Source: an uncultured Schlesneria sp. (GTDB lineage Bacteria > Planctomycetota > Planctomycetia > Planctomycetales > Planctomycetaceae). From it: a DNA stretch of 64,000 nt. The position numbers and the translations under genes are program-made. The notes under the pieces are model-generated. The model did not search any database. It saw only the letters and a list, made by a program, of their open reading frames with translations, and was not told where the DNA came from. Below, piece after piece: positions 1 through 64,000 of this stretch; the first letter of the stretch is position 1; each line of letters begins with the position of its first letter. The stretch lies in the NCBI GenBank assembly GCA_903871875.1, contig CAIQIR010000132.1, positions 1 to 64,000 of the forward strand, given 5' to 3'.

Positions 1-34
1 GCCTCAAGAGAAACCTGACAAACCCAGCAAGTGA
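1..34 (+). CDS. 3' end of an upstream gene (partial)
   Basis: Reading from base 2 gives the ten-residue tail PQEKPDKPSK followed by TGA at 32-34. The charged, proline-rich tail and the short gap (37 bases) to the metal permease suggest the last residues of a co-transcribed gene. An ATPase or a second permease of the same metal transporter would be expected there, but that is inference only. No domain can be identified from ten residues. Confidence 0.4.
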   Translation, partial: PQEKPDKPSK

Positions 35-71
35 GAGATCATCATCTTTCACTCGGAATTCCGAGAAGAAA

Positions 72-1451
72 ATGTTCGCCGAGTTTTTCAAGTTGCTGGC
101 CGATTGGGATTCGCTCGACACGCGGATTGTGATCACGGGCGCGTTGGCGGCCATGTCGTGTGCCCTGCCCGGTGCATGGTTGTTGTTGCGACGACAAAGT
201 CTTTTAGGTGACGCGCTCAGCCATTCAATTTTGCCGGGGATCGTTCTGGCCTACCTTGCACTGCACGGCATGGAGGCAACTGGCTGGGTGCCGCGGGACT
301 GGGGTGGTCGGCACCTAGTCCTGTTTCTGGGCGCAGCGGCATCAGGTGTTCTTTCGGCCGTCGTGACAGAGCTGATTCAACAATGGGGGCGAATGGATCG
401 CGGCGCGGCGATTGGTGTCGTCTTCACCACCATGTTTGCTTTCGGACTACTACTGATTCGCATGTTCGCCGACAAAACACACGTCGATCCCGACTGTGTG
501 TTGTATGGCAGTCTCGAATCTTCTGCCTGGATGGTCATTTCTGACAGAATTCCCGTGTCACCCTCAGCCGTGGTCAATGGCACGATGTTGGTCATCAGCG
601 GATTCCTGGTCATCGCGTTCTTTAAGGAACTGCGGCTAAGCACTTTTGATCCGGGGCTCGCCGGGGCTGTGGGTCTCAATGCCCGAGGCATCCAACTTGC
701 TCTGATGGGGATGACGGCGGCCACACTTGTGGCCGCGTTTGAAAGCGTCGGAGCCATCCTGGTGATCGCCATGTTGATCGTTCCCGCCGCCACGGCACGA
801 TTGCTTACGGATCGGTTGGCAACAATGTTGCTACTCAGTCTGCTGATGGCAGCACTCAGTGCGTTACTCGGGCATGTCGGTGCCCTGACTTTGCCGCCGA
901 TGCTGTTTTCACGATTGGGTTATGCAGATGTTCACGGTGCGAGTACGACCGGGATGATGGCGATGGCGTCAGGATGCTTGTTTGCACTTGCCGTTTGCGG
1001 CAGCCCCCGACACGGAATCATCCGGCGCATTGTGAATCGAATTCGTTTGCAAATTCGCATCGCCAGTGAAGACCGACTGGGCGTGCTATACCGCCAAGAT
1101 GAGGGGCGTTCAGTAGAGAAGACGTCGACCAACTCGGGACCGACCGCGATCGTCCCGTTCGGAACGGTGCTCGAATGGCTGGTACAAAGGCACTTGTTTC
1201 GACATGGCCTGATTACGATGCCATCGACGACAGCTCGATTGACCGACAGGGGACGGGAGCTTGCGCGAAACCTTGTTCGGTCGCACCGTCTCTGGGAAGC
1301 ATACATGGCTCGCCATTTCGATCTTCCCGGCGATCATCTGCACGCGACGGCCGAAGAGGTCGAGCACTTCTTAAGTCCAGAACTTCAAACCGAACTGGCT
1401 GCGGAACTGAATCAACCCAATCTGGATCCGCACGGAAAATTGATTCCATAG
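72..1451 (+). CDS. ABC-3 family metal permease fused to an MntR/DtxR-like C-terminal domain
   Basis: Inner-membrane permease of a manganese/zinc/iron ABC importer (ZnuB/MntB/TroC type). Residues about 15-310 form a series of hydrophobic helices. The family motif around S50-H51 is present (LLGDALSHSILPGI). Residues about 320-459 are soluble and resemble an iron-dependent repressor: a degenerate winged-helix stretch (340-400), then a dimerisation/metal domain. Aligning it with DtxR/MntR gives ligand-like residues H405, E409, H424, E428, E431 and H432. The DtxR cysteine position is Glu, as in MntR, which hints at manganese. Fusion to a repressor domain is not part of the basic family architecture. 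The domain may sense cytosolic metal and gate the permease, or regulate transcription; the sequence does not decide. The gene probably ends an operon starting left of the window. Confidence 0.88.
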   Translation: MFAEFFKLLADWDSLDTRIVITGALAAMSCALPGAWLLLRRQSLLGDALSHSILPGIVLAYLALHGMEATGWVPRDWGGRHLVLFLGAAASGVLSAVVTELIQQWGRMDRGAAIGVVFTTMFAFGLLLIRMFADKTHVDPDCVLYGSLESSAWMVISDRIPVSPSAVVNGTMLVISGFLVIAFFKELRLSTFDPGLAGAVGLNARGIQLALMGMTAATLVAAFESVGAILVIAMLIVPAATARLLTDRLATMLLLSLLMAALSALLGHVGALTLPPMLFSRLGYADVHGASTTGMMAMASGCLFALAVCGSPRHGIIRRIVNRIRLQIRIASEDRLGVLYRQDEGRSVEKTSTNSGPTAIVPFGTVLEWLVQRHLFRHGLITMPSTTARLTDRGRELARNLVRSHRLWEAYMARHFDLPGDHLHATAEEVEHFLSPELQTELAAELNQPNLDPHGKLIP

Positions 1452-1508
1452 TCCGTCTGAGCGGAGAATACTTGAATCGTTCGGGATCGCCGTCAACGGG
1501 ACGTGATC

Positions 1509-1841
1509 TCAATAGCGAGGTACGGACGAATCGATTTGTTGAGACCATTCGTCGATCCCGCCCGCCATGTTTGTCGTATTGGCGAATCCCTGTTGTCTTA
1601 GCCAATTCGTTACTCGCATGCTTCGGCCACCGTGGTGGCAATGGACAACGATGGCGCTATTGCGATGCGGTTCCAGTTCCGTGACCCGCTGGGTCAACTC
1701 GCTCATTGGAATGAGCTTGGTGCCGTCGATTTTTGCCGCGGCGTATTCGTCCTGTTCGCGACAATCGAGGAACAGAAACGGCTCGCCCGCATCGAGTTTT
1801 GCTTTGACGGCGCGGCAATCCATTTCGAGCGGTGCGGTCAT
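1509..1841 (-). CDS. Rhodanese-like domain protein
   Basis: Single-domain rhodanese of 110 residues, cytosolic with no signal peptide. The active-site loop is visible as HCHHGGRS, with the catalytic cysteine that would carry a persulfide. The CH2A-like opening LFLDCREQDEY and the closing AGGIDEW are also typical. ATG at 1841 is preferred over a TTG one codon earlier because AGGA lies seven bases upstream of it. The start is nine bases after the stop of the small upstream gene, so the two are probably co-transcribed. The exact sulfur acceptor cannot be inferred. Confidence 0.88.
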   Translation of the reverse strand: MTAPLEMDCRAVKAKLDAGEPFLFLDCREQDEYAAAKIDGTKLIPMSELTQRVTELEPHRNSAIVVHCHHGGRSMRVTNWLRQQGFANTTNMAGGIDEWSQQIDSSVPRY

Positions 1842-1850
1842 CAATCGGTC

Positions 1851-2060
1851 CTATCGAGAAATCTGATCGCGTGCGAACTGCCGGGCCATCTTGTAAGCGT
1901 GGCGCAAGGCAAAGACACGGGTTTCCATCTGTTCTTCCGTGTAATACTTACCGATGTCGCTGGTTGGCAGGCCGGCAAGGGCAATCGTCAAAGGCATCAG
2001 ATCGAGAAACTCCCGGTAGCGACGTTGTTGATCGGCAACGGACGGGTCGGCACTCGACAT
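1851..2060 (-). CDS. Small conserved-looking hypothetical protein
   Basis: A 69-residue soluble protein beginning MSSADPSVADQQRRYREF. The start is set by AGGAG seven bases upstream of ATG 2060; the frame is open further upstream but without a ribosome site. It is mostly helical, with charged residues such as YYTEEQMETRVFALRHAYKMARQFARD. I recognise no domain. It lies immediately upstream of the rhodanese gene in the same direction, which suggests a shared transcript and perhaps a shared role in sulfur handling, though that is only context. Confidence 0.7.
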   Translation of the reverse strand: MSSADPSVADQQRRYREFLDLMPLTIALAGLPTSDIGKYYTEEQMETRVFALRHAYKMARQFARDQISR

Positions 2061-2219
2061 TGTATCACTCCTGAAACGAAGACCGAATTGATTCCTCTCG
2101 TGGCTGCGATCAACGACGTACTTCGTGTCGTTTTTGAATCTCAGCAACAGACCATCATCAATGTGACATCAACCGCACTTTGGACAAGATCGAATCCACA
2201 AATCGACCAACATACCGTT

Positions 2220-3176
2220 TCAGCTGCGACGATTCATGTACTGCTTGATGATATCAGCCGCCGTCGTCGACGGCTTCTCTTCCTTTTTCGGAGCTGGTGT
2301 GCCGGCGGGGGCTGGAGCTGCAGGTGCGGGGGCTTTGACTCCGGTCTCTTCGGGATTGGGCAGTCTCACTGCCATCGGTGCGGCGGCAGCTGGCGCCGGT
2401 TCTGTCACCTCTGGTTCCGCAACTGCGGCAGGTGCGGCGGCGACCGCAGCGCCGGGAAAGCCTTGCTGCATCGGCATCATTTGCGGATACCCCATGGGAT
2501 ATCCCATGGGCTGACCATAGGCTGGTGCGCCATAGCCGGGCGGCTGCCCGTAAGCGGGCGGGAATTGAGGATACTGTGGCGGCGGCATATACCCCCCTGG
2601 CATTGGATAACCAGGTGGCATCATCTGAGGATAGCTGGGGGACGGATATCCGGGAGCGCCCGCTTGGGGGTAGCCTGCGGGAAAAGTGCCGATAATTGCC
2701 GTGTCAGCAGGAGCCGTTGCGGACCCCGTATCGGCGGGCGTGGCCGCGTTGGGCGTAAATGCAGCCAGATCGTAGCTGGTGTCGACGTCCTCGGACTGCG
2801 TCGAAATCTCGGAAGTTGTCAAAACCGGTGAAGATTTGGTCGGCGGTGGCGGGGTGGTGCCGGAAGCCAATCGCGCTGATTGACGAATGTTCACTTCCAA
2901 TTCCAATTTGCCGATCGTGACACGGTCACCCGATTTGAGCAGAATCTCACCGCGCACATTCTCGCCGTTAACCAATGTGCCGTTGGTGCTTCCCAAATCG
3001 CGAAGTCGAACCGCGTAGTCATCGACCGAGAACACACAATGGTGTCGGCTCACGAGGTCGCTGTTCGGCCGCAGATGACAATCTTGCTCACGTCCGACAA
3101 GAAACTTCTTCGTGTTGAGAGAGATCAGTTTTCCCTGATGCCTTCCACCGAGGATTTTCAATTCAGCCTGCAACAT
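2220..3176 (-). CDS. FHA domain protein with Pro/Gly/Tyr-rich tail
   Basis: The N-terminal forkhead-associated domain (about residues 5-97) binds phosphothreonine peptides. R29, the SRHH segment at 43-46 and GSTNGT at 62-67, including N65, supply the usual phosphopeptide contacts. Residues about 160-245 are low complexity, rich in proline, glycine, tyrosine and glutamine with GYP and QP repeats. An alanine/proline linker and a short C-terminal charged helix follow (TTAADIIKQYMNRRS). No membrane helix is seen. In this window, which has two serine/threonine kinases, it is a plausible reader of kinase signals, but it is not adjacent to either. ATG at 3176 is the first in frame and has GGGAG upstream. 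Confidence 0.85.
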   Translation of the reverse strand: MLQAELKILGGRHQGKLISLNTKKFLVGREQDCHLRPNSDLVSRHHCVFSVDDYAVRLRDLGSTNGTLVNGENVRGEILLKSGDRVTIGKLELEVNIRQSARLASGTTPPPPTKSSPVLTTSEISTQSEDVDTSYDLAAFTPNAATPADTGSATAPADTAIIGTFPAGYPQAGAPGYPSPSYPQMMPPGYPMPGGYMPPPQYPQFPPAYGQPPGYGAPAYGQPMGYPMGYPQMMPMQQGFPGAAVAAAPAAVAEPEVTEPAPAAAAPMAVRLPNPEETGVKAPAPAAPAPAGTPAPKKEEKPSTTAADIIKQYMNRRS

Positions 3177-3500
3177 ATGTCAGGCGCTCCCTTGATCTAG
3201 AGGTCCATATAGATGGGGGGAAGAGTCTTTGCGATTCCGAATGGGGCCGCATATCAACGTCTCTGGAGTGAGACAACCGACTCAAGAGCAGTGCGCAGAG
3301 GGAAACGGTGAATAAGGGTAATGGACCACCCAAACGCCTCAGCTCTTGAAAAATGATTGTTTCGTCTACGCTACCACCCGGTCTCTCGACTGTCAACGAG
3401 CAACAGTTCGACGACGTGGAAATCCACAATCGTCTGGCTACTCACGATTTCTATCTGAGGAACCACAATAAGATTAGAGTGAATGAGAATTTTTATTCAT
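3177..3500. other. Intergenic stretch upstream of the FHA gene
   Basis: 324 bases between the start of the leftward FHA gene and the stop of the leftward lipoate ligase gene. Short open frames exist on both strands but none has a convincing ribosome site or recognisable product. It should contain the FHA promoter; I cannot point to a specific box. Confidence 0.5.
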
Positions 3501-4238
3501 CTATCGGGCTCGAAGATTGGCGATACTTTGATCACACAGTTTTCTCGCCATTTCGATTTCCGCTTCGGTCAAACTTTCGAATGTCCAAGATTCGGCAATC
3601 GCCGCTCCCACCTGGCTGGTCAAAATGTCTGTCAAATTGTCAGGGATTTTCACGGGGCACAAATCGGTCAGGCCTGGAATTTGTTTCGCCAAGGGTGACG
3701 CTCGTCGAATCAGGCTTCCGTGCTCCATTATAGCGCCGCGTCGACGTCGTTGTGCACTGCCCAGAACTTTGTAACCGCTTAAAGTCACGTCATGTTCATC
3801 CTGGCGGTGAAAGCAGAGCAACGGTTCATCAGTTCGCTTCAGTGTTTTTCCTCGAAAGGTGACCGGAAAACCCAACTGTCGCAATCCCAACGCTACACCC
3901 TGATGGACGATGTCGTACAAGTCGTGCGGTTGTTCGAACAACGTTTGGGTCACGGGCAGGCTGACGCTGTGAGTGAGCTCATCGTCGTGAAGGATGGCTC
4001 CTCCGCCCGTCAGCCGGCGAACCACCGGCAACCGCGCGAGCGTGGCATCATTGTTTAGATCGGCAGATTTCTGGAAGTAACCCAATGAAACCGTCGGCTC
4101 ACGCCACTGATACCAGCGAAGAGTCGCGACCTCGGTTGAAATGGCCGTTTCCAGCAGAGCTTCGTCTACGGCCATATTCCACTCGCCCGAATGGGGTTCC
4201 GTCTCAACGATCACTCTTAAGTGAGGAATTCGCGGCAT
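3501..4238 (-). CDS. Lipoate-protein ligase A / lipoyl transferase family protein
   Basis: BPL/LplA/LipB superfamily enzyme of 245 residues, predicted cytosolic, that should attach or transfer lipoyl (or octanoyl) groups onto E2 or GcvH lysines. The family signature RRLTGGGAI is at 74-82, and the catalytic lysine is K157 in SGYKVLGSAQRRRRGAIMEHGSL. HDDELTHSV after the signature also fits. ATG 4238 (MPRIPHLRV) places the fold at the N-terminus; a longer reading from 4322 adds 28 residues that look untranslated. Length fits the shorter LplA or LipM/LipL-like forms without the C-terminal accessory domain, so octanoyl transferase is an alternative to ligase. Confidence 0.82.
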   Translation of the reverse strand: MPRIPHLRVIVETEPHSGEWNMAVDEALLETAISTEVATLRWYQWREPTVSLGYFQKSADLNNDATLARLPVVRRLTGGGAILHDDELTHSVSLPVTQTLFEQPHDLYDIVHQGVALGLRQLGFPVTFRGKTLKRTDEPLLCFHRQDEHDVTLSGYKVLGSAQRRRRGAIMEHGSLIRRASPLAKQIPGLTDLCPVKIPDNLTDILTSQVGAAIAESWTFESLTEAEIEMARKLCDQSIANLRAR

Positions 4239-4381
4239 TGTCGAGCTTTGGAAAGAACGTTGATGAGGCCAGGTCAGACAAAGGCCCATTATACACGTGA
4301 CCGCCAATCCTGCCGGGGTCAATTTTCCGGTACAAAGTCATCCATTGAGCATTCGAGTGAAATGGAGATCTGTTCGGTGAG

Positions 4382-5881
4382 TTACCTGCCGCGGGATCGT
4401 TCTTGCTCGCGAAGTTGTTTTTTGAACTCTCGTTTTTGCCGCTTACTCATTCCTTTCATTTGCTCGATCATGGCCGCCGAGTCGCCCTGAGATTGACCGT
4501 CGTCGTCGTTGTCGTCACTCACCTCTGCAGATTGACGTGCGGATTCGTCCTCTTCGTTAGATTCCTCTTCCCAAGAGGGTGTCTGACGGCGCGAATGAGG
4601 AGCTGGTGTTGATGAATTATGAGAATTGTGGACTTCTGTGAAGCGGCCGTTGCCTTTCGAAACTGCTCGCACAGGCGGCTGTTCAACAGGCTCTTCTTCC
4701 CATTGATCCTCCTGTTCATTTGCTGCCGAATTCGATTCGGATGAAGACGTCTCGAAATCACTGCTTGAATCTGATTCCTCACCAACTGTTTCATCGCTGG
4801 ATTCGGTCGCGACTTCGTCTTCGGTCGATTTGGTGCGAGTACGCGTCCGAGCCGTTGCGCGTTTCGCGGGCGTTTTTCGTTTGCGTTTGGTACCAACTTC
4901 CTCAGCTTCGGCCTTCTTGCGACGCCGTTTGGGCTTCGTATCGTCCTCGGCGCTGGCCTCTCGGCGACGCCAAAACATCAGTGAACCGCCAATCCAGGCG
5001 CACGCGGCCAAAAGATGTGACCAGGCGCTGCGTTCATCCAGTTCCGGAGGATCAGGACAGACATAGGCGACAACTCGGGCATGTAGCCACAAACCGACAA
5101 ACAGCGTCGCGCTCGCGAAAATCGGTAGCACAAGGTACGTGAAATTGAACCAAGGTTGCGACTGCAATTCGGGTTGATACAGTTCGAACCACGCTTCAGC
5201 TAACCACAGGATTCCTGACAGCCGCAATGTCCACAGACTTGAGCGGCTATTGCGCATATCCCGATCCAGAAACAGCGAAATCGGCAACGCCGCCAGGCAG
5301 CAGGGCAGTAGCCAGGCGACAGTGACGCCACGCCAAGGGAACCAGTCGTATTTCCCCACCAGTTGACCGAGAGCCCGGTGGGTACCGGTGCCGAAACAAA
5401 AAGCTGCTATCCCGAAAAGTGCCACGGCCCAAGGCCAGACTCGGTAGCGGCCGCCAAAATCGAGTTTGCAGCGGGCTCGATACCATCCAATGAGCAGTCC
5501 CAGCTGAGCCGACAGCGTGAGAAATGCGACTTCGGTAAAAACGGCCGCGACCGGAGTTGAACCCACGAACAGGTGATCGGTCAGAGGAATCAGCTGCACG
5601 TGGAAGAAATTCGGTCGGGCCAGAGCAAACGTCAACCCCGCCAGAAACATGCCAATTAGCGTCGCGTAAATCCAGATCCGCAACTCGGTCACGGGAACCC
5701 AGGGGCCCGCCGCTTCGGAAGCCACCAACTGAGACTCAATTTCCGCCCCGTCTCGATCCAAGTGGGTCGTGTCAATGCCGGCACCGTCCCCATTGGCGAC
5801 GAGCCTTCGTCGTCGACGGTCGCCTGTCGAACTTGATCCAGCAAACTGTACGGCCATCGCTTCAATTCTTCTCGCGGCCAT
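4382..5881 (-). CDS. Seven-helix membrane protein with long charged C-terminal tail
   Basis: No family recognised. Residues about 68-300 hold seven predicted membrane helices (for example ELRIWIYATLIGMFLAGL and VWPWAVALFGIAAFCFG). Residues about 305-499 are low complexity: a Lys/Arg block (KPKRRRKKAEAEE), a Ser/Glu/Asp-rich stretch and a final helix, QRKREFKKQLREQERSRGR-like. The tail is probably cytoplasmic and disordered. The start is uncertain. ATG 5881 and ATG 5857 are both in frame, and the first 45 residues are less protein-like than an overlapping frame beginning at 5895, so a frameshift near 5790 is possible. Confidence 0.65.
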   Translation of the reverse strand: MAARRIEAMAVQFAGSSSTGDRRRRRLVANGDGAGIDTTHLDRDGAEIESQLVASEAAGPWVPVTELRIWIYATLIGMFLAGLTFALARPNFFHVQLIPLTDHLFVGSTPVAAVFTEVAFLTLSAQLGLLIGWYRARCKLDFGGRYRVWPWAVALFGIAAFCFGTGTHRALGQLVGKYDWFPWRGVTVAWLLPCCLAALPISLFLDRDMRNSRSSLWTLRLSGILWLAEAWFELYQPELQSQPWFNFTYLVLPIFASATLFVGLWLHARVVAYVCPDPPELDERSAWSHLLAACAWIGGSLMFWRRREASAEDDTKPKRRRKKAEAEEVGTKRKRKTPAKRATARTRTRTKSTEDEVATESSDETVGEESDSSSDFETSSSESNSAANEQEDQWEEEPVEQPPVRAVSKGNGRFTEVHNSHNSSTPAPHSRRQTPSWEEESNEEDESARQSAEVSDDNDDDGQSQGDSAAMIEQMKGMSKRQKREFKKQLREQERSRGR

Positions 5882-6506
5882 CCCGACGACGTCATCGAGG
5901 GTCGGTTTTATGTCTCATCCAGACTGGAACATCACCATCAATGCGTCGTGAATACGAAGCTCGCCAGCAAGGCGACCTGGTTTCGAACCTCTCGCCGATC
6001 GACCTGTGCGACATCAGACACGTCGATGATCGGATCGCCAATCGCGACACGAGCGCATTTTGACCGTGATTCTGTCCGCCTTTCGTCAATCATCGGTGTG
6101 GGCCGTAACGAGAAATCATCTGAAGTCTGAGCTAGTGCTTGGCTCACCTGAATTGCCTAGACGGAAAAGATAGCGCCATTACAAATCGGCAAAATTGACT
6201 GGTCCCCATGACGACGGTGACCGACAAGGACGAGAGGATCGGATTTGGCGATCCAATCGTTCTGCCGGCGATCGCCATTCCGCGACGATCATCGGAACGC
6301 CCGAAGCCACTTTGTTAATGGAAGGACATCAATTTCTGAGCAATAACTCGATCACGTGATTCCGCTACGGCAAGCTGCTAAGTTGTCACTGTTGCGGCGT
6401 TATTTAGCCGGTGATTCCGGTTCGCAGAAGTTGCGAATTCGCCAGCAATCTCGTAATTCCCTTGTCGCTCGCAACCACGATCAGTCGGGCGATCCGAAAG
6501 AACTTG
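5882..6506. other. 625-base stretch with only marginal small open frames
   Basis: Three weak candidates overlap here. On the plus strand ATG 5941 to TGA 6063 encodes 40 residues (MRREYEARQQGDLVSNLSP...). On the minus strand ATG 6147 to TGA 5938 encodes 69 residues (MSQALAQTSDDFSLRPTP...). Also on the minus strand, a frame ending at 5892 overlaps an ATG at 5895 as ATGA. They are mutually exclusive in part and none has a strong ribosome site. Codon third-position GC does not separate them. The right half (about 6150-6500) shows nothing. Confidence 0.3.
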
Positions 6507-7136
6507 ATGTCAGATTCTGCCGAACCGAAACCTCCATCACCTGGTCTCGATCAAAGACGGCGACTGTTACGACTCTCACGAGTCATCGCGATTGTTGCCA
6601 GCTCCGTGCTTTTTGCGTGTGCCGGTTGTAGCTTCCTGACGTCGTTCCTCACACGGTCTGAAATCAGCCCCGGTCCAGAAGGGGCCGCCCAGATTGCGGC
6701 GAACATCACAGACTGGACGCTTCCCCCCGGTTTTTCGGGAAAATATGGTTCCACGAATGATGTTCGATTCTGGCGGATCGAGATTGCCAATTTCCAGAAT
6801 CAAAAAGGCCGCGGCTTCTTGGTGATTGGGCAGTTGCGTTCGAATGTCTGGCTGTCCCCTGATTCGTTGGCCCTCGCGCGGGTGATGATTGACCGGGAAA
6901 CGCCTGAGTTGAGAAAGATCAACCTTCGCGAAACTGAAACGCGAATTCTGACCGTCCGAGGTCTTCCTGCGACGTTTGAGATCGGCCATGGAGAAGACCG
7001 TGCTTCGATCACCAAATACTGCCAGGTTGTCGGTCATTTTCGAGGTAAGGCCGACGATGCCGTTTTGATTCTGCAATGCGAAGAAGGAGTCCTGAGCAAC
7101 GAAGAGATCGACGCGTTTCTGAAATCGATCAAGTAA
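6507..7136 (+). CDS. Hypothetical exported or lipid-anchored protein
   Basis: A 209-residue protein starting MSDSAEPKPPSPG. The frame is open 96 bases earlier but ATG 6507 gives a sensible N-terminus. Residues about 23-43 are hydrophobic (RVIAIVASSVLFACAGCSFL); the LFAC/CAGC cysteines allow a lipoprotein reading, with a membrane anchor as the alternative. The rest is a mixed alpha/beta extracytoplasmic domain with no motif I recognise. It stands alone, converging on the DUF3298-like gene 12 bases away. Confidence 0.6.
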   Translation: MSDSAEPKPPSPGLDQRRRLLRLSRVIAIVASSVLFACAGCSFLTSFLTRSEISPGPEGAAQIAANITDWTLPPGFSGKYGSTNDVRFWRIEIANFQNQKGRGFLVIGQLRSNVWLSPDSLALARVMIDRETPELRKINLRETETRILTVRGLPATFEIGHGEDRASITKYCQVVGHFRGKADDAVLILQCEEGVLSNEEIDAFLKSIK

Positions 7137-7148
7137 TAGCGAGGGATC

Positions 7149-8093
7149 TCAACGATTGCCGATGGACATAAACAATCGAGCGGGGCTGTAATCGGGTAGA
7201 CAATCGCGAATTGCGTCGTAAGGAACTCGCACGGTGTAAATGCCCTCGGCATAGCATCCGACTTGATACGGCGAGAAGAAAAAAGTGATCCCTGCGGGAG
7301 AGAGGGTAAACGATGTCAAATTGTCGACCGTATAGGTTGTCGATTCAGGATCTTCCACGACAACGTCAGAAACGTGTGATGCCCCTTGGCTGTGCAGATC
7401 TTTCAGACAATACGCTATCAGTCGTCGCGCCCAATCGCTCGACGGATCAAACAAATCGGCAAGTTCCAATTGCGTGATCTTTCCGTCTGTGTCGACAAAG
7501 CACCGTCCTGTAATAACCGTGTTGCCATGGGCACCTCCGGTGTATTCCCAATGAAACTCCAGCACGCTCGCCGACTGAGTGGACAAGTGAACGACGTCGA
7601 TCCCAATTGAACCTTCCCAATGCTGTAAATAGGGTTGCGGATCCCGCAATCCATCCAGCACGAGCGACCAATCCATCGCGGTGAATTCGACGGCCGCCTG
7701 TTCGTATTCCTGGCGGAGTTGCTGATTCAGCCGCTGCGGGAATGACGATCTATCGAGGAACTCAGGGATTTGAGCGACAAACAAGGCACTATGGCCTCGA
7801 CCGAAGAAGCTCAATCCGGATCGTCGAGTGAAAACGTAGTTTTTCGCGATCAGTGTCGCAGAAATCGGTTGCGTGCGGGGCTTGTCGGTTTTCTCTTGCT
7901 CGTCATCTTCTGTGACACGCGTTGGATAGTTGTCTGCCATCTCGACGTCGGATGTCAGGCTCATTTCACCTTCGAGTGAGAGGGTCGCGTGGTTCTGCGA
8001 ATAGAACACGGACAACGCGATCATCAGGAACACGATGGGAATGGCCGAGGGCAATATTCTGATACTGTTTCTCAGAACCCAACGCATCGCCAC
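7149..8093 (-). CDS. DUF3298/DUF4163-like (RsiV-type) exported protein
   Basis: A 314-residue protein with one N-terminal hydrophobic segment (about residues 12-32), so anchored in the inner membrane or exported. The C-terminal two thirds match my memory of the DUF4163-DUF3298 pair seen in RsiV and in PdaC-like proteins: EYTGGAHGNT near the middle, then a beta-rich domain ending SPAGITFFFSPYQVGCYAEG and VPYDAIRDCLPD. In RsiV this region binds lysozyme, but no sigma factor gene is adjacent here, so an anti-sigma role is not supported. ATG 8093 or ATG 8087 could be the start. Confidence 0.7.
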   Translation of the reverse strand: MAMRWVLRNSIRILPSAIPIVFLMIALSVFYSQNHATLSLEGEMSLTSDVEMADNYPTRVTEDDEQEKTDKPRTQPISATLIAKNYVFTRRSGLSFFGRGHSALFVAQIPEFLDRSSFPQRLNQQLRQEYEQAAVEFTAMDWSLVLDGLRDPQPYLQHWEGSIGIDVVHLSTQSASVLEFHWEYTGGAHGNTVITGRCFVDTDGKITQLELADLFDPSSDWARRLIAYCLKDLHSQGASHVSDVVVEDPESTTYTVDNLTSFTLSPAGITFFFSPYQVGCYAEGIYTVRVPYDAIRDCLPDYSPARLFMSIGNR

Positions 8094-8133
8094 AACCCTT
8101 CCCTGGCGTGAAAATCCAACGGTTTACGCAACG

Positions 8134-8277
8134 TTATTGTGCAATCAAATCTGCTGCGGAAGGTGTCACACTACTGATCGGAGTTCCACCTAAGGGCATC
8201 TCGGCCTGAGCAGCCGAGATGCCCGACATCAGGGTGATTCCCAATAGAATCGAGACAATTGCGGAATGTCCTTCCAT
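8134..8277 (-). CDS. 47-residue peptide with a signal sequence
   Basis: Short gene between argG and the DUF3298-like gene, both in the same direction. The product begins MEGHSAIVSILLGITLMSG and continues ISAAQAEMPLGG, a textbook signal peptide with an AQA cleavage site near residue 25. The mature part would be about 22 residues, without cysteines (EMPLGGTPISSVTPSAADLIAQ, split here only for reading). No strong ribosome site is visible. The bases around the cleavage site form a perfect 12-bp hairpin, so the sequence could instead be a chance reading through a structural element. Confidence 0.4.
   Translation of the reverse strand: MEGHSAIVSILLGITLMSGISAAQAEMPLGGTPISSVTPSAADLIAQ
8194..8224. 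repeat. Perfect 12-bp inverted repeat with 7-base loop
   Basis: GGGCATCTCGGC at 8194-8205 and GCCGAGATGCCC at 8213-8224 are exact reverse complements. It lies 108 bases beyond the argG stop and inside the 47-residue frame. There is no T-run on either side, so it is not a classical intrinsic terminator; an mRNA-stabilising hairpin or factor-dependent terminator is possible. Confidence 0.75.
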
Positions 8278-8331
8278 GATGTGGCACTGACATCGCGTAC
8301 GAAGTGACCTCGAGCGAAAATTGGATTCGGT

Positions 8332-9546
8332 TTAGTAGGCCCTCGGTCGGACGCGACCTTGGACGCGACCCGGCAATCCCATCAGACGCAGGAAACCTTC
8401 TGCATCGGTTTGGTTGTATGAGCCACCGGCCTCCATGCTGGCGATCTTGTCATCGTAAAGACTGTTCGGGCTGGTGCGACTGCAGATGGTGATGTTCCCT
8501 TTGTAAAGGCCCAATTTCACCTCGCCCGTTACCACCGATTGCGTTTGTTTATTAAACGCCATCAGGGAATCCATCTTCGCCGTGTACCAGAATCCGTAAT
8601 AGACCATCTCGGCGATTTCGGGTGACAGGCGGTCCCGCAGGTGCAGCAGATCACGATCCAGCGTCAGTTGTTCCACGTAGCGATGGGCTTCGTAAAGCAG
8701 CGTCATGCCTGGCGCTTCATAGACCCCGCGGCTTTTCATTCCGACGAACCGATTTTCGATCATGTCCAATCGACCAACGCCGTTTCGGCCGCCGATCTTA
8801 TTCAGTTCCAACACCATGGTCAGCGCGCTGACTTTCTTGCCATTCAGCGTGACTGGCACGCCTTGCTCGAAGCCGATGGTCACCTCTTCGGTTTTGTCAG
8901 GGGCCTCTTTCGGCGAAACGGTCATGCCATAATCCGGAACGTCCACGCCCGTCACTTTCGGGTCTTCGAGCACGCCTGCTTCGTAGCTGATGTGCAAACA
9001 GTTTTCGTCCGAGCTATAGGGCTTCGCAACGGAAGCCTTCACGGGAATCCCCTTCTGCTGGCAGAAAGCGATCATTTCCGTACGGCCGGGAAATTTGTTT
9101 CGATATTTTTCAATTCGCCAGGGCGCAATGATTTTCACCCCTGGTTCCAATGCTTCAGCTGCCAGCTGAAAGCGACATTGGTCGTTTCCTTTGCCTGTGG
9201 CCCCGTGGGCGTACGCATCGGCTCCGACTTCGCGAGCGACCTGCAAACAGATCTTCGAAATCAATGGTCGGGCAATCGACGTCCCTAACAGGTAAACGCC
9301 TTCATACCGAGCCTGCCATTGCATGACGGGGAATGCGAAATCGCGACACAGCTCTTCTTGGGCATCGACGATCCGCGCCGATTTGGCTCCGCAGGCATGG
9401 GCTTTTTTCAAAACCGCTTCACGATCTTCGCCCGGTTGCCCTAGATCGACGTAAACGCAGTGAACGTCATATCCCTCGTCCTGCAACCAGCCGAGAATTA
9501 CCGACGTATCCAAACCGCCCGAGTAAGCGAGCACACAACTAGGCAT
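8332..9546 (-). CDS. argG: Argininosuccinate synthase
   Basis: Cytosolic enzyme of arginine biosynthesis joining citrulline and aspartate with ATP to give argininosuccinate. The ATP-binding P-loop AYSGGLDTS is at residues 7-15, and the aspartate/citrulline region GATGKGNDQ(C)RF and TSIARPLISK are conserved. At 404 residues it has the usual length. No other arginine gene is nearby. ATG 9546 is the only good start and gives the usual N-terminus MPSCVLAYSGG. Confidence 0.97.
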   Translation of the reverse strand: MPSCVLAYSGGLDTSVILGWLQDEGYDVHCVYVDLGQPGEDREAVLKKAHACGAKSARIVDAQEELCRDFAFPVMQWQARYEGVYLLGTSIARPLISKICLQVAREVGADAYAHGATGKGNDQCRFQLAAEALEPGVKIIAPWRIEKYRNKFPGRTEMIAFCQQKGIPVKASVAKPYSSDENCLHISYEAGVLEDPKVTGVDVPDYGMTVSPKEAPDKTEEVTIGFEQGVPVTLNGKKVSALTMVLELNKIGGRNGVGRLDMIENRFVGMKSRGVYEAPGMTLLYEAHRYVEQLTLDRDLLHLRDRLSPEIAEMVYYGFWYTAKMDSLMAFNKQTQSVVTGEVKLGLYKGNITICSRTSPNSLYDDKIASMEAGGSYNQTDAEGFLRLMGLPGRVQGRVRPRAY

Positions 9547-9755
9547 AACCGATTTTCCAAAAAAGTAACGACCTGGGAATTGCCATTCCGATCAAAGCCA
9601 AAATCCGCACCAATGTTCGCCGTCGATACAACGACAGCTTTCATTTTGAGACGGAATTTGACCAGACTGGCTTCTGATTCTTTCCACGACTTAGGATTAT
9701 AAGCGGGAATGAGACTCTGTGGCAGCCTGCGGGAAAAACGACGAGGACAAATTCG

Positions 9756-10859
9756 ATGACTACCGTTCGCGATGTCTGTGACTATCTCAAGCTGATTGCA
9801 CCGCTCCATTTGGCGGAAGACTGGGACAATGTGGGGCTGCTACTCGGCGACGATACCACCGAGATCAAGCGAGCCATCACCTGTTTGACCCTGACTAACG
9901 ACGTTGCAGCTGAGGCCGTCGCGATCGGCGCCGGGATGATTGTGACTCATCATCCTGTCTTGTTCAAACCGGTGAAGAAGATCACGGTCGAGAATGCGGA
10001 AGGGCGAATGTTGCTCAACCTGCTGCGTCACGGGATCGCCGTCTACAGTCCCCATACAGCGTGGGACAATTCCGCAGTGGGCATCAATCAGCAACTGGCC
10101 GAATTGCTGGAATTACGTGAAATCGCACCGTTGCGGACCAAAGCGACGGCCGACCATGTCAAACTGGTCACGTTCGTTCCCGAGGCTCAACTCGACCAAG
10201 TCCGTACGGCCTTGTGGGACGCGGGAGCGGGTGTCATCGGAAATTATCAAAAGTGCAGTTTCAACCTGCACGGGACGGGAACATTCTTCGGAACGGAAGG
10301 GACCAACCCGGCCATCGGACAGCCGGGACAACTCGAACAAGTCGACGAGGTACGTTTGGAAGTGGTCTGTACCGCCAAACGGTTGGAGCGAGCGTTGAAT
10401 GCCTTGCGATCGGCCCACCCTTACGAAGAGCCGGCTGTGGACATCTTTTCGGTCAAAACGTTGACGAGTGGTATCGGCGCGGGACGAACGGGATATCTGG
10501 CTCAGCCAATGAGGCTGGACGCATTGACGCGTCTGGTTGGCGAACGATTGCGTCAGCCTCATCTCCAGTTTGTCGGCGATCCCACCCAAATCGTGCGTCG
10601 ACTGGGGGTTGCCTGCGGTGCTGCCGCGGAGTTTCTGCGTGACGCTCATCATATCGGCTGTCAGGCGTTGATCACGGGTGAAGCGCGGTTTCATGCCTGT
10701 CTTGAGGCCGAGGATTTTGCTCTGGGAATGATTTTGCCAGGTCACTACGCCACCGAACGATTTGCCATGGAAGTCCTCGCCCAGCGGCTGAATAGCCAGT
10801 TTTCACCGGTCACTGTCACGGCGAGCGAACGAGAACGAGATCCTGTTCAAGCGATCTGA
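9756..10859 (+). CDS. Nif3-like dinuclear metal centre protein (GTP cyclohydrolase I type 2 family)
   Basis: DUF34/NIF3 family protein of 367 residues, probably a hexameric cytosolic protein with two metal ions per site. The THHPVLF motif near residue 67 supplies metal ligands; HTAWDN follows, and GEARFHACLEAED and GHYATER carry the C-terminal ligands. The length shows the inserted PII-like middle domain (about residues 130-235, with the AHPYEEPAVD segment) found in the longer YqfO-type members. The biochemical role of the family is still unsettled. GAGGA upstream supports ATG 9756. The next gene starts 75 bases downstream and may be co-transcribed. Confidence 0.9.
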   Translation: MTTVRDVCDYLKLIAPLHLAEDWDNVGLLLGDDTTEIKRAITCLTLTNDVAAEAVAIGAGMIVTHHPVLFKPVKKITVENAEGRMLLNLLRHGIAVYSPHTAWDNSAVGINQQLAELLELREIAPLRTKATADHVKLVTFVPEAQLDQVRTALWDAGAGVIGNYQKCSFNLHGTGTFFGTEGTNPAIGQPGQLEQVDEVRLEVVCTAKRLERALNALRSAHPYEEPAVDIFSVKTLTSGIGAGRTGYLAQPMRLDALTRLVGERLRQPHLQFVGDPTQIVRRLGVACGAAAEFLRDAHHIGCQALITGEARFHACLEAEDFALGMILPGHYATERFAMEVLAQRLNSQFSPVTVTASERERDPVQAI

Positions 10860-10934
10860 AATTGATTGTCCGCCTATGGTCAGCGGAACGACGCCCGATC
10901 GAGCGGCTTGTTTGACCTGTCAGGAAACACGCGC

Positions 10935-12050
10935 GTGAAGCCCCGTCTGTTTTTCGGCAACTTCGAGTTCGAACATCGATTGGCGGACCCCACGCATCAA
11001 CTGTCGGCGAAGCTGAAACAATTGAATGCCGAATTGGCTCCGGCCTGGCTGGCGATCGCTGAAGACGGAGATTGGATCTGGACACCGTCGCCGATCGATC
11101 CCGAATTCTTTCACAAGCTGCGAAGTGCGGGGTTGCCCCAGGTCAATCCGGTGACTTCGCTGTCTGAAGTTCCGTACGACGTCGAATTCGTCCCTTGGGG
11201 TTGGTCGGCCGAAGTCCGGGAATTTGCCGAGCGGTTCCGTGGAAATGCGATCTCACCGACAGAATCCGCGGTAAAGATCGGCAATTCACGGGCGACGTCA
11301 GAAGAACTCGAACGCAACTGGGGCGTGGGATTGCCACACGCCCGACGGATCGAATCGCTCGTTGAGTTAAAGAACGCCATTTCGTCGTTGCCAGGCTCCG
11401 GTTGCCGCTGGGTGGTGAAGGCCGAATTCGGCATGTCGGCTCGCGAACGGATTCTCGGGCACGGCTCACTGAAAGTCGCCGACGAGAATTGGATCAAGCG
11501 ACGCCTGGATGCTCATGGCGTTGTCTTTTTTGAACCGTGGGTCGAGCGAATGGAAGAATTGGGTGTTCAAATCGAGGTACCTGCTACCGGTGAACCTCAA
11601 TTGGTGGGCCTGACGCCCATGCTGGTCGATAATCGTGGTCAATATGCCGGCAGTTGGTTTGCCTATCACGATTCACGATTCGATGGCCACCGGGCGCTCT
11701 GGCAGCAAGCGACCGAGGCAGGCCTGCGTGCGGCGAGGTACCTGCAGTCAATCGGTTACTTTGGTCCATTGGGTATTGATGCCATGATCTACCGGGACGC
11801 ACAGGGATCGCCGCGACTTCGACCTTTGCAAGACATCAATGCGCGCTGGACGATGGGTCGTGTGAGCCTGGGCTGGCGGCGATTGCTCGAGCCGGGTGAC
11901 GAAGCCTATTGGCAGCACGGCCCGCGGGACGAAGTCACCCTACCGGCGAATTTTGATCTGTCACGTACGGTGACGACCGGTCCTGAACAGATCGCAGGCA
12001 TTCCTTGTCTGCATCGATCGCAGGTCTTGATCGGACGGACGAATGTTTGA
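10935..12050 (+). CDS. ATP-grasp-like protein of unknown substrate
   Basis: A 371-residue soluble protein. GTG 10935 has AGGA nine bases upstream; an upstream in-frame reading to 10866 adds unlikely residues. The central and C-terminal parts resemble an ATP-grasp fold: WVVKAEFGMSARERILG (nucleotide-binding lysine strand and loop), FFEPWVERMEELGVQIEV, GPLGIDAMIYRD, and PLQDINARWTMGRVSLGW near the C-terminus, whose acidic/Asn pair would bind magnesium. ATP-grasp enzymes join a carboxylate to an amine or thiol through acyl phosphate; the substrate cannot be told. It converges on the HvfC-like gene, 33 bases away, so there is no shared transcript. Confidence 0.7.
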   Translation: MKPRLFFGNFEFEHRLADPTHQLSAKLKQLNAELAPAWLAIAEDGDWIWTPSPIDPEFFHKLRSAGLPQVNPVTSLSEVPYDVEFVPWGWSAEVREFAERFRGNAISPTESAVKIGNSRATSEELERNWGVGLPHARRIESLVELKNAISSLPGSGCRWVVKAEFGMSARERILGHGSLKVADENWIKRRLDAHGVVFFEPWVERMEELGVQIEVPATGEPQLVGLTPMLVDNRGQYAGSWFAYHDSRFDGHRALWQQATEAGLRAARYLQSIGYFGPLGIDAMIYRDAQGSPRLRPLQDINARWTMGRVSLGWRRLLEPGDEAYWQHGPRDEVTLPANFDLSRTVTTGPEQIAGIPCLHRSQVLIGRTNV

Positions 12051-12083
12051 CGTGCAGCGGACTATTGTCCGGCATGAAGGCGA

Positions 12084-13010
12084 TTATTGGACTGCAACAA
12101 ACTCGGCAAATAAAGGAATGGCCGCCCATTCACGGAACCAACTTTGCAGATCCGTAGCGAGGGAAGCGAGATCCCTGTTCGATCCAGCCACAAGCGTCTC
12201 CAGAGACTGTCCGACAGTGTCTTGACGGCAAAGTGACGAGAGCAGTTCGAACTGCTCTCGGGTTACCTCAAAGCGTCGAACGACATAGTTTCGGCGGGTG
12301 ACGACCAGATGCACAGGTCGGGCGACCGGCGGTGTGGCCTCGATTCCTTGTCGAATCGCGCTGGCATATTCATGGACGGGAAAGCGGAATTCCAATAATC
12401 GCACGCAGGCGTGAGGAACCAACCGACAACCGGCGAAATTGTCGGCCGACAATCCATCGAAATCCGCAGGCTCCAGCGAACGGGACATTTCGGGCCCTCG
12501 ACCGTTGAAGACGTCACTATAGATCCGTTCGAGTTGCGCGAGCTCGATCAGAAAATCTGCAAAATCAGGTTGGTCCTCCTGAGACGGATCTAATCGCGGC
12601 GGCCGAGTTGCGACAAGAAACGCATCGAACGAATGCCCCAGAAGATCGAGCGAATAATTCGTGGACGGGTTTTGGACCAGAAACCCGTAAGCGAGGCCAT
12701 CGAATGCCTCGTTCCCGACGGCTGCGCGAACGGCCGGAAACTGGGCTCTCAGACATTCGATCAAGCGACCGAAATAGGCTCGAGCGTAGATTTGCAGTCG
12801 ATCAACACTGCTCATTTCATTCGAGGGCAGGATCACTTGTTCGATCTGGCCGACGGATACGTCCAGAAATCTGGTGGCATCGGCCGACGCGATCCCCGGA
12901 CCAATGCCGTCTGGATGCGTAATGACCGCCTGCATCCACCGTTGGACATGATTGAGCGGATGAGACGAAGCCATGATCGGACCACAATTTTGCATTATCG
13001 AGCTGGTCAT
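12084..13010 (-). CDS. HvfC/BufC-like (DUF2063) partner of the MNIO enzyme
   Basis: About 300 residues. The N-terminal region (LNHVQRWMQAVITHPDG ... LPSNEMSSVDRLQIYARAYFGRLIECLRAQFPAVRAAVG) matches the DUF2063 putative DNA-binding domain as I know it. The C-terminal half is a mixed alpha/beta domain. In characterised systems (HvfB/HvfC, MbnB/MbnC, BufB/BufC) such a protein binds the MNIO enzyme and recognises the precursor leader, so the DNA-binding label is probably misleading. It follows the MNIO gene by 148 bases in the same direction. ATG 13010 is the first start; ATG 12974 fits the family N-terminus equally well. A 24-base perfect palindrome lies within the coding sequence at 12237-12260. 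Confidence 0.85.
   Translation of the reverse strand: MTSSIMQNCGPIMASSHPLNHVQRWMQAVITHPDGIGPGIASADATRFLDVSVGQIEQVILPSNEMSSVDRLQIYARAYFGRLIECLRAQFPAVRAAVGNEAFDGLAYGFLVQNPSTNYSLDLLGHSFDAFLVATRPPRLDPSQEDQPDFADFLIELAQLERIYSDVFNGRGPEMSRSLEPADFDGLSADNFAGCRLVPHACVRLLEFRFPVHEYASAIRQGIEATPPVARPVHLVVTRRNYVVRRFEVTREQFELLSSLCRQDTVGQSLETLVAGSNRDLASLATDLQSWFREWAAIPLFAEFVAVQ
12237..12260. repeat. 24-base perfect palindrome inside the HvfC-like gene
   Basis: CGAGAGCAGTTC followed directly by its exact reverse complement. It encodes part of TREQFELLSSLCR on the minus strand. A perfect 12-bp half site with no spacer is unusual in coding sequence; it could be a cruciform, an operator or chance. Confidence 0.6.
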
Positions 13011-13158
13011 CTCGCTGCAAGATGACGACTAAATTCACTTCGAAGGAAATTTCGCGACACAAAATCGGATATTCGATCGTTGCCGCATGATAGCCAGTCT
13101 TAGCGCGACTCGCGAAACGGTGACGCGTCAAGACTCATCGCGACGTTCATTGTGGTCT

Positions 13159-14118
13159 CTACTCGATCTGCGCCGTCACAAAGACGGCGGGATGTGGCAC
13201 GGTTTCATGGTCGTCGGTCGCGCGAGACTCATCAACAGTCGATTCGTTTTCTGTCGAGAACTGGGCGGCCAGAACCTTTTTGGCTTTGAGAATTTCGCGA
13301 TGAACAACGGGGAATTCGGGAATACGAGCGTCCCATTCAAGCAGCGTCGAGACGCCGCTGGTGAATCCGTGGGCCAGGCGAAACAATTCCCATACGGGGT
13401 TGATGACCGGTCCGTCATGCGTATCAATCAAATGTGTGCCGCAGTTGGTATGCCCTGCCAGATGCATTTGAACGATCCGTTCATGAGGCATCATTCGCAG
13501 ATATTCGACCGCATCGAAGTCGTGATTTCGTGCCGACACAAAAACGTTGTTGACGTCGAGTAACAGGCCGCAGTCGGCGTCTTCGGCCAGACGAGACATG
13601 AATTCGGCTTCACTCATCGTCGAATCTTTAAACGTGACATAGCTGCTGGGGTTTTCCAGCACGAGCGGCCGTTCCAGCAGATCCTGAACGATGCGAACAC
13701 GATCGACAACATGCCGCAACGATTCTTCATTGTACGGCAACGGCAGTAAGTCGTGCGTATTGACGCCCGCGACACCCGTCCAGCAAACATGGTCAGAAAT
13801 CCACCGTGCCCCAATATCGGCGGCCAGTTGTTTCAACTTCCGCAGATATTCGAAATCGAGCGGTGCGGTGCTGCCGATTGACAGCGACACGCCGTGCATG
13901 ACGACGGGATACCGCTCGGCAATCTGTTCCAGGACATAGCGTGGACGCCCCCACGAGTCCATGAAGTTTTCCGAGATGATCTCGAACCAGTCGACGGCAG
14001 GCTCGTTCTTCAGGATATGATCGAAATGGACGGTCCGCAGGCCGATACCAAGACCCAGGTTGGCATATCCCAGTCGATTCGGCCGCTGGGAACCTTCCGA
14101 TATCGCTTGTATTGTCAA
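13159..14118 (-). CDS. MNIO / DUF692 family multinuclear iron oxidase (HvfB/MbnB/BufB-like)
   Basis: TIM-barrel enzyme of 319 residues. Known members use two or three iron ions to oxidise cysteine residues of a precursor peptide. The metal-site signature is intact: H75 (MHGVSLSIG), H110 (SDHVCWTG), E155 (ENPSSY), D188 with N190-N191 ([10 protein letters not shown]), H219 and H223 (MHLAGH), H234 (DTHDGPV), E261 and D263 (LEWD). The reading starts with TTG two bases after the stop of the preceding secreted-protein gene; no ATG is available upstream of the conserved GLGIGLR segment. The HvfC-like partner follows. No cysteine-rich precursor gene is visible nearby, so the substrate is unknown. Confidence 0.9.
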
Positions 14119-14120
14119 AT

Positions 14121-15275
14121 TTACGGACCTGATCTGTCAGATTCTGATGGGCGCCCCGCCCGGGTGGTCGTGATCAAGACAAAGGCGCGGCCCGCTTCGT
14201 CTTGCCAAAGTTCTTGTGTCAGTCGTTGCGGGACGATCATCCGACTGAGAGCGATACTCCAATTCGTGGTCTTACGAGGAAACGAGACCTTGATCTTTTC
14301 CAGATCGATTTTCTTGGCATCTAACTCGGCATAGTCGATCAGGATTGGGGTTTCCGAGGCCTTCGAGATGCCATTGATCACGTCTGAGAGCTCGACATCC
14401 GACAGCACAATCGGCACCATCACGAAGAATTTCGGTGCGGCTTTCACGTTCTGACGCTGCAGCGGCCAGCCGATCGGCCAAGGCTCTTGTTTCGAATTGC
14501 GAGGCTCCACCAGCAATTCAATCTCACCACTGGGCGTGCGATTGGGGCGGAAGCCCAGGCGGAGATCATTCAACACGACAGCCAATGCGGTTGCCGTGGA
14601 AAATCCCTTCAACTGCTGTCGGACTTTTGTTCGATCGCCGAGTCGAGCCAGTTCCGCTGTGGCATCGGCGCTCCAGCGGAGTGGGTATTGGGGCGGTAAA
14701 GACAGGTTAGCCACCATCTGGCGCAGCGGCATCTCTTCCGTGTCAAATTCAACCGGCTTGATCAGGCCATCATAGATCAGCGTGAACTGTTCTCTGGTCA
14801 GACCCCAAAGTGGCCGTCCGGTCGGTGTCCCCCGCACACCGTAGGTTCGCAGTTCGGTGACCCATTCTTTCAGTTTGACAGAATCGCTCAGCGTAAACGA
14901 TCGATCGGGGAACGAGATTTGGCCCGAACGATCCAGCAGTCCGACCGCCGTTACGTAGCGTAAATTGCCCGCTTCACGTTCTTTCAATTCCGGCTTATCG
15001 TCCAAGAGCGGACGATGGATTCGTAGCGACACATCCAGCGGCCCCAGCACCTTCGACCAGGTTTGTGCGTGCATGCCGCCTCCGTCAGACGACTGCAGCA
15101 GTTCAAATTCAATGATTGTCGTTTTGGGAGTTGTTTTTTTCGCCGGAACTGATTTCAAGGGGGAAAAGTCTTCGCCTTTCGGCGTCGTGACTGGTCCCTG
15201 TCCCCAAGCGGTGCTGCCAGTGAACAGCAATCCAACGACGATGATCGTCTCGAATCCCGCAATCAACGGTCGCAT
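14121..15275 (-). CDS. Secreted hypothetical protein heading the MNIO operon
   Basis: 384 residues with a clear signal peptide (hydrophobic core about residues 6-21, cleavage after STAWG or GQG). GGAGG lies directly upstream of ATG 15275, so the start is secure. The mature protein is mixed alpha/beta without membrane helices and contains no cysteine. This makes it an unlikely substrate for cysteine oxidation by the MNIO enzyme whose gene starts two bases downstream. The C-terminal part ([38 protein letters not shown]) resembles a secretin/TonB short N-terminal (STN-like) ring fold, which is inference from pattern only. Function unknown. Confidence 0.7.
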
Positions 15276-15369
15276 GATTCCTCCGACGGAAAACTCGCCC
15301 TGGTTTCTCGCCGGTCATCGTAGACAAGCAGGAATAGTGATCACAAGACGAGTTGCGCGGGCCGCGCGA

Positions 15370-15894
15370 TCATGCCTCGCTGTCGTATTGTAGCAGACTG
15401 AAAAGATCGCGACCTTTGAATCGATCACGCCCTTTGAGGAACGTTAGTTCGATCAAGAAGGCACAACCAATCACTTCGGCTTTGCTCTCTTCCGCCAATT
15501 TGATACACGCTTCAATCGTGCCACCCGTGGCCAGCAAGTCATCGACCAGCAGCACTCGGCTACCCGGTTGGACGGCATCGACGTGCATCTCGAGCGCATC
15601 GCTGCCGTATTCCAGATCGTATCGAAACTTGTGAGTTTCAAAGGGCAGCTTGCCCGGTTTACGTACTGGGACGAACGCGGCACCCAGTTCGATGGCGAGC
15701 GGCGCGGCAAAGATGAATCCACGCGATTCCGCCGCCAGAATGGCCGTGGGCTTCGACGACCGATAATGGTCGGCAAATTGGCGAATGGCGAATCGAAAGG
15801 CCTCGGGTGCCGAGAGCAGCGGAGTGATGTCGCGAAACATGATTCCGGGCTTGGGGAAATCCGGCACATTCCGAATGTAATCCTTCAGGTTCAC
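15370..15894 (-). CDS. apt: Adenine phosphoribosyltransferase
   Basis: Type I phosphoribosyltransferase of 174 residues that salvages adenine to AMP with PRPP, in the cytosol. The PRPP motif [12 protein letters not shown] is near residue 120, and the adenine-site segment AAESRGFIF and the N-terminal IPDFPKPGI-like [18 protein letters not shown] are present. GTG 15894 is chosen because AGGA stands eight bases upstream and it matches the family length. The frame is open further upstream to 16065, but those 57 residues look untranslated. Confidence 0.94.
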
Positions 15895-16190
15895 GAACGG
15901 CTTCCTTCTCTCAAGGGGCGTCACGGTCACTTCAGATCCATTATGACCGAAGCTCAAAAGCAAGACTCTGCGGAAATCCCCTAGGAAATGCAACCGAAAC
16001 TGCGATTCACCCCGGCAGACGACTTCCTGTTCGTCGACATCTGGACAATCGATTGAACCGAACACCTGGCGAGATCGGATTCCTTTGATTTGCTACCTCA
16101 ATTCGCTCCATGTCGGACCGCGTTTGGCGTCTCTCAAAATGTTTTCGTCTTTGCATGAAGTCCCTCGATCAAATCGATTAAACTCGGACG

Positions 16191-16955
16191 ATGACTTCTG
16201 AACCGACAACTCCTGAACAACCGTTGCCCGATCCACCGTCAGTTCCCTTGTTGGACATTCTGCTGGATGACGGGCCCTTGATTGCGTTGAACAAGCCCGC
16301 CGGTCTTTTGACACAAGGCGTGCCCCAAGCTCAGCCGTCGCTCGAAAGTCAGGTCAAAGCCTATCTGAAGGCGGAAATGGGCAAGCCGGGGAACGTCTAT
16401 CTGGGCGTCCCCCATCGTCTGGATCGGCCCGTTTCGGGCATCGTCATTTTTGCCAAGAATTCAAAAGCCGCTGCGCGATTGGCCGAACAATTTCGCCAAC
16501 GTTCGGTCAGCAAGATCTATCTCGCCGTGACCGAAGGTGTTCCGGATCCCTCGGAAGGAACACTCGTTGACTGGCTGCTGAAAGATGCCGAAAACGCGCA
16601 TGTCACCGTTGTCCCTCCGCAGACGACCAACGCCCGGCAGGCGATCCTGGACTATGAAGTTCTGGCAGTGAAGGATCAACGAGCTCTGATTCAAATTACC
16701 CTTCACACCGGACGCATGCATCAGATCCGGGTTCAATTCGCTTCGCGAGGCTGGCCGATTGTCGGCGATCGACAGTATGGCGCCACGATCTCGACCGAAA
16801 GCTCTGCCGGCCACGATCTTCGCTTGTCGCCGATCGCCCTGCATGCGTGGCGGCTACGACTGAAGCATCCGATTCGTTACGACACGGTCCAGTTGGAGGC
16901 TCCGCTGCCGAAGGACTGGTTGCAATATGGGTTCATTTTGCCGAAAGGACTCTGA
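16191..16955 (+). CDS. RluA-family pseudouridine synthase
   Basis: 254-residue cytosolic RNA-modifying enzyme. The catalytic aspartate is in HRLDRPVSG near residue 77. LNKPAGLLTQ, the FRQRSVSKIYLAV segment and the HTGRMHQIRVQFASRGWPIVGDRQYG block are characteristic. There is no S4 domain, so it is closer to the TruC/RluA type than RluD. Which uridine in rRNA or tRNA it modifies cannot be read from sequence. ATG 16191 gives a proline-rich lead before the fold at about residue 20. Confidence 0.92.
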   Translation: MTSEPTTPEQPLPDPPSVPLLDILLDDGPLIALNKPAGLLTQGVPQAQPSLESQVKAYLKAEMGKPGNVYLGVPHRLDRPVSGIVIFAKNSKAAARLAEQFRQRSVSKIYLAVTEGVPDPSEGTLVDWLLKDAENAHVTVVPPQTTNARQAILDYEVLAVKDQRALIQITLHTGRMHQIRVQFASRGWPIVGDRQYGATISTESSAGHDLRLSPIALHAWRLRLKHPIRYDTVQLEAPLPKDWLQYGFILPKGL

Positions 16956-16969
16956 CCCCGTTTTCGGGG
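16956..16969. terminator. Possible short hairpin terminator after the pseudouridine synthase gene
   Basis: CCCCG-TTTT-CGGGG directly follows the stop codon, framed by GGAC and GTCC that could lengthen the stem. No T-run follows on the plus strand, so this is a weak call. Confidence 0.3.
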
Positions 16970-17055
16970 CCGACGTCCTTCGCTCGACTTTGTGCCGGGC
17001 TTCCGCTTGAATGTGAGGCGCTCGCCGTGTCGTGACACATTAATCGAGAGCTCCT

Positions 17056-18525
17056 GTGAATCGCTTGCTGCTGAAAATTGCCACTATTCTCTGCGTCTTC
17101 TGTTGGATGGCCGCTCCTGGTGTCCTGGCTGCTGATGCCCCCCCGGGTACCCCGGTGGTGGAGAAGCTGGGCGACCATTTGAACGTCGTGTCGGTGGCTC
17201 CCTTCACGCTGCTCCTCCTGTGCATCGCCTTGTTCCCCCTGCTGAATCCGCATTGGTGGGAACATAACCGGAACAAAGGAATTATTGTGGCAGTGCTGGG
17301 CATCCCGGTACTCGCCTATCTGTCCCTGTTCGGTCACCACGGGCTGGAAGCGATGGAGCACGCAGGCAAGGAATATGTTTCGTTTCTTCTGCTGTTGGGG
17401 TCGCTGTTTGTGATCAGCGGTGGAATTTTTGTTCGAGGTGCTCTGCGTGGTTCACCCATGGTGAATACGCTGTTTTTGGGATTGGGAGCCTGCATCGCCA
17501 GTTTCATCGGAACGACGGGTGCGTCCATGCTGCTGATTCGTCCGTTGCTGCGAGCAAATGGGCATCGGGCCAAGGTGGCCCACATTGTCGTTTTCTTTAT
17601 CTTTGTTGTGTCGAACTGCGGTGGGCTGCTGACACCGCTCGGCGATCCCCCGTTGTTTCTGGGTTTTCTCAAAGGGGTGCCATTCGAATGGACGTTTCAA
17701 CTGTACCCGCAATGGGCGTTTGTGAACGGCATTCTTCTCGCAGTGTTCTTCATTTGGGATTGGATTGCCGTTCATCGCGAAGCATCGACGCCGGAAGAAG
17801 AAGCCGTGCTGGAAGAACCCCTCTCGACGGAACCGTTCGGGATTGAAGGACGCCATAACTTCGTCGGTCTCGCCGCGATTGTGGCGATCATTTATAGCTG
17901 TGGTCAGGGCTACGGAAACGACTTCTTCCAGAAGTTTCTGCCCGGCCATGACGAAACCTGGCCGTTCGGAGTTCAAGAATCGTTGATGGCCCTGACGGCC
18001 CTCCTGTGCTTCCTGTTTACCTCCAGGGCAACCCGCGAAAAGAACCGCTTCGGATTTGGTCCGATCATTGAAGTCGCAGTCCTGTTTGCCGGTATCTTCA
18101 TCACGATGATTCCCGCGTTGGCCATCTTGAACGTCAACGGCAAACGACTGGGAGTCGACGAACCGGCCGAGTTCTTCTGGGCCGCCGGGATTCTTTCCAG
18201 CTTCCTCGATAATGCACCCACGTACCTGACGTTCGCCGTGACGGCTTGTGGCATGCACGGGGTGAATGCCGAGGAAGGTCGTTACCTGCATCATTTCCTG
18301 AACCTGCCGGAAGCGGCGGCGACCGCTCGAATTCTGGCGGCGATTTCCTGTGGCGCTGTTTTCATGGGAGCCAACACCTATATCGGCAACGGGCCCAATT
18401 TCATGGTGAAGGCGATTGCCGAAGAGAACAACGTCAAGATGCCCGGCTTCTTCGGGTATATGGCTTATTCCGGTTGCATCTTGATTCCGATCTTCATCGG
18501 AGTGACATTCCTCTTTTTCCGCTGA
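17056..18525 (+). CDS. NhaD-like sodium:proton antiporter / citrate-transporter-family protein (UIT3-like)
   Basis: Polytopic ion-transporter-superfamily protein of 489 residues. A possible signal or first helix (residues 4-25, ending LAADAPPG) is followed by about eleven membrane segments. Two related halves carry the superfamily loops: ASFIGTTGASMLLIRPLL with SNCGGLLTPLGDPPLFLGFLKG in the first, and SSFLDNAPTYLTF with GANTYIGNGPNFMVKAIAEE in the second. These helix-break motifs bind the ion. Sodium/proton exchange is the likely activity from similarity to planctomycete and chlamydial forms; substrate is inferred. GTG 17056 is the start. The dehydrogenase gene begins 25 bases downstream, a probable operon. 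Confidence 0.85.
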   Translation: MNRLLLKIATILCVFCWMAAPGVLAADAPPGTPVVEKLGDHLNVVSVAPFTLLLLCIALFPLLNPHWWEHNRNKGIIVAVLGIPVLAYLSLFGHHGLEAMEHAGKEYVSFLLLLGSLFVISGGIFVRGALRGSPMVNTLFLGLGACIASFIGTTGASMLLIRPLLRANGHRAKVAHIVVFFIFVVSNCGGLLTPLGDPPLFLGFLKGVPFEWTFQLYPQWAFVNGILLAVFFIWDWIAVHREASTPEEEAVLEEPLSTEPFGIEGRHNFVGLAAIVAIIYSCGQGYGNDFFQKFLPGHDETWPFGVQESLMALTALLCFLFTSRATREKNRFGFGPIIEVAVLFAGIFITMIPALAILNVNGKRLGVDEPAEFFWAAGILSSFLDNAPTYLTFAVTACGMHGVNAEEGRYLHHFLNLPEAAATARILAAISCGAVFMGANTYIGNGPNFMVKAIAEENNVKMPGFFGYMAYSGCILIPIFIGVTFLFFR

Positions 18526-18549
18526 TCTCTCACCTGTAACGATACTAAC

Positions 18550-19578
18550 ATGCGCGCTATTCAACTCGAAAAACCTCTGCAGTTTCGCCTGATCGATATT
18601 CCCGAGCCCGACGAACCACTGGCTGGCGAGGCGATCGTTCGCGTGCATCGCATTGGTATTTGCGGCACCGACCTCAGCGGGTATCTCGGCAAGATGCCCT
18701 TCTTTTCGTATCCGCGAATTCCTGGTCATGAGCTGGGAGTCGAAGTCGTTGCCGTCGGGCCCGGCGTGACCAACGTAAAGCCCGGCGATTCTTGTTCGGT
18801 CGAACCCTATATGAACAATCCCAACAGTTTCGCCAGTCAGCGAGGACGCGGAAATTGTTGCGAAGACCTGCAGGTGTTGGGTGTTCACACCGACGGAGGC
18901 ATGCGGCCGCTGTTCAAGCTGCCGGCCCGCAAGCTGCACAAAGCGACCAAATTGTCGATGGAACAGTTGGCGCTTGTCGAGACACTGGCCATCGGTTGCC
19001 ACGCGGTTGTTCGTTGCGCACCTCAATCGGGTGAAAACGTGCTCGTGATTGGCGCGGGCCCGATTGGGCTGAGTGTCATCGAATTTGTGAAGCTGACGGG
19101 AGCCAATCTGATTGTGATGGACATGGTCGCCAGCCGTCTGGAATTCTGCCGCAGCAAGATGGGTGTGAAGCACACCGTACTGGCGGGCGACGGCAATGAA
19201 GAGCAGGCCTTGCGCGATCTGACGGATGGTCACCTGCCGACGATCGTGGTCGACGCCACCGGCAGTTCCAAGTCGATGTCGCATGCCCTGAACTATGTCG
19301 GCCACACTGGCAAACTGGTGTTTGTCGGCATCACGACCGAGAACGTATCATTTCCACATCCTTTGATGCACCGGCGCGAGTTGACGTTGTTCGCCAGCAG
19401 AAATGCGATGCCGGAAGATTTTGGACGCATCATCAATCTGATCGAAACCGGACAGATTGATACCCGGCCGTGGATCACTCATCGAACCGGTTTCGATGAT
19501 TTGATCGGCCAGTTTCCCAGCTTTACGAAACCGGAAACAGGTGTGATCAAGGCGATCGTCGAAGTTCCCGCGTCGTAG
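18550..19578 (+). CDS. Zinc-type alcohol/polyol dehydrogenase with altered structural zinc site
   Basis: Medium-chain dehydrogenase/reductase of 342 residues. The catalytic zinc residues are visible: Cys in GICGTDLSG near residue 38 and GHEL near 62. The nucleotide-binding Rossmann motif is VIGAGPIGLSV near 165, so NAD(P) is expected. In the structural zinc loop, where relatives have four cysteines, this protein reads YMNNPNSFASQRGRGNCCEDLQVLG; three of four positions are Asn or Ser, so the structural zinc is probably absent. Closest known activities are L-threonine, L-galactonate and L-gulonate dehydrogenases. It follows the antiporter gene. Confidence 0.88.
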   Translation: MRAIQLEKPLQFRLIDIPEPDEPLAGEAIVRVHRIGICGTDLSGYLGKMPFFSYPRIPGHELGVEVVAVGPGVTNVKPGDSCSVEPYMNNPNSFASQRGRGNCCEDLQVLGVHTDGGMRPLFKLPARKLHKATKLSMEQLALVETLAIGCHAVVRCAPQSGENVLVIGAGPIGLSVIEFVKLTGANLIVMDMVASRLEFCRSKMGVKHTVLAGDGNEEQALRDLTDGHLPTIVVDATGSSKSMSHALNYVGHTGKLVFVGITTENVSFPHPLMHRRELTLFASRNAMPEDFGRIINLIETGQIDTRPWITHRTGFDDLIGQFPSFTKPETGVIKAIVEVPAS

Positions 19579-19801
19579 GCCAATTTCGGGCTCGTGTTTT
19601 GTCATCGCCTTATGTTGGGATTGTGGCGCTGCTTCGCAGTCTTCGGAGAAGCAGTATTGTTCTCGTTGAGTGCCGAAGACAAGAGCATTGCTTGACCCAC
19701 AGCGGTCAGACAGTGGCATCCCTGTCTGTAAGTTTGACAACCATGGGGTCCGTGTTTCTGCCAGTCAATATCCGATATCGCACCACGGGGAGGCTTTGGG
19801 A

Positions 19802-20140
19802 ATGCTCACGAACCGTGAACGCAAATTCCTCGATATATATCGGCGGAATCACAATGATCCCCCCACGTTCTTGGGCATGGTGGGTCGCCTGTTCTTTCGG
19901 TCGCCATATTTGCTCGCTCAGTCACTCCTTTGGGGCACTGCGTATCTTTTCGATGCCGTTGATCCACGAACTGCGGGGATCGTCGTGGGGATTTCGCTGG
20001 GAATTCTCATTCGAGATTTAGCACAGTTTGTCAGGTTCGTTCATATCTGGCCGCTGATCGATTCCATGATCGATTGGACCAAAGTTGACGAGTTGTCCCA
20101 ATTAGGCAGCTTGTCTGAAGCAAATGGACCGACGCCTTGA
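19802..20140 (+). CDS. Small hypothetical membrane protein
   Basis: 112 residues starting MLTNRERKFLDIYRRNHND. GGGAGG eight bases upstream of ATG 19802 fixes the start. Two hydrophobic segments (about residues 38-57, PYLLAQSLLWGTAYLFDAV, and 61-84, TAGIVVGISLGILIRDLAQF) suggest two membrane passes with both termini on the same side. No family recognised. It stands alone between the dehydrogenase and the MFS gene. Confidence 0.65.
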   Translation: MLTNRERKFLDIYRRNHNDPPTFLGMVGRLFFRSPYLLAQSLLWGTAYLFDAVDPRTAGIVVGISLGILIRDLAQFVRFVHIWPLIDSMIDWTKVDELSQLGSLSEANGPTP

Positions 20141-20297
20141 TCATCCCGCTCGGCGAATCAGCGACTTTCTGTGGACTTCATCGCGGTCCTGCTGGCGACT
20201 TCTTCCGTCGGACGATTTTCACGCCATCCGTGTCACGATCATCAAATCCTCCACACTTCCTGACGCGGGATGACGAGTCCTGCGCGTTGAGTCATTT

Positions 20298-21599
20298 ATG
20301 ACCGTCGAATCGTTAGGCCGTGCACTGGTCCACCGCAACTATCGCCTGTTTCTGCTGGGCCAGGGAATTTCGTTGATTGGAACCTGGATGCAACAGGTGG
20401 CGATGTCCTGGTTCTTGTACCGCTTGACTGCTTCGCCGTTTCTGCTTGGACTGATTGGTTTCTCGAACCAAATTCCGAGCCTGATTCTGTCGCCGCTGGC
20501 GGGAGTGGCCGCCGATCGTTGGAATCGACATCGCGCTCTGCTGGTCACGCAATGTCTGGCGATGATCCAAGCGTTTCTGGTGTTGATCGTGGTCCAGTTT
20601 TCGGGTGACGTCGTCTGGCCGCTGATGGGTTTGGGATTCTTTCTCGGGGTCGTCAACGCATTCGATATGCCGCTACGGCAATCGTTTCTGGTGGAGATGG
20701 TGCCAGATCGGGAACATCTGAGTAATGCGATCGCACTCAATTCTTCGATTGTGAATGGAGCTCGATTGATCGGGCCGTCACTCGCCGGATTGGTCATCGC
20801 CGCGTGGGGAGAATCGGTGTGCTTTCTGCTGAATGCATTCAGTTATTTTGCCGTACTGTGGGCATTGTTGAGTATGCGCAATCTTCCCGTGCGCGTGAAA
20901 AAATCCGAAGGCCGAATTCTGGAACGATTGAGAGAGGGGCTGGTCTACGCTTTCGGATTTCCTCCTTTACGAGCGTTGTTGTTATTGTTGGCGGCCATCA
21001 GTTTCATGTCGATGACCACCAGCGTCTTGATGCCGGTCTTTGCCAAGGATGTACTGAAAGGTGACGCTCACACGCAAGGTTTTCTGATGGGAGCGATGGG
21101 AGTCGGAGCGCTGACCGCCGCACTCTATCTGGCTTCCAGAAAATCGGTGCTGGGCTTGGGGCGAGCGATCGTTTTCGCCGCGATCTTCTTCGGTGTCGGG
21201 CAGATCACGTTCTCGTATTCAACGCGATTGTGGATCTCGTTACCGGTTTTGGTTGTGACCGGCGGGTGCATGATGTTGAATATGGCGGCCGTCAACACAT
21301 TGATTCAAACGATTGTTGAAGAAGACAAGCGGGGACGTGTCATGAGCCTGTACTCGATGGCCTTTCTCGGCGTGGCACCGATCGGCAGTCTCGTCGGGGG
21401 AATTCTGGCCGCGAGATTAGGTGCGCCGGCCACGGTTCGTATTTCCGGAGGATTCTGTATCGTGGCGGGATTGCTTTTCGGCCTGAACCTTCCCCGTCTG
21501 CGTGCGCTTGTCCGCCCGATTTATGAACGAGCGGGAATTCTGCCTCCGCGAAATCCTGAGGCGACATACCAAATCCACGACTCGATCTCTGACCGTTAA
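20298..21599 (+). CDS. MFS transporter (EntS/MFS_3-like exporter)
   Basis: Twelve-helix major facilitator of 433 residues in the inner membrane. The opening NYRLFLLGQGISLIGTWMQQVAMSWFLYRLT and AGVAADRWNRHRALLVTQ (the loop 2-3 motif A) are typical of the EntS-like subfamily, as is EDKRGRVMSLYSMAFLG in the second half. Members export siderophores, drugs or are uncharacterised; no siderophore genes are nearby, so the substrate is unknown. It converges on the propeller protein gene. Confidence 0.9.
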   Translation: MTVESLGRALVHRNYRLFLLGQGISLIGTWMQQVAMSWFLYRLTASPFLLGLIGFSNQIPSLILSPLAGVAADRWNRHRALLVTQCLAMIQAFLVLIVVQFSGDVVWPLMGLGFFLGVVNAFDMPLRQSFLVEMVPDREHLSNAIALNSSIVNGARLIGPSLAGLVIAAWGESVCFLLNAFSYFAVLWALLSMRNLPVRVKKSEGRILERLREGLVYAFGFPPLRALLLLLAAISFMSMTTSVLMPVFAKDVLKGDAHTQGFLMGAMGVGALTAALYLASRKSVLGLGRAIVFAAIFFGVGQITFSYSTRLWISLPVLVVTGGCMMLNMAAVNTLIQTIVEEDKRGRVMSLYSMAFLGVAPIGSLVGGILAARLGAPATVRISGGFCIVAGLLFGLNLPRLRALVRPIYERAGILPPRNPEATYQIHDSISDR

Positions 21600-21614
21600 T
21601 CGAGGGCTTTTCAT

Positions 21615-21649
21615 CGCCACGACGATTCGTTCTTGATTTTGCCGTGGCG
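21615..21649. terminator. Possible bidirectional terminator hairpin
   Basis: CGCCACG at 21615-21621 and CGTGGCG at 21643-21649 are exact reverse complements with a 21-base loop, in the 62-base gap between two converging genes. GAAAAA follows on the right, which reads as a T-rich lead on the minus strand rather than a tail. Confidence 0.35.
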
Positions 21650-21661
21650 GAAAAATGAAAT

Positions 21662-23062
21662 TCAATTCGCTCGGAACTGGATCGCAAATAAATCCGCTTC
21701 CTGCATCACGAACCGCAATCGCACTGTCTGGCCCGCGAGAGCAGAGACATCGCTGCCATTCGACCAGCGGACTGTCTGCTCGATGGCGTCACCGACCAGG
21801 GAAGGGCAATCGGCAAGCGTAAAACCGGGCAGCGGCTTGCCAGCAGCATCTTGAAGTTCGACCCGCACATTGCCACCCGCGCTGGTGGAATAGTTGATCA
21901 GTAATTCGTTCCCGGTGAATCGCAACGGTGGGCTCAGCATCTCGCCGGGATCCGCTCCGGCATGAACCGATGCGAAGCCGTCCAGGCGAAGTACGAAGCG
22001 GCGGAAAGGCGTCGTGTAAATCGACATCTCGTTCTGCCCGGTTTGCACGACATTCAATGCAGCATAGTTCGACCGATTACCCCATCGCTCCAGATCAAGA
22101 CCCGGACGGATGAACGCTTCGCGGAAGGTCCGATCGTAAGGACCAGCTCCGCGAATGGTCATAAACAAAATATCGGTACTTTCGCCTCGTCCCGGATGAA
22201 ATCGCGTCGGCGTGGCGACGGCAATGTGCGGAGCCCGAAAGTAAGGATGAGTCTGCGTTGTGTAAAGATGCTCGCCGGGGAAATTGGGTTTCAGCGGAAC
22301 GGCTTCGGACCAGTTCACGAAATCTGTCGAGGTCGTACGGCAAACGGATCGCAACTGCCGATCGAGAAAATGCCGGAAGTAACAGACGTAACACTGTTCG
22401 GCCTCAGACCAGAACGAGACATTCTGCGAATCGAACGCATGTTCCTTGGTGTAGGTGATCACAGGTTCGCGTCGCAATTTTTGCCAATGAATTCCATCTG
22501 ACGAGACGAAGGCGACCAGTCCGCTTTTCACCGTACCAGCCAGTGCCTTGAACCGTTCTTTCGGAGGAATGCCCGGACGCGTATCGAGTAGCGGCGAAAA
22601 GTTATGACAGAAGGGGGGCTCGTGAAGGATGACATTGTTTTCCTTGCTGCCATCAATCTCGAACAGACCCAATTTCGGCTTCGTCCAATGAATACCATCA
22701 GAGCTCTCACAGTACCGGGTCACTTCCGATGGCTCGCCGTCAGCCTTCGCTCCTCGTCCGTCGCGCGTATAAAGTCGAAACAGATCGCCGTCCTTGATCA
22801 CGGTCCCGTATTCCAATTTGTCGGCCGGTTCGGTCATCGGTGTGGTTAACTGCGGTTCGTGCAGTTGCAGCGACACATTGTCCAGTCGTTCGATTAGGAA
22901 TCGATCAACAAACAGCTCGCGTCGCGAAGCGATGTCGCGCACAGGATTCGCTGTTGTTGCCGTCGGTTGGGCCGATTCCTCGGCAAAGATCAATCCGCTG
23001 ACAGATGCCATCACCAGGTAAAGCAAATGATATTTGACGAGACCGCTTCCAGAATCAGCCAC
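21662..23062 (-). CDS. Secreted five-bladed beta-propeller protein (GH43/GH32-like fold)
   Basis: 466 residues. GTG 23062 with AAGGA upstream is the start; a hydrophobic segment (about 10-27, ending FAEESAQ) is a signal peptide. The body has repeated propeller blades with paired phrases such as YCESSDGIHWTKPKLGLFEIDG and FVSSDGIHWQKLRREPVI, as in glycosidase-related proteins common in planctomycetes. The early RRELFVDRFLIERLDNVSLQLHEP segment is typical of that group. A C-terminal beta-sandwich (about 360-466) follows. Catalytic residues cannot be assigned. It is downstream of, and probably co-regulated with, the related gene at 23206-24351. Confidence 0.75.
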   Translation of the reverse strand: MADSGSGLVKYHLLYLVMASVSGLIFAEESAQPTATTANPVRDIASRRELFVDRFLIERLDNVSLQLHEPQLTTPMTEPADKLEYGTVIKDGDLFRLYTRDGRGAKADGEPSEVTRYCESSDGIHWTKPKLGLFEIDGSKENNVILHEPPFCHNFSPLLDTRPGIPPKERFKALAGTVKSGLVAFVSSDGIHWQKLRREPVITYTKEHAFDSQNVSFWSEAEQCYVCYFRHFLDRQLRSVCRTTSTDFVNWSEAVPLKPNFPGEHLYTTQTHPYFRAPHIAVATPTRFHPGRGESTDILFMTIRGAGPYDRTFREAFIRPGLDLERWGNRSNYAALNVVQTGQNEMSIYTTPFRRFVLRLDGFASVHAGADPGEMLSPPLRFTGNELLINYSTSAGGNVRVELQDAAGKPLPGFTLADCPSLVGDAIEQTVRWSNGSDVSALAGQTVRLRFVMQEADLFAIQFRAN

Positions 23063-23122
23063 AGAGATTTCCTTCAGGATGCGAGATTCGACACACGGAT
23101 GTTGTGTCAGGGAATTGAGAGT

Positions 23123-23155
23123 AAGCGGGTGATCAGGCGTCGTCGACTCACCCGC
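23123..23155. terminator. Possible terminator hairpin between the two propeller genes
   Basis: AGCGGGTGA at 23123-23131 and TCACCCGCT at 23147-23155 form a perfect 9-bp stem with a 15-base loop, about 50 bases after the stop of the gene at 23206. The bases after it on the minus strand are only moderately T-rich. Confidence 0.4.
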
Positions 23156-23205
23156 TCACGAAGTTTTGCTCAATAACCTCCGACCGAGGCACATACGTTT
23201 CCAGT

Positions 23206-24351
23206 TCATTTGATTTCTGTTCGCAGAGGCGAGATCGTATTGGTCGCACTTGCAATACGCCACACCCCTCGCTCGTGTTCGGATGTTCCGTCGCACGCTT
23301 CATACAGGATGCGATAACGAGGAACTGATCCCTCGCGTTGAGGCAAAAGGATCACACACATCTCCGAACATTTGACGGCGTCCCAACCGCCGGGACCGGG
23401 TGAAATGACCGGTTCGGCCTCTCGAATCCATGTCAGGCCGTCGTCAGAAACGGCTCTTAAAATTTGGGCGCGATTCGATTGGCTGTATCCGGCGTAGTAC
23501 ATCACATACTTCGCATTCGCGACACGAAAGAGTTCCGGAGCGAACGCGGCGTGCGAATCGTATTTTCCTGTTTGGGCCACTCGCACACCCGGCTCGGGAA
23601 CGAATTTCAGACCGTCGTCAGAGACCGCGCTGACAATTCCGTGGCCACGATCGCAGTAATACATTCGGCATCGTCCATTGCCAAGAAAAATGACTCGCGG
23701 CGCTGAGTAATTGCGACCAGCGGATTCGATTCGGGATCCTGGTTCCGTTGTCCACTCCAATCCGCCATCAGTCGAAAGTGCGCTGCGGATCGAGTTCGTA
23801 ATGGATTGCGAGCCAGCGCAGCACTCGTAATACATTCGCAAAGCAGACCCGTTACTGGCGGGCACAACTTCCGAAGAGACGACACGAAAGTCGCCCGCCC
23901 CGCCTTGCTGCGGCGACAACCGGACGCCTGGTTCAGGAGTCCACGTTTCGCCGTCAGCGGAAAAGGCACTCAGGATACGTGACGTGCAGTTTTCGTAGTC
24001 GTTCGCCCCAGCGGGAAAACCAGGACGTGGCAGCAGCTGCGAGTAATACAATCGAAAACCGCCGGACGGCAAGGCAATCACTCGTGGGCTGACGGCGCCG
24101 CAGATGCCGCTTCGTCGCGACTTTGTCGGCCAGGTCGATTCCGGCCGTGAATTGATGTCCTCGTCCGGCGGCGCGTCGATCGCCAGGGGCATCTCTTTCG
24201 TCCAGGATCGACCAGGGTCGGTCGGAAAACAACGAACTTGCGGCGCGGCCGATGTCGAAGGCGAAGAAACCATGTCGTCTCCACAACATCCAGATCCGTC
24301 AGCTGACAAGATCGCGATTTCCAGCAGAATCACTAATGAAAGGTCTCGCAT
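23206..24351 (-). CDS. Secreted beta-propeller protein (sialidase/GH-like repeats)
   Basis: 381 residues. ATG 24351 with GGAGA upstream is preferred over a TTG one codon earlier. The N-terminus is hydrophobic and ends ADGSGCCGD, possibly a lipoprotein signal with Cys at about 21. At least four blade-like repeats appear, each pairing SAFSADGETWTPEPGVRL-type and RMYY-type strands (SALSTDGGLEWTTEPGSRI, SAVSDDGLKFVPEPGVRV, RAVSDDGLTWIREAEPVI). Such folds occur in glycosidases and sialidases, but the catalytic residues are not recognisable, so it may only bind polysaccharide. Confidence 0.7.
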   Translation of the reverse strand: MRDLSLVILLEIAILSADGSGCCGDDMVSSPSTSAAPQVRCFPTDPGRSWTKEMPLAIDAPPDEDINSRPESTWPTKSRRSGICGAVSPRVIALPSGGFRLYYSQLLPRPGFPAGANDYENCTSRILSAFSADGETWTPEPGVRLSPQQGGAGDFRVVSSEVVPASNGSALRMYYECCAGSQSITNSIRSALSTDGGLEWTTEPGSRIESAGRNYSAPRVIFLGNGRCRMYYCDRGHGIVSAVSDDGLKFVPEPGVRVAQTGKYDSHAAFAPELFRVANAKYVMYYAGYSQSNRAQILRAVSDDGLTWIREAEPVISPGPGGWDAVKCSEMCVILLPQREGSVPRYRILYEACDGTSEHERGVWRIASATNTISPLRTEIK

Positions 24352-24565
24352 CAATCTCTCTCCGACGAACGTCCAGAGTTGAGATTGTCGCCATGTCGTC
24401 GATTAACAATCAAGTCGCCGGGAATGAACGGCCTTCCGCCAGAAGCGATTTGCGCTGGCCGTCCGGCGTCCCAAAGCCAGAGAAGAAACGTGAATTTGCT
24501 CGAACTTAGCGATGCTCGAATGAACCACTGTAAGGGGCTAGGCCGAATTGGTCGCGGGTTCCAAA

Positions 24566-27385
24566 TTACCAGGCGTAGGTCACGCCGCCGGAACCCGTCT
24601 CCGTGGTGATCCGGCCACCCGTCATCAGGTCAAGGTTCGCATAAAGCGACCATTGATTGTTCAATTGAACTTGCAGACCCTTGCTCAGGATGAAATAGTT
24701 CTGTCCCAGACGCGTGCCATGCGTGGTGAACGCCCCACCAATCGGAGCACCACTGAACGACGCATTCACGATCCGGTCGTTGTCCAATAACTCTGAAACC
24801 CAGCGACCTTGCCAATAAGGTGTCCAAAGGGCACCCATGGGACCAACTAGTTGATCAACCACGATTCGGCCACCCAGATTCGCCCGCAACGAATTCGCCT
24901 GACTGGCCGATACGTCGAGTGCTGCCGAGCCACCGGATTCGTCGAACCCTTGTTGCGCGAGATACAGATATTGCAGACCGACCAGTGGCTGCAGGTGAAC
25001 CCAGCGGGCATGCAGTTTTAAGCCCGATTCCGCGTAGGCACCCAATTGATGACCAGCATAGTTGCCGCGCAGTGTCTGATTGAAACCGCCCACATCAACG
25101 TTTCGATTGGAACCGAAGGTGTCATAGCCATAATTCGTCGAACCTAACACGTAGGCCGCGTCATTCTGTTTGAGCGCATAAAGGCCAACTTGGTACGATG
25201 TCAGTGTGCCACCCGCACTGAATCCGTCGTGATATCCGACATACGAATTTCCGCCTGCAATCCCGATGACGCCCGTTTCGTCTGCACCCCAATCCATGCC
25301 GTAGACGGCCCCCCCTTGGCTGTAGCTGACACCTGCTCCGCTACCATCGCTGCGAAGATTGCCGCCGACTCCATATCCTTGGACCCAGCCGTTCGTCGAT
25401 TGCGATGGTGATTGGCCTCGCACATCAGTGTTACTTGACTCGGTGTTACTCGACGAAGTGTCGTCCGGCTGACCCGCGAGAAATTTTCCGTTATTGATCA
25501 ATCGACTGGTGATTCTCTGCTGGAACTGATCCCCGACTTGAAGGCCGATCGTCTGTGTGTTGCCAAACAGTTCACCACTCAATTGGTTCAGCGATGTTCG
25601 TTGCTGGGCTGCGGTTTCGGCACCCAATGTATTAATCATCGAGAACAGTCCGCCCGACGATGACAGAGCGATGCTGTCCAGTGCGGAACCCACTGCGAAT
25701 TGGTTTGATGTCGCCGCAATCTGATGCAAGCTGGACGTCTGTTGAAGTTGAATGGTCACATCATTCGCGTCGTAGGTCACGGCAACGCCGAACATCGACA
25801 AATTGTCGTTGACCTGAGCGTACTGGCCAAAAACGCCGCCGGTGGCGTTTAAGATTGTGTAATGGGTGGTCGTGTTAAACGTTCCGCCACCCACGGCCAG
25901 GACATCCAGCGTGCCGCCCAGATTCGCCTGGCCGCTGACACTCAGGTGGTCGTTGTTGACGCCCGGAGTATTGCCGGCCGTATTGATTTCGATTTCGGTC
26001 TTTCCACCGGGTTGTTGCGTGAAGTCTCCGTTTACGGTGAGGTTGCCAATACCAGAATTTCCCGGACTGACATACCCATCGTTCGTCACGCTGCCGACGC
26101 TTCCCGAGCCTGACAATGTGGCGAGAAAGCTGCTGATCTGGACATCGCTGGTCAGCGAACCGCGAACTTGCAGTTCGCCCATGTTGATGGTGGTGGTACC
26201 TGCGTAGCTGTCGGTTCCATTGAAAATCAAGGTGCCCGATCCGGTCTTGGTCAGGTCGCCGGAACCGGTGATATTGCCATCGTAATGATCGTTCCAGGTT
26301 TGGTTGAAGACCACGGTGCCGTTATTCAGGATGTTCCCATACAGGCTATTCGTGTCGCCTTGCAACGTTCCCTGACTGACAGTCGTTCCACCGGTGTAGC
26401 TGTTGAATCCGCCCAGGACCAAAGTCCCCGCTCCGGTCTTAGTCAAATGGCTGGGTGCGGCTTCGTCGATCGTTCCGCTTAACGTGGCGACGCCGCTATC
26501 CACGTTTGTCGTGAAGTTGTTTCCCAGGTAAATGTGATTACCGAGATTCACTCCGCTGGCCAGATCGAGCGTCAATGCGCCCGAAACGGTCAACTTACCC
26601 GTACCGAGCGCCGCATTGTTCTCTGCGCGGATCGTGCTGTCGTTACCGACGTAAACGCCGCCCGAGAAGGTGTTCGCACCGCTGAGAATGAGTGTTCCGG
26701 TACCAGTTGTGTCCAGGCCGTAAGATCCCCCGGATTCGCTGATGATACCGCCCAATTTGCTGGTCGCACCTGCTCCCGTGTTGATCACCAATCCCGAAAA
26801 CAGCGAGATGTTATTATTCAGTTGGACGCCATTCGCCAGATCGAGAGCCAAGCTGCCGACGAGATTGTGAACGGCGAGCGCTCCCGATCCCAGCGCGCTG
26901 CTGTTCGAAATATTGAGGGCTCCACCGTCGAGGGTCGTTCCGCCGGAATAGGTGTTGGTTCCCGAAAGGGCCAACGTTCCGACCCCGGTTTTGATCAGGC
27001 TGCCGGTTGAGCCTCCATCTGACAAAATGCCGTTCAGGTTCAACGTTCCTGCCCAGTCAACGGTCACCGGTTGGGCCAGAGTGAACGCATGAGCGTCGGT
27101 CAGCGCCAAGGAGGATGTTGCCAGCAGCGTGACCGGCTGAGTAAAGTTCAGTGCTGCCCCATTGGTGAGTGTCGATGGGCTGGTCAACGAATCAAACACC
27201 AGCCTGTCACCGGAATTGGCTACGGACAATCCCTGACGAAACGAACCGGCTCCCGAGTCGTTAGTCGTTGAGACGGCAATGTCGGCGGCCATCAAAGATG
27301 ACGACAAGATGCCGGCCAGGCACGCAGTTCGCGCGCTCCAGCGTAACAAACGCGACCGCAATAGAATTCCGATTCGCATCCTCAT
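24566..27385 (-). CDS. Autotransporter (type Va) with PATR beta-strand repeats
   Basis: 939 residues. The signal peptide ends about residue 33 (SSSLMAADIAVSTT). Residues about 35-560 are a Gly/Thr/Ser/Asn-rich beta-helix with at least four autotransporter-associated repeats, for example LIKTGVGTLALSGTNTYSGG, LTKTGAGTLVLGGFNSYTGG and LTKTGSGTLIFNGTDSYAG. Residues about 660-939 are a predicted outer-membrane barrel, ending in aromatic W like other outer-membrane proteins. No catalytic motif is seen in the passenger. A linker with many Asn/Ser separates the two. The gene is monocistronic, with 388 bases upstream and no partner. Anchoring in the outer membrane is expected from the fold. Confidence 0.9.
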   Translation of the reverse strand: MRMRIGILLRSRLLRWSARTACLAGILSSSLMAADIAVSTTNDSGAGSFRQGLSVANSGDRLVFDSLTSPSTLTNGAALNFTQPVTLLATSSLALTDAHAFTLAQPVTVDWAGTLNLNGILSDGGSTGSLIKTGVGTLALSGTNTYSGGTTLDGGALNISNSSALGSGALAVHNLVGSLALDLANGVQLNNNISLFSGLVINTGAGATSKLGGIISESGGSYGLDTTGTGTLILSGANTFSGGVYVGNDSTIRAENNAALGTGKLTVSGALTLDLASGVNLGNHIYLGNNFTTNVDSGVATLSGTIDEAAPSHLTKTGAGTLVLGGFNSYTGGTTVSQGTLQGDTNSLYGNILNNGTVVFNQTWNDHYDGNITGSGDLTKTGSGTLIFNGTDSYAGTTTINMGELQVRGSLTSDVQISSFLATLSGSGSVGSVTNDGYVSPGNSGIGNLTVNGDFTQQPGGKTEIEINTAGNTPGVNNDHLSVSGQANLGGTLDVLAVGGGTFNTTTHYTILNATGGVFGQYAQVNDNLSMFGVAVTYDANDVTIQLQQTSSLHQIAATSNQFAVGSALDSIALSSSGGLFSMINTLGAETAAQQRTSLNQLSGELFGNTQTIGLQVGDQFQQRITSRLINNGKFLAGQPDDTSSSNTESSNTDVRGQSPSQSTNGWVQGYGVGGNLRSDGSGAGVSYSQGGAVYGMDWGADETGVIGIAGGNSYVGYHDGFSAGGTLTSYQVGLYALKQNDAAYVLGSTNYGYDTFGSNRNVDVGGFNQTLRGNYAGHQLGAYAESGLKLHARWVHLQPLVGLQYLYLAQQGFDESGGSAALDVSASQANSLRANLGGRIVVDQLVGPMGALWTPYWQGRWVSELLDNDRIVNASFSGAPIGGAFTTHGTRLGQNYFILSKGLQVQLNNQWSLYANLDLMTGGRITTETGSGGVTYAW

Positions 27386-27773
27386 CTCGTCTCACTTGCG
27401 GGCCGTTTCCCGTTCGTCGTCTCGCCGGACTGATTGGGGGCTGTCTCGATTCGATGTGCAATGGACATCGAATCGGTGTTGGCAGGTTCGACCTGACCAA
27501 CGACAATTCGGCGGGCGAACTTTCCGGCACATATTGCGACTTAACGGCCGAACAGGTCGTGCGTCCCGGTGCGAATTAGTTCATCGAGTGAGAGCCGACA
27601 AGAAATTGTGGCTTCGCGCGTACGCTCGGCAAGAACCTACCGGATTCTTCAGCTGGGACGTTACAGATTGAATGTTGGTTGGCGCTATCGGCAGAAAATG
27701 CCGATGTGCGTGGGAATTAACTTCTGATCGTGATTCCGATCCCGCAGGGCATTTGCCCGAACGCCGATCCCGT
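27386..27773. other. Intergenic stretch upstream of the autotransporter
   Basis: 388 bases between the autotransporter start and the stop of the membrane-protein gene, both leftward. Short overlapping frames exist but none looks coding. It should hold the autotransporter promoter; I see no clear boxes, repeats or RNA. Confidence 0.45.
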
Positions 27774-29435
27774 TCAGCCCGATTCCATATGAAAGCCATT
27801 CACGCGGGCCACTGTCAGCAGACAGACCGCGAACTGAATCGCCAACAGCGCGATGGTCGTCCGCTGTCGACCGTCAGTAGTGGGGATCGCGGCCATCTGA
27901 GAATCGATTTCGAAGCTGGCCAACCAGATCAACCAGGGTAGGAAGAGAATCCATAACCGCGCGGCCTCGCCCGAGTTTTTGCCGGTTAACCAGAGCATTC
28001 CCCAAACGAACAAGACGCCGCCGACGACTGACAGGAATTGCGTGCGTTCAATGGAGTCACCTCGGTGACGGAAGCGGCTCAATGTCTGCCAGCAGGTCAC
28101 GAGAGCCAGTAAACTGATTGGCCAGCCCGCGGCGAATGACAGTTCCAGCGGATTCACCAGCAGCCACTTCCAATAGGTCCGGGCATACTGGTGATAGAAA
28201 CCCGCATGATTTCGGTAATTCAGCCACCAGACATTCAGCATGTTCAGCTGCGTATAATGCCAGAGTGCCCAGGTCGGGATCGCAAAACCAAGACCGGCGA
28301 CGACGAGACACATCGCGCGACGTACGTCGATCAAAGAGGACGAATTCGGTGGTGAACCGTTGCTCGCAGTCGTGCCTCCTGGTTTGATTCGACACAGTAG
28401 AGCCCAGCCCACCGTCAGTATTCCGCCCAACAGGACGATCGGAAGAAAAGCCAGACTGCACATCAAACCGCACCAGGTCAATAGGCCCGTCACGAAGGCC
28501 CGAATCAGCGAACGGCCGTCCCAAGCCACCAGCCAAAGCCATAACAGCGTCACACCAATCAGTGGAAAGACCGCATCCGACTTCGGAATAAAAATCGCCA
28601 CAGCCGGCGTCGCGGGCCAAAGCACGGCAGCAGTCCAGGCGTTGGCCATTGAAGTACTGCGACGTAACAAACCGTACAGCGGAACGACGGTCAATGACGC
28701 CGAGAGCATGGCCAGCAAAGTGGCCAGCCAGAGGACGCGGCGGTCCAGCGGAAGCAATTGTCGCGGCATGCTTCCTCGCGGTGCGTTGGACGCGATCACA
28801 TCACATGCTTCCCGAAACGAACTGGACTGCGTGGCATCGAGCACGCTCGACAGTTGTGGCGAGGCATCGCAGGCGGCGATCAATGCTTGAAAGACCAGAA
28901 ACAAACCCGGTGGATGAGTGCCGGTGTGCAGGACATCACCTTCACGCATCAGGTTTTCGTATCCCGCAAGCAGCGCGCTTGTCCGAGGCTCGTCATAACG
29001 CGCTCGGGTGAAATATCCGGACGAACTGGGGTAGTAGAGCACGAAAGCGGATTTGCCGAGCCGATTCTTGATCGGGGATATTTCCTGGACGATCCACAGC
29101 CATACGAAGCTGAACGCGACCAGTCCTGCCAACCAAATGGCTAACTCGCCGGGGTACCGCTTTGCGTTAGACTCATTTTCGAAACGCCGCCGACCCTGCA
29201 GGATAAAGCCAATGAACAAACTAGCTGCGACAGCGCCCCCGCACAGGTTCCAGAACGCATCCGGTTCGGCTGCGGACCGTTCCCACGTCCATTCGCCGGG
29301 AATACCCAGCGGCAGCGTCGAATACCAAAGTACGGCGAGCGAAACCGCCGAACCGAACACAATTGCCAGCCACTTTGTCACGACCCAGCCACCTGAAGAT
29401 TTCCCAAACGGATGTTTGATAGCGCGAACGCTCAT
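27774..29435 (-). CDS. Multi-pass membrane protein, GT-C glycosyltransferase-like
   Basis: 553 residues with about 10-11 membrane segments. The first extracytoplasmic loop after helix 3 holds acidic and aromatic residues (SPIKNRLGKSAFVLYYPSSSGYFTRARYDEP) and HTGTHPPGLFLVFQAL follows. This arrangement resembles the PMT/ArnT and related polyprenyl-phosphate-sugar transferases of planctomycetes, but the defining D-D/E motif cannot be placed with certainty. ATG 29435 is chosen over a TTG three codons earlier. It lies 72 bases beyond the next gene's 3' end, in the same direction, so the two might be co-transcribed. Confidence 0.6.
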   Translation of the reverse strand: MSVRAIKHPFGKSSGGWVVTKWLAIVFGSAVSLAVLWYSTLPLGIPGEWTWERSAAEPDAFWNLCGGAVAASLFIGFILQGRRRFENESNAKRYPGELAIWLAGLVAFSFVWLWIVQEISPIKNRLGKSAFVLYYPSSSGYFTRARYDEPRTSALLAGYENLMREGDVLHTGTHPPGLFLVFQALIAACDASPQLSSVLDATQSSSFREACDVIASNAPRGSMPRQLLPLDRRVLWLATLLAMLSASLTVVPLYGLLRRSTSMANAWTAAVLWPATPAVAIFIPKSDAVFPLIGVTLLWLWLVAWDGRSLIRAFVTGLLTWCGLMCSLAFLPIVLLGGILTVGWALLCRIKPGGTTASNGSPPNSSSLIDVRRAMCLVVAGLGFAIPTWALWHYTQLNMLNVWWLNYRNHAGFYHQYARTYWKWLLVNPLELSFAAGWPISLLALVTCWQTLSRFRHRGDSIERTQFLSVVGGVLFVWGMLWLTGKNSGEAARLWILFLPWLIWLASFEIDSQMAAIPTTDGRQRTTIALLAIQFAVCLLTVARVNGFHMESG

Positions 29436-29515
29436 CGTCAGCAAAATCGTCCGACAAGGGAAGTCGCAGGACCGGTCAATTCTGTTCGGTCACATTTTCT
29501 AACGGAACCTGCAGA

Positions 29516-32230
29516 TCACGGTTCGTTGGCGGGAACGATCTCAATCCGTTCGAAACGATCTTTCGGGCTCGGTTCCCCAAACAGCAAGAACCCGCCTCCA
29601 CGAGGCGCCTGTGGCCGACCGAAATCTTCGGATTCAGCGTCCAGGATCTGCTTAATGCGTAGCTTGGCATCCAGCAGATGTGCTCGCGAATAGTCGTCGA
29701 GCTTCAGGTCCGCTTTGGCGAGAGTCGCTTCAACTCGAGCCGCCAATTCGGTTAAGTGCATCCGGGCCAAGACCCGCGCGTCTTCCGGCATTCTCAATTG
29801 AGAAAACGTTTCGGTGGGTGTCTTGCGCACCATGTCACTCAACTGCCTCAAGGCGCCACGCTGCGTATTGCGGCGGAAGCTCGAGATGAATTGGTTGCGG
29901 TTGGTGAACTCGCCAGCGGGAGGCGCCATGATTTCCGAAAAGACCCCTTCGACGACGGTCTTCAGATGTTCCGCCAGCGTGTAGGCATCTTCACCGGTGG
30001 GCGTCTTCAGTTCACCGTCCTGCAGTCGCGAAAGCACCTGAGCACCGAAACATTGGTTCAGCATCCCCATGGTGCCGGATTGATAGTCGGCAATCAAAGC
30101 GTGGATGGGATAGTCAATTCGACGAACCTCGGGCGAACCCCAGTGCATCCAGCGAGTCGCGGCGAGTGAATTCAGCAGCGTCGGTTCGAACTTGTGCGAG
30201 ACCAGGCCCTGTTCGAGTAACAGCTTGGTAGCGGCGCGCTGCTGTGCCGGTTCCACCAGCTTGAACGGCGTGTGGGCTTGAGCGTCGCCTTTGTGATCGC
30301 GATACACGTAGACGCCGCCAATGAGTTTCGTGGCGATTTGGATCGTGCGATAGTGTTCGCGCAATAAGATGCCGAATGCTTGACGGGCTCGTTGGAAACC
30401 TTCGCCTGGTTCCACGGTTCGTTCCAACAGTTTGGGCAGGATCGCATTAACCGTGGCGACCTGCCGTTGGGCGTAGGCCACAGGATCTTTACCCAAATCA
30501 AATCGGATCGATTGAGGATCAGGATCATTCGGTTCCGTGTCTTCGTCGGTGCCATAATCGAGACCCGGTTCGCCGCTTCGCGTGGCGATCTTTGACAGTT
30601 CAGCGTTTTCATCACCGCTAATCGTCTTATAGCCGTACTCGATGGCCCAGTAATCGTAGGGGCCGATTGTCGTGGTGTAATAGGACGGCTGTTTCACCCC
30701 GGCCGGCACGATGTTGACTGGAGAGTAGTCCATCACGCTGGCGACAATGGGTTCGTTGGCTTTCGTGGGATCTTCCATCTCGGGCAACGTTTTCCAGGCG
30801 CTCGCTTTGAAGTTGTGACGCAGTCCCAGCGTATGACCGACTTCGTGCATCACAACTTCTTTCAGCGCCTGTGCGACATACTCTTCCGGCAATTCGCCTC
30901 GTTTTTCGGTCAGTCCGAGTCCCGCGAAAATTGCTGCGGCAAAGCTGGTTTGTTGCTGCATTCCCTGGCTGAGCTGGCAATCGAGATGTCGACGGCTTCC
31001 GGGAATGCCGTGAGGTTTGGAGCCGCCGGGGGCGAAATCGTCACCAAACAGCGAACTCCCTGTCGAAGGGGAGAAGTTTTCGTAGGACCGTCGCCACGCC
31101 TGAAGGAAGGCGGCGTTGAAGATAATGTCGGCGTCCAGAATCTGACCGGTCAAGGGATTCACGCGTGAGGGGCCCATGGCGCCAAATTCGGTTTCGGCCG
31201 TAATCCAGCGAAACGTGTTGTGCTGCACATCTTCCGGATCCCAGGTGTCGTCGTCGCGCTGTTGTCGCACTTCGATCGCATTATCGAATCCCAGTTTCGC
31301 AAAGGCTTTGTTCCAATCTTCGATGCCCGCGCGAACGATCGGTCGCAGATGGACCGGTACAGTCCGTTCCAGATAGAAGACGATGGGGTCTTTGGGGGGC
31401 GACAGCTTAGCCGAAGGATCCAGCTTCTGCAGATCCCAACGGTTGATGTAGCGGACGAAATTCTGCTCGTCGGTGACGTCACTCAGATCTTTCGTCACGG
31501 TCAGAAAATAACCGATCCGGTCGTCAGCTTTGCGTGAACGATAACCGGTTTGAGGCAATTGGCTGATGCTGTAGTGCACCATCACCTGCATCCCGCGGGC
31601 GTCGGGAACGGCATCCGATTCGTTGCTCGGATCTCGCGAATAAACGGCGGCAATATCAATCTCGACGTTCTTGGGGAACGCTTTGACGTTGGCGATCGTA
31701 CTGCGATCAGACACAAATGACGCTCTGAGCATTCGGCCCACTAACTCGTCGTCGCTCAGGAAAATGCGCGTCATATCGACCAGGTGGCCGCCCTGGGTTT
31801 CGGTCAGGATGGGCAATGCGTACAACACGGCATCGCTGTAGGCAAATTTGACCGCGGTCGCTTCCGGAGTACCTGGTTTCGCCTTGAACTTGACGTTGCG
31901 GCGCAACACATGAATCTTGTCGCCCACCTTGCGAAACGACCACAAGACATCGTCACCCCAAGTCATTCCTCCCAGAACCAATTCCTGACTGGCACCGCGA
32001 GCAATCGCACTCAGCATCAGAAAGTCTTGGCCCAATTGTTGTTGCTTGAGATCCACCAGAATCTGCTGGTCTTTCGAGTAGACCGTCAGCAGACCTTCGA
32101 CTTTTTTCATCCCGGTGGTCAGCGTTTCAAATTTGGAGGGCGTCGCGGCGGCCTGCTGTGCCATGATCGAAGCGGGAAAAAGACATGCTGTCATCGCCAG
32201 GGTGGCAAAAAAGCAAGCGGATCGAGGCAT
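29516..32230 (-). CDS. Secreted zinc metalloprotease, DUF5117/DUF4953 type
   Basis: 904 residues with a signal peptide (cleavage near ASIMAQ, residue 25). The zinc site is HEVGHTLGLRH at 462-472, with the metzincin-type third histidine. The DUF5117 region (about 85-215, SRTDDELVGRML-like stretch) and the DUF4953-like catalytic and C-terminal regions fit the planctomycete/bacteroidete family. The natural substrate is unknown. AGGA upstream supports ATG 32230. Length is typical for the family. Confidence 0.9.
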   Translation of the reverse strand: MPRSACFFATLAMTACLFPASIMAQQAAATPSKFETLTTGMKKVEGLLTVYSKDQQILVDLKQQQLGQDFLMLSAIARGASQELVLGGMTWGDDVLWSFRKVGDKIHVLRRNVKFKAKPGTPEATAVKFAYSDAVLYALPILTETQGGHLVDMTRIFLSDDELVGRMLRASFVSDRSTIANVKAFPKNVEIDIAAVYSRDPSNESDAVPDARGMQVMVHYSISQLPQTGYRSRKADDRIGYFLTVTKDLSDVTDEQNFVRYINRWDLQKLDPSAKLSPPKDPIVFYLERTVPVHLRPIVRAGIEDWNKAFAKLGFDNAIEVRQQRDDDTWDPEDVQHNTFRWITAETEFGAMGPSRVNPLTGQILDADIIFNAAFLQAWRRSYENFSPSTGSSLFGDDFAPGGSKPHGIPGSRRHLDCQLSQGMQQQTSFAAAIFAGLGLTEKRGELPEEYVAQALKEVVMHEVGHTLGLRHNFKASAWKTLPEMEDPTKANEPIVASVMDYSPVNIVPAGVKQPSYYTTTIGPYDYWAIEYGYKTISGDENAELSKIATRSGEPGLDYGTDEDTEPNDPDPQSIRFDLGKDPVAYAQRQVATVNAILPKLLERTVEPGEGFQRARQAFGILLREHYRTIQIATKLIGGVYVYRDHKGDAQAHTPFKLVEPAQQRAATKLLLEQGLVSHKFEPTLLNSLAATRWMHWGSPEVRRIDYPIHALIADYQSGTMGMLNQCFGAQVLSRLQDGELKTPTGEDAYTLAEHLKTVVEGVFSEIMAPPAGEFTNRNQFISSFRRNTQRGALRQLSDMVRKTPTETFSQLRMPEDARVLARMHLTELAARVEATLAKADLKLDDYSRAHLLDAKLRIKQILDAESEDFGRPQAPRGGGFLLFGEPSPKDRFERIEIVPANEP

Positions 32231-32887
32231 GAGAGAAGTTCCTGCGCTGATGTATATTGTGATGGAGCGAGCCGGATATTTAACGCAATCTTCCTAATCT
32301 TACCATGATTATGTCATGAGTTAAGTGGCGGATGCACGTCGGAAGGAGGGAAAAATCTCCGGATTCGCCGTTTAAAGACGTAAACAACGGCGGATGGACT
32401 GACGGATATCCGGTGAAAACCTCATACAACGACGTTTCGGCCCATTCGGAATGAAATGGCCGGGCGCGTGAGGCCAGAAAAATCCGATAAAGAGGTCAGT
32501 CGTATTCAGGACGATGCTGCCGATGTCAGGGGATACTCGCTCTCAAATCGCCCTGGAATGCTGCGATCGAAAAGATGTCCAAGTGGTCGTTGGTACGCAA
32601 CCTGAATTCCCCATGAAGGTGGGAAAGGGAGGTCGCGTCACATGAGATGAGGGAATAGCCTAAGTGAAAAAATGGCGACGAAGTCGCCCAGAAAATCGCT
32701 TTCCAAAGTAGCCCTCTCTCCGCGAGAGGAAAGCCGAAGCATCGCAAGCCCTGATTGCCACATTGGCTTGGTGAATTCAACAAGTTCTGCGGCAATTTGG
32801 CCGTCCTCTCACGGTGCGAGAGAGCAACCTTGAAGAGCCAAGTTCACCACGCGAATCACTGCGATAAATCGACTTGAAGGACAAGTC
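32231..32887. other. 657-base gene-free stretch between two divergent genes
   Basis: Lies between the leftward metalloprotease and the rightward pilus-type gene, so it must carry both promoters. A minus-strand open frame at 32526-32795 (89 codons) has no ribosome site and is not a convincing gene. A weak hairpin CGCCGTT/AACGGCG is at 32366-32392 and a short CTCTC/GAGAG dyad near 32717. No clear sigma-70 boxes were found. Confidence 0.45.
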
Positions 32888-34393
32888 ATGGCCGATCTGT
32901 TGGCTCTCAGTTGGGATCGACGTCGACTGACCGGGATTGAGTTCTCACCCGGTACGGCGGGGCCGCGCGTCTTGGGCGGGTTCGGTGTCGATTGGCCCGA
33001 ACAACCTCCGACGGCTGCCTGGTTGCGCGAGACGCTACGTCGGTTTGGTGTGAATGCCCGGCAGGTGGCCGTCGCACTGCCACGCGAAGATGCGGTGTTG
33101 CGGTTGCTCGAATTGCCGAATGTCGCGGACGACGAAATGCCGACGCTGGTCCGGTTCCAGGCGGCGGCTCGCTCGGCTCAATCGATTGACCAACTCTTAC
33201 TCGACTATCTTCCTCTGCCGCTACGAGAAGGCGTCGCTCAGAAGGAAGTCTGGCTGGCAACGACGCTCTTGACGACGGTCGATCCGATCCGAGCGTTGCT
33301 GACGGAAGTGGGCCTGGATCTCGTGCAAGTGACATTGAGTTCTCTTTGTCTGGCCGAGTTGATCGTGCGGGGCGAAGTCCGCCAGTCGTTGGATGCGGTC
33401 GGAGCGAGCCTGGTTGTGCTGCGCGAAGGTTCCCGCATGGAATTGGCGGTCGTCTGCCAGCAACAATTGATCGCCGCCCACGCGGTGAAATGGTCGTCCG
33501 CGCACGAGACACCGCCGGTCGTGAAAATGCTGGCTGAGGTCTCGCGCGTGTTGGTCCAAGTCCAGGCCTGGCTGCCCGCAGGAACTTTACAACGGATTTG
33601 GGTGATTGGCGAAGACGCGGACGTCGGCGAATTGCCCGACGCACTCGGACGTCGTTGGAATTGTCCCGTTCAGCGGTTCGATCCTTGGCGTGATAGTCAT
33701 CTTTCACCGGGCTCGGCCGACCTGGAAGGACCGCCGTCCGAATACGCTACTGCGGCCGGTCTGGCATTCGTTCTGAGCAGCTCGCTGACCCCCAAGCTTG
33801 ATTTGCTGCATCCACGACAACCCCCGCCGAAGCGAGATCCCCGCAAACCGTACATCGCCGCCGCCGCGGCAGCCGGGTTGCTGGCGGTCGCGCTGGGAAC
33901 GGCCGTCATTCAGCAAAGCTTGGCCAGTTACGACCGGAGCATCGAGAAATATCGCTCTGACGATCTCACGTTGACTCAAAAGCTGAAGCAGGGACAACCG
34001 ACCTTCGATTCGGCGAGTGCCATCGAGGATTGGCAATCTCGTAGCGTTAACCAACTGCAACAGATGGCGGAACTCTATCAGGTCATGGACGGGACACAGC
34101 GACTGGTGATCGGTGATTACCGTTTCAGTCCCGCGACGGGGGCGTCAATCGCCAAGCTGAAGACGATGGGCAATGCGCGAACTCGCGAGAACGCTGTTCA
34201 ACTGAGTCAGAATCTGGCGGACCTTAACAAGTTCAAGCTGCGACCCAGTTCCGTCACGCCGACCAGCCGCGATCCGGATTACGCGAACCGCTTTGATTTT
34301 GAAATGGACCTGGTATCCGTCAGCGGCAAATCGTCGACGCCGCCCAAACCGGGATCGGCACCGCCGCGACCGGCAACCAACAACGGCAAATAG
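32888..34393 (+). CDS. PilM-PilN-like (GspL-like) inner-membrane platform protein
   Basis: 501 residues in one chain. Residues 1-310 form an actin-like fold of the PilM type: ALSWDRRRLTGIEFSPG at the start, LPREDAVLRLLELPN and a later VIGEDADVGELPDALGRRWNCPVQ subdomain. Residues 322-342 are one membrane helix (PYIAAAAAAGLLAVALGTAVI), then a coiled and alpha/beta PilN-like periplasmic part (about 345-470) and a Pro-rich tail. This combines the cytoplasmic and membrane components of a type IV pilus or type II secretion alignment complex, as in GspL. GAAGGA sits six bases upstream of the start. The next gene supplies a PilO-like partner. Confidence 0.75.
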   Translation: MADLLALSWDRRRLTGIEFSPGTAGPRVLGGFGVDWPEQPPTAAWLRETLRRFGVNARQVAVALPREDAVLRLLELPNVADDEMPTLVRFQAAARSAQSIDQLLLDYLPLPLREGVAQKEVWLATTLLTTVDPIRALLTEVGLDLVQVTLSSLCLAELIVRGEVRQSLDAVGASLVVLREGSRMELAVVCQQQLIAAHAVKWSSAHETPPVVKMLAEVSRVLVQVQAWLPAGTLQRIWVIGEDADVGELPDALGRRWNCPVQRFDPWRDSHLSPGSADLEGPPSEYATAAGLAFVLSSSLTPKLDLLHPRQPPPKRDPRKPYIAAAAAAGLLAVALGTAVIQQSLASYDRSIEKYRSDDLTLTQKLKQGQPTFDSASAIEDWQSRSVNQLQQMAELYQVMDGTQRLVIGDYRFSPATGASIAKLKTMGNARTRENAVQLSQNLADLNKFKLRPSSVTPTSRDPDYANRFDFEMDLVSVSGKSSTPPKPGSAPPRPATNNGK

Positions 34394-34418
34394 TTTCGCC
34401 CCCGTCCTGCGGAATGGA

Positions 34419-36122
34419 ATGATGCAACGTCGCGAACAATACCTGCTGGGTCTCTTACTGACCGCTGTCGTCATCTGGCAGGCGGGCGGTTGGGTCACGT
34501 CGGCCTTGTTCGGTCCCTTTGAGACGCGCCGCACCGAACTGACTTCATTGCAGAAGACCGTGACCGAAAAGGAAGACAAGATGCTGATGCTGGCTCGGGC
34601 GAATAAATCGCTACGAGACTGGCAGGCCAGCAGTCTTCCACCTGACGATACGGCCAAATCCAAGCAACCCAGCGCGCTCAATGCCCAGCGATTGTACCTG
34701 CAATGGTTGACCGACCTGTCACATCTGTGTGGCTTTGAATCGTTGAAAGTGACGCCCGGTGGCGAAGCTCGCAAAGGAAATGTGTACATCTCGGTTGTGG
34801 TGAAGATCGAGGCCGAGGCGCGCTACGAACAACTCGTCCGGTTTCTGGATCTGTTCTATCGCACGAATCTTTTGCACCGTGTGAGTTCCCTGCACGTCTC
34901 GACAAAAGTGTTCGAAGGCGATCCCACCTTGATGATCGCACTCGACGCGGAAGGTCTCGCGCTGCTGGATGCCGCGCCACGTCGCACATTATTTCCACAG
35001 ACGAAGTTGAGCGAGCCGCTCTCAGAAGAGGGAACGACATTACAGGTTGTCGAGTCTGACAGTTTCCCGCAGGAGCCGGATTTCCGCATCCAGATCAAAC
35101 ATGAATTTCTCAAAGTCACGGGCATGAATGGCAACAAGTGGACGGTCGAACGAGGCGTCGAACGAACCACTCCCGCGTCCTCGTCGGAAGAGTCCTTGGT
35201 GGAATTGGTGCGGCTGAAACCAGGGCAGTCCGAACGGACCCTGGAGGAATTCCGCGAACTGATCGCGAAAAATATTTTCGTCAAACCACCGCCACCCTAC
35301 AAAATGAAGCTGGTTCCGCTGGGGGAAAAAGCCTTCGTTCGAGGTCGCGCGATCGACTTCACCATTGCCGCGACGAACTACGACACGTTGTTGGGAAAGC
35401 CTGAATTCGAGCTGGTCGGTTCGCCCCCGCAAGGGCTGAAGCTCGATCGATCTGGCAAGGTGACCTGGAGGCCGGCGGATGATCTCCCGTCAGGCAAGTA
35501 CGAGGTGCAAATCGAGGTCCGGCATCCATCGGCACCGCAGGGCGTTCTGTCGGAAACGTTTGCCATCCGTCTACGCGATCCCAAGGCGCCGCCAAAATTT
35601 TCGGCCACGAAGCCACCCAAAGTGTTTCTCAATCGGGAATGGAAATATCGCCCCGAGCTGGTGACGTCGGATTCGACTCCGGCGAAATTCATTTGGAAAC
35701 TGGGCGATCGGCCACCTGCTGGTCTGACGATCAACGCACAATCGGGCGAGTTGACTTGGATGCCGGGTGACGATGTCCCGATTGGCGAGATGGCGGTTCC
35801 CATCGTCGTCACGGACAGTGATATCCTTCCGCAGTCGACAACGCTGTCATTGAAAGTGGATGTTCAAGACGATGCGGCCCAGTTCACTCGATTGACGGGC
35901 ATTTTCGCTGTCGGCGACAATAAACGCGTCTTCTTGACAGATCAGTCGACGGACAGGAAAACCGAGTTGCACGAAGGAGACGCGTTCGCCATTTCGGATC
36001 TCCGAGGCACCATCAAACAAATCGGTCGAAAATACGTCATCATGACGTTGGGACAACGCGATATTCGTTGGGACGTCGGTCAGTCGCTACGTGAAGCCCA
36101 AGCCGGAATCAAGGACAACTAG
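34419..36122 (+). CDS. PilO/GspM-like protein fused to Ig-like and GspC-like domains
   Basis: 567 residues. A single helix (about 8-30) is followed by a coiled coil (35-70) and a ferredoxin-like PilO domain (about 88-180). Residues 205-265 contain a small beta-domain (FPQEPDFRIQIKHEFLKVTGMNG...). Residues about 300-388 and 392-485 are two cadherin/putative-Ig-like domains (DRSGKVTWRPADDLPSGKYEV and QSGELTWMPGDDVPIGEMAVP mark the same strand). Residues 488-556 look like a PilP/GspC-type domain (LTGIFAVGDNKRVFLTD ... LHEGD). The frame is open 126 bases earlier, but ATG 34419 (or 34422) precedes the helix and fits. It begins 26 bases after the PilM-like gene; both are an operon. Confidence 0.7.
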   Translation: MMQRREQYLLGLLLTAVVIWQAGGWVTSALFGPFETRRTELTSLQKTVTEKEDKMLMLARANKSLRDWQASSLPPDDTAKSKQPSALNAQRLYLQWLTDLSHLCGFESLKVTPGGEARKGNVYISVVVKIEAEARYEQLVRFLDLFYRTNLLHRVSSLHVSTKVFEGDPTLMIALDAEGLALLDAAPRRTLFPQTKLSEPLSEEGTTLQVVESDSFPQEPDFRIQIKHEFLKVTGMNGNKWTVERGVERTTPASSSEESLVELVRLKPGQSERTLEEFRELIAKNIFVKPPPPYKMKLVPLGEKAFVRGRAIDFTIAATNYDTLLGKPEFELVGSPPQGLKLDRSGKVTWRPADDLPSGKYEVQIEVRHPSAPQGVLSETFAIRLRDPKAPPKFSATKPPKVFLNREWKYRPELVTSDSTPAKFIWKLGDRPPAGLTINAQSGELTWMPGDDVPIGEMAVPIVVTDSDILPQSTTLSLKVDVQDDAAQFTRLTGIFAVGDNKRVFLTDQSTDRKTELHEGDAFAISDLRGTIKQIGRKYVIMTLGQRDIRWDVGQSLREAQAGIKDN

Positions 36123-36124
36123 GA

Positions 36125-36421
36125 ATGAGCAGTTGGTGGATCACGACCGAATCAGATGAATTTGGCGGATTCCAGCGAGACTGGTATGGCCCTGTTGCCG
36201 CGAAAAGTGATGCTGAGAGAATCGCGTTAACCATATCGAAGCAAGCTCGAGAGCTGGTCGCGGGAACGGCCTTCGGAGCCGTCGGACGCGAAGGAACGCG
36301 GTTCGCCGAATTTGTGACCGAACAACGATTCGCATTCGGCGCCAGCGGTTGGTTCGCGGTCAAGCCCTCAACCGCCGTCACCGTTTCTGCTTCGGCGAAA
36401 GGGCATTATCTCGCGTTTTGA
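36125..36421 (+). CDS. Small hypothetical protein of the pilus-type operon
   Basis: 98 residues with no membrane helix. The first residues MSSWWITTESDEFGG are followed by a helix (KSDAERIALTISKQARELVAGTAFG) and a short C-terminal beta part. It starts two bases after the previous stop, so it is co-transcribed with the two pilus-type genes. Function unknown; no pilin-like hydrophobic N-terminus is seen, so it is not a pilin. Confidence 0.6.
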   Translation: MSSWWITTESDEFGGFQRDWYGPVAAKSDAERIALTISKQARELVAGTAFGAVGREGTRFAEFVTEQRFAFGASGWFAVKPSTAVTVSASAKGHYLAF

Positions 36422-36475
36422 TTTGACGGACGAAAATGCGCCGCCCGAACTTTCCCTAGATCATACGATCGATCC

Positions 36476-37186
36476 ATGCCGGACAAAAACGACAATTCAC
36501 CGATGGAATCACCACTGCAAAACGGTCGCGGCCGCGCTGCCGGTGAGGCCGTCGAGCATGCGGATTTGGTCGATCGCATCCTGAGCGGTGATCGCGAGGC
36601 ATTGGGAGAACTTTTTGCCATCTACAGACCCCGTTTGTGGCGGATGGTAACGTTTCGACTTCATCCCAGTTTGCAGGGGCGAATTGATGCAGATGATGTG
36701 CTGCAAGATGCCTGGCTAAGAGCCATCGAACGGATCGAACATTTCTACGAGGGGCAGGGGGCGTCGTCGTTTCTCTGGTTCCGCAGTATCGTGATTCAAA
36801 CCCTGCTGGATTTGCATCGGTTCCATCTGGGGGCTCAAAAACGGTCCGCCGGTCGAGAACTGTCCATTGATAGTGGATGGGCGGCCGGATCGACTTCGTC
36901 GTGCCTGGCGTTCCATCTCTCCGATTCGGCTCGATCGCCCAGCAGCAATGCCTCACATGCCGAATTGACGAAGCAACTCGACTCGGTCCTGTTGGGCATG
37001 AATGACGTCGATCGTGAAGTGCTGGCCCTGCGGCATTTCGAGGCTCTCAGTAACAGCGAAGTGGCCAAACTTCTCAACCTGACCGAACAGGCGGCCAGCG
37101 TTCGTTATGTTCGAGCTCTTGGTCGCCTGAAGCAGATTCTCGAACTGGTCGTTCCCGACGCTTTCGGCGATCAAGGCAAAGGATGA
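36476..37186 (+). CDS. ECF-type RNA polymerase sigma factor
   Basis: 236 residues with sigma-70 region 2 (about 30-95: GDREALGELFAIYRPRLWRMVTFRLHPSLQGRIDADDVLQDAWLRA) and region 4 (about 165-225: LDSVLLGMNDVDREVLALRHFEALSNSEVAKLLNLTEQAASVRYVRALGRLKQIL, split here by phrase). A Ser-rich linker joins them. No anti-sigma gene is adjacent. The kinase gene starts 98 bases downstream in the same direction, the arrangement seen in planctomycete ECF groups where a serine/threonine kinase replaces the anti-sigma factor. That link is inference from context. Confidence 0.88.
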   Translation: MPDKNDNSPMESPLQNGRGRAAGEAVEHADLVDRILSGDREALGELFAIYRPRLWRMVTFRLHPSLQGRIDADDVLQDAWLRAIERIEHFYEGQGASSFLWFRSIVIQTLLDLHRFHLGAQKRSAGRELSIDSGWAAGSTSSCLAFHLSDSARSPSSNASHAELTKQLDSVLLGMNDVDREVLALRHFEALSNSEVAKLLNLTEQAASVRYVRALGRLKQILELVVPDAFGDQGKG

Positions 37187-37284
37187 AAGCGGTCGGTTGA
37201 ACGTGGAATCAAATCACCGCCCGTCTTCACCTGTTCGTTTCTGTGTCTTGCTTCCGCCCAATTCCCTTCTCAATGTTGGATCTG

Positions 37285-38529
37285 ATGAATTCCGAACAGG
37301 GAACGCCGCCAAATGCGGATGACGATTTGCCCGAGGTCGCCGACGGCTCCGTGCGCGATCCCCTGGAAGTTGCCCTGACCGAATTCACTGACGAGAAACG
37401 ACGGGGAAAAGCCCCCTCGATCGACGACTTCGTCCAGCGTTACCCCGACCTGGCAGACCAGATTCGCGAACTGTTTCCACTGGTCGACAATCTCGAACGC
37501 TGGAAAGACGAAAAGGAAGTTGAATGCCTGCGACGAAACGTGCCCAAAGAATTTTCGTTCGACAAACTGGGTGAATACCAGCTGGTCCGTGAACTGGGAC
37601 GCGGAGGCATGGGGGTGGTGTTTCATGCCGTCCACGAGACGTCGCACCGGCCCGTGGCGATCAAACTGCTCCCCTGGCGGTTTGCAGCCGACATGACGGT
37701 CTGGAAAGATCGTCTGCGGCGGGAAGCGATGACGATTGCCGCCCTCAAGCATCCCAACATCGTGCAGATCTATTCCTTCTCCCAGGACCAGGGCTACTAC
37801 TATTACGTCATGCAGTTCATCGACGGAGTCGGTCTCGACAAGATTATTCAACAACTGAAGCAGCAGCGGGGTTTACGGCGATCCTCAAGAAAATTCTTCC
37901 CCACCGAAGCCTCCAGGGAACTTGGTTTGACGTACGATGCCTGGCGAGGATTTGCCAAACTGGGCGAACAGATTGCGCTCGCACTCGACTGTGCTCACAA
38001 GCACGACGTGCTGCACAATGACATCAAACCGTCTAATTTGCTGGTGCGATCCAACGGACAGGTCATCGTGACCGATTTTGGGATCGGTGGCCCTCGCGAA
38101 AGCGAACTGGCCGACGCCGATGATCATTCGGTCGGTACGCTCATGTATTTGGCGCCCGAACGCTGGAATGGAAATGGCAGCCCGAAAAGCGACATTTATT
38201 CGCTGGGGGCGACCTTATACGAACTGGCGACCCAGTCACCGATCTTCGACTGTCGGAAGCGGTCTCAATTGATCGATGCGATCCTGAATCGGGAACCGAC
38301 CGGCCCGCGTCGTCTGGTGGCAGAAATTCCTGTCCCGTTAGAGCGGATCATTCTCAAGGCGATGGCCAAAGATCCGCAGGAACGCTATGCCTCGGCTCAT
38401 GCGATGGCCCAGGACTTGCGACGGTTCGTCAATCGCCAACCGATCGAGGCGACCGAACAGAAAATCTGGCAACGCGCGGCCGGTTGGCTGCAGGGATGGT
38501 TTCGCAGCGGGCCAAAAAAATCACGCTGA
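37285..38529 (+). CDS. Serine/threonine protein kinase next to the ECF sigma factor
   Basis: Hanks-type kinase of 414 residues without a membrane helix. An N-terminal region (about 20-90) resembles the planctomycete kinase lead domain. The glycine loop is GRGGMGVVF at 105-113, ATP lysine K127, catalytic loop HNDIKPSNLL at 244-253 and DFG at 264-266. The residue before the catalytic Asp is Asn rather than Arg, so this is a non-RD kinase, probably not controlled by activation-loop phosphorylation. ATG 37285 follows other in-frame starts at 37243 (GTG) and 37273 (ATG), and the true one is not certain. It likely responds to or controls the sigma factor. Confidence 0.85.
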   Translation: MNSEQGTPPNADDDLPEVADGSVRDPLEVALTEFTDEKRRGKAPSIDDFVQRYPDLADQIRELFPLVDNLERWKDEKEVECLRRNVPKEFSFDKLGEYQLVRELGRGGMGVVFHAVHETSHRPVAIKLLPWRFAADMTVWKDRLRREAMTIAALKHPNIVQIYSFSQDQGYYYYVMQFIDGVGLDKIIQQLKQQRGLRRSSRKFFPTEASRELGLTYDAWRGFAKLGEQIALALDCAHKHDVLHNDIKPSNLLVRSNGQVIVTDFGIGGPRESELADADDHSVGTLMYLAPERWNGNGSPKSDIYSLGATLYELATQSPIFDCRKRSQLIDAILNREPTGPRRLVAEIPVPLERIILKAMAKDPQERYASAHAMAQDLRRFVNRQPIEATEQKIWQRAAGWLQGWFRSGPKKSR

Positions 38530-38553
38530 CGGCACCTTGTGCGATCGCAGGCG

Positions 38554-41172
38554 TCACTTGGCGATCGTGACCTTGTCCAGCAACGTCGTGATTCGGTCAG
38601 AAAACTCACTCGGCAGGTGCCCGTACTGCAAACTGGCGAGTTGTGACTGCCCTTCGGTGGTGGCCCATCGCAAGAATCGCACCAGCTCGGCTCCTCGTTC
38701 GCCGGTTTGATCCGTGCGAATGACGGCCCAACAGGTACCGATGATCGGGTACGAACCCGCACCGGGCGCGTCGGTCAGCGAATAGCGAAGATCCGCGGGA
38801 ATTCCTCGCAGCGACGCCGCGGCGACGGCAGAAATTCCGTCGACCGCTGGTTCGACGAACGAACCCGATTGGTTTTTAACCAGGCCCACCGACAGACCAT
38901 TCGCCAGTGCATAGCTCAATTCCACATACCCAATGGCCCCGACCGTACGGCTGACCGTATCAGCGATGCCGTCATTCTTTTCCGCCGCGATGCCAACCGG
39001 CCACGAGACAGTATTCCCCGCCCCAATTTGACTTTTCCAAGTCGAGCTGGCCTTGCTCAGATAGTCCGTCCAGATCGCCGTGGTCCCACTGCCGTCCTTG
39101 CGATAAACGACCGTGATCTCTAAATCCGGCAAGTCGCGACCGGGGTTGCTGACGGCGATGCCGGGATCATTCCATCTTTTGATCTTTCCCAGATAAATGT
39201 TGGCGAGTACCGCTCCGGTAAATCGAATCGAAAGCGGTTCGTCACGTTCATTGGTCACGTTGTACGTGGGTACCACGGCGCCCATGGCCAGTGGGATATG
39301 GATGATGTTGGAATCCGCGGCCTGCAGTTGTTCGTCCGAAAGAAACGCGTCGGTACAACCGAAGTCGAGGAAGTTCGAGACCAGCCCGTCGACGCCTTTG
39401 GTGGAACCGACGGCGGAATATTCGATTTTGATACCGGTCTGCGCCTCATAGATCTTGGACCAGTGTTCGATGGCAGGGCGGATAAATGTGGAACCCCCGC
39501 CGCGTAGAACGATTCCCGTCGAGGCCACCGCAGCCTGATCCGAATCGGTGGCGACGGTGTTGCTGGTCGAAGGGGTCCGAGAATTGGGGCGTTGATTTGA
39601 TCTGGGCGGCGTCACGCCCGAATTCAGGGGATTTAAGATCGCTCGTCCACCAAACCACCACTGCGTGAACAGACCGCCAATCCCGAACGCCAGCACGAGG
39701 GACAGCATCGGCAGCAGCTTGCGTCGAGTGAATCCTTCGGCACTTTTCGTTGATTGCGCTAAACCGCGAATGTACGACGAACCCGATGTCGACACCGTTT
39801 CGCTAGAGGCCGACATGACTTCATTTGTCCGGGCCGATCGAATCGTCACACCCGTGGGAACGACGGCTTCGGAACCCAGCGGGGTCGAATATCCGATGAC
39901 CGATCCCGAACTGTTTGGCGCAACGGCAGCAATGTCGCTCGTCGATTCCGGCCGGATGGCCGACGAACCCTTGTTCGTTTTTGATGGCGAAGAGGTCTTT
40001 GCGGTCGAAGTGGAAGATGTTGAGCCGGTGAACTGCACGCTGTCGGGCGGTGGGCACAATCCCAGCCGATAGTCGCTGGACCGGGTGCGAGGCATTTCTT
40101 CGCTGGTCGGTGCATCGATCGGGGTCTTTGTCCACGGCATTAATGCGGCGATGACATCCAGTGGCGTTTGATACCGCTCGTCCGGACTCTTCTTGATCAT
40201 CCGTTCCAGCACCGCCGCCAATTCCTCGGGGATCTCGCTGCGAAGATTGCGAACCGGTTCCGGTTCACGCGTTTGATGCCACAGTAACTTGCGCATGACC
40301 GGAATGTCGCCCGCCGGCAGCGTCCGCGTCAGCAGAAAGTACATCGTGTAACCGAGGCTGTAGATGTCGGCGCGGATGTCGGCCGAACTCGAATCCATCA
40401 CCTGTTCCGGGGCAATATAGTCGGCCGTTCCAATGATGCATGAGGCGTCAATTTGTTGAGTCAGATTGTCCGATCGAGTCGGATCAAAGAATCGGGCCAG
40501 GCCCAGATCCAGCAGTTTGATCGTCCCGCTGCGATCGAGCATCAGGTTGGCTGGTTTGACGTCGCGATGAACCAATCCCGCCTGATGAGCCTGCTGCAAG
40601 CCGGTCGCGGCCTGACTGATGTAGTGTGCGACGCGATTGATATCCAGCAGATTGTGCTTCACCGCCAATTCGTGCAGATTGGTACCGTCGACATACTCCA
40701 TCACGATGCAAGGACCGAGACCCGTTCGATCGACGTCGAAGACGCGAGCGATATTCGGATGGTCCATCGAGGCCGATGCGCGGGCTTCACGCAGAAACCG
40801 TTCGGCCGCACCCGGAAACTTATCCAGCGATTTGTTCAGAATTTTGACCGCAACCAGTCGCTGCAGCATCAGATGCTCACACAGCAATACTCGGCTCATC
40901 CCTCCCTGACCCAGGAAGTCGAGAATCTTGTATTTGTCGGACAGGAAGAATCCGCGATGGCGGCGTTCACTGAGCTGCTTCGCCTGAAACGGAGTAACGA
41001 GATGCTCGGCGAGCATCTGGCTGAGAATCGCTTTGGGGGAATCGGCCTGAAAGCGTTGCTTCTGCGTTTCAAACAGACTCTGATCCAGCAATCCACTGCG
41101 CGCCAGTAGCTTGAAGAAGTCTTCGGTGGTGAATGATGTCGTCGATTCAGTCATCCGCTCGTTCCGTACCAT
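38554..41172 (-). CDS. Membrane serine/threonine kinase fused to a PstS-like phosphate-binding domain
   Basis: 872 residues. Kinase core about 81-345: glycine loop GQGGMSRVL at 88-96, Lys110, HRDVKPANL at 202-210, DLG at 222-224, SPEQ-like APEQ at 254-257. A Ser/Thr-rich linker (350-480) leads to one membrane helix (about 486-506). Residues about 551-872 match PstS in order and sequence. Contacts of E. coli PstS align as T562 and F563 (GGGSTFIRP), S590 (VGSTKGV), D608 (DFGCTDAFLSDE), R691, S695, G696 and T697 (RKDGSGTT). So phosphate should be bound outside and the kinase lie in the cytoplasm. No pstCAB or phoU is nearby. ATG 41154 is a second possible start. Confidence 0.92.
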   Translation of the reverse strand: MVRNERMTESTTSFTTEDFFKLLARSGLLDQSLFETQKQRFQADSPKAILSQMLAEHLVTPFQAKQLSERRHRGFFLSDKYKILDFLGQGGMSRVLLCEHLMLQRLVAVKILNKSLDKFPGAAERFLREARASASMDHPNIARVFDVDRTGLGPCIVMEYVDGTNLHELAVKHNLLDINRVAHYISQAATGLQQAHQAGLVHRDVKPANLMLDRSGTIKLLDLGLARFFDPTRSDNLTQQIDASCIIGTADYIAPEQVMDSSSADIRADIYSLGYTMYFLLTRTLPAGDIPVMRKLLWHQTREPEPVRNLRSEIPEELAAVLERMIKKSPDERYQTPLDVIAALMPWTKTPIDAPTSEEMPRTRSSDYRLGLCPPPDSVQFTGSTSSTSTAKTSSPSKTNKGSSAIRPESTSDIAAVAPNSSGSVIGYSTPLGSEAVVPTGVTIRSARTNEVMSASSETVSTSGSSYIRGLAQSTKSAEGFTRRKLLPMLSLVLAFGIGGLFTQWWFGGRAILNPLNSGVTPPRSNQRPNSRTPSTSNTVATDSDQAAVASTGIVLRGGGSTFIRPAIEHWSKIYEAQTGIKIEYSAVGSTKGVDGLVSNFLDFGCTDAFLSDEQLQAADSNIIHIPLAMGAVVPTYNVTNERDEPLSIRFTGAVLANIYLGKIKRWNDPGIAVSNPGRDLPDLEITVVYRKDGSGTTAIWTDYLSKASSTWKSQIGAGNTVSWPVGIAAEKNDGIADTVSRTVGAIGYVELSYALANGLSVGLVKNQSGSFVEPAVDGISAVAAASLRGIPADLRYSLTDAPGAGSYPIIGTCWAVIRTDQTGERGAELVRFLRWATTEGQSQLASLQYGHLPSEFSDRITTLLDKVTIAK

Positions 41173-41175
41173 CCA

Positions 41176-41200
41176 TTCACAGTGAACGGGCCCAGTTCAC
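41176..41200. promoter_or_regulatory. Candidate operator of the kinase-PstS gene
   Basis: TTCAC-A-GTGAA at 41176-41186 is an 11-base dyad, and GTGAAC at 41182-41187 pairs with GTTCAC at 41195-41200 across GGGCCCA. Three half-sites therefore overlap, 4-28 bases upstream of the first ATG (41172) of the leftward gene. It does not resemble the E. coli Pho box; the binding protein is unknown. Confidence 0.4.
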
Positions 41201-41495
41201 GATAAGCTCAAAGTCCCCGAAGCGATTGACGATTCGCGTGACCTTGAAAGATGACCACCTCGTCAAAAATTCCTCCCAGAACGCCGCAAGATCGCCATGC
41301 TCCCATGCCCCTCGGGAACATTCAACCGAAGAATCCGTCGAAAGGGCGGATTTCGACGGATCTTTCGGATGTCGAAGCGGTCAAAATCCCCTGTCATTTT
41401 CTATCACACTACCAATTTCGTTCCGGATAGACCTGACAGGATCGATACTCCCCCCTTTTCGCGGGGGGCGCGGTCTGACAGAACTCAGAACTTCG

Positions 41496-41524
41496 TTGAC
41501 AGGCGCTCTCAGACATCGTTACGA
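41496..41524 (+). promoter_or_regulatory. Possible sigma-70-like promoter of the lactonase gene
   Basis: TTGACA at 41496-41501, a 17-base spacer and TTACGA at 41519-41524 upstream of the start at 41550. The -10 is weak, so confidence is low. Confidence 0.3.
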
Positions 41525-41549
41525 CATTTAGTCCTGGGGAACCAAAAAT

Positions 41550-42695
41550 ATGACAAAGAATCACATGCGATTGTTCTTTTGCTGCCTGGTGGGTGCGATG
41601 TTCAGTCAATCCATTTCCCCGACGTTGGCCGACGAGCCGTTGATCTTCATCTCGTCGTTCGCCGCCGGGCAAGACGGATCGATTCACGCGTACAACCTGG
41701 TACCGGCGACGGGGGTGCTGAAACCAATTCAGCAAACGCCGGGCGTCGAACACGCCTTCTTCATGGCGATCTCGCCGGATCAAAAGTACCTCTATTCGAT
41801 TCACGCCCAGACGTTTAGCGGATCCGAGCCTGAACAGGTCGCCGCTTATGCGCTCGAAGGTCGCACCGGCCGCCTGAAATTGCTCAACCGTCAGTCGACG
41901 CGAGGAACAGCCAGTTGTTATCTGGAAGTCGACGCGAAGGGCAAAACGGTTCTGGTCGCCAACTATACGACCGGCAATGTCGCCTCGTTCCCGGTGAAAG
42001 AAGATGGCTCGCTGGCAGAAGCGGCATCGTTCTTTCAACATCGCGGTTCCAGCATCGATCCCGCTCGCCAGAAAGGGCCTAATGCCCACTGCATCGTGGT
42101 CAGCCCGGATAATCGTTTCGCGTTCGCCGCGGATTTGGGCATCGATCAAATCGTCAGTTATCGATTGGACGCAGCAACAGCGAAGCTTTCTGTCAATCAA
42201 CCACCCTACGTGAAAACCGGAGCGGGATTCGGACCACGGCATTTGACATTTTCGCCGAATGGCAAACGCGTCTACGTCATCAACGAATTGAAAAGTTCGA
42301 TCACGATGTTCGACTATGACGCCGCCGCGGGTGTGCTGACCGAACGGCAAACGATTTCGACACTGCCGGCTGAATTCACCGGAACCAGCCATTGCGCCGA
42401 TCTGAAGTTCACTCCGGACGGCCGTTTTCTTTACGGTACGAACCGTGGCCACGACAGTATTGCGGCGTACCGCGTGGCGGACGACGGTCGGCTGACATTG
42501 ATTGACATCGAACCCAGCCTGGGCAAAGGTCCGCAAAACCTGGCCATCGCGGCGAACGGAACGTTGTTGCTGTGCGCGAATATGCCTGGCAACAATGCCG
42601 CCATCTTTCGCATCGACGGAAAAACCGGCCGCCTGACATCCGTCGGAGACCCGCATCCGCAGCTCAGTCCAGCATGTATCAAAGTGTTGCCCTAA
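41550..42695 (+). CDS. Secreted lactonase-family seven-bladed propeller (6-phosphogluconolactonase-like)
   Basis: 381 residues of the YbhE/Pgl beta-propeller type. The N-terminus has a signal peptide (hydrophobic 7-22, cleavage near ADEPL). Repeated blades include VSPDNRFAFAADLGIDQIVSYRLD, FSPNGKRVYVINELKSSITMFDYD and FTPDGRFLYGTNRGHDSIAAYRVADDGRL. The family opens lactones, and the signature lies in the H-x-E/R-type loops, here GPRHLTFSPNGKRVY and GTSHCADLKFTPDG. The cytosolic enzyme acts in the pentose pathway, but an exported copy is more likely to act on an extracellular sugar lactone. Confidence 0.88.
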   Translation: MTKNHMRLFFCCLVGAMFSQSISPTLADEPLIFISSFAAGQDGSIHAYNLVPATGVLKPIQQTPGVEHAFFMAISPDQKYLYSIHAQTFSGSEPEQVAAYALEGRTGRLKLLNRQSTRGTASCYLEVDAKGKTVLVANYTTGNVASFPVKEDGSLAEAASFFQHRGSSIDPARQKGPNAHCIVVSPDNRFAFAADLGIDQIVSYRLDAATAKLSVNQPPYVKTGAGFGPRHLTFSPNGKRVYVINELKSSITMFDYDAAAGVLTERQTISTLPAEFTGTSHCADLKFTPDGRFLYGTNRGHDSIAAYRVADDGRLTLIDIEPSLGKGPQNLAIAANGTLLLCANMPGNNAAIFRIDGKTGRLTSVGDPHPQLSPACIKVLP

Positions 42696-42851
42696 GTCGT
42701 TCGATCCCCCCTCCGAAATGTGCACTGCTGTTCTCTCGGCAGATCCTGTTTCCCAGGTATCGGTGCTGTTTCCCAAGCATCCGAAAAGAAGAACACGACT
42801 TGACCCAAAACGATCAAGCCGTGTCATCCCCGTCGTTCCGTTGAACCCACG

Positions 42852-44102
42852 CTAATAATGCGTCAGAGCCAACCAGACGATTCCCAGCAACACCGTCAGG
42901 ATTGTGATCGGAATACCCACTTTCAGATATTCCACAAAGCTCACTTCAATCCCTTCCCGCCGCGCGTTTTCGACAACGATCAGGTTCGCCACCGATCCTA
43001 ACAACGTCAGGTTTCCGGCAAAGGTGCTCGACATGGCCAGCGCCAGCCAGGCTTGTTCGGGATCGCTCGTCATGGGGACGACTGGCTTAAACAGCAGTAC
43101 TGCCGGCACGTTGGACACCAGATTCGAAAGCACCACGGAAAGTCCGCTCAAGACCACCACGGGCGACTGCGTCAGGATCTGCCAGTCTTCGATCGACCAG
43201 GTACGAACGACATGTGTGTCGAACGTGTTCACCAGGACAAAGAGGCCCATGAACATCACCAGCAACGGCCAGTCCACGCGGCGATATATGTCCTGCGGAC
43301 GGACGGTGTCGAGCATCATGATGGCCGCGGCACCCAAGGCGACTGTCGCAATTGGGCAACCGGCGAAGAACAACACGACCACTCCGATCGTCACGGCCGT
43401 GCCCTTGATCAGCAGTCGATGGTTCACGTTCCGATCGTCGTCGGTTTCCTCAGAATCGTCAGCAGCCGTCTCACGGGCCGCCGACAGTAAATGTCGGTAG
43501 ACCAGGGCGACGATTAGGAAATTGATCACCAGGCCGATGATGGCAATCGGGGCCAGTCGCCAGGCAAATCGCAGATAACTGATTTCGGACAACGAGCCGA
43601 TGATCACGTTCTGCGGGTTTCCGGTGATTGTGGCCACCGAGCCGATATTTGAAGCCGTGGCCAATCCAATCAGATGAGGCATCGCAGGCTGCTTGGTTCG
43701 ACGACAGACATTCAGCATTAGCGGCGTCAGGGCGACACACACGACGTCGTTGACCAGAAAGGCCGATAGGACGCCGGACAGGCCCATCGTCATCGCCAGC
43801 AATCCATAAGGCCCCAGACGGCAACGGACGACCAACCCCGTGGCCACTTGAAAGAAACCGGCGATTTGCAAATATCCGACCAGCACCATCATGCCGAACA
43901 GCAGCGCGATGGTCTCCATGTCGATGGACTCGGCAGCAGCCTTCAGATCAATCAGTCCCGTGCACAACATGGCCACCGCGCCGATCAATGCGATTCCTGC
44001 GCGATCGACCTGCAGGCCGGGAATCTTTCCGCAGGCCAACCCGAGATAGGTCACCCCGAAAATGAGTGATGTCAGCCGGATGTCGAAGATCGAGTTCGTC
44101 AT
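42852..44102 (-). CDS. ArsB/NhaD superfamily anion or ion transporter
   Basis: Inner-membrane protein of 416 residues with about eleven helices. VNDVVCVALTPLMLNVCRRT with TASNIGSVATITGNPQNVIIG in the first half and LSNLVSNVPAVLLFKPVV with SSTFAGNLTLLGSVANLIVVENA in the second are the duplicated helix-break motifs of the superfamily. The substrate (arsenite, sodium/proton, or dicarboxylate) is not set by sequence; no arsR or arsC is present, so arsenite resistance is not supported. It follows the MFS gene by 36 bases. Confidence 0.85.
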   Translation of the reverse strand: MTNSIFDIRLTSLIFGVTYLGLACGKIPGLQVDRAGIALIGAVAMLCTGLIDLKAAAESIDMETIALLFGMMVLVGYLQIAGFFQVATGLVVRCRLGPYGLLAMTMGLSGVLSAFLVNDVVCVALTPLMLNVCRRTKQPAMPHLIGLATASNIGSVATITGNPQNVIIGSLSEISYLRFAWRLAPIAIIGLVINFLIVALVYRHLLSAARETAADDSEETDDDRNVNHRLLIKGTAVTIGVVVLFFAGCPIATVALGAAAIMMLDTVRPQDIYRRVDWPLLVMFMGLFVLVNTFDTHVVRTWSIEDWQILTQSPVVVLSGLSVVLSNLVSNVPAVLLFKPVVPMTSDPEQAWLALAMSSTFAGNLTLLGSVANLIVVENARREGIEVSFVEYLKVGIPITILTVLLGIVWLALTHY

Positions 44103-44138
44103 ATTGAGAATTTCTGCGAGGAAGACTTTGAAACCGTG

Positions 44139-45401
44139 TTACATCACAGTCGGGCGGCCCTGGTCGATGTTGTCCAGCGAGTGAATAACGTTCTGGTCGG
44201 CGGACAGCAATCGACCACGAGGCAGTGACTCAGGCACAAACAGGACGATGATCGCCGTCGCGATCGTCCCGACCGTGCCAAGGCAGGCGAAAAGAGCACG
44301 ATAGCCAAGCTGGTCGACGAACATCGCCGAGATCGCCGGACCAACGGCTGATCCGAACACCAGGGCGGTTCCGACCAAGGCTTGTGCCTCGCCACTGCGG
44401 CGGACGTCGGCCATTCGGTCAGTCACCCAGGTCGCGGCGAGCACCGCAAACAGCCCATTAGCCGCACCATCCAAAAATTGGTTAGCGACAATCTCCAAGG
44501 GGGACGTGGCTACCGAAACGATGAACAATCGCAGGGACATCACGGCCCAGGCGACAATTAACAGTGGTCGTCGGCCCATCCGGTCGGCGATCCGGCCGGC
44601 CGGCCAGACGGTCAGCATCCAGCCCAGCATGCTGCACACAAACGAATAGGCCAACCAGGAATCGGCGACATCCATCTGGCGCTTCAATAACAACCCCAGA
44701 TAAATTCCACCCGGCGCATTGGCGGCGTGAAACATGACCATCGCGACGATGAAGAACCACAGCGATCGATTAGAGAAATGTGAGGTCCTGGTTGGCGGAG
44801 AATCGCGATTCACTTGCAACGTCGCCACCGGGACGGTCGACAGGTTGTGCGGTTCGTGAATCAGCCAGGCCGCCATAAACCCGATCAACTGAATGACGGT
44901 AATCGGAAACAGGATCGCTTCGATTCCGAATCGGGAGGCCCACCAGCTGCCGACAAGGGCCACCGCGATAATGCCAATCGGCTTCCAGGTTCGCAGTCGT
45001 CCTAACGCGGCAGCCACTTCGGTCGGTGCCGCCAGCGCGGTCACTTCGGCACCGGTCAGGCTTTCGATCATCGCCCGGCAGATCCCATTTTCGGCGAACA
45101 GAACCACCAGCAATCCGATCCACAGCACGCCGTGAGCCCCCTGCAACAGTGCTGCCGAAAGCGTTAACAGGCCGAGTGCCGCCAGCAGGAACGACTTGCG
45201 AGTTCCCACGCGATCCGACCAAAGTCCCAGTGGAAATTGAGCCAGCCCCGAAAGAGCCGCACAGGTCGACACCCAACCGATGGTGCGGTCCGACAGTCCT
45301 TCCTGGCTCAGATAGAGCGGCAGGAACGGTAGTGTAAAGCCGATTCCTGCCGTACCGCAAAGATAGCAGCCATACACACCCACGCGATTTCGCCAGTTCA
45401 T
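44139..45401 (-). CDS. MFS transporter
   Basis: 420 residues and about twelve membrane helices. ATG 45401 (MNWRNRVGVYGCYLCG) is preferred over a GTG at 45539, whose extra 46 residues (a hydrophilic, low-quality stretch) precede helix 1. Motif A appears as GLWSDRVGTRKSFLLA and the second-half counterpart as AGRIADRMGRRPLLIVA. Sugar or drug carriers are possible. It is between the metallophosphoesterase and the ArsB-like gene, all leftward, and is a likely operon member. Confidence 0.88.
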   Translation of the reverse strand: MNWRNRVGVYGCYLCGTAGIGFTLPFLPLYLSQEGLSDRTIGWVSTCAALSGLAQFPLGLWSDRVGTRKSFLLAALGLLTLSAALLQGAHGVLWIGLLVVLFAENGICRAMIESLTGAEVTALAAPTEVAAALGRLRTWKPIGIIAVALVGSWWASRFGIEAILFPITVIQLIGFMAAWLIHEPHNLSTVPVATLQVNRDSPPTRTSHFSNRSLWFFIVAMVMFHAANAPGGIYLGLLLKRQMDVADSWLAYSFVCSMLGWMLTVWPAGRIADRMGRRPLLIVAWAVMSLRLFIVSVATSPLEIVANQFLDGAANGLFAVLAATWVTDRMADVRRSGEAQALVGTALVFGSAVGPAISAMFVDQLGYRALFACLGTVGTIATAIIVLFVPESLPRGRLLSADQNVIHSLDNIDQGRPTVM

Positions 45402-45540
45402 GATGTCAGTACTCCGTGAATGTTCGCGGGCTGTTTTGGGAAGCCGATCTGACAGACCGGCCGACCGGGGATATTTTGCAGGCGATCCATTGGCATCCTC
45501 GAACTTTCTTTCGACCGGCAGGAACCAAGGTGTCTTCACG

Positions 45541-46602
45541 TCAACAAAAGGCCGTCGTCCGAACGACCGGTGACGACTGAGGGACCGCCGTGAAGCGGCA
45601 TGTCACGTCGACAAAAAAATTGAGCTGTCCCCGGCATCGCTGCCCGTCGATCAGATCGGCATGGACGGTCACCTGATGCTCGCCTTTACTCAGCTGATTG
45701 GCATCAACTGGTCCGGACCAACTCTGGTCCTCGTTCTGTGACAGTTCAAACGGATGCTTCTGATCAATCAATGCGATCACGGTATTGACGGGGGTGCAGG
45801 TCCAGATCCGGACGCGAACTTCGTCCGACTCGGACACGATGTGCCGTTCGTCGGTGGCCAGTAACAAGTCGCGCGGATGAGTGATCAGCAAACAGGGGCC
45901 GATGTCGTTGATCGTCCGATATGTCACGGCTAGGTCATCACCGTCGAGATGCACAATCAGATATCCCGGCGCCCCACCTTCGGGATCGCCGATCGACCGC
46001 ACACACAGGGCGACATTGCGTCCATCATTGGCGATCTGGCCGTAATGAGTGTGTCCGCAGATCACCGCCGTCGGGCGATGACGGGCGACCAGTTCTCGCC
46101 AGCGGTCGATTCCTGGTCCCGCAAATTGCTCGCACACCTTATAGGGGTAGTGATGCTGAAAAATGATCGTGTGTTCGCGTTGCTTTTCAGCCAACTGAAA
46201 CTCGGTACTCAGCCAGTCCAGCTGCTCGGGAGCAAAGCCCAGACGAGGGCGTTCCAGCGTATTCAACCGTAGAAAGCGAAAACCGCGCAGGGTCGTACTG
46301 CCATAGTGATCGCCAATCCAGCGGCGAAAGGCCGTCGCGGCGGGATCGCCCACCACATCATGATCGCCGACCAGCGCTTCATAAGGAACGGAAAGTCGCT
46401 CTCGGAGTTCTTCAAATAGCATGAACTGTTCGTCCTGTGCGTCTTGCACGTTGTCGCCGATGAACTGAACAAAGTCGGGTTTGATCAATTCGGAGATTTC
46501 GCGAAGAAGTTTCGTGGCGATTTGGAAGTTCACTTGGTCCCGATTCGTCAGATGCAAATCGCCGGGTACCACGACGGTGACCGGATCATTGCGGGTACTC
46601 AT
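45541..46602 (-). CDS. Calcineurin-like metallophosphoesterase with C-terminal beta-domain
   Basis: 353 residues. ATG 46602 has GAGGAGA five bases upstream; the same frame stays open a further 750 bases but that part has low-complexity and hairpin sequence and is not likely translated. The dimetal site is visible: PGDLHL with D15 and H17, GDNVQD with D50, GDHD with D80, HHYPY and GHTHYG. A C-terminal region from about 240 (VRIWTCTPVNTVIALIDQ...) is a beta-rich extension as in planctomycete phosphodiesterases. No signal peptide, so cytosolic. Possible substrates are cyclic nucleotides or phosphodiesters; unknown. Confidence 0.86.
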   Translation of the reverse strand: MSTRNDPVTVVVPGDLHLTNRDQVNFQIATKLLREISELIKPDFVQFIGDNVQDAQDEQFMLFEELRERLSVPYEALVGDHDVVGDPAATAFRRWIGDHYGSTTLRGFRFLRLNTLERPRLGFAPEQLDWLSTEFQLAEKQREHTIIFQHHYPYKVCEQFAGPGIDRWRELVARHRPTAVICGHTHYGQIANDGRNVALCVRSIGDPEGGAPGYLIVHLDGDDLAVTYRTINDIGPCLLITHPRDLLLATDERHIVSESDEVRVRIWTCTPVNTVIALIDQKHPFELSQNEDQSWSGPVDANQLSKGEHQVTVHADLIDGQRCRGQLNFFVDVTCRFTAVPQSSPVVRTTAFC

Positions 46603-47179
46603 ACCGATCTCCTCGTTGAGTGGTGGCTGGGCATGCACATTTCCGGGTTGGAAGGTGCCTGAACCCGTCCAGAGGCAAACCGCGCGCCGTGACGGCGACC
46701 CGTTCGGAATTGAGAGATCGAAATGGCATTGCCAGGAGCCGTTCCACCTGTTGCCTCCCGGATTTTCATCGCAGATCGCTCCGGCCAGGCCAGCGATATC
46801 TCTGATGTTGGGCAAGATCCCCCCACCAGCGCCGGGGGGGATCTTGCCCAATTCGCGTTGTATTGACGTTGAGTCTTTTTCGTCGTCGGACGGCAGTGGG
46901 ACTTTCTCGAAATTCCTGCGCGCCCCGACGATTTCACGCACCGTCTGATGCAGACACTGCCGCTCATTGACGTTGTGGTCCGAAAGCCATCTCAGAAATG
47001 TCTCGGATTCTTCGACGTGACATCGCCAAGGGTGAGGTTTCACCGCGAACGGCACCCGCGTTGCGTTGGAAAGATCATTGAGCTGCGAGCTAACGATCAG
47101 ACAACGGTTGTCGGGTCGGAAACGTTTTTTCGGAAGAAAACACGAAGCTCGCGGCACGAGACGCAGAAGGAGATTCAAC
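46603..47179. other. 577-base gene-free stretch with a strong hairpin
   Basis: Between divergent genes. The minus-strand frame is open across it as an extension of the metallophosphoesterase, but the true ATG with a ribosome site is at 46602. The main structure is the inverted repeat at 46808-46851. The right end holds an AAGGAG site used by the next gene (47180). No RNA gene or mobile element is recognised. Confidence 0.5.
46808..46851. repeat. Perfect 17-bp inverted repeat with 10-base loop
   Basis: TTGGGCAAGATCCCCCC at 46808-46824 is the exact reverse complement of 46835-46851. The C6/G6 core gives a very stable stem. There is no T-run on either side. It may be a repeated extragenic palindrome, a factor-dependent terminator or a processing hairpin. 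Confidence 0.75.
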
Positions 47180-48415
47180 ATGAAGACAATTTTCGGAAAG
47201 CGATTTTGGCGAGGAAGAATGGGTCGATCGCTGGTCGCCGCTGGGAGTGTGGGTGCCTTGATCCTCGGGTGTGCCCGTTGTGACGCACAGGGGATTGACC
47301 GAACCGCGACACAGTCTGTCGAAGGAAATGTGCAACGACTGACGACGGCACCCAAAGGCGAAATCGATGGGGCGGTTTTGGATAACGGAACGTGGCTTCA
47401 CTGGCCGCCGCATCGTCAGGATCAGTTTTCGCGGGCCTTGAAAATCGGAGATCCTGTGCGAGCGACCGGTCGCTCGGAATCAGGACCTGCCGGCGACGAA
47501 CATTTCGAAGTGGATACCATCGTCAATTCTCGCACCAATCAGACGATCGAGAATCCGGATTTTGCCATCGGTCCTCCTCCCCCTCCAGCTCGCCGTGGAC
47601 GTGGTCCGGGGCGTCGACCCGTTCCGCCAGCTGGACCGGGCCGCCCGCCAGTGAGAGATGCGGAGCCGGCCACAGAGGTCCAAGGCCGCGTGACACGAAC
47701 GACGTCAGCACCGCGTGGTGAGACGGACGGTGTGATGTTGGACAATGGTACATGGCTGCATTGGCCGCCTCATCTGGAAGGCCTGTTTGTCCCGTTGACC
47801 AAGGTCGGTGAAAACGTTCGGGCCAGGGGACGAACCGAGATCGGTCCCCGTGGTGATCAGCACTTTGAAATCATCTCCCTGACCAATCTGCGTTCGAACG
47901 CCACGGCCGAGAATCCCGATGGTGACTTTGGCCCTGGCGCCGGTCCGCGTGGTCCGGGGCGACGATTGCCTCCTCGGTTCGTGGCTAATGAACGGCCACC
48001 GCTTTCCACCCCAGCTACTCAGAATGCGGGTGAGCATGAAGGGAACGTGACGCGTTTGACGATGGCACCTCGCGGCGAAGTCGATGGGGCGATGCTGGAT
48101 GACGGGACCGCGCTGCATTGGCCACCTCATCTGGCCGACCGATTTGCCGACGTGGTGAAAGTCGGTGAACGTGTACGTGCGACGGGTGAACAGGAAACCG
48201 GTCCAGCCGGCGATGCCCATTTCGAGGTGAGCCTCGTGACGAATCTGCGGACCAATCGCAGCGTTCAGAATCCTGATGCGGTGGATACGCGAAGCGTCGC
48301 AACCGAGGGATCGGTTTCGGCTGACCTGGCCACCCGAGACAGTCGCTTGCGAGACCTGGAGCAACAGATTGAGCAATTGCGGCGCGAGATCCAGCGCTTG
48401 CGCCAAGAAAAGTAG
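47180..48415 (+). CDS. Secreted or lipid-anchored protein with three OB-like repeats
   Basis: 411 residues. AAGGAG seven bases upstream of ATG 47180 fixes the start. The N-terminal hydrophobic stretch (about 17-33) ends LGCARCDAQG, so either lipidation at Cys or cleavage after AQG is possible. Three near-identical domains of about 75-80 residues follow, each with DGxxLDxGTxLHWPPH (WLHWPPHRQDQF, WLHWPPHLEGLF, ALHWPPHLADRF), then VRATGRxExGPxGDxHFE. Pro/Arg/Gly linkers separate them. The C-terminus is a coiled coil (DSRLRDLEQQIEQLRREIQRLRQEK, split here as one phrase). Function unknown; an OB-type ligand-binding fold is inference. Confidence 0.7.
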   Translation: MKTIFGKRFWRGRMGRSLVAAGSVGALILGCARCDAQGIDRTATQSVEGNVQRLTTAPKGEIDGAVLDNGTWLHWPPHRQDQFSRALKIGDPVRATGRSESGPAGDEHFEVDTIVNSRTNQTIENPDFAIGPPPPPARRGRGPGRRPVPPAGPGRPPVRDAEPATEVQGRVTRTTSAPRGETDGVMLDNGTWLHWPPHLEGLFVPLTKVGENVRARGRTEIGPRGDQHFEIISLTNLRSNATAENPDGDFGPGAGPRGPGRRLPPRFVANERPPLSTPATQNAGEHEGNVTRLTMAPRGEVDGAMLDDGTALHWPPHLADRFADVVKVGERVRATGEQETGPAGDAHFEVSLVTNLRTNRSVQNPDAVDTRSVATEGSVSADLATRDSRLRDLEQQIEQLRREIQRLRQEK

Positions 48416-48562
48416 TCGATGGCTGGCGAGCCGCACCGATGTTGTTTGCCAGTGAATTGAGGGACGTTCCGAGACGTATCAGTGCGTCGGTGCTGATACG
48501 TCTCGCGGCATGTTGCCAATTCGGTCCGGTGTTAGTCGCGAGGTGAAGGGAACGCGTTGATC

Positions 48563-49825
48563 ATGTCCGTCTCTTGCCAGAATCCGTCGCAGCCGATTCC
48601 CGATCAGAGTCCGGTGACGACCCATGACACTCCGTCCGCCCGCAGTTGGTTTGGTTTGTGCGCGACCAGTTTTTTCCTGGCCGACGCCAACGGCGTGACG
48701 ATGCCGTTTGTCAGTACCTATCTGATTGATTGTGGATGGACTTACCAATCCATCGGTCTGGTGGTCTCGGCGGCGGCGATGATCAGTTGGTTGATCCAGC
48801 TACCGGCGGGACTACTGATCGATGTGACATTTGGCTACCACAAGATGCTGCTGGCCGCGGCGTCTTTGCTGGTGGGGACATGCATGGGTTTGTTGCCAAT
48901 CGTGTCCGCGTCCGCCCAGACGGTGGGATTTCTGCTGATCGCGGCCGCGATCGGTCTGCCATTTTTCGGACCTCTGACGAATGCCGTGATGTTACAACTG
49001 ATTGGCCATCGGCAGCTGGGTCCGGCCGCGGGCGTTCAGCAAAGCGCGAATCATTTGGGCAACATTGCCGCCGCCGCGACTGCGATGTTGCTCGTTCAAT
49101 ATTTTTCCGTTGGCGCAGTTTTTTTCTGTGTCGCTGCGATCTCGTTATTGGCCGCCGTGTCGGTGACCTTGATCCGGTCTCTCGATTTGCATCAACAACA
49201 GGCCACCAATGGCTCAGTACCGGCCGCTGCATCGCCTGCGGGATTCCTCCAGTTGATTCGCAGTCGGGGTGTGCTGCCGCTACTGATTGCTGCCGTGCTA
49301 TTTCATTTGGCCAATGCACCGGTGATGCCGCTGGTCGCTCAAAGAATCAGAGCGGTCGGGGGCACGCACTCGCAGGTCGCCGCAGTGGTGCTGATCGCGC
49401 AATTCGTGATGGTCCCCGTCGCATTGATGGCGGGTGCCTGGGGATCGAGGTTCGGACAAAAGCGGACCCTGGCCATCGGCTTTCTTGTGCTGCCGATTCG
49501 GATCGCTCTGTATACGCTGACCGACAACCCTGCTTGTCTGGTCGCGCTGCAAGCGCTGGATGGCGTGGGGGCCGGAATCATTGACGTGAGTGTCATTGCC
49601 TACTGCGCGGCGATGACCCGCGATCGCGGGTATTTCAATTCCCTCTTGGGTGCGTTGGGTACGGCGGTCGGCGTGGGCGGGGTCCTGGGGCCATTGCTTT
49701 CAGGGACCGTTGTGCAACACTTGGGCTTTTCGGCAGCCTTTCTGATCTTTGCCGCGATCGCCATGCTGGCGGCAGCGGTATTCATCGGCTGGATGCCGGT
49801 GATGTACGGGAATCCTCGCGTCTGA
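48563..49825 (+). CDS. MFS transporter
   Basis: 420 residues and about twelve membrane helices. ATG 48563 is preferred over a TTG two codons earlier. Sequence such as ATSFFLADANGVTMPFVSTYLIDCGWTYQSIGL opens it, with the loop segments LLIDVTFGYHKMLLA and GSRFGQKRTLAIGFLVLPIRI. Substrate unknown. It is followed in the same direction by the EamA-like and two-component genes, with gaps of 85, 50 and -4 bases. Confidence 0.87.
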   Translation: MSVSCQNPSQPIPDQSPVTTHDTPSARSWFGLCATSFFLADANGVTMPFVSTYLIDCGWTYQSIGLVVSAAAMISWLIQLPAGLLIDVTFGYHKMLLAAASLLVGTCMGLLPIVSASAQTVGFLLIAAAIGLPFFGPLTNAVMLQLIGHRQLGPAAGVQQSANHLGNIAAAATAMLLVQYFSVGAVFFCVAAISLLAAVSVTLIRSLDLHQQQATNGSVPAAASPAGFLQLIRSRGVLPLLIAAVLFHLANAPVMPLVAQRIRAVGGTHSQVAAVVLIAQFVMVPVALMAGAWGSRFGQKRTLAIGFLVLPIRIALYTLTDNPACLVALQALDGVGAGIIDVSVIAYCAAMTRDRGYFNSLLGALGTAVGVGGVLGPLLSGTVVQHLGFSAAFLIFAAIAMLAAAVFIGWMPVMYGNPRV

Positions 49826-49910
49826 CACTGGCGCCGGTCGAGACGGAAATCGAACCGGTCGCCTGGTGGCCGATCGAGGGCGGGTCCATTTGTCGCAGAG
49901 GAGACGGTTG

Positions 49911-50333
49911 ATGTCTGGTTGGATGCTATTCGCGATTAGTTCCGCGTTTTTCGCTGGATTGACCGCCCTGCTGGGGAAGATCGGTGTCGCTCAAATCAAT
50001 TCGAATCTGGCGACCCTGATTCGTACCGTCGTCATTCTGGCGCTCACCGCAGCCATTGTGACGTGGCGAAATGAATGGGAACCGCTCGAGAAACTCTCGT
50101 TGCGGTCTGTCGTCTTTCTCTGCTTGTCGGGGGTGGCCACCGGTCTATCATGGCTGTGTTATTACCGAGCCCTGCAATTGGGACCCGCGTCACTGGTCGC
50201 CCCGATTGATAAGCTGAGCCTGGTGTTTGTCATCCTTTTGGCGTGGCTGTTTTTGGGCGAAACACTGACCTGGAAGTCGGCGGCGGGTGCGACGATGGTC
50301 GTGGCGGGTGTCTTCACACTGGCCACCAAATGA
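49911..50333 (+). CDS. EamA/DMT-family transporter, single-repeat
   Basis: 140 residues with five membrane helices, one EamA unit (SSAFFAGLTALLGKIGVAQINSNLATLIRT through LSLVFVILLAWLFLGETLTWKSAAGATMVVAGVFTL). Most EamA carriers have two such units in 300 residues, so this half-size protein should dimerise, as EmrE-type proteins do. AGGAG seven bases before ATG 49911 supports the start over an upstream frame. Substrate unknown. Confidence 0.87.
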   Translation: MSGWMLFAISSAFFAGLTALLGKIGVAQINSNLATLIRTVVILALTAAIVTWRNEWEPLEKLSLRSVVFLCLSGVATGLSWLCYYRALQLGPASLVAPIDKLSLVFVILLAWLFLGETLTWKSAAGATMVVAGVFTLATK

Positions 50334-50383
50334 GCACCCTTGTCGATCGGCACTCAGGAAGATGAGGCCGTCAGGAATTCGTC

Positions 50384-51826
50384 GTGGACTACAAATTTGG
50401 CACGTTTTGGCAATCGCTGCTGGTGTGGGTGCTGTTTTTGGCATCGATTGCCGCGCTGTTCATCAATAGTGTGACGGCCTTCTTTTTGCCGGCGCAGGAA
50501 CAGCGGATTCGTGAATCGCTGCGCGCCGCCTGTCTCAACCTGGTCGAGGCTGCCACCGACCAGGATCAGCAAATTCCCTCGGATGCCAACGCGCTGCCGG
50601 TCGAAATCCACCAGAGCCTGGAAAAATTGACGCGGCAAGTTTTAGGCCAATATCCCGGAGTCGAAGGCGGCTTTTATGTGAATCATCAACACGATGATTT
50701 CGCGGGCTACGCGTTCCCCACCGAGCCCCTGCACGGTCCTCACCGCGAAGTTCGCCGCGAACCACCCCCGCGTGAAGAACCCTATATTCGCCTGCAAGCC
50801 AGACAATCGGCCCAGCAGGACGACAGCGAACCACTGATTCAATCGCGTGATGTCGGGCCCAGCCGCGTCATCGTGGCGACCGCCCCCGTGTCCCGCCAAC
50901 GCCCGGCTCGGTTGGTCGTCTGGATGATGTTTCGCGTCACCGGACCCGCGCAGCACCGGGCGCAGATGGTCTGGTACCAGTTTTCGACATTTCTGGCCCT
51001 GGGCGGGATTGTGGCCGCCTTGCTGCTGACCCTGAATCTCCGGCGAACGTTGTCCAAAGCACGTCAGTCACAAGACCGCTTGCGCGAGGAACTCAGACGG
51101 TCCGAACATCTGGCATCGCTGGGATTGCTGTTGGCACAGGTCGCTCACGAAATTCGTAATCCGCTGGCCGGCATCTCGTCGACCGTGCAACTTTGGGAGC
51201 GATTGCCGGCCGAGTCCCGAACACCCGAATCGCTGCGGTCCGTCAAAAATGCGGTCGACCGTCTGAATTCGCTGTTGTCGCATCTGCTCTATTTCTCGCG
51301 AACAGAAACCGCCGAACGACAGTCTGTCGATTTGAACTCGATCGTGCGGGAAACCGGAGAATTGATTCGTGCCCAGGCATTACAGCAGCACGTCGATCTG
51401 GAACTGGATCTCGATTCGCAGTTGCCGGCGATCATGGGGTCCGCCGCGGCGCTACGCCAGGTGGTGCTCAACCTCAGCACAAATGCTTTGCAAGCGATGC
51501 CCAATTCAGGCCAGCTGACCTGTCGTACGCGAACCTCACCGGAATCCGGCTCTGTGCTGCTTGAGATCATCGATACGGGGCCGGGCATCGATCCCACGTT
51601 ACGTTCACGTCTATTTGAACCGTTCTTTACGACCCGGCCGCATGGAACGGGCCTGGGGCTGGCGCTTTGTCGAGAAATCGTTTTGCAGCATGGCGGTCAG
51701 ATCGATTTACAACCGGTCGTACCGCATGGCACGCTCTGTCGCGTGGAACTGCCGACCCGAACCGCTCAACCGGAACGGAACGTGGACAAATCGTTAGACG
51801 CTCCCCGCAGTGAGGTGCATCGATGA
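50384..51826 (+). CDS. Sensor histidine kinase (NtrB-like) with periplasmic domain
   Basis: 480 residues. Two membrane helices (about 11-33 and 201-218) flank a periplasmic sensor of about 165 residues, rich in Pro/Arg/Gln (EVRREPPPREEPYIRLQARQS). The H-box is AHEIRNPLAGI with phosphorylated H255; N-box NLSTNALQAM; G1 DTGPGID; G2 GTGLGLAL. GTG 50384 is the start. It overlaps the response regulator gene by four bases (ATGA), a clear two-component operon. The signal is unknown; no known sensor fold was recognised in the periplasmic part. Confidence 0.94.
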   Translation: MDYKFGTFWQSLLVWVLFLASIAALFINSVTAFFLPAQEQRIRESLRAACLNLVEAATDQDQQIPSDANALPVEIHQSLEKLTRQVLGQYPGVEGGFYVNHQHDDFAGYAFPTEPLHGPHREVRREPPPREEPYIRLQARQSAQQDDSEPLIQSRDVGPSRVIVATAPVSRQRPARLVVWMMFRVTGPAQHRAQMVWYQFSTFLALGGIVAALLLTLNLRRTLSKARQSQDRLREELRRSEHLASLGLLLAQVAHEIRNPLAGISSTVQLWERLPAESRTPESLRSVKNAVDRLNSLLSHLLYFSRTETAERQSVDLNSIVRETGELIRAQALQQHVDLELDLDSQLPAIMGSAAALRQVVLNLSTNALQAMPNSGQLTCRTRTSPESGSVLLEIIDTGPGIDPTLRSRLFEPFFTTRPHGTGLGLALCREIVLQHGGQIDLQPVVPHGTLCRVELPTRTAQPERNVDKSLDAPRSEVHR

Positions 51827-53217
51827 CTCGTGACCGAGACAGGCCCGTGATTCTGGTCGCGGATGATGACGCGACGATTCGCGGCAACCTCGCGCTGCTA
51901 TTAAAGTCGGAAGGCTTCGCCGTGCGCGAAGCGGTCGACGGTCTTGAGGCGATGAAACAATTTGTCGATCCGACGATCAATCTCGTTCTGCTGGATCTGA
52001 ACATGCCCGGACACAACGGCATGGAAATCCTGCGCGAACACAGCGACCTGTTGGAGCAGTTGCCCGTGATCGTGATCACCGCTTACGGCGGAAGCAGTGC
52101 GGCGATCGAAGCGATGAAGCTGGGGGCCTTCGATTATCTCTCCAAACCGTTTGATCTGGACGAGGTCCTGTTTACCATCCGCCGCGCATTGAAACAGCAG
52201 TCGCTGGTGGCCCAGGTGCAATCGATGTCGCCGGTCGCCGAGTCCGCATCCTCGGCGGATGAATTCATCGGCCGCACACCGGCCATGCTGCGTGTCTTCA
52301 AACTGATCGGCCGTGTCGCCGCGACGCAGGAACCCGTGCTGATTATCGGCGAGAGCGGCACAGGCAAAGAACTGGTTGCCAGTGCCATCCACAAAAGTTC
52401 AACGCGGGCCGACAAGCCATTCGTGAAAGTGAACAGCGCGGCGCTCAGTTCGTCGCTGCTGGAAAGCGAGATGTTCGGACACGAACGCGGCGCATTTACG
52501 GGCGCAGTTGCTCAACGCGTCGGCCGCTTTGAACAGGCCGATGGTGGAACGCTGTTTCTGGATGAAATCGGCGACATGGATATCGAGCTGCAGGCGAAAC
52601 TGCTGCGAGTCCTGCAATACGGTCAGTTCGAACGGGTCGGTGGTCAGCAGACGATTCAAACCGATGTCCGCATCATTTCGGCGACGAACCGTGATTTACC
52701 GGCGCGCATCGTCGATGGTTCGTTTCGAGAAGACCTACTCTATCGCTTGAATGTTGTGACGATCGAATTGCCGCCCCTGCGAGAGCGGCGCGACGATATC
52801 CCACTCATCGCGCAACACATCGTGCAGCGGTTGGCACAGAAATACGATTGGCCTCAGCTGGCATTAACACAGGAAGCGCTGGATCATCTCGTTCACCAAC
52901 CCTGGCCCGGTAATGTCCGCGAATTACAGAACGTATTGGCCCGAGCGGCGATTCTGTCCTGCGGCCGCGGCATGCAAGTGGGTGATCTGCAAGCAACATC
53001 GCACCCATCGGAGTCTGCGACAGCCGCACATTCGCCCGCCGTCCCCACCGGCTCGCTCAATCTGCACGAAATCATGGCTGCCACGGAACGACGGGTGATC
53101 GCTCAGGCATTGGAACAGGAAGGCTGGAATCGCACCAAAGCCGCACAGGTGCTTGGTATCAGCCGCCGGCAACTCTTCGACAAGATTCAGCTCTACGGTC
53201 TGGAACGTCGGTCGTAG
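51823..53217 (+). CDS. Sigma-54-dependent response regulator (NtrC family)
   Basis: 464 residues in three domains. Receiver (about 8-120): acidic pair ADDD at 13-16, phosphoacceptor D58 in LLDLNMPG, then VITAYGG and [11 protein letters not shown]+ domain (about 145-380) with Walker A GESGTGKE, the sigma-54 contact GAFTGA and Walker [14 protein letters not shown] Fis-type helix-turn-helix closes it ([26 protein letters not shown]). It activates sigma-54 promoters, probably on signal from the overlapping kinase. I did not find a clear -24/-12 element in the window. Confidence 0.96.
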
Positions 53218-53451
53218 TCCGTTGGATAGAAGAGGGTGTTCTGCTTTTTAGGACAGTACTATTCGATCGCACCAAAAGCGTCGAAGTCATCTTCTTGATG
53301 AAAAACGTCTCCGCGTCCATTTCCTCGGTGAAGGACGTGGTCGACAAATCCACTTCGCGAAGCCCGTGCGTTTCGCGCCATCGCCACGCGTTACACTGTT
53401 GGCCGTAACCGGTAGAATAAGTCACCCGCTTTTCTGATTCCACCGAGTTTT

Positions 53452-53898
53452 ATGATGGACCGCGATGTCTTCAACACTTGGCTCGTTGCGATTCTGTCGG
53501 CTGTTCTCACTGGGATTGCAATTGCCTCATGGGTTGTCGTGAGGAGGCGTGGTCGGTTCCTCGTCGAGAGGCGGAATTTGCCAGCGGCAACTTCTCCCGA
53601 TCAGTTGATTGGTTCCTCAATCGCTAAAGTGGTCCGAGAATTTTCGGACCGTGCTGTAACGGTTCAGACGAAAGTATTCCGCAATCGCTCGGATGATTTC
53701 CTCGAGGTTCTGTTTCTTGTTGATAATGAAACGGAACGAAAGCCGAATTTTGCGAGCCTCTGCGAGGAATTTGACGAAGCATTTCGGCGCGAGCTGTTAT
53801 TGTCGGGTTATTTCTGTAACAGAAAAGAAACCGTCTGGGTGACAACAATGTCAATACGGGGTTATGACGAATACATCAAATCGCATCCGCTGGAATAG
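53452..53898 (+). CDS. Small single-pass membrane protein, hypothetical
   Basis: 148 residues. ATG 53452 starts with MMDRDVFNTWLVAILSAVLTGIAIASWVVVRR, one N-terminal helix followed by a cytoplasmic positive cluster (RRRGRF). The remaining part is a mixed alpha/beta domain (SSIAKVVREFSDRAVTVQTKVFRN ... EVLFLVDNETERKPNF). No family recognised. It is an isolated gene; its 3' end overlaps the upstream part of the next open frame, but the real start of that gene is 62 bases downstream. Confidence 0.6.
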   Translation: MMDRDVFNTWLVAILSAVLTGIAIASWVVVRRRGRFLVERRNLPAATSPDQLIGSSIAKVVREFSDRAVTVQTKVFRNRSDDFLEVLFLVDNETERKPNFASLCEEFDEAFRRELLLSGYFCNRKETVWVTTMSIRGYDEYIKSHPLE

Positions 53899-53959
53899 CA
53901 GACTCGCGCTAAATACGCTCGACAACAGTCATGGTCCTTCGCCGGAACCCTTTTCAAGC

Positions 53960-55972
53960 ATGAGGCCCCCCTTGTTCCGACGTCTTCTTGTCTGGTCCTT
54001 CCTGGTCGCTGTGGGTGGTGTCTGGTCCGAAGATAGCTGGGCGCAGCCGGCGCAGGTCTTGTCGGAAATTCAGCGACAGGATTTCGAACGAACCGCGAAT
54101 CAGTTGCACGTGTTGGTTGATGAGCAGTCTGCGCGGGACGCTCGTGAAGGGGTTGACGCCGCCATCTTTGCGAAGGGGCTGACCTGGGCTTTGCGTTACG
54201 ACCGGGAATTCTCTCCGGCGGATGTCGATTTGCTGGATCAGGCGATCCGACGCTGTCGGGAACGCCTGGCGGCATTGGCTGATAGCAAGCGCCCTTGGAC
54301 TGCTCGAACAGGAAAGATCGCTCTGGGCTATGTGTCTGACGTCGATGGTTCCGTGCAGCCGTATGGCGTCATCCTGCCGAAAGGCTACGACGGCAAGACG
54401 CCGCTGCGTTTGGATGTCGTGCTGCATGGGAGCACTCGACCCGTGGGGATCAGCGAACTGAGGTTCATCGCACGGTTCGACGAAGGGGATCACGAAAATC
54501 CCCTGCCGCCCGATCAACCGTTCATCGAACTGCACCCGTTGGGGCGAGTCGAAAACTGCTATCGCTGGTCGGGGGAAACCGATGTCTTCGAGGCCATTGA
54601 AGATGTCTGCCGCCGCTACAACATCGACCGCGACCGGATCGTGTTGCGAGGGATGTCGATGGGCGCTTCGGGGACGTGGCATCTGGGCCTCAAGCATCCC
54701 GACCGGTTCGTCGCACTCGGACCTTATTGTGGCTATGTCGACACTCACCGCTTTTCGGAAACTCCGCTGCCGAATTTCGTGCGTGTTGGACCCTTGCCGG
54801 AAATCCAGGAACTGGGCCTGCACATGCTGGATTCCGTCGACTACGCCGCCAACGCGGGTGTCGTCCCGGTCATCGCCTGCATGGGCGAGAAAGACATCTT
54901 CTTTCCCGCGCATGTGCTGATGGACGAGGCGATGCAGCGTGAGGGATTGTCGCTGACCAACCTGATCTCGCCAGGCACCGGGCATGTGATCGACCCCGTC
55001 ACGCACGCCGAGCAATTGCGGCGCATTGCAGAATACGTTTCCGCCGGACGCCGCCATCCACGGGATCTGCGATTCGTGACCTGGACGCTCAAATACAACC
55101 GTTGCCACTGGTTGGAAGTACTCGGTCTGGAACGTCATTACGCTCGGGCCGAATTGTCCGCCAGGATCAGGGACGATCTTCTGATATTTGAGGAACCTCG
55201 CAATGTGACTCGCTTCGCCGTTATCGAATCCCAGCTTCCGACCAGGCCAACGACCCTGCGAATCGGAACATCCGAGATGTCTTGGCCGCAGACATCCAAC
55301 GGAACGAACGGCCGCATCATTGTGGTTCGTGAAGACGGACGATGGAAGATCGAACAGGGGATCACCCCGGCATTTCGAACCGGCAAGCGTCCCGGTTTGC
55401 AAGGGCCGATCGACGATGCGTTGACGTCCCCGTTCCTGTGCGTCAACGGAACGGGCCAACCCTGGAATGCGGCGGCGCAGACCTATGCCCAAGCCAGCCT
55501 GCGTCGGTTTGCCGAAGAGTGGCGGCACTATTTCCGAGGCGAACTTCCCATCAAAGACGATGTCGACGTGACGGAGGCGGATCTGCGAACGCGAAACCTG
55601 ATTCTGTTTGGCGACCCAGGCAGCAATTTGTGGATCGCGAAAGTGCTCCCGCAGTTGCCGCTGACCTGGTCCCGGGAATCACTGCAACTGGGCGGCGAAC
55701 GGCTCTCGTCGGCCGATCACATTCCGGCCTTGATTGCCCCCAACCCGTTGCCGGGAGCCGGCGACCACTATGTGGTCCTGAACAGCGGACACACCTTTCG
55801 CGAGTCGGAACTCGCGAAGCTCAACTATCTGTTGTTCCCGCGCTGGGGCGATTGGGCCGTGCTGAAGCTGAACCTCGCGCGGCCGGATGCCGAGCCCCTG
55901 GAAGACAACGTTTTGCACGCCGGTTATTTCGATGAACAGTGGCAGTTTTCGAATTCTGCTCGTGCAGAGTGA
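53960..55972 (+). CDS. Secreted alpha/beta hydrolase (feruloyl-esterase/prolyl-oligopeptidase-like)
   Basis: 670 residues. ATG 53960 (MRPPLFRRLLVW) starts a signal peptide ending near SWAQ; the frame is open upstream but lacks sense. An alpha/beta hydrolase core covers about 115-400. The nucleophile elbow is GMSMGASG with Ser233, the oxyanion segment is VVLHGST, and a GTGHVIDP phrase may carry the catalytic His. C-terminal to it are a beta-rich region (about 420-500) and a further domain to 670. This resembles planctomycete secreted esterases and peptidases, but the substrate is unclear. Confidence 0.82.
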   Translation: MRPPLFRRLLVWSFLVAVGGVWSEDSWAQPAQVLSEIQRQDFERTANQLHVLVDEQSARDAREGVDAAIFAKGLTWALRYDREFSPADVDLLDQAIRRCRERLAALADSKRPWTARTGKIALGYVSDVDGSVQPYGVILPKGYDGKTPLRLDVVLHGSTRPVGISELRFIARFDEGDHENPLPPDQPFIELHPLGRVENCYRWSGETDVFEAIEDVCRRYNIDRDRIVLRGMSMGASGTWHLGLKHPDRFVALGPYCGYVDTHRFSETPLPNFVRVGPLPEIQELGLHMLDSVDYAANAGVVPVIACMGEKDIFFPAHVLMDEAMQREGLSLTNLISPGTGHVIDPVTHAEQLRRIAEYVSAGRRHPRDLRFVTWTLKYNRCHWLEVLGLERHYARAELSARIRDDLLIFEEPRNVTRFAVIESQLPTRPTTLRIGTSEMSWPQTSNGTNGRIIVVREDGRWKIEQGITPAFRTGKRPGLQGPIDDALTSPFLCVNGTGQPWNAAAQTYAQASLRRFAEEWRHYFRGELPIKDDVDVTEADLRTRNLILFGDPGSNLWIAKVLPQLPLTWSRESLQLGGERLSSADHIPALIAPNPLPGAGDHYVVLNSGHTFRESELAKLNYLLFPRWGDWAVLKLNLARPDAEPLEDNVLHAGYFDEQWQFSNSARAE

Positions 55973-56178
55973 CGCGGAACATCAGAGCCCACGGGGCGCT
56001 CATTTGTCGGTGATGCGGTCAAGAATGTCGATTTCACGCGGAGCGTCCAACGATCCAATCAAATCTCGCCGGCGCGGATGGCACCACTCAGGCCGGACTG
56101 CGGCATGATGCGGAAGTCACCAACAAGGGGTAAATTTGTTTGCCGGTCCGCATCGTGCGACCCTCTCAAAAATTGTGC

Positions 56179-56210
56179 TTGACAAGCGACAGTAAAAACT
56201 GTAGTATAAT
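56179..56210 (+). promoter_or_regulatory. Sigma-70-like promoter with an internal dyad
   Basis: TTGACA at 56179-56184. Two -10 candidates lie downstream: TAGTAT at 56202-56207 (17-base spacer) and TATAAT at 56205-56210 (20-base spacer). The spacer contains ACAGT-AAAA-ACTGT at 56189-56202, a perfect 5-bp dyad of repressor-operator style. It lies in an AT-rich patch and no recognised gene follows. Confidence 0.5.
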
Positions 56211-56287
56211 TAGTGTAAACAAAGAAAATGTGTGTAGGCGTCTTGTGTTGCAGTCGCGTTGGTTCGCCGAACGGAATGGAGGGGGCA

Positions 56288-56377
56288 ATGAAAAGTCGGG
56301 TGAATCAAGTTGTCCGCGAAAGCGGATTGTTTACGGCGACGGTGGCAGGGCAGGACCGGGGTACGGGCGGGCGGTGA
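56288..56377 (+). CDS. Possible 29-residue peptide
   Basis: MKSRVNQVVRESGLFTATVAG, then eight more residues. GGAGG stands five bases upstream of ATG 56288. It follows the promoter-like site at 56179. The composition is plausible but there is no family match, and the reading ends in a Gly/Arg-rich stretch, so it may be a broken start of a lost gene. Confidence 0.25.
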   Translation: MKSRVNQVVRESGLFTATVAGQDRGTGGR

Positions 56378-56479
56378 GGGTGTCGGTGCGGACAGTGGAT
56401 AGCTGCCCATCCTCGGAAAACAGCGCCGTGGCCACCTGTTTAGAACAGTGCGAGTATGGCGAAACGCGACAAAAACGCG

Positions 56480-56528
56480 GAAGAAGATGTCCAAGATGTT
56501 CAACTTGAACACCTTGGACACCTTCTTC
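56480..56528. repeat. 49-base near-perfect palindrome
   Basis: Two 24-base arms around a single centre base at 56504 pair with only two mismatches, both A opposite C as written. Read as minus-strand RNA these become G-U pairs, so that strand can fold into a fully paired 24-bp hairpin. Blocks are GAAGAAG, TGTCCAAG and TGTTCAA, each with its complement. A related segment, TGTCCAAGATGTCCATG, recurs at about 56560-56576. Confidence 0.7.
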
Positions 56529-56826
56529 AAACGCCACGAAACAGGGAAGATGCTCAACATGTCCAAGATGTCCATGCGGATTTACGACACTGAGAGAATC
56601 GGTGTGAATACGAATTCCTTTCCAGTTGGACGTGGATCGATGTTTGGCTGAAGTCGAAAGTCCGCCATCGATCAACAGAAATCGAAATCACCGATTCTGC
56701 GAAAAACCGTGTGCGGAAAAACGGAAAGCCGCAGTGAGCGGGGCGGCGGTTGGCGTTGGTTCGAGGCCGTGGCTAACATCCCTGCTGCGTCTCAGTCGGA
56801 AAAGGTTCTTTGGTCGGGGAAAACGG

Positions 56827-57924
56827 ATGAAACTGTTTCCTGGTTTGGCACCCTTGTTCGTGGGAGTTGTGTTGATGTCCGTTCCTCATTCATCGCTGGC
56901 GGGTGAAATTGTCACCATTGCCGGGACCGGTGCCAATGATTTCTCGGGCGATGGTGGTCCGGCACTCAAGGCGGCACTCAGCCAGCCGTTCGGTATCGAA
57001 ATCGGCCCCGATGGAATGCTGTACTTCTGTGACTTCTCGAACAACGCCGTTCGCCGGATCGATCTGAAGACCGGTCTCATTGCGACGGTCGCGGGAACAG
57101 GAGGGAAATTGGGGTTCGCCGGCGATGGCGGGCCGGCCACGCAGGCCTTATTTCATGAACCGCACGAGGTGCGGTTTGATCGCGCCGGAAACTACTATAT
57201 CTCGGATACGAAGTCTCATCATGTTCGACGAATTGACGCGAAGACCAATGTGATCACGACCGTGGCGGGAACGGGCGAGGCCGGTTTCGCTGGCGATGGC
57301 GGTCCCGCTGCCAAGTCGGTCCTCAACCTGCCGATCGCCGTGTCGCTGGACGGCGACTCCGGTCTGTTCATCTGTGACATCAAGAACAATCGCGTTCGTC
57401 GCATCGATCTCTCTACGGGAATGATCTCGACGTTCGCGGGAACGGGTGAATCGAAAGCCGCGACCGATGGTGCCGCGCTACTCAGTACTGCCATTCATGG
57501 ACCTCGTTCCTTGGCCGTGGATGCCAATCAGGATCTGGTGCTCGTTCTGCGTGAAGGGAACGCGGCTTATCGAATCCATCGGAAAACGATGACGTTGCAT
57601 CATCTGGCCGGGACAGGCCAGCAGGGTTATGCGGGGGACGGCGGCGATGCTCGTCACGCGCTGTTTGCCGGGCCGAAGGGGATTGCCGTGGATGGTGACG
57701 GGAATGTTTTGCTGTGCGATACCGAGAATCATGTCATTCGCATCATTCATAAATCGACCGGAATCATCGATACGCTGGTGGGCGATGGCCAGCCGGGTGA
57801 CGGTCCTGACGGCGAACTGCGGAAGTGTCGCCTGAAACGTCCGCACGGGATCTTCGTGGCCCGTGACGGCGCCATCTATATCGGAGACAGTGGCAACAAC
57901 AAGATTCGCAAGATCGTGCGGTAA
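56827..57924 (+). CDS. Secreted NHL-repeat propeller protein
   Basis: 365 residues; ATG 56827 precedes a signal peptide (MKLFPGLAPLFVGVVLMSVPHSSLAG). The frame is open 201 bases earlier but that part looks untranslated. The mature protein consists of about five or six NHL-type blades, each repeating xxTIAGTGxxGFxGDGGPA and a VRRID/IRKI strand pair (for example FAGDGGPATQALFHEPHEVRFDRAGNYYISDT). A beta-propeller for protein or polysaccharide binding is expected. No catalytic residues. It stands alone between an AT-rich stretch and the next secreted gene. Confidence 0.87.
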   Translation: MKLFPGLAPLFVGVVLMSVPHSSLAGEIVTIAGTGANDFSGDGGPALKAALSQPFGIEIGPDGMLYFCDFSNNAVRRIDLKTGLIATVAGTGGKLGFAGDGGPATQALFHEPHEVRFDRAGNYYISDTKSHHVRRIDAKTNVITTVAGTGEAGFAGDGGPAAKSVLNLPIAVSLDGDSGLFICDIKNNRVRRIDLSTGMISTFAGTGESKAATDGAALLSTAIHGPRSLAVDANQDLVLVLREGNAAYRIHRKTMTLHHLAGTGQQGYAGDGGDARHALFAGPKGIAVDGDGNVLLCDTENHVIRIIHKSTGIIDTLVGDGQPGDGPDGELRKCRLKRPHGIFVARDGAIYIGDSGNNKIRKIVR

Positions 57925-58102
57925 TCAAGCTTGAGGAAACGGAAGCCGTCGAGTGGGACAAAATCCTCGTGGGCATCGTTTGTCTTAGTGGTGGTCGTAG
58001 TTCAGCCAATGCAGGAACGGAAAACGCGGGTGTTAGTCGTGAATCTCGGTTCGTCGCCCGCAGGCGACTGCCGAGGTTCCGTTTTGATTTGAGACGATTG
58101 CC

Positions 58103-59917
58103 ATGGACACATCTTTGCTCAGCGGGACTCGATCCGTTCGCGCACTTTCGACGCCGCTCGTCGTGGTGTCGTTGTTCGTTGGCCGAGTTTGGGCCGATGA
58201 ACAATTGCCTTCGATGTCCCATCGCGAAATCTCCAGTTCGTCCTCACAGCCGTCGGTTTTAGAACGCGGAATTCAATTCTCCTGGGACAGGTTTTCGCGT
58301 GGCAAGGCATTTTCGAAATGGGAACTGCCTCCCGCACCGCGGGTCAGTCGATCACATCGACCGCTACGGCGAATCACTTTGGTGGGCGGCGACCGGTTCG
58401 TTGCCGAATGCCTGGAATGGGCCCAAGACTCCGCGACGTTTCGGTTGCAGGGCGGTCGTACCATTCGCGTGCCGCTGGTGGCGCTGGCCGCCTGGGCCAA
58501 CCCTCCGACCGAAATGGATCTGTTGCAAGAATCGTTCGAAGACGGGGCAGCGAAAGTTGCAGGCCAATGGGACTCGTTACAGGACGCGATGTTCGACGAA
58601 ACTCAGGCGGTTGACGGGCGTCATTCGCTGCGCTTCGATTCGTCGTCAACCGCGTCGCGATGCACCTTCGCGCCGCAGGCCGCTGCGCGAATCGAATTCT
58701 CGTTCCGGGTTCAAACCGATTTCTCTTCCGCGAAGGTCGGCGAATGGCAACTGGAATGGAATGACAGCGAAGTTCGACAACCGCCGATCATCGTTTCGAT
58801 TGGTTCGGATCAGCGCATCGATGTGACGAATCTTCCCCAGGGTGCTGATACGTCATTACAGCCGTTAACCCTGACCGACGGGTGGCATTCGTTCATTGCC
58901 GTGGTGACCCCGGAGCGGACTCGATTGATAGTCGACAATGCGATCCTCGCGTCTTTTCCGACGCCACGAGCGTCGATCCACGCAATTCAATTCCGATCGG
59001 TAAAGCCGCCGTCAAAAAATGTCCTGTGGATCGATGCGTTTCAAGTTCGTCGTCTGGCCGCAGCCGAACGGCGAGACCGGCTGCGGGATGAATCGTTCGA
59101 TAGCGATCTGGTTCGACTGGTCACGGGCGACGACTTGTTTGGTCGGCTGATGGAGGTCACTCCTCAAGAGGTTGTCTTCGAAGCATTCGAACAGCGTCAA
59201 TTGCGAACCTGGCCTGAAGTGGCGGGGCTGATCTGGCGGCGTCCGTCGATACCCGTGCAACAACGCGAGCACGTCGTCACGGGGATCGTCTCTTCGATCG
59301 AACTGCAACCATTCGTCGATCGTCCCGATTGCGAACCCGAGCGCTGGACGGCGACGATCGTCCGTATCGATGCGGATCGGCTGGTCGCCCGTCATCCGCT
59401 GGTCGGTGAGTTGGTCCTTCGTTGGTCGGAAATTCGTCGCGTCGACCCCTTATTTTTCGGTGCGACCGTGTTACTGGATGCCCGTCGGTTCCATTTAGGC
59501 AACTCCATCCGGTCGGACTTTCATCGGCATTTGCCCGATGGCACGGAACTTCGCGGCGATTTTCGCCTGCCGTCCGTTCCCGCAGGTCAGCCGACGTTGT
59601 CATTGGACGTGGCAGAGATTGAAGCGGCTGGTCCGGACGCCCCGCCCGCCAGTCCGTTTCTGACCGAATTGCGCGCGGGCGAATTGCTGACGGAAGTCTT
59701 CGTCAATGATCAGCGAATTGGCAATCTGAATTCGCTGCTGCGATTCAAATCGCATATCGCCACGCCCGATCGTCTGCGGTTGGCGATCCCTCGCGGCGTT
59801 TTGAAAGAGGGAACCAATTCGTTTCGAGTAACACAAAAGCCGCTCAAACCAGCAGGCCACGAATTCGACGATGGCGAAGTGGGAAATCTCCGGCTCGAGT
59901 TTGAGAAAACCGAGTAG
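58103..59917 (+). CDS. Secreted hypothetical protein with LamG-like middle
   Basis: 604 residues with an N-terminal signal peptide (about 12-32, cleavage near VWADE). Residues about 140-300 look like a concanavalin/LamG-type beta-sandwich (LQESFEDGAAKVAGQWDSL ... HSLRFDSSSTASRC ... DGWHSFIAVVTPERTRLIVDNAILASF). Flanking regions contain repeated small beta-domains with RLxxGDxLFGxLMEV-type phrases and an Arg-rich N-terminal TLVGGDRFVAECLEW segment. Such proteins are frequent in planctomycetes and their role is unknown. Single gene, 178 bases after the NHL gene. Confidence 0.65.
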   Translation: MDTSLLSGTRSVRALSTPLVVVSLFVGRVWADEQLPSMSHREISSSSSQPSVLERGIQFSWDRFSRGKAFSKWELPPAPRVSRSHRPLRRITLVGGDRFVAECLEWAQDSATFRLQGGRTIRVPLVALAAWANPPTEMDLLQESFEDGAAKVAGQWDSLQDAMFDETQAVDGRHSLRFDSSSTASRCTFAPQAAARIEFSFRVQTDFSSAKVGEWQLEWNDSEVRQPPIIVSIGSDQRIDVTNLPQGADTSLQPLTLTDGWHSFIAVVTPERTRLIVDNAILASFPTPRASIHAIQFRSVKPPSKNVLWIDAFQVRRLAAAERRDRLRDESFDSDLVRLVTGDDLFGRLMEVTPQEVVFEAFEQRQLRTWPEVAGLIWRRPSIPVQQREHVVTGIVSSIELQPFVDRPDCEPERWTATIVRIDADRLVARHPLVGELVLRWSEIRRVDPLFFGATVLLDARRFHLGNSIRSDFHRHLPDGTELRGDFRLPSVPAGQPTLSLDVAEIEAAGPDAPPASPFLTELRAGELLTEVFVNDQRIGNLNSLLRFKSHIATPDRLRLAIPRGVLKEGTNSFRVTQKPLKPAGHEFDDGEVGNLRLEFEKTE

Positions 59918-59991
59918 AGGAATGCGATGAGGTTTCCGTATTCAGAGTGAAGTGATCGAGAGCCAGAGGCAGAGGGACAGGGACAAAACTG

Positions 59992-60945
59992 ATGAGCATC
60001 CATTATACGACTCGTTTACATCAAGCGATCAAAGCGAAGGGCACACCCGTTCTCGTGGGGCTCGACCCGCGCTTTGATCAACTTCCGCCCGATGTGTTGG
60101 CGCATGCGCGCGAGTTACACGACGACCCGGTCGCGGTGGCGGCGTCGGCGTTTGAGGAATTCTGTGTCCGCTTGATCGACGTCGTGGCGCCACTGGTCCC
60201 GGCGGTCAAACCGCAGGCGGCCTTTTTTGAGGAATGGGGGCCTGACGGTTGCCTGGCCTTGGCGCGCGTCATTCGTTACGCCAGGAAGCAAGGCCTGATC
60301 GTGATTTGCGATGGCAAGCGTGGCGATATCGGTACGACGGCGGAAGCGTATGCCCGCGCCTATCTGGCGGGCGCCGATCCCCTGGCGGCGGCCTGGCAAT
60401 CGGACGCCTTGACGGTCAATCCGTATCTCGGACGTGATACGCTTGAGCCGTTCGTGCGGGTGGCCAAAGAACGGGGAGCGGGAATTTATGTGCTGGTGAA
60501 AACCAGTAATCCCGGGTCGGCGTCGTTTCAAGATCGCAAATCCGATGGAACAACCATCTATCGGCATGTGGCCCAGGTGGTCGAAGAATTGGCCGTGGAA
60601 ACCGACGAGCAGGGTTACGGCCTCGTGGGCGCCGTTGTCGGTGCGACCTATCCGCAGGAACTATTGGAACTGCGCGCCGCGATGCCGCATGTTCCGCTAC
60701 TCGTCCCTGGCTACGGCAGTCAAGGCGGCGCGGCGGCCGATGTGGCCCCCGCGTTCCAGCAGGATGGACTAGGGGCCCTGATCAATAATTCGCGTGGGAT
60801 CAACTTCGCTTTCAAAGCCAAGCCCTACGATGAACAGTTTGGTCCTCGGCGCTGGGAAGCTGCTGCGGAAGCGGCGACGAAGCAGATGATCGCCGATCTG
60901 GCGGCGCACACCTCGGCGAGCCAATTGATTCATCCCGCCGGTTAA
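59992..60945 (+). CDS. pyrF: Orotidine 5'-phosphate decarboxylase (type 2)
   Basis: Cytosolic enzyme forming UMP from OMP in pyrimidine synthesis. 317 residues fits the longer type-2 group. The catalytic Asp-Lys-Asp region [12 protein letters not shown] carries D107, K109 and D112; [11 protein letters not shown] opens the barrel and the phosphate-site segment GYGSQGG is near 240. The HAD phosphatase begins 13 bases downstream and murD overlaps that, so the three form an operon. ATG 59992 is preceded by GGGACA. Confidence 0.95.
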
Positions 60946-60958
60946 GGAGAATTCTACG

Positions 60959-61558
60959 ATGCCCGCCGTTCGCGGAATCATCTTCGACATGGATGGCACG
61001 CTGGTCGATTCGCGATTGGACTACGACGCGATGCGGCGCGAGATGGGATTGCCGTCGGGCGTTCCCATTTTGGAAGCACTGGCGGCTGCTCCGGAAGGGC
61101 CGGCACGGGATCAGATGTTGTCGACCATGCGCCGGCACGAACTGCAGGGCGCGGACGAAGCGGTGTTGTTTGAAGGCGTGGTCGAATTTCTGAGCCACGT
61201 CAAAGACCGCGGAATTTCCGCGGCCATCCTGACCAGAAACTCGCGCGAATCGACCGATCGCACGCTGGCTCGTTTGAATCTGTCATTCTCACCCGTGATC
61301 ACGCGTGAGGACGCGCCGCCCAAACCCGATCCCGCCGGTGTGCGGATGATCGCCGCCTCGTGGGGGTTGCCCGCGCACGAGGTCATCGTCATCGGTGACT
61401 ATCTGTTCGATCTGCAGGCCGGACGAGGAGCCGGAATGCGCAGCATTCTGTTCGCACCGGGTGAGCTTCCTCATTTTGTGCACGAAGCCGATTTCGTCTT
61501 GCGCCATTTTGGTGAAGCGGTGTCACTGCTGAATGTTTTGCATGAGAGTGGCACATGA
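60959..61558 (+). CDS. HAD-family phosphatase (phosphoglycolate phosphatase-like)
   Basis: 199 residues. Motif I FDMDGTLVDS carries the nucleophile D10 and D12; LTRNSRES is motif II and the DYLFDLQAGRGAGM segment carries motif III acidic residues. The cap is short. Small-molecule phosphate esters such as phosphoglycolate are likely substrates, but this cannot be settled. AAGGAGA upstream fixes ATG 60959. Its stop overlaps the murD start by four bases (ATGA). Confidence 0.9.
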   Translation: MPAVRGIIFDMDGTLVDSRLDYDAMRREMGLPSGVPILEALAAAPEGPARDQMLSTMRRHELQGADEAVLFEGVVEFLSHVKDRGISAAILTRNSRESTDRTLARLNLSFSPVITREDAPPKPDPAGVRMIAASWGLPAHEVIVIGDYLFDLQAGRGAGMRSILFAPGELPHFVHEADFVLRHFGEAVSLLNVLHESGT

Positions 61559-62979
61559 TTCCCGACCATGATTTTGACGACTATCGCAATCGTCGTGTCC
61601 TGGTGATGGGCCTGGGATCGTTCGGCGGCGGGATTGGTGCCGTCAAATTCCTGGTCGCTCGAGGCGCGATTGTCACGGTGACCGATCTGCGACCGGTCGA
61701 GAAGCTGGCCGACTCGCTCGCCGAATTACGTGAGACTCCTCCCGCGCGGTTGGTGCTGGGTGGCCATCAGAAGTCCGACTTTCGTGCGGCAGAACTGGTG
61801 GTTGTGAATCCGGCCGTGAAACGAGATTGCCCCTATTTAAATGCCGCCATCGATGCCGGTGTGCCGATCACCAGCGAGATGAATTTATTCTGGAAATGGA
61901 ACCGCGCGCCAGTGATTGCCGTGACGGGCAGCAACGGCAAATCGACCACGACGGCGATGACATATGCCATCGTGGAACGGCTTGTTCAACGTCAACCGGG
62001 CCGCCGCGCCTGGCTGGGCGGCAATATCGGAACCAGCCTGTTGCCGCAGGTGGACCAGATTCAATCTCACGATCTGGTCGTCCTGGAACTCAGCAGTTTT
62101 CAGCTCGTCGATCTCGATCGATTGCAGGCCAGTCCTCATGTGGCCGTGGTGACCAATTTCGCGCCCAATCATCTCGATTGGCATCCGCATCTCGAACATT
62201 ATCGCGAAGCCAAACAGGCCCTGTTGCGGTGGCAGATTGCCGGTGATGTGGCCGTGCTGAATGACGACGATGACGATGTGCGATGCTGGCCTGTGAAAGC
62301 AGACCGGCTGGGATTTGGTCTGCAGGACACAGGCGGGCTGGGTGTCTTTTACGCCAACGGCGATGCGGTCGTGCGACGGAAAACGGACGAACAGCGCTGG
62401 CCGCTGCGTGATTGGCTGAAGTTGCCCGGCCGACACAATATCGCCAATGCCCTCGCGGCCCTCGCGGCGACGGTGTCTGTCGGAGCGGATGCCGCGTGCG
62501 TCCAGGCCGCGATTGAGAATTACCAGCCATTACCACATCGTCTGCAGTTCGTGGGCGAAGTCGCCGGGCGTCGTTTTTATAACGATTCGCTGGCCACGAC
62601 TCCCGAATCGACCGAAGTGGCGCTGGCGGCGTTCGAAGCGCCGATCGTGCTGTTGGCCGGTGGCTACGACAAGCACGTCGATCTCGGCCGGATGGCCAAC
62701 CAGATTGCGCTCAAGGCCAAGGCCGTCTCGCTCATGGGTCAGACGGCTGCCGCGCTGCGCGAACTGATCACGACCTGCGATCAACAGACCTGCGAGGCGT
62801 CGCAGCCACAACCGTCGTTCACGGCTGCCTTCGAATGGGCGTTGGCGCATTCGGCCGCCGGCGATGTGGTCCTGCTCTCGCCCGGCTGTGCCAGCTACGA
62901 CTGGTTCCGCAACTTTGCCGATCGTGGCCAGCAGTTCACAGAACTGGTTCTTCGTCAGAGAGAGGCCTCACAAAAATAG
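61555..62979 (+). CDS. murD: UDP-N-acetylmuramoyl-L-alanine:D-glutamate ligase
   Basis: Cytosolic peptidoglycan precursor enzyme adding D-glutamate to UDP-MurNAc-L-Ala with ATP. 474 residues. N-terminal Rossmann domain (VLVMGLGSFGGGIGAVKF), central ATP site TGSNGKSTTT near 124, the ELSSFQL segment near 177, HNIANALAA and the C-terminal domain with FYNDSLATTP and AGGYDKHVDL. Planctomycetes were long held to lack peptidoglycan, but several do have the pathway, so its presence here is not anomalous. No other mur gene is in the window. Confidence 0.94.
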   Translation: MIPDHDFDDYRNRRVLVMGLGSFGGGIGAVKFLVARGAIVTVTDLRPVEKLADSLAELRETPPARLVLGGHQKSDFRAAELVVVNPAVKRDCPYLNAAIDAGVPITSEMNLFWKWNRAPVIAVTGSNGKSTTTAMTYAIVERLVQRQPGRRAWLGGNIGTSLLPQVDQIQSHDLVVLELSSFQLVDLDRLQASPHVAVVTNFAPNHLDWHPHLEHYREAKQALLRWQIAGDVAVLNDDDDDVRCWPVKADRLGFGLQDTGGLGVFYANGDAVVRRKTDEQRWPLRDWLKLPGRHNIANALAALAATVSVGADAACVQAAIENYQPLPHRLQFVGEVAGRRFYNDSLATTPESTEVALAAFEAPIVLLAGGYDKHVDLGRMANQIALKAKAVSLMGQTAAALRELITTCDQQTCEASQPQPSFTAAFEWALAHSAAGDVVLLSPGCASYDWFRNFADRGQQFTELVLRQREASQK

Positions 62980-63133
62980 TTACCCGTATTGTTGCCCTGA
63001 TCGTTGTCAGTGAAGAACAGGAAGCCCTTCGCTGTGACCGCTGGAAGAGATTGCCCGTGCTGCCGTTCATTGTGCTTTGCCCTCAAAGCAGCGGTACACT
63101 AAAGGACCTGCCGAACCCGCCCACAGGAATGCC

Positions 63134-64000
63134 ATGATGCGGTATTGTTTTATTAACCGTCAATTCGCCCGTTCCCCGCTGACGATCATGGTCGTGCTCT
63201 TGTTCGAGATGTTCGCCGGGGCACGCTGCGCGACGGCGGCCGAACCACTGCGGTTCAATCGGGACATTCGACCGATTCTGTCGCAACATTGTTACCAGTG
63301 TCATGGGCCCGACTCACAGGCTCGTCGCGGCGGATTGCGATTGGATCGGCGTGAAGCCGCAATCGTCGCTTTGGAATCGAATGACATTGCCATCGTGCCA
63401 GGCCAGCCTCAGGCCAGTCAGTTGATCAAACGCATCTGGTCAGATGATGCCGATTCCATCATGCCGCCTCCGGCCGCCAACAAACCGTTAACACGCCAAC
63501 AAAAAGAACTGCTGCAGCGGTGGATCGAGGAAGGGGCTCAATATGAATCGCATTGGTCATTGCTGACTCCACAGCGACCCGCCTTGCCGACGGTGAATCG
63601 AACCCCATCGCCGCACAACGAAATCGATCATTTCATTTTGGCTCGGCTGGAACGTGAAGGCTTACCACCTTCGCCGCCCGCCGAATCGACGACGTTGATT
63701 CGTCGCTTGTCCCTGGATTTGACGGGGCTGCCGCCCACGCCGGTCGAGGTCGAAGCGTTCGTCAAAGAATTGAGTGAGGCGACGCAGGTCGATCTCTCGG
63801 GCGAATCGACGACAACATCCGCTGCTGATGCCGCCTATTTGCGCTGGGTCGATCATTATCTCGATTCACCTCACTACGGCGAACGGATGGCCGTTGATTG
63901 GCTGGACGCCGCTCGTTATGCCGACACGAATGGTTATCAGGTGGACCGAGATCGCGAAATGTTCGCCTGGCGCGACTGGGTGATCGGCGCCTTCAATTCC
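63134..64000 (+). CDS. Planctomycete cytochrome c / DUF1549 protein (partial, cut by window end)
   Basis: The frame is open from ATG 63134 to the last base (289 codons so far). A signal or anchor segment (about 15-35, ending CATAAEPL) precedes the cytochrome c motif CYQCH at 53-57 (C53, C56, H57), whose haem would attach in the periplasm. About residues 155-289 are the DUF1549-like region (ENEIDHFILARLEREGLPPSPPAE-type lead, WVDHYLDSPHYGERMAVDWLDAARYADTNGYQVDRDREMFAWRDWVI, quoted as a phrase). Such proteins often carry a C-terminal DUF1553 and sit beside a DUF1501 gene; both would be to the right. The family is a strong planctomycete marker. Confidence 0.92.
   Translation, partial: MMRYCFINRQFARSPLTIMVVLLFEMFAGARCATAAEPLRFNRDIRPILSQHCYQCHGPDSQARRGGLRLDRREAAIVALESNDIAIVPGQPQASQLIKRIWSDDADSIMPPPAANKPLTRQQKELLQRWIEEGAQYESHWSLLTPQRPALPTVNRTPSPHNEIDHFILARLEREGLPPSPPAESTTLIRRLSLDLTGLPPTPVEVEAFVKELSEATQVDLSGESTTTSAADAAYLRWVDHYLDSPHYGERMAVDWLDAARYADTNGYQVDRDREMFAWRDWVIGAFNS

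Follow-up and report, generated by a model that had tools for sequence, protein, structure and literature searches.

Classical phosphate sensing depends on PstSCAB-PhoU acting with PhoR. In this PstSCAB-PhoU-PhoR system, PstS works via the transporter and a histidine kinase, and the route from PstS occupancy to the kinase is hard to test classically because transport and signalling are tied to one another. A different arrangement is found in the mycobacterial GlnH-GlnX-PknG system, of which GlnX is a part. Solute-binding proteins are described in PMC9602780 as able to activate Ser/Thr kinases, and a reference therein concerns GlnH-PknG, in which a Ser/Thr kinase is controlled by a solute-binding protein. 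In P. aeruginosa, phosphate-loaded PstS is reported to drive the chemoreceptor CtpL (PMC4926252), and in M. tuberculosis a pstS2-pknD operon has been predicted (PMC3322341). Finally, a table of actinomycete siderophore clusters gives five of 55 SBP_bac_3 genes as carrying Pkinase, and ten PBP_like_2 genes with no co-occurring domain (PMC13293324).

Here we describe a gene in the window, by which we mean the whole 64-kb stretch of DNA that was analysed, whose predicted product joins a Ser/Thr kinase to a PstS domain. As in receptor kinases of the PknB/StkP type, a putatively cytoplasmic N-terminal Hanks-type kinase is followed by one helix and a putatively extracytoplasmic C-terminal sensor, but that sensor is PstS and not a set of PASTA repeats. 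The protein would couple an outer PstS to kinase signalling as PstSCAB-PhoU-PhoR does, but in one chain and with a Ser/Thr kinase. It resembles the actinomycete genes tabulated in PMC13293324 in combining a solute-binding domain and a Ser/Thr kinase in one gene, although theirs is SBP_bac_3. GlnH and PknG, as cited in PMC9602780, offer the same kind of control by means of separate proteins and with a different ligand. The action of phosphate-loaded PstS on a membrane receptor, which we only propose for the fusion, has its counterpart in PstS-CtpL, but in that case PstS acts as a free-standing protein on a chemoreceptor (PMC4926252). The pstS2-pknD pair likewise links a PstS gene to a receptor Ser/Thr kinase gene, but as two genes, and PknD has a sensor domain of its own (PMC3322341).

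The sequence-only reading had proposed this protein as a candidate for an undescribed sensing mode. That proposal stands in part: a search of open-licence literature, with subscription papers, including planctomycete kinase reviews, lying mostly outside it, returned no paper on a kinase-PstS fusion, but genes that combine SBP_bac_3 and Pkinase are already tabulated (PMC13293324). Since the literature already contains kinases that are fused to, or controlled by, other solute-binding proteins, we regard the PstS version as a variant and not as a new principle. If the reading is true, a single chain carries both a well-studied phosphate pocket and a kinase, which would make the coupling of ligand to kinase directly measurable. 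Few bacterial receptor Ser/Thr kinases have a known ligand, and the ligand of the fusion is predictable from its sequence.

Architecture of the fusion protein

The source genome comprises 7.61 Mb in 178 contigs, and the window lies within contig C132. The gene and its domains are listed in Table 1. Since similarity to the homologue from G135, a genome of the same genus, begins just before Met7, this methionine may be the true start of the 872-residue reading frame. A paralogue in the same genome (L002) aligns from residue 14 onward.

Table 1. Coordinates of the fusion gene and its parts, and of the Pst-PhoU genes found elsewhere in the same genome.
Feature	Location	Strand	Basis or score
Whole gene: kinase, linker, membrane helix, PstS domain	38554..41172	(-)	872 aa; ATG start
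Segment N-terminal to kinase, residues 1-75	40948..41172	(-)	similar segments in sister kinases
Ser/Thr protein kinase domain, residues 81-335	40168..40932	(-)	PF00069 and catalytic motifs
Ser/Thr-rich linker, predicted cytoplasmic, residues 346-481	39730..40137	(-)	composition
Predicted single membrane helix, residues 486-504	39661..39717	(-)	hydropathy scan and alignment of 19 fusions
Stalk, predicted extracytoplasmic, poorly conserved, residues 507-552	39517..39654	(-)	identity to same-genus homologue
Predicted PstS phosphate-binding domain, residues 556-866	38575..39507	(-)	TIGR00975, aligned contacts, predicted structure
PstS, TIGR02136	contig C93		254.7 bits, cut-off 206.6
PstC	contig C93		256.1 bits, cut-off 196.45
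PstA	contig C93		224.4 bits, cut-off 193.45
PstB	contig C93		406 bits, cut-off 343.2
PhoU	contig C93		199.4 bits, cut-off 130.25
PhoB-like regulator	L113:2452-3180	(-)	239 bits, below cut-off 296.2

The kinase half matches PF00069 (Pkinase, Pfam) with an E-value of 2.9e-45 and a score of 155.1 bits, against a gathering score of 31.7. All of the kinase residues named from the sequence beforehand (K110, HRD at 202-204 and DLG at 222-224) are confirmed, and E129 and N209 are also present. By its profile score and its full set of catalytic residues, the domain is a Hanks-type Ser/Thr protein kinase, and the closest solved kinase sequences are those of mycobacterial PknB. Identity as a PASTA receptor kinase was ruled out: profile NF033483 gives 256.7 bits, below its equivalog cut-off of 450, with a match only within residues 76-389, and no PASTA repeat was matched in the 872-residue protein by Pfam at an E-value of 0.01.

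The C-terminal half matches PBP_like_2 (PF12849, Pfam; E-value 2.9e-35, residues 550-838). It also scores 322.1-325.5 bits with the PstS equivalog TIGR00975, whose cut-off is 205, and is the only match above that cut-off in the genome. TIGR00975 itself was scored on four of the 19 fusions described below, and the other three scored 322.0 (L112), 305.3 (L161) and 208.5 bits (second copy in L165). In a pairwise alignment with mature E. coli PstS, 121 of 312 aligned positions are identical. This alignment pairs T562, F563, S590, D608, R691, S695, G696 and T697, the contacts proposed earlier, one-to-one with E. coli T10, F11, S38, D56, R135, S139, G140 and T141, which we take to be the phosphate contacts; all eight are identical, and D693 is paired with an identical residue, D137.

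We then compared the domain with known structures using an AlphaFold2 model of residues 540-872 only, the input alignment of which consisted almost wholly of stand-alone PstS. The model has a mean pLDDT of 93.5 and a pTM of 0.91. Its top Foldseek match is the phosphate-bound Xanthomonas PstS 8ods, with a TM-score of 0.92 by target length. VIA-align places it on Yersinia PstS 2z22 with a Z-score of 44.3 (312 residues at 1.6 A) and on 8ods, the comparison with a phosphate-bound structure that had been suggested, with a Z-score of 44.1, whereas the molybdate-binding ModA entries lie near 16. Given PstS Z-scores of about 44 versus about 16 for ModA, the C-terminal domain is, on its profile and modelled fold, a true PstS rather than just any periplasmic-binding fold, as the sequence-only reading had held. 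A chance alignment of the pocket is ruled out by the curated TIGR00975 cut-off together with the fold match. The domain thus shares its fold and contacts with E. coli-type PstS, but classical PstS is free in the periplasm or lipid-anchored and encoded beside pstCAB, whereas the fusion lacks a signal peptide, is tethered by an internal helix to the kinase in front of it and has no adjacent pstCAB in the window.

A single helix had been placed at about residues 486-506, and the best hydrophobic 19-mer indeed spans residues 486-504. It is directly preceded by RRK, so that the positive charges face the kinase side. Hydropathy between kinase and sensor exceeds the threshold in 18 of 19 fusions, and the remaining one has a hydrophobic segment at the aligned position. 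We infer from this that the kinase lies on the cytoplasmic side of the membrane and PstS on the outer side.

Occurrence, conservation and descent

Taxonomic mapping of the architecture, which had been proposed as a check, yielded 19 complete fusions over two families: two in the genus of the window and 17 in 12 of 95 Gemmataceae genomes. The samples overlap and comprise 170 genomes of the window's family, 392 of its phylum, 397 of its class and the 95 Gemmataceae genomes. With the PstS part as query, matches were obtained in nine of the 170 family genomes, and a kinase precedes PstS in two of them, namely the window's own genome and G135, whose homologue is 72% identical to the window protein in the PstS part. 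In the phylum sample (392 genomes), a frame as long as these was obtained from the window's own genome alone. In the class sample (397 genomes), frames of more than 600 residues occur only in Gemmataceae and the window's family; the one in G072, of the latter family, lacks a kinase. PstS-type matches are present in 64 of the 95 Gemmataceae genomes. The long PstS frames L020, L160, L164 and L171 contain a PstS-type domain only and no kinase, and the L170 fusion frame consists of a kinase and PBP_like_2 (Pfam). G534 carries kinase fragments and PstS fragments, two of each, all of them cut off at contig ends; these are probably two further fusions. A separate, non-exhaustive scan with short exact patterns gave 69 loci, among which the only one of the fusion type is L025, from a Gemmataceae MAG (G534), in which a helix and PstS run off the contig end. 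An assembly artefact or chimera is ruled out because 18 other complete frames in other genomes have the same domain order.

The catalytic residues are well conserved among the fusions. Equivalents of Lys110, Glu129 and Asn209 are kept in 19/19, and the Asp residues of HRD and DLG in 18/19. The exception, L156:8782-11466, has an intact PstS pocket and a degenerate kinase, in which HRD has become HKG and DLG has become EVG. Catalytic signalling therefore cannot hold for L156, which, from its sequence, is perhaps a pseudokinase receptor. We also observed a linker motif, MP......YRLGL (residues 360-372; 40057-40095 of the window, minus strand), that recurs almost unchanged throughout the 19 fusions, with P361, G371 and L372 invariant in every one. 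It is possibly a docking or regulatory element.

Counting a pocket as complete when all contacts are kept, with Ser accepted for Thr10, 14 of the 19 fusions have a complete pocket (16 if Leu is accepted at Phe11). By the same count, 99 of 112 stand-alone PstS domains do (100 with Leu at Phe11). Incomplete pockets occur in L135, L170 and L172 and in the second fusion copy of both L163 and L165. The most decayed pocket belongs to the G542 fusion that lies beside pstSCAB (L165), in which four contacts are replaced by P, L, G and A.

Between the window protein and its G135 homologue, dN/dS is approximately 0.06 in the N-terminal and kinase part, 0.10 in PstS, 0.37 in the linker and 0.30 in the helix and stalk, figures that are rough because dS is 1.4-2.3, near saturation. 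The helix and stalk are only 37% identical in this pair. The low values at both ends of the protein indicate that the kinase and PstS parts are both under purifying selection.

The set of PstS domains comprised 131 rows after removal of duplicates and of domains shorter than 250 residues. For the PstS tree of 83 rows, the pattern-scan loci other than L025 were reduced to 18 chosen ids, E. coli PstS was added and L025 was labelled solo, as its contig does not reach the kinase part. In this tree, a branch with an SH-aLRT of 91 separates the 19 fusions, together with L025, from all other rows. In an earlier kinase tree, L175 was labelled by hand as fused and L116 as a paralogue, both of which reach contig ends; in a later one, the contig-cut L116 was counted among the fused kinases. 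The fused kinases and L116 group together at 99/96 versus eight sister kinases. This grouping in both trees indicates that the fusion arose once.

The window's pair falls among Gemmataceae rows in the kinase tree. A constraint uniting the 19 Gemmataceae kinase rows apart from this pair is rejected with a p-AU of 0.028, although this group was chosen only once an initial tree had been inspected, and support for the branches next to the pair is moderate (83/82 and 91/82). The trees suggest that the window's lineage probably acquired the fusion from Gemmataceae, and transfer is likelier than many losses because only two of 170 family genomes carry the fusion. Base composition gives no sign of a recent foreign gene, with 57.5% G+C in the gene and 56.6% in the window.

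Two of the sister kinases, L002 (on contig C54 of the window's own genome) and L117 (in G534), share the front half but have a different C-terminal region after the helix, and thus the outer domain behaves as an exchangeable sensor. By eye, the C-terminal region of L002 and L117 resembles a parallel beta-helix.

Proposed ligand and mode of action

The evidence from the PstS profile and modelled fold, the pockets, the kinase motifs, conservation over two families and purifying selection supports the phosphate-binding receptor kinase put forward earlier, and we consider the protein likely to be a single-chain receptor kinase for inorganic phosphate. In such a protein, the PknB-like N-terminal kinase would lie in the cytoplasm, one helix would cross the membrane and the C-terminal PstS domain would be outside. 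By analogy with other sensors of the solute-binding type, phosphate might bring both lobes of the PstS domain together; such closure could alter the pairing of chains or the position of helix and linker, and this change could switch trans-autophosphorylation and substrate phosphorylation by the kinase. We infer phosphate as the ligand, closure as the switch and the pairing of chains. More broadly, we lean slightly toward the view that planctomycetes possess one-piece phosphate receptors that arose once when PstS replaced another sensor, that are independent of the transporter and of a histidine kinase, and that would signal by Ser/Thr phosphorylation in parallel to PstSCAB-PhoU.

The absence of pst and phoU genes near the fusion, claimed from the sequence, holds up in tblastn searches of the 64-kb window with Pst and PhoU queries from the same genome and from E. 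coli; a weak PhoB-like match was seen at 51841-52323. The genome does contain a complete pstSCAB-phoU locus on contig C93, and so the fusion would supplement classical sensing, not substitute for it. That locus terminates in a PhoB-like regulator and has no adjacent PhoR. The best PhoR-like kinase of the genome, on contig C27, scores 294.3 bits versus a cut-off of 334.2, which is itself passed by only one of 14 control genomes.

The presence of this locus bears on the main rival explanation, in which the tethered PstS still docks on PstCAB, so that the protein senses how occupied the transporter is or supplies it with phosphate, and in either case recruits a kinase to it. Phosphate would still be the ligand, but the sensing unit would be the complex. 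P. aeruginosa PstS is reported to do both, feeding a transporter and stimulating a receptor (PMC4926252), and pst genes adjoin the fusion in two of 14 Gemmataceae regions with complete fusions. In G542, the fusion (L165:13439-15832) stands immediately in front of codirectional genes for PstS, PstC, PstA and PstB, and in G550 (L169) it faces PstA-PstC-PstS, with PstB beyond. This linkage supports phosphate as the ligand, yet the pocket in G542 is the most decayed. Against docking, the Pst locus in the window's genome already includes a PstS, which belongs to a different family (TIGR02136), and PstC/PstA matches lie within the fetched DNA at 58 of 77 stand-alone loci but in only two of 16 regions with complete fusions (the 14 Gemmataceae regions, G135 and the window). 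Furthermore, at seven positions, which may or may not serve in docking, the fusions have diverged from residues that stand-alone PstS conserves. We consider docking unlikely.

A receptor of the same design for another oxyanion or an organic phosphate appears decidedly improbable. Related folds bind molybdate or tungstate (ModA, with a Z-score of about 16) and contacts are altered in several distant fusions, but the window pocket equals that of E. coli PstS at all eight contacts and at D137, and PstS structures match far above ModA. Arsenate and phosphate are indistinguishable by sequence. We give very little credence to the idea that the PstS part is a stabiliser or relic and that the kinase answers to something else; decayed pockets in some members and the degenerate kinase in one would fit it, but the window protein's contacts are intact and its PstS part is under purifying selection, with the rough dN/dS of about 0.10 given above.

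Surroundings of the gene

Pattern matches to the Pho box number three in the window, where 4.53 are expected by chance, and none is upstream of the gene; no sigma-70-like promoter was found in 38400-41600, where 1.4 are expected. No neighbours are conserved between the two genomes of the window's genus; this and the lack of an upstream Pho box weigh against the preferred reading. Among 20 chosen Gemmataceae neighbour ORFs scanned with Pfam, a recurring neighbour with a tRNA_anti-like match lies beside close relatives only. A second fusion copy with an altered pocket, L163:14912-17344, is downstream of an ECF sigma factor gene. In the window, an ECF sigma factor gene (36476-37186, plus strand; TIGR02984 at 169.3 bits, below the cut-off of 183.75) is followed by a gene for a Ser/Thr kinase without a predicted helix (37243-38529, plus strand), which converges on the fusion gene. 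On the far side, genes for a calcineurin-like phosphoesterase, an MFS transporter and a CitMHS/ArsB-type transporter lie in a row on one strand (42852-47355, minus strand), and a lactonase gene is located on the other strand between this row and the fusion gene.
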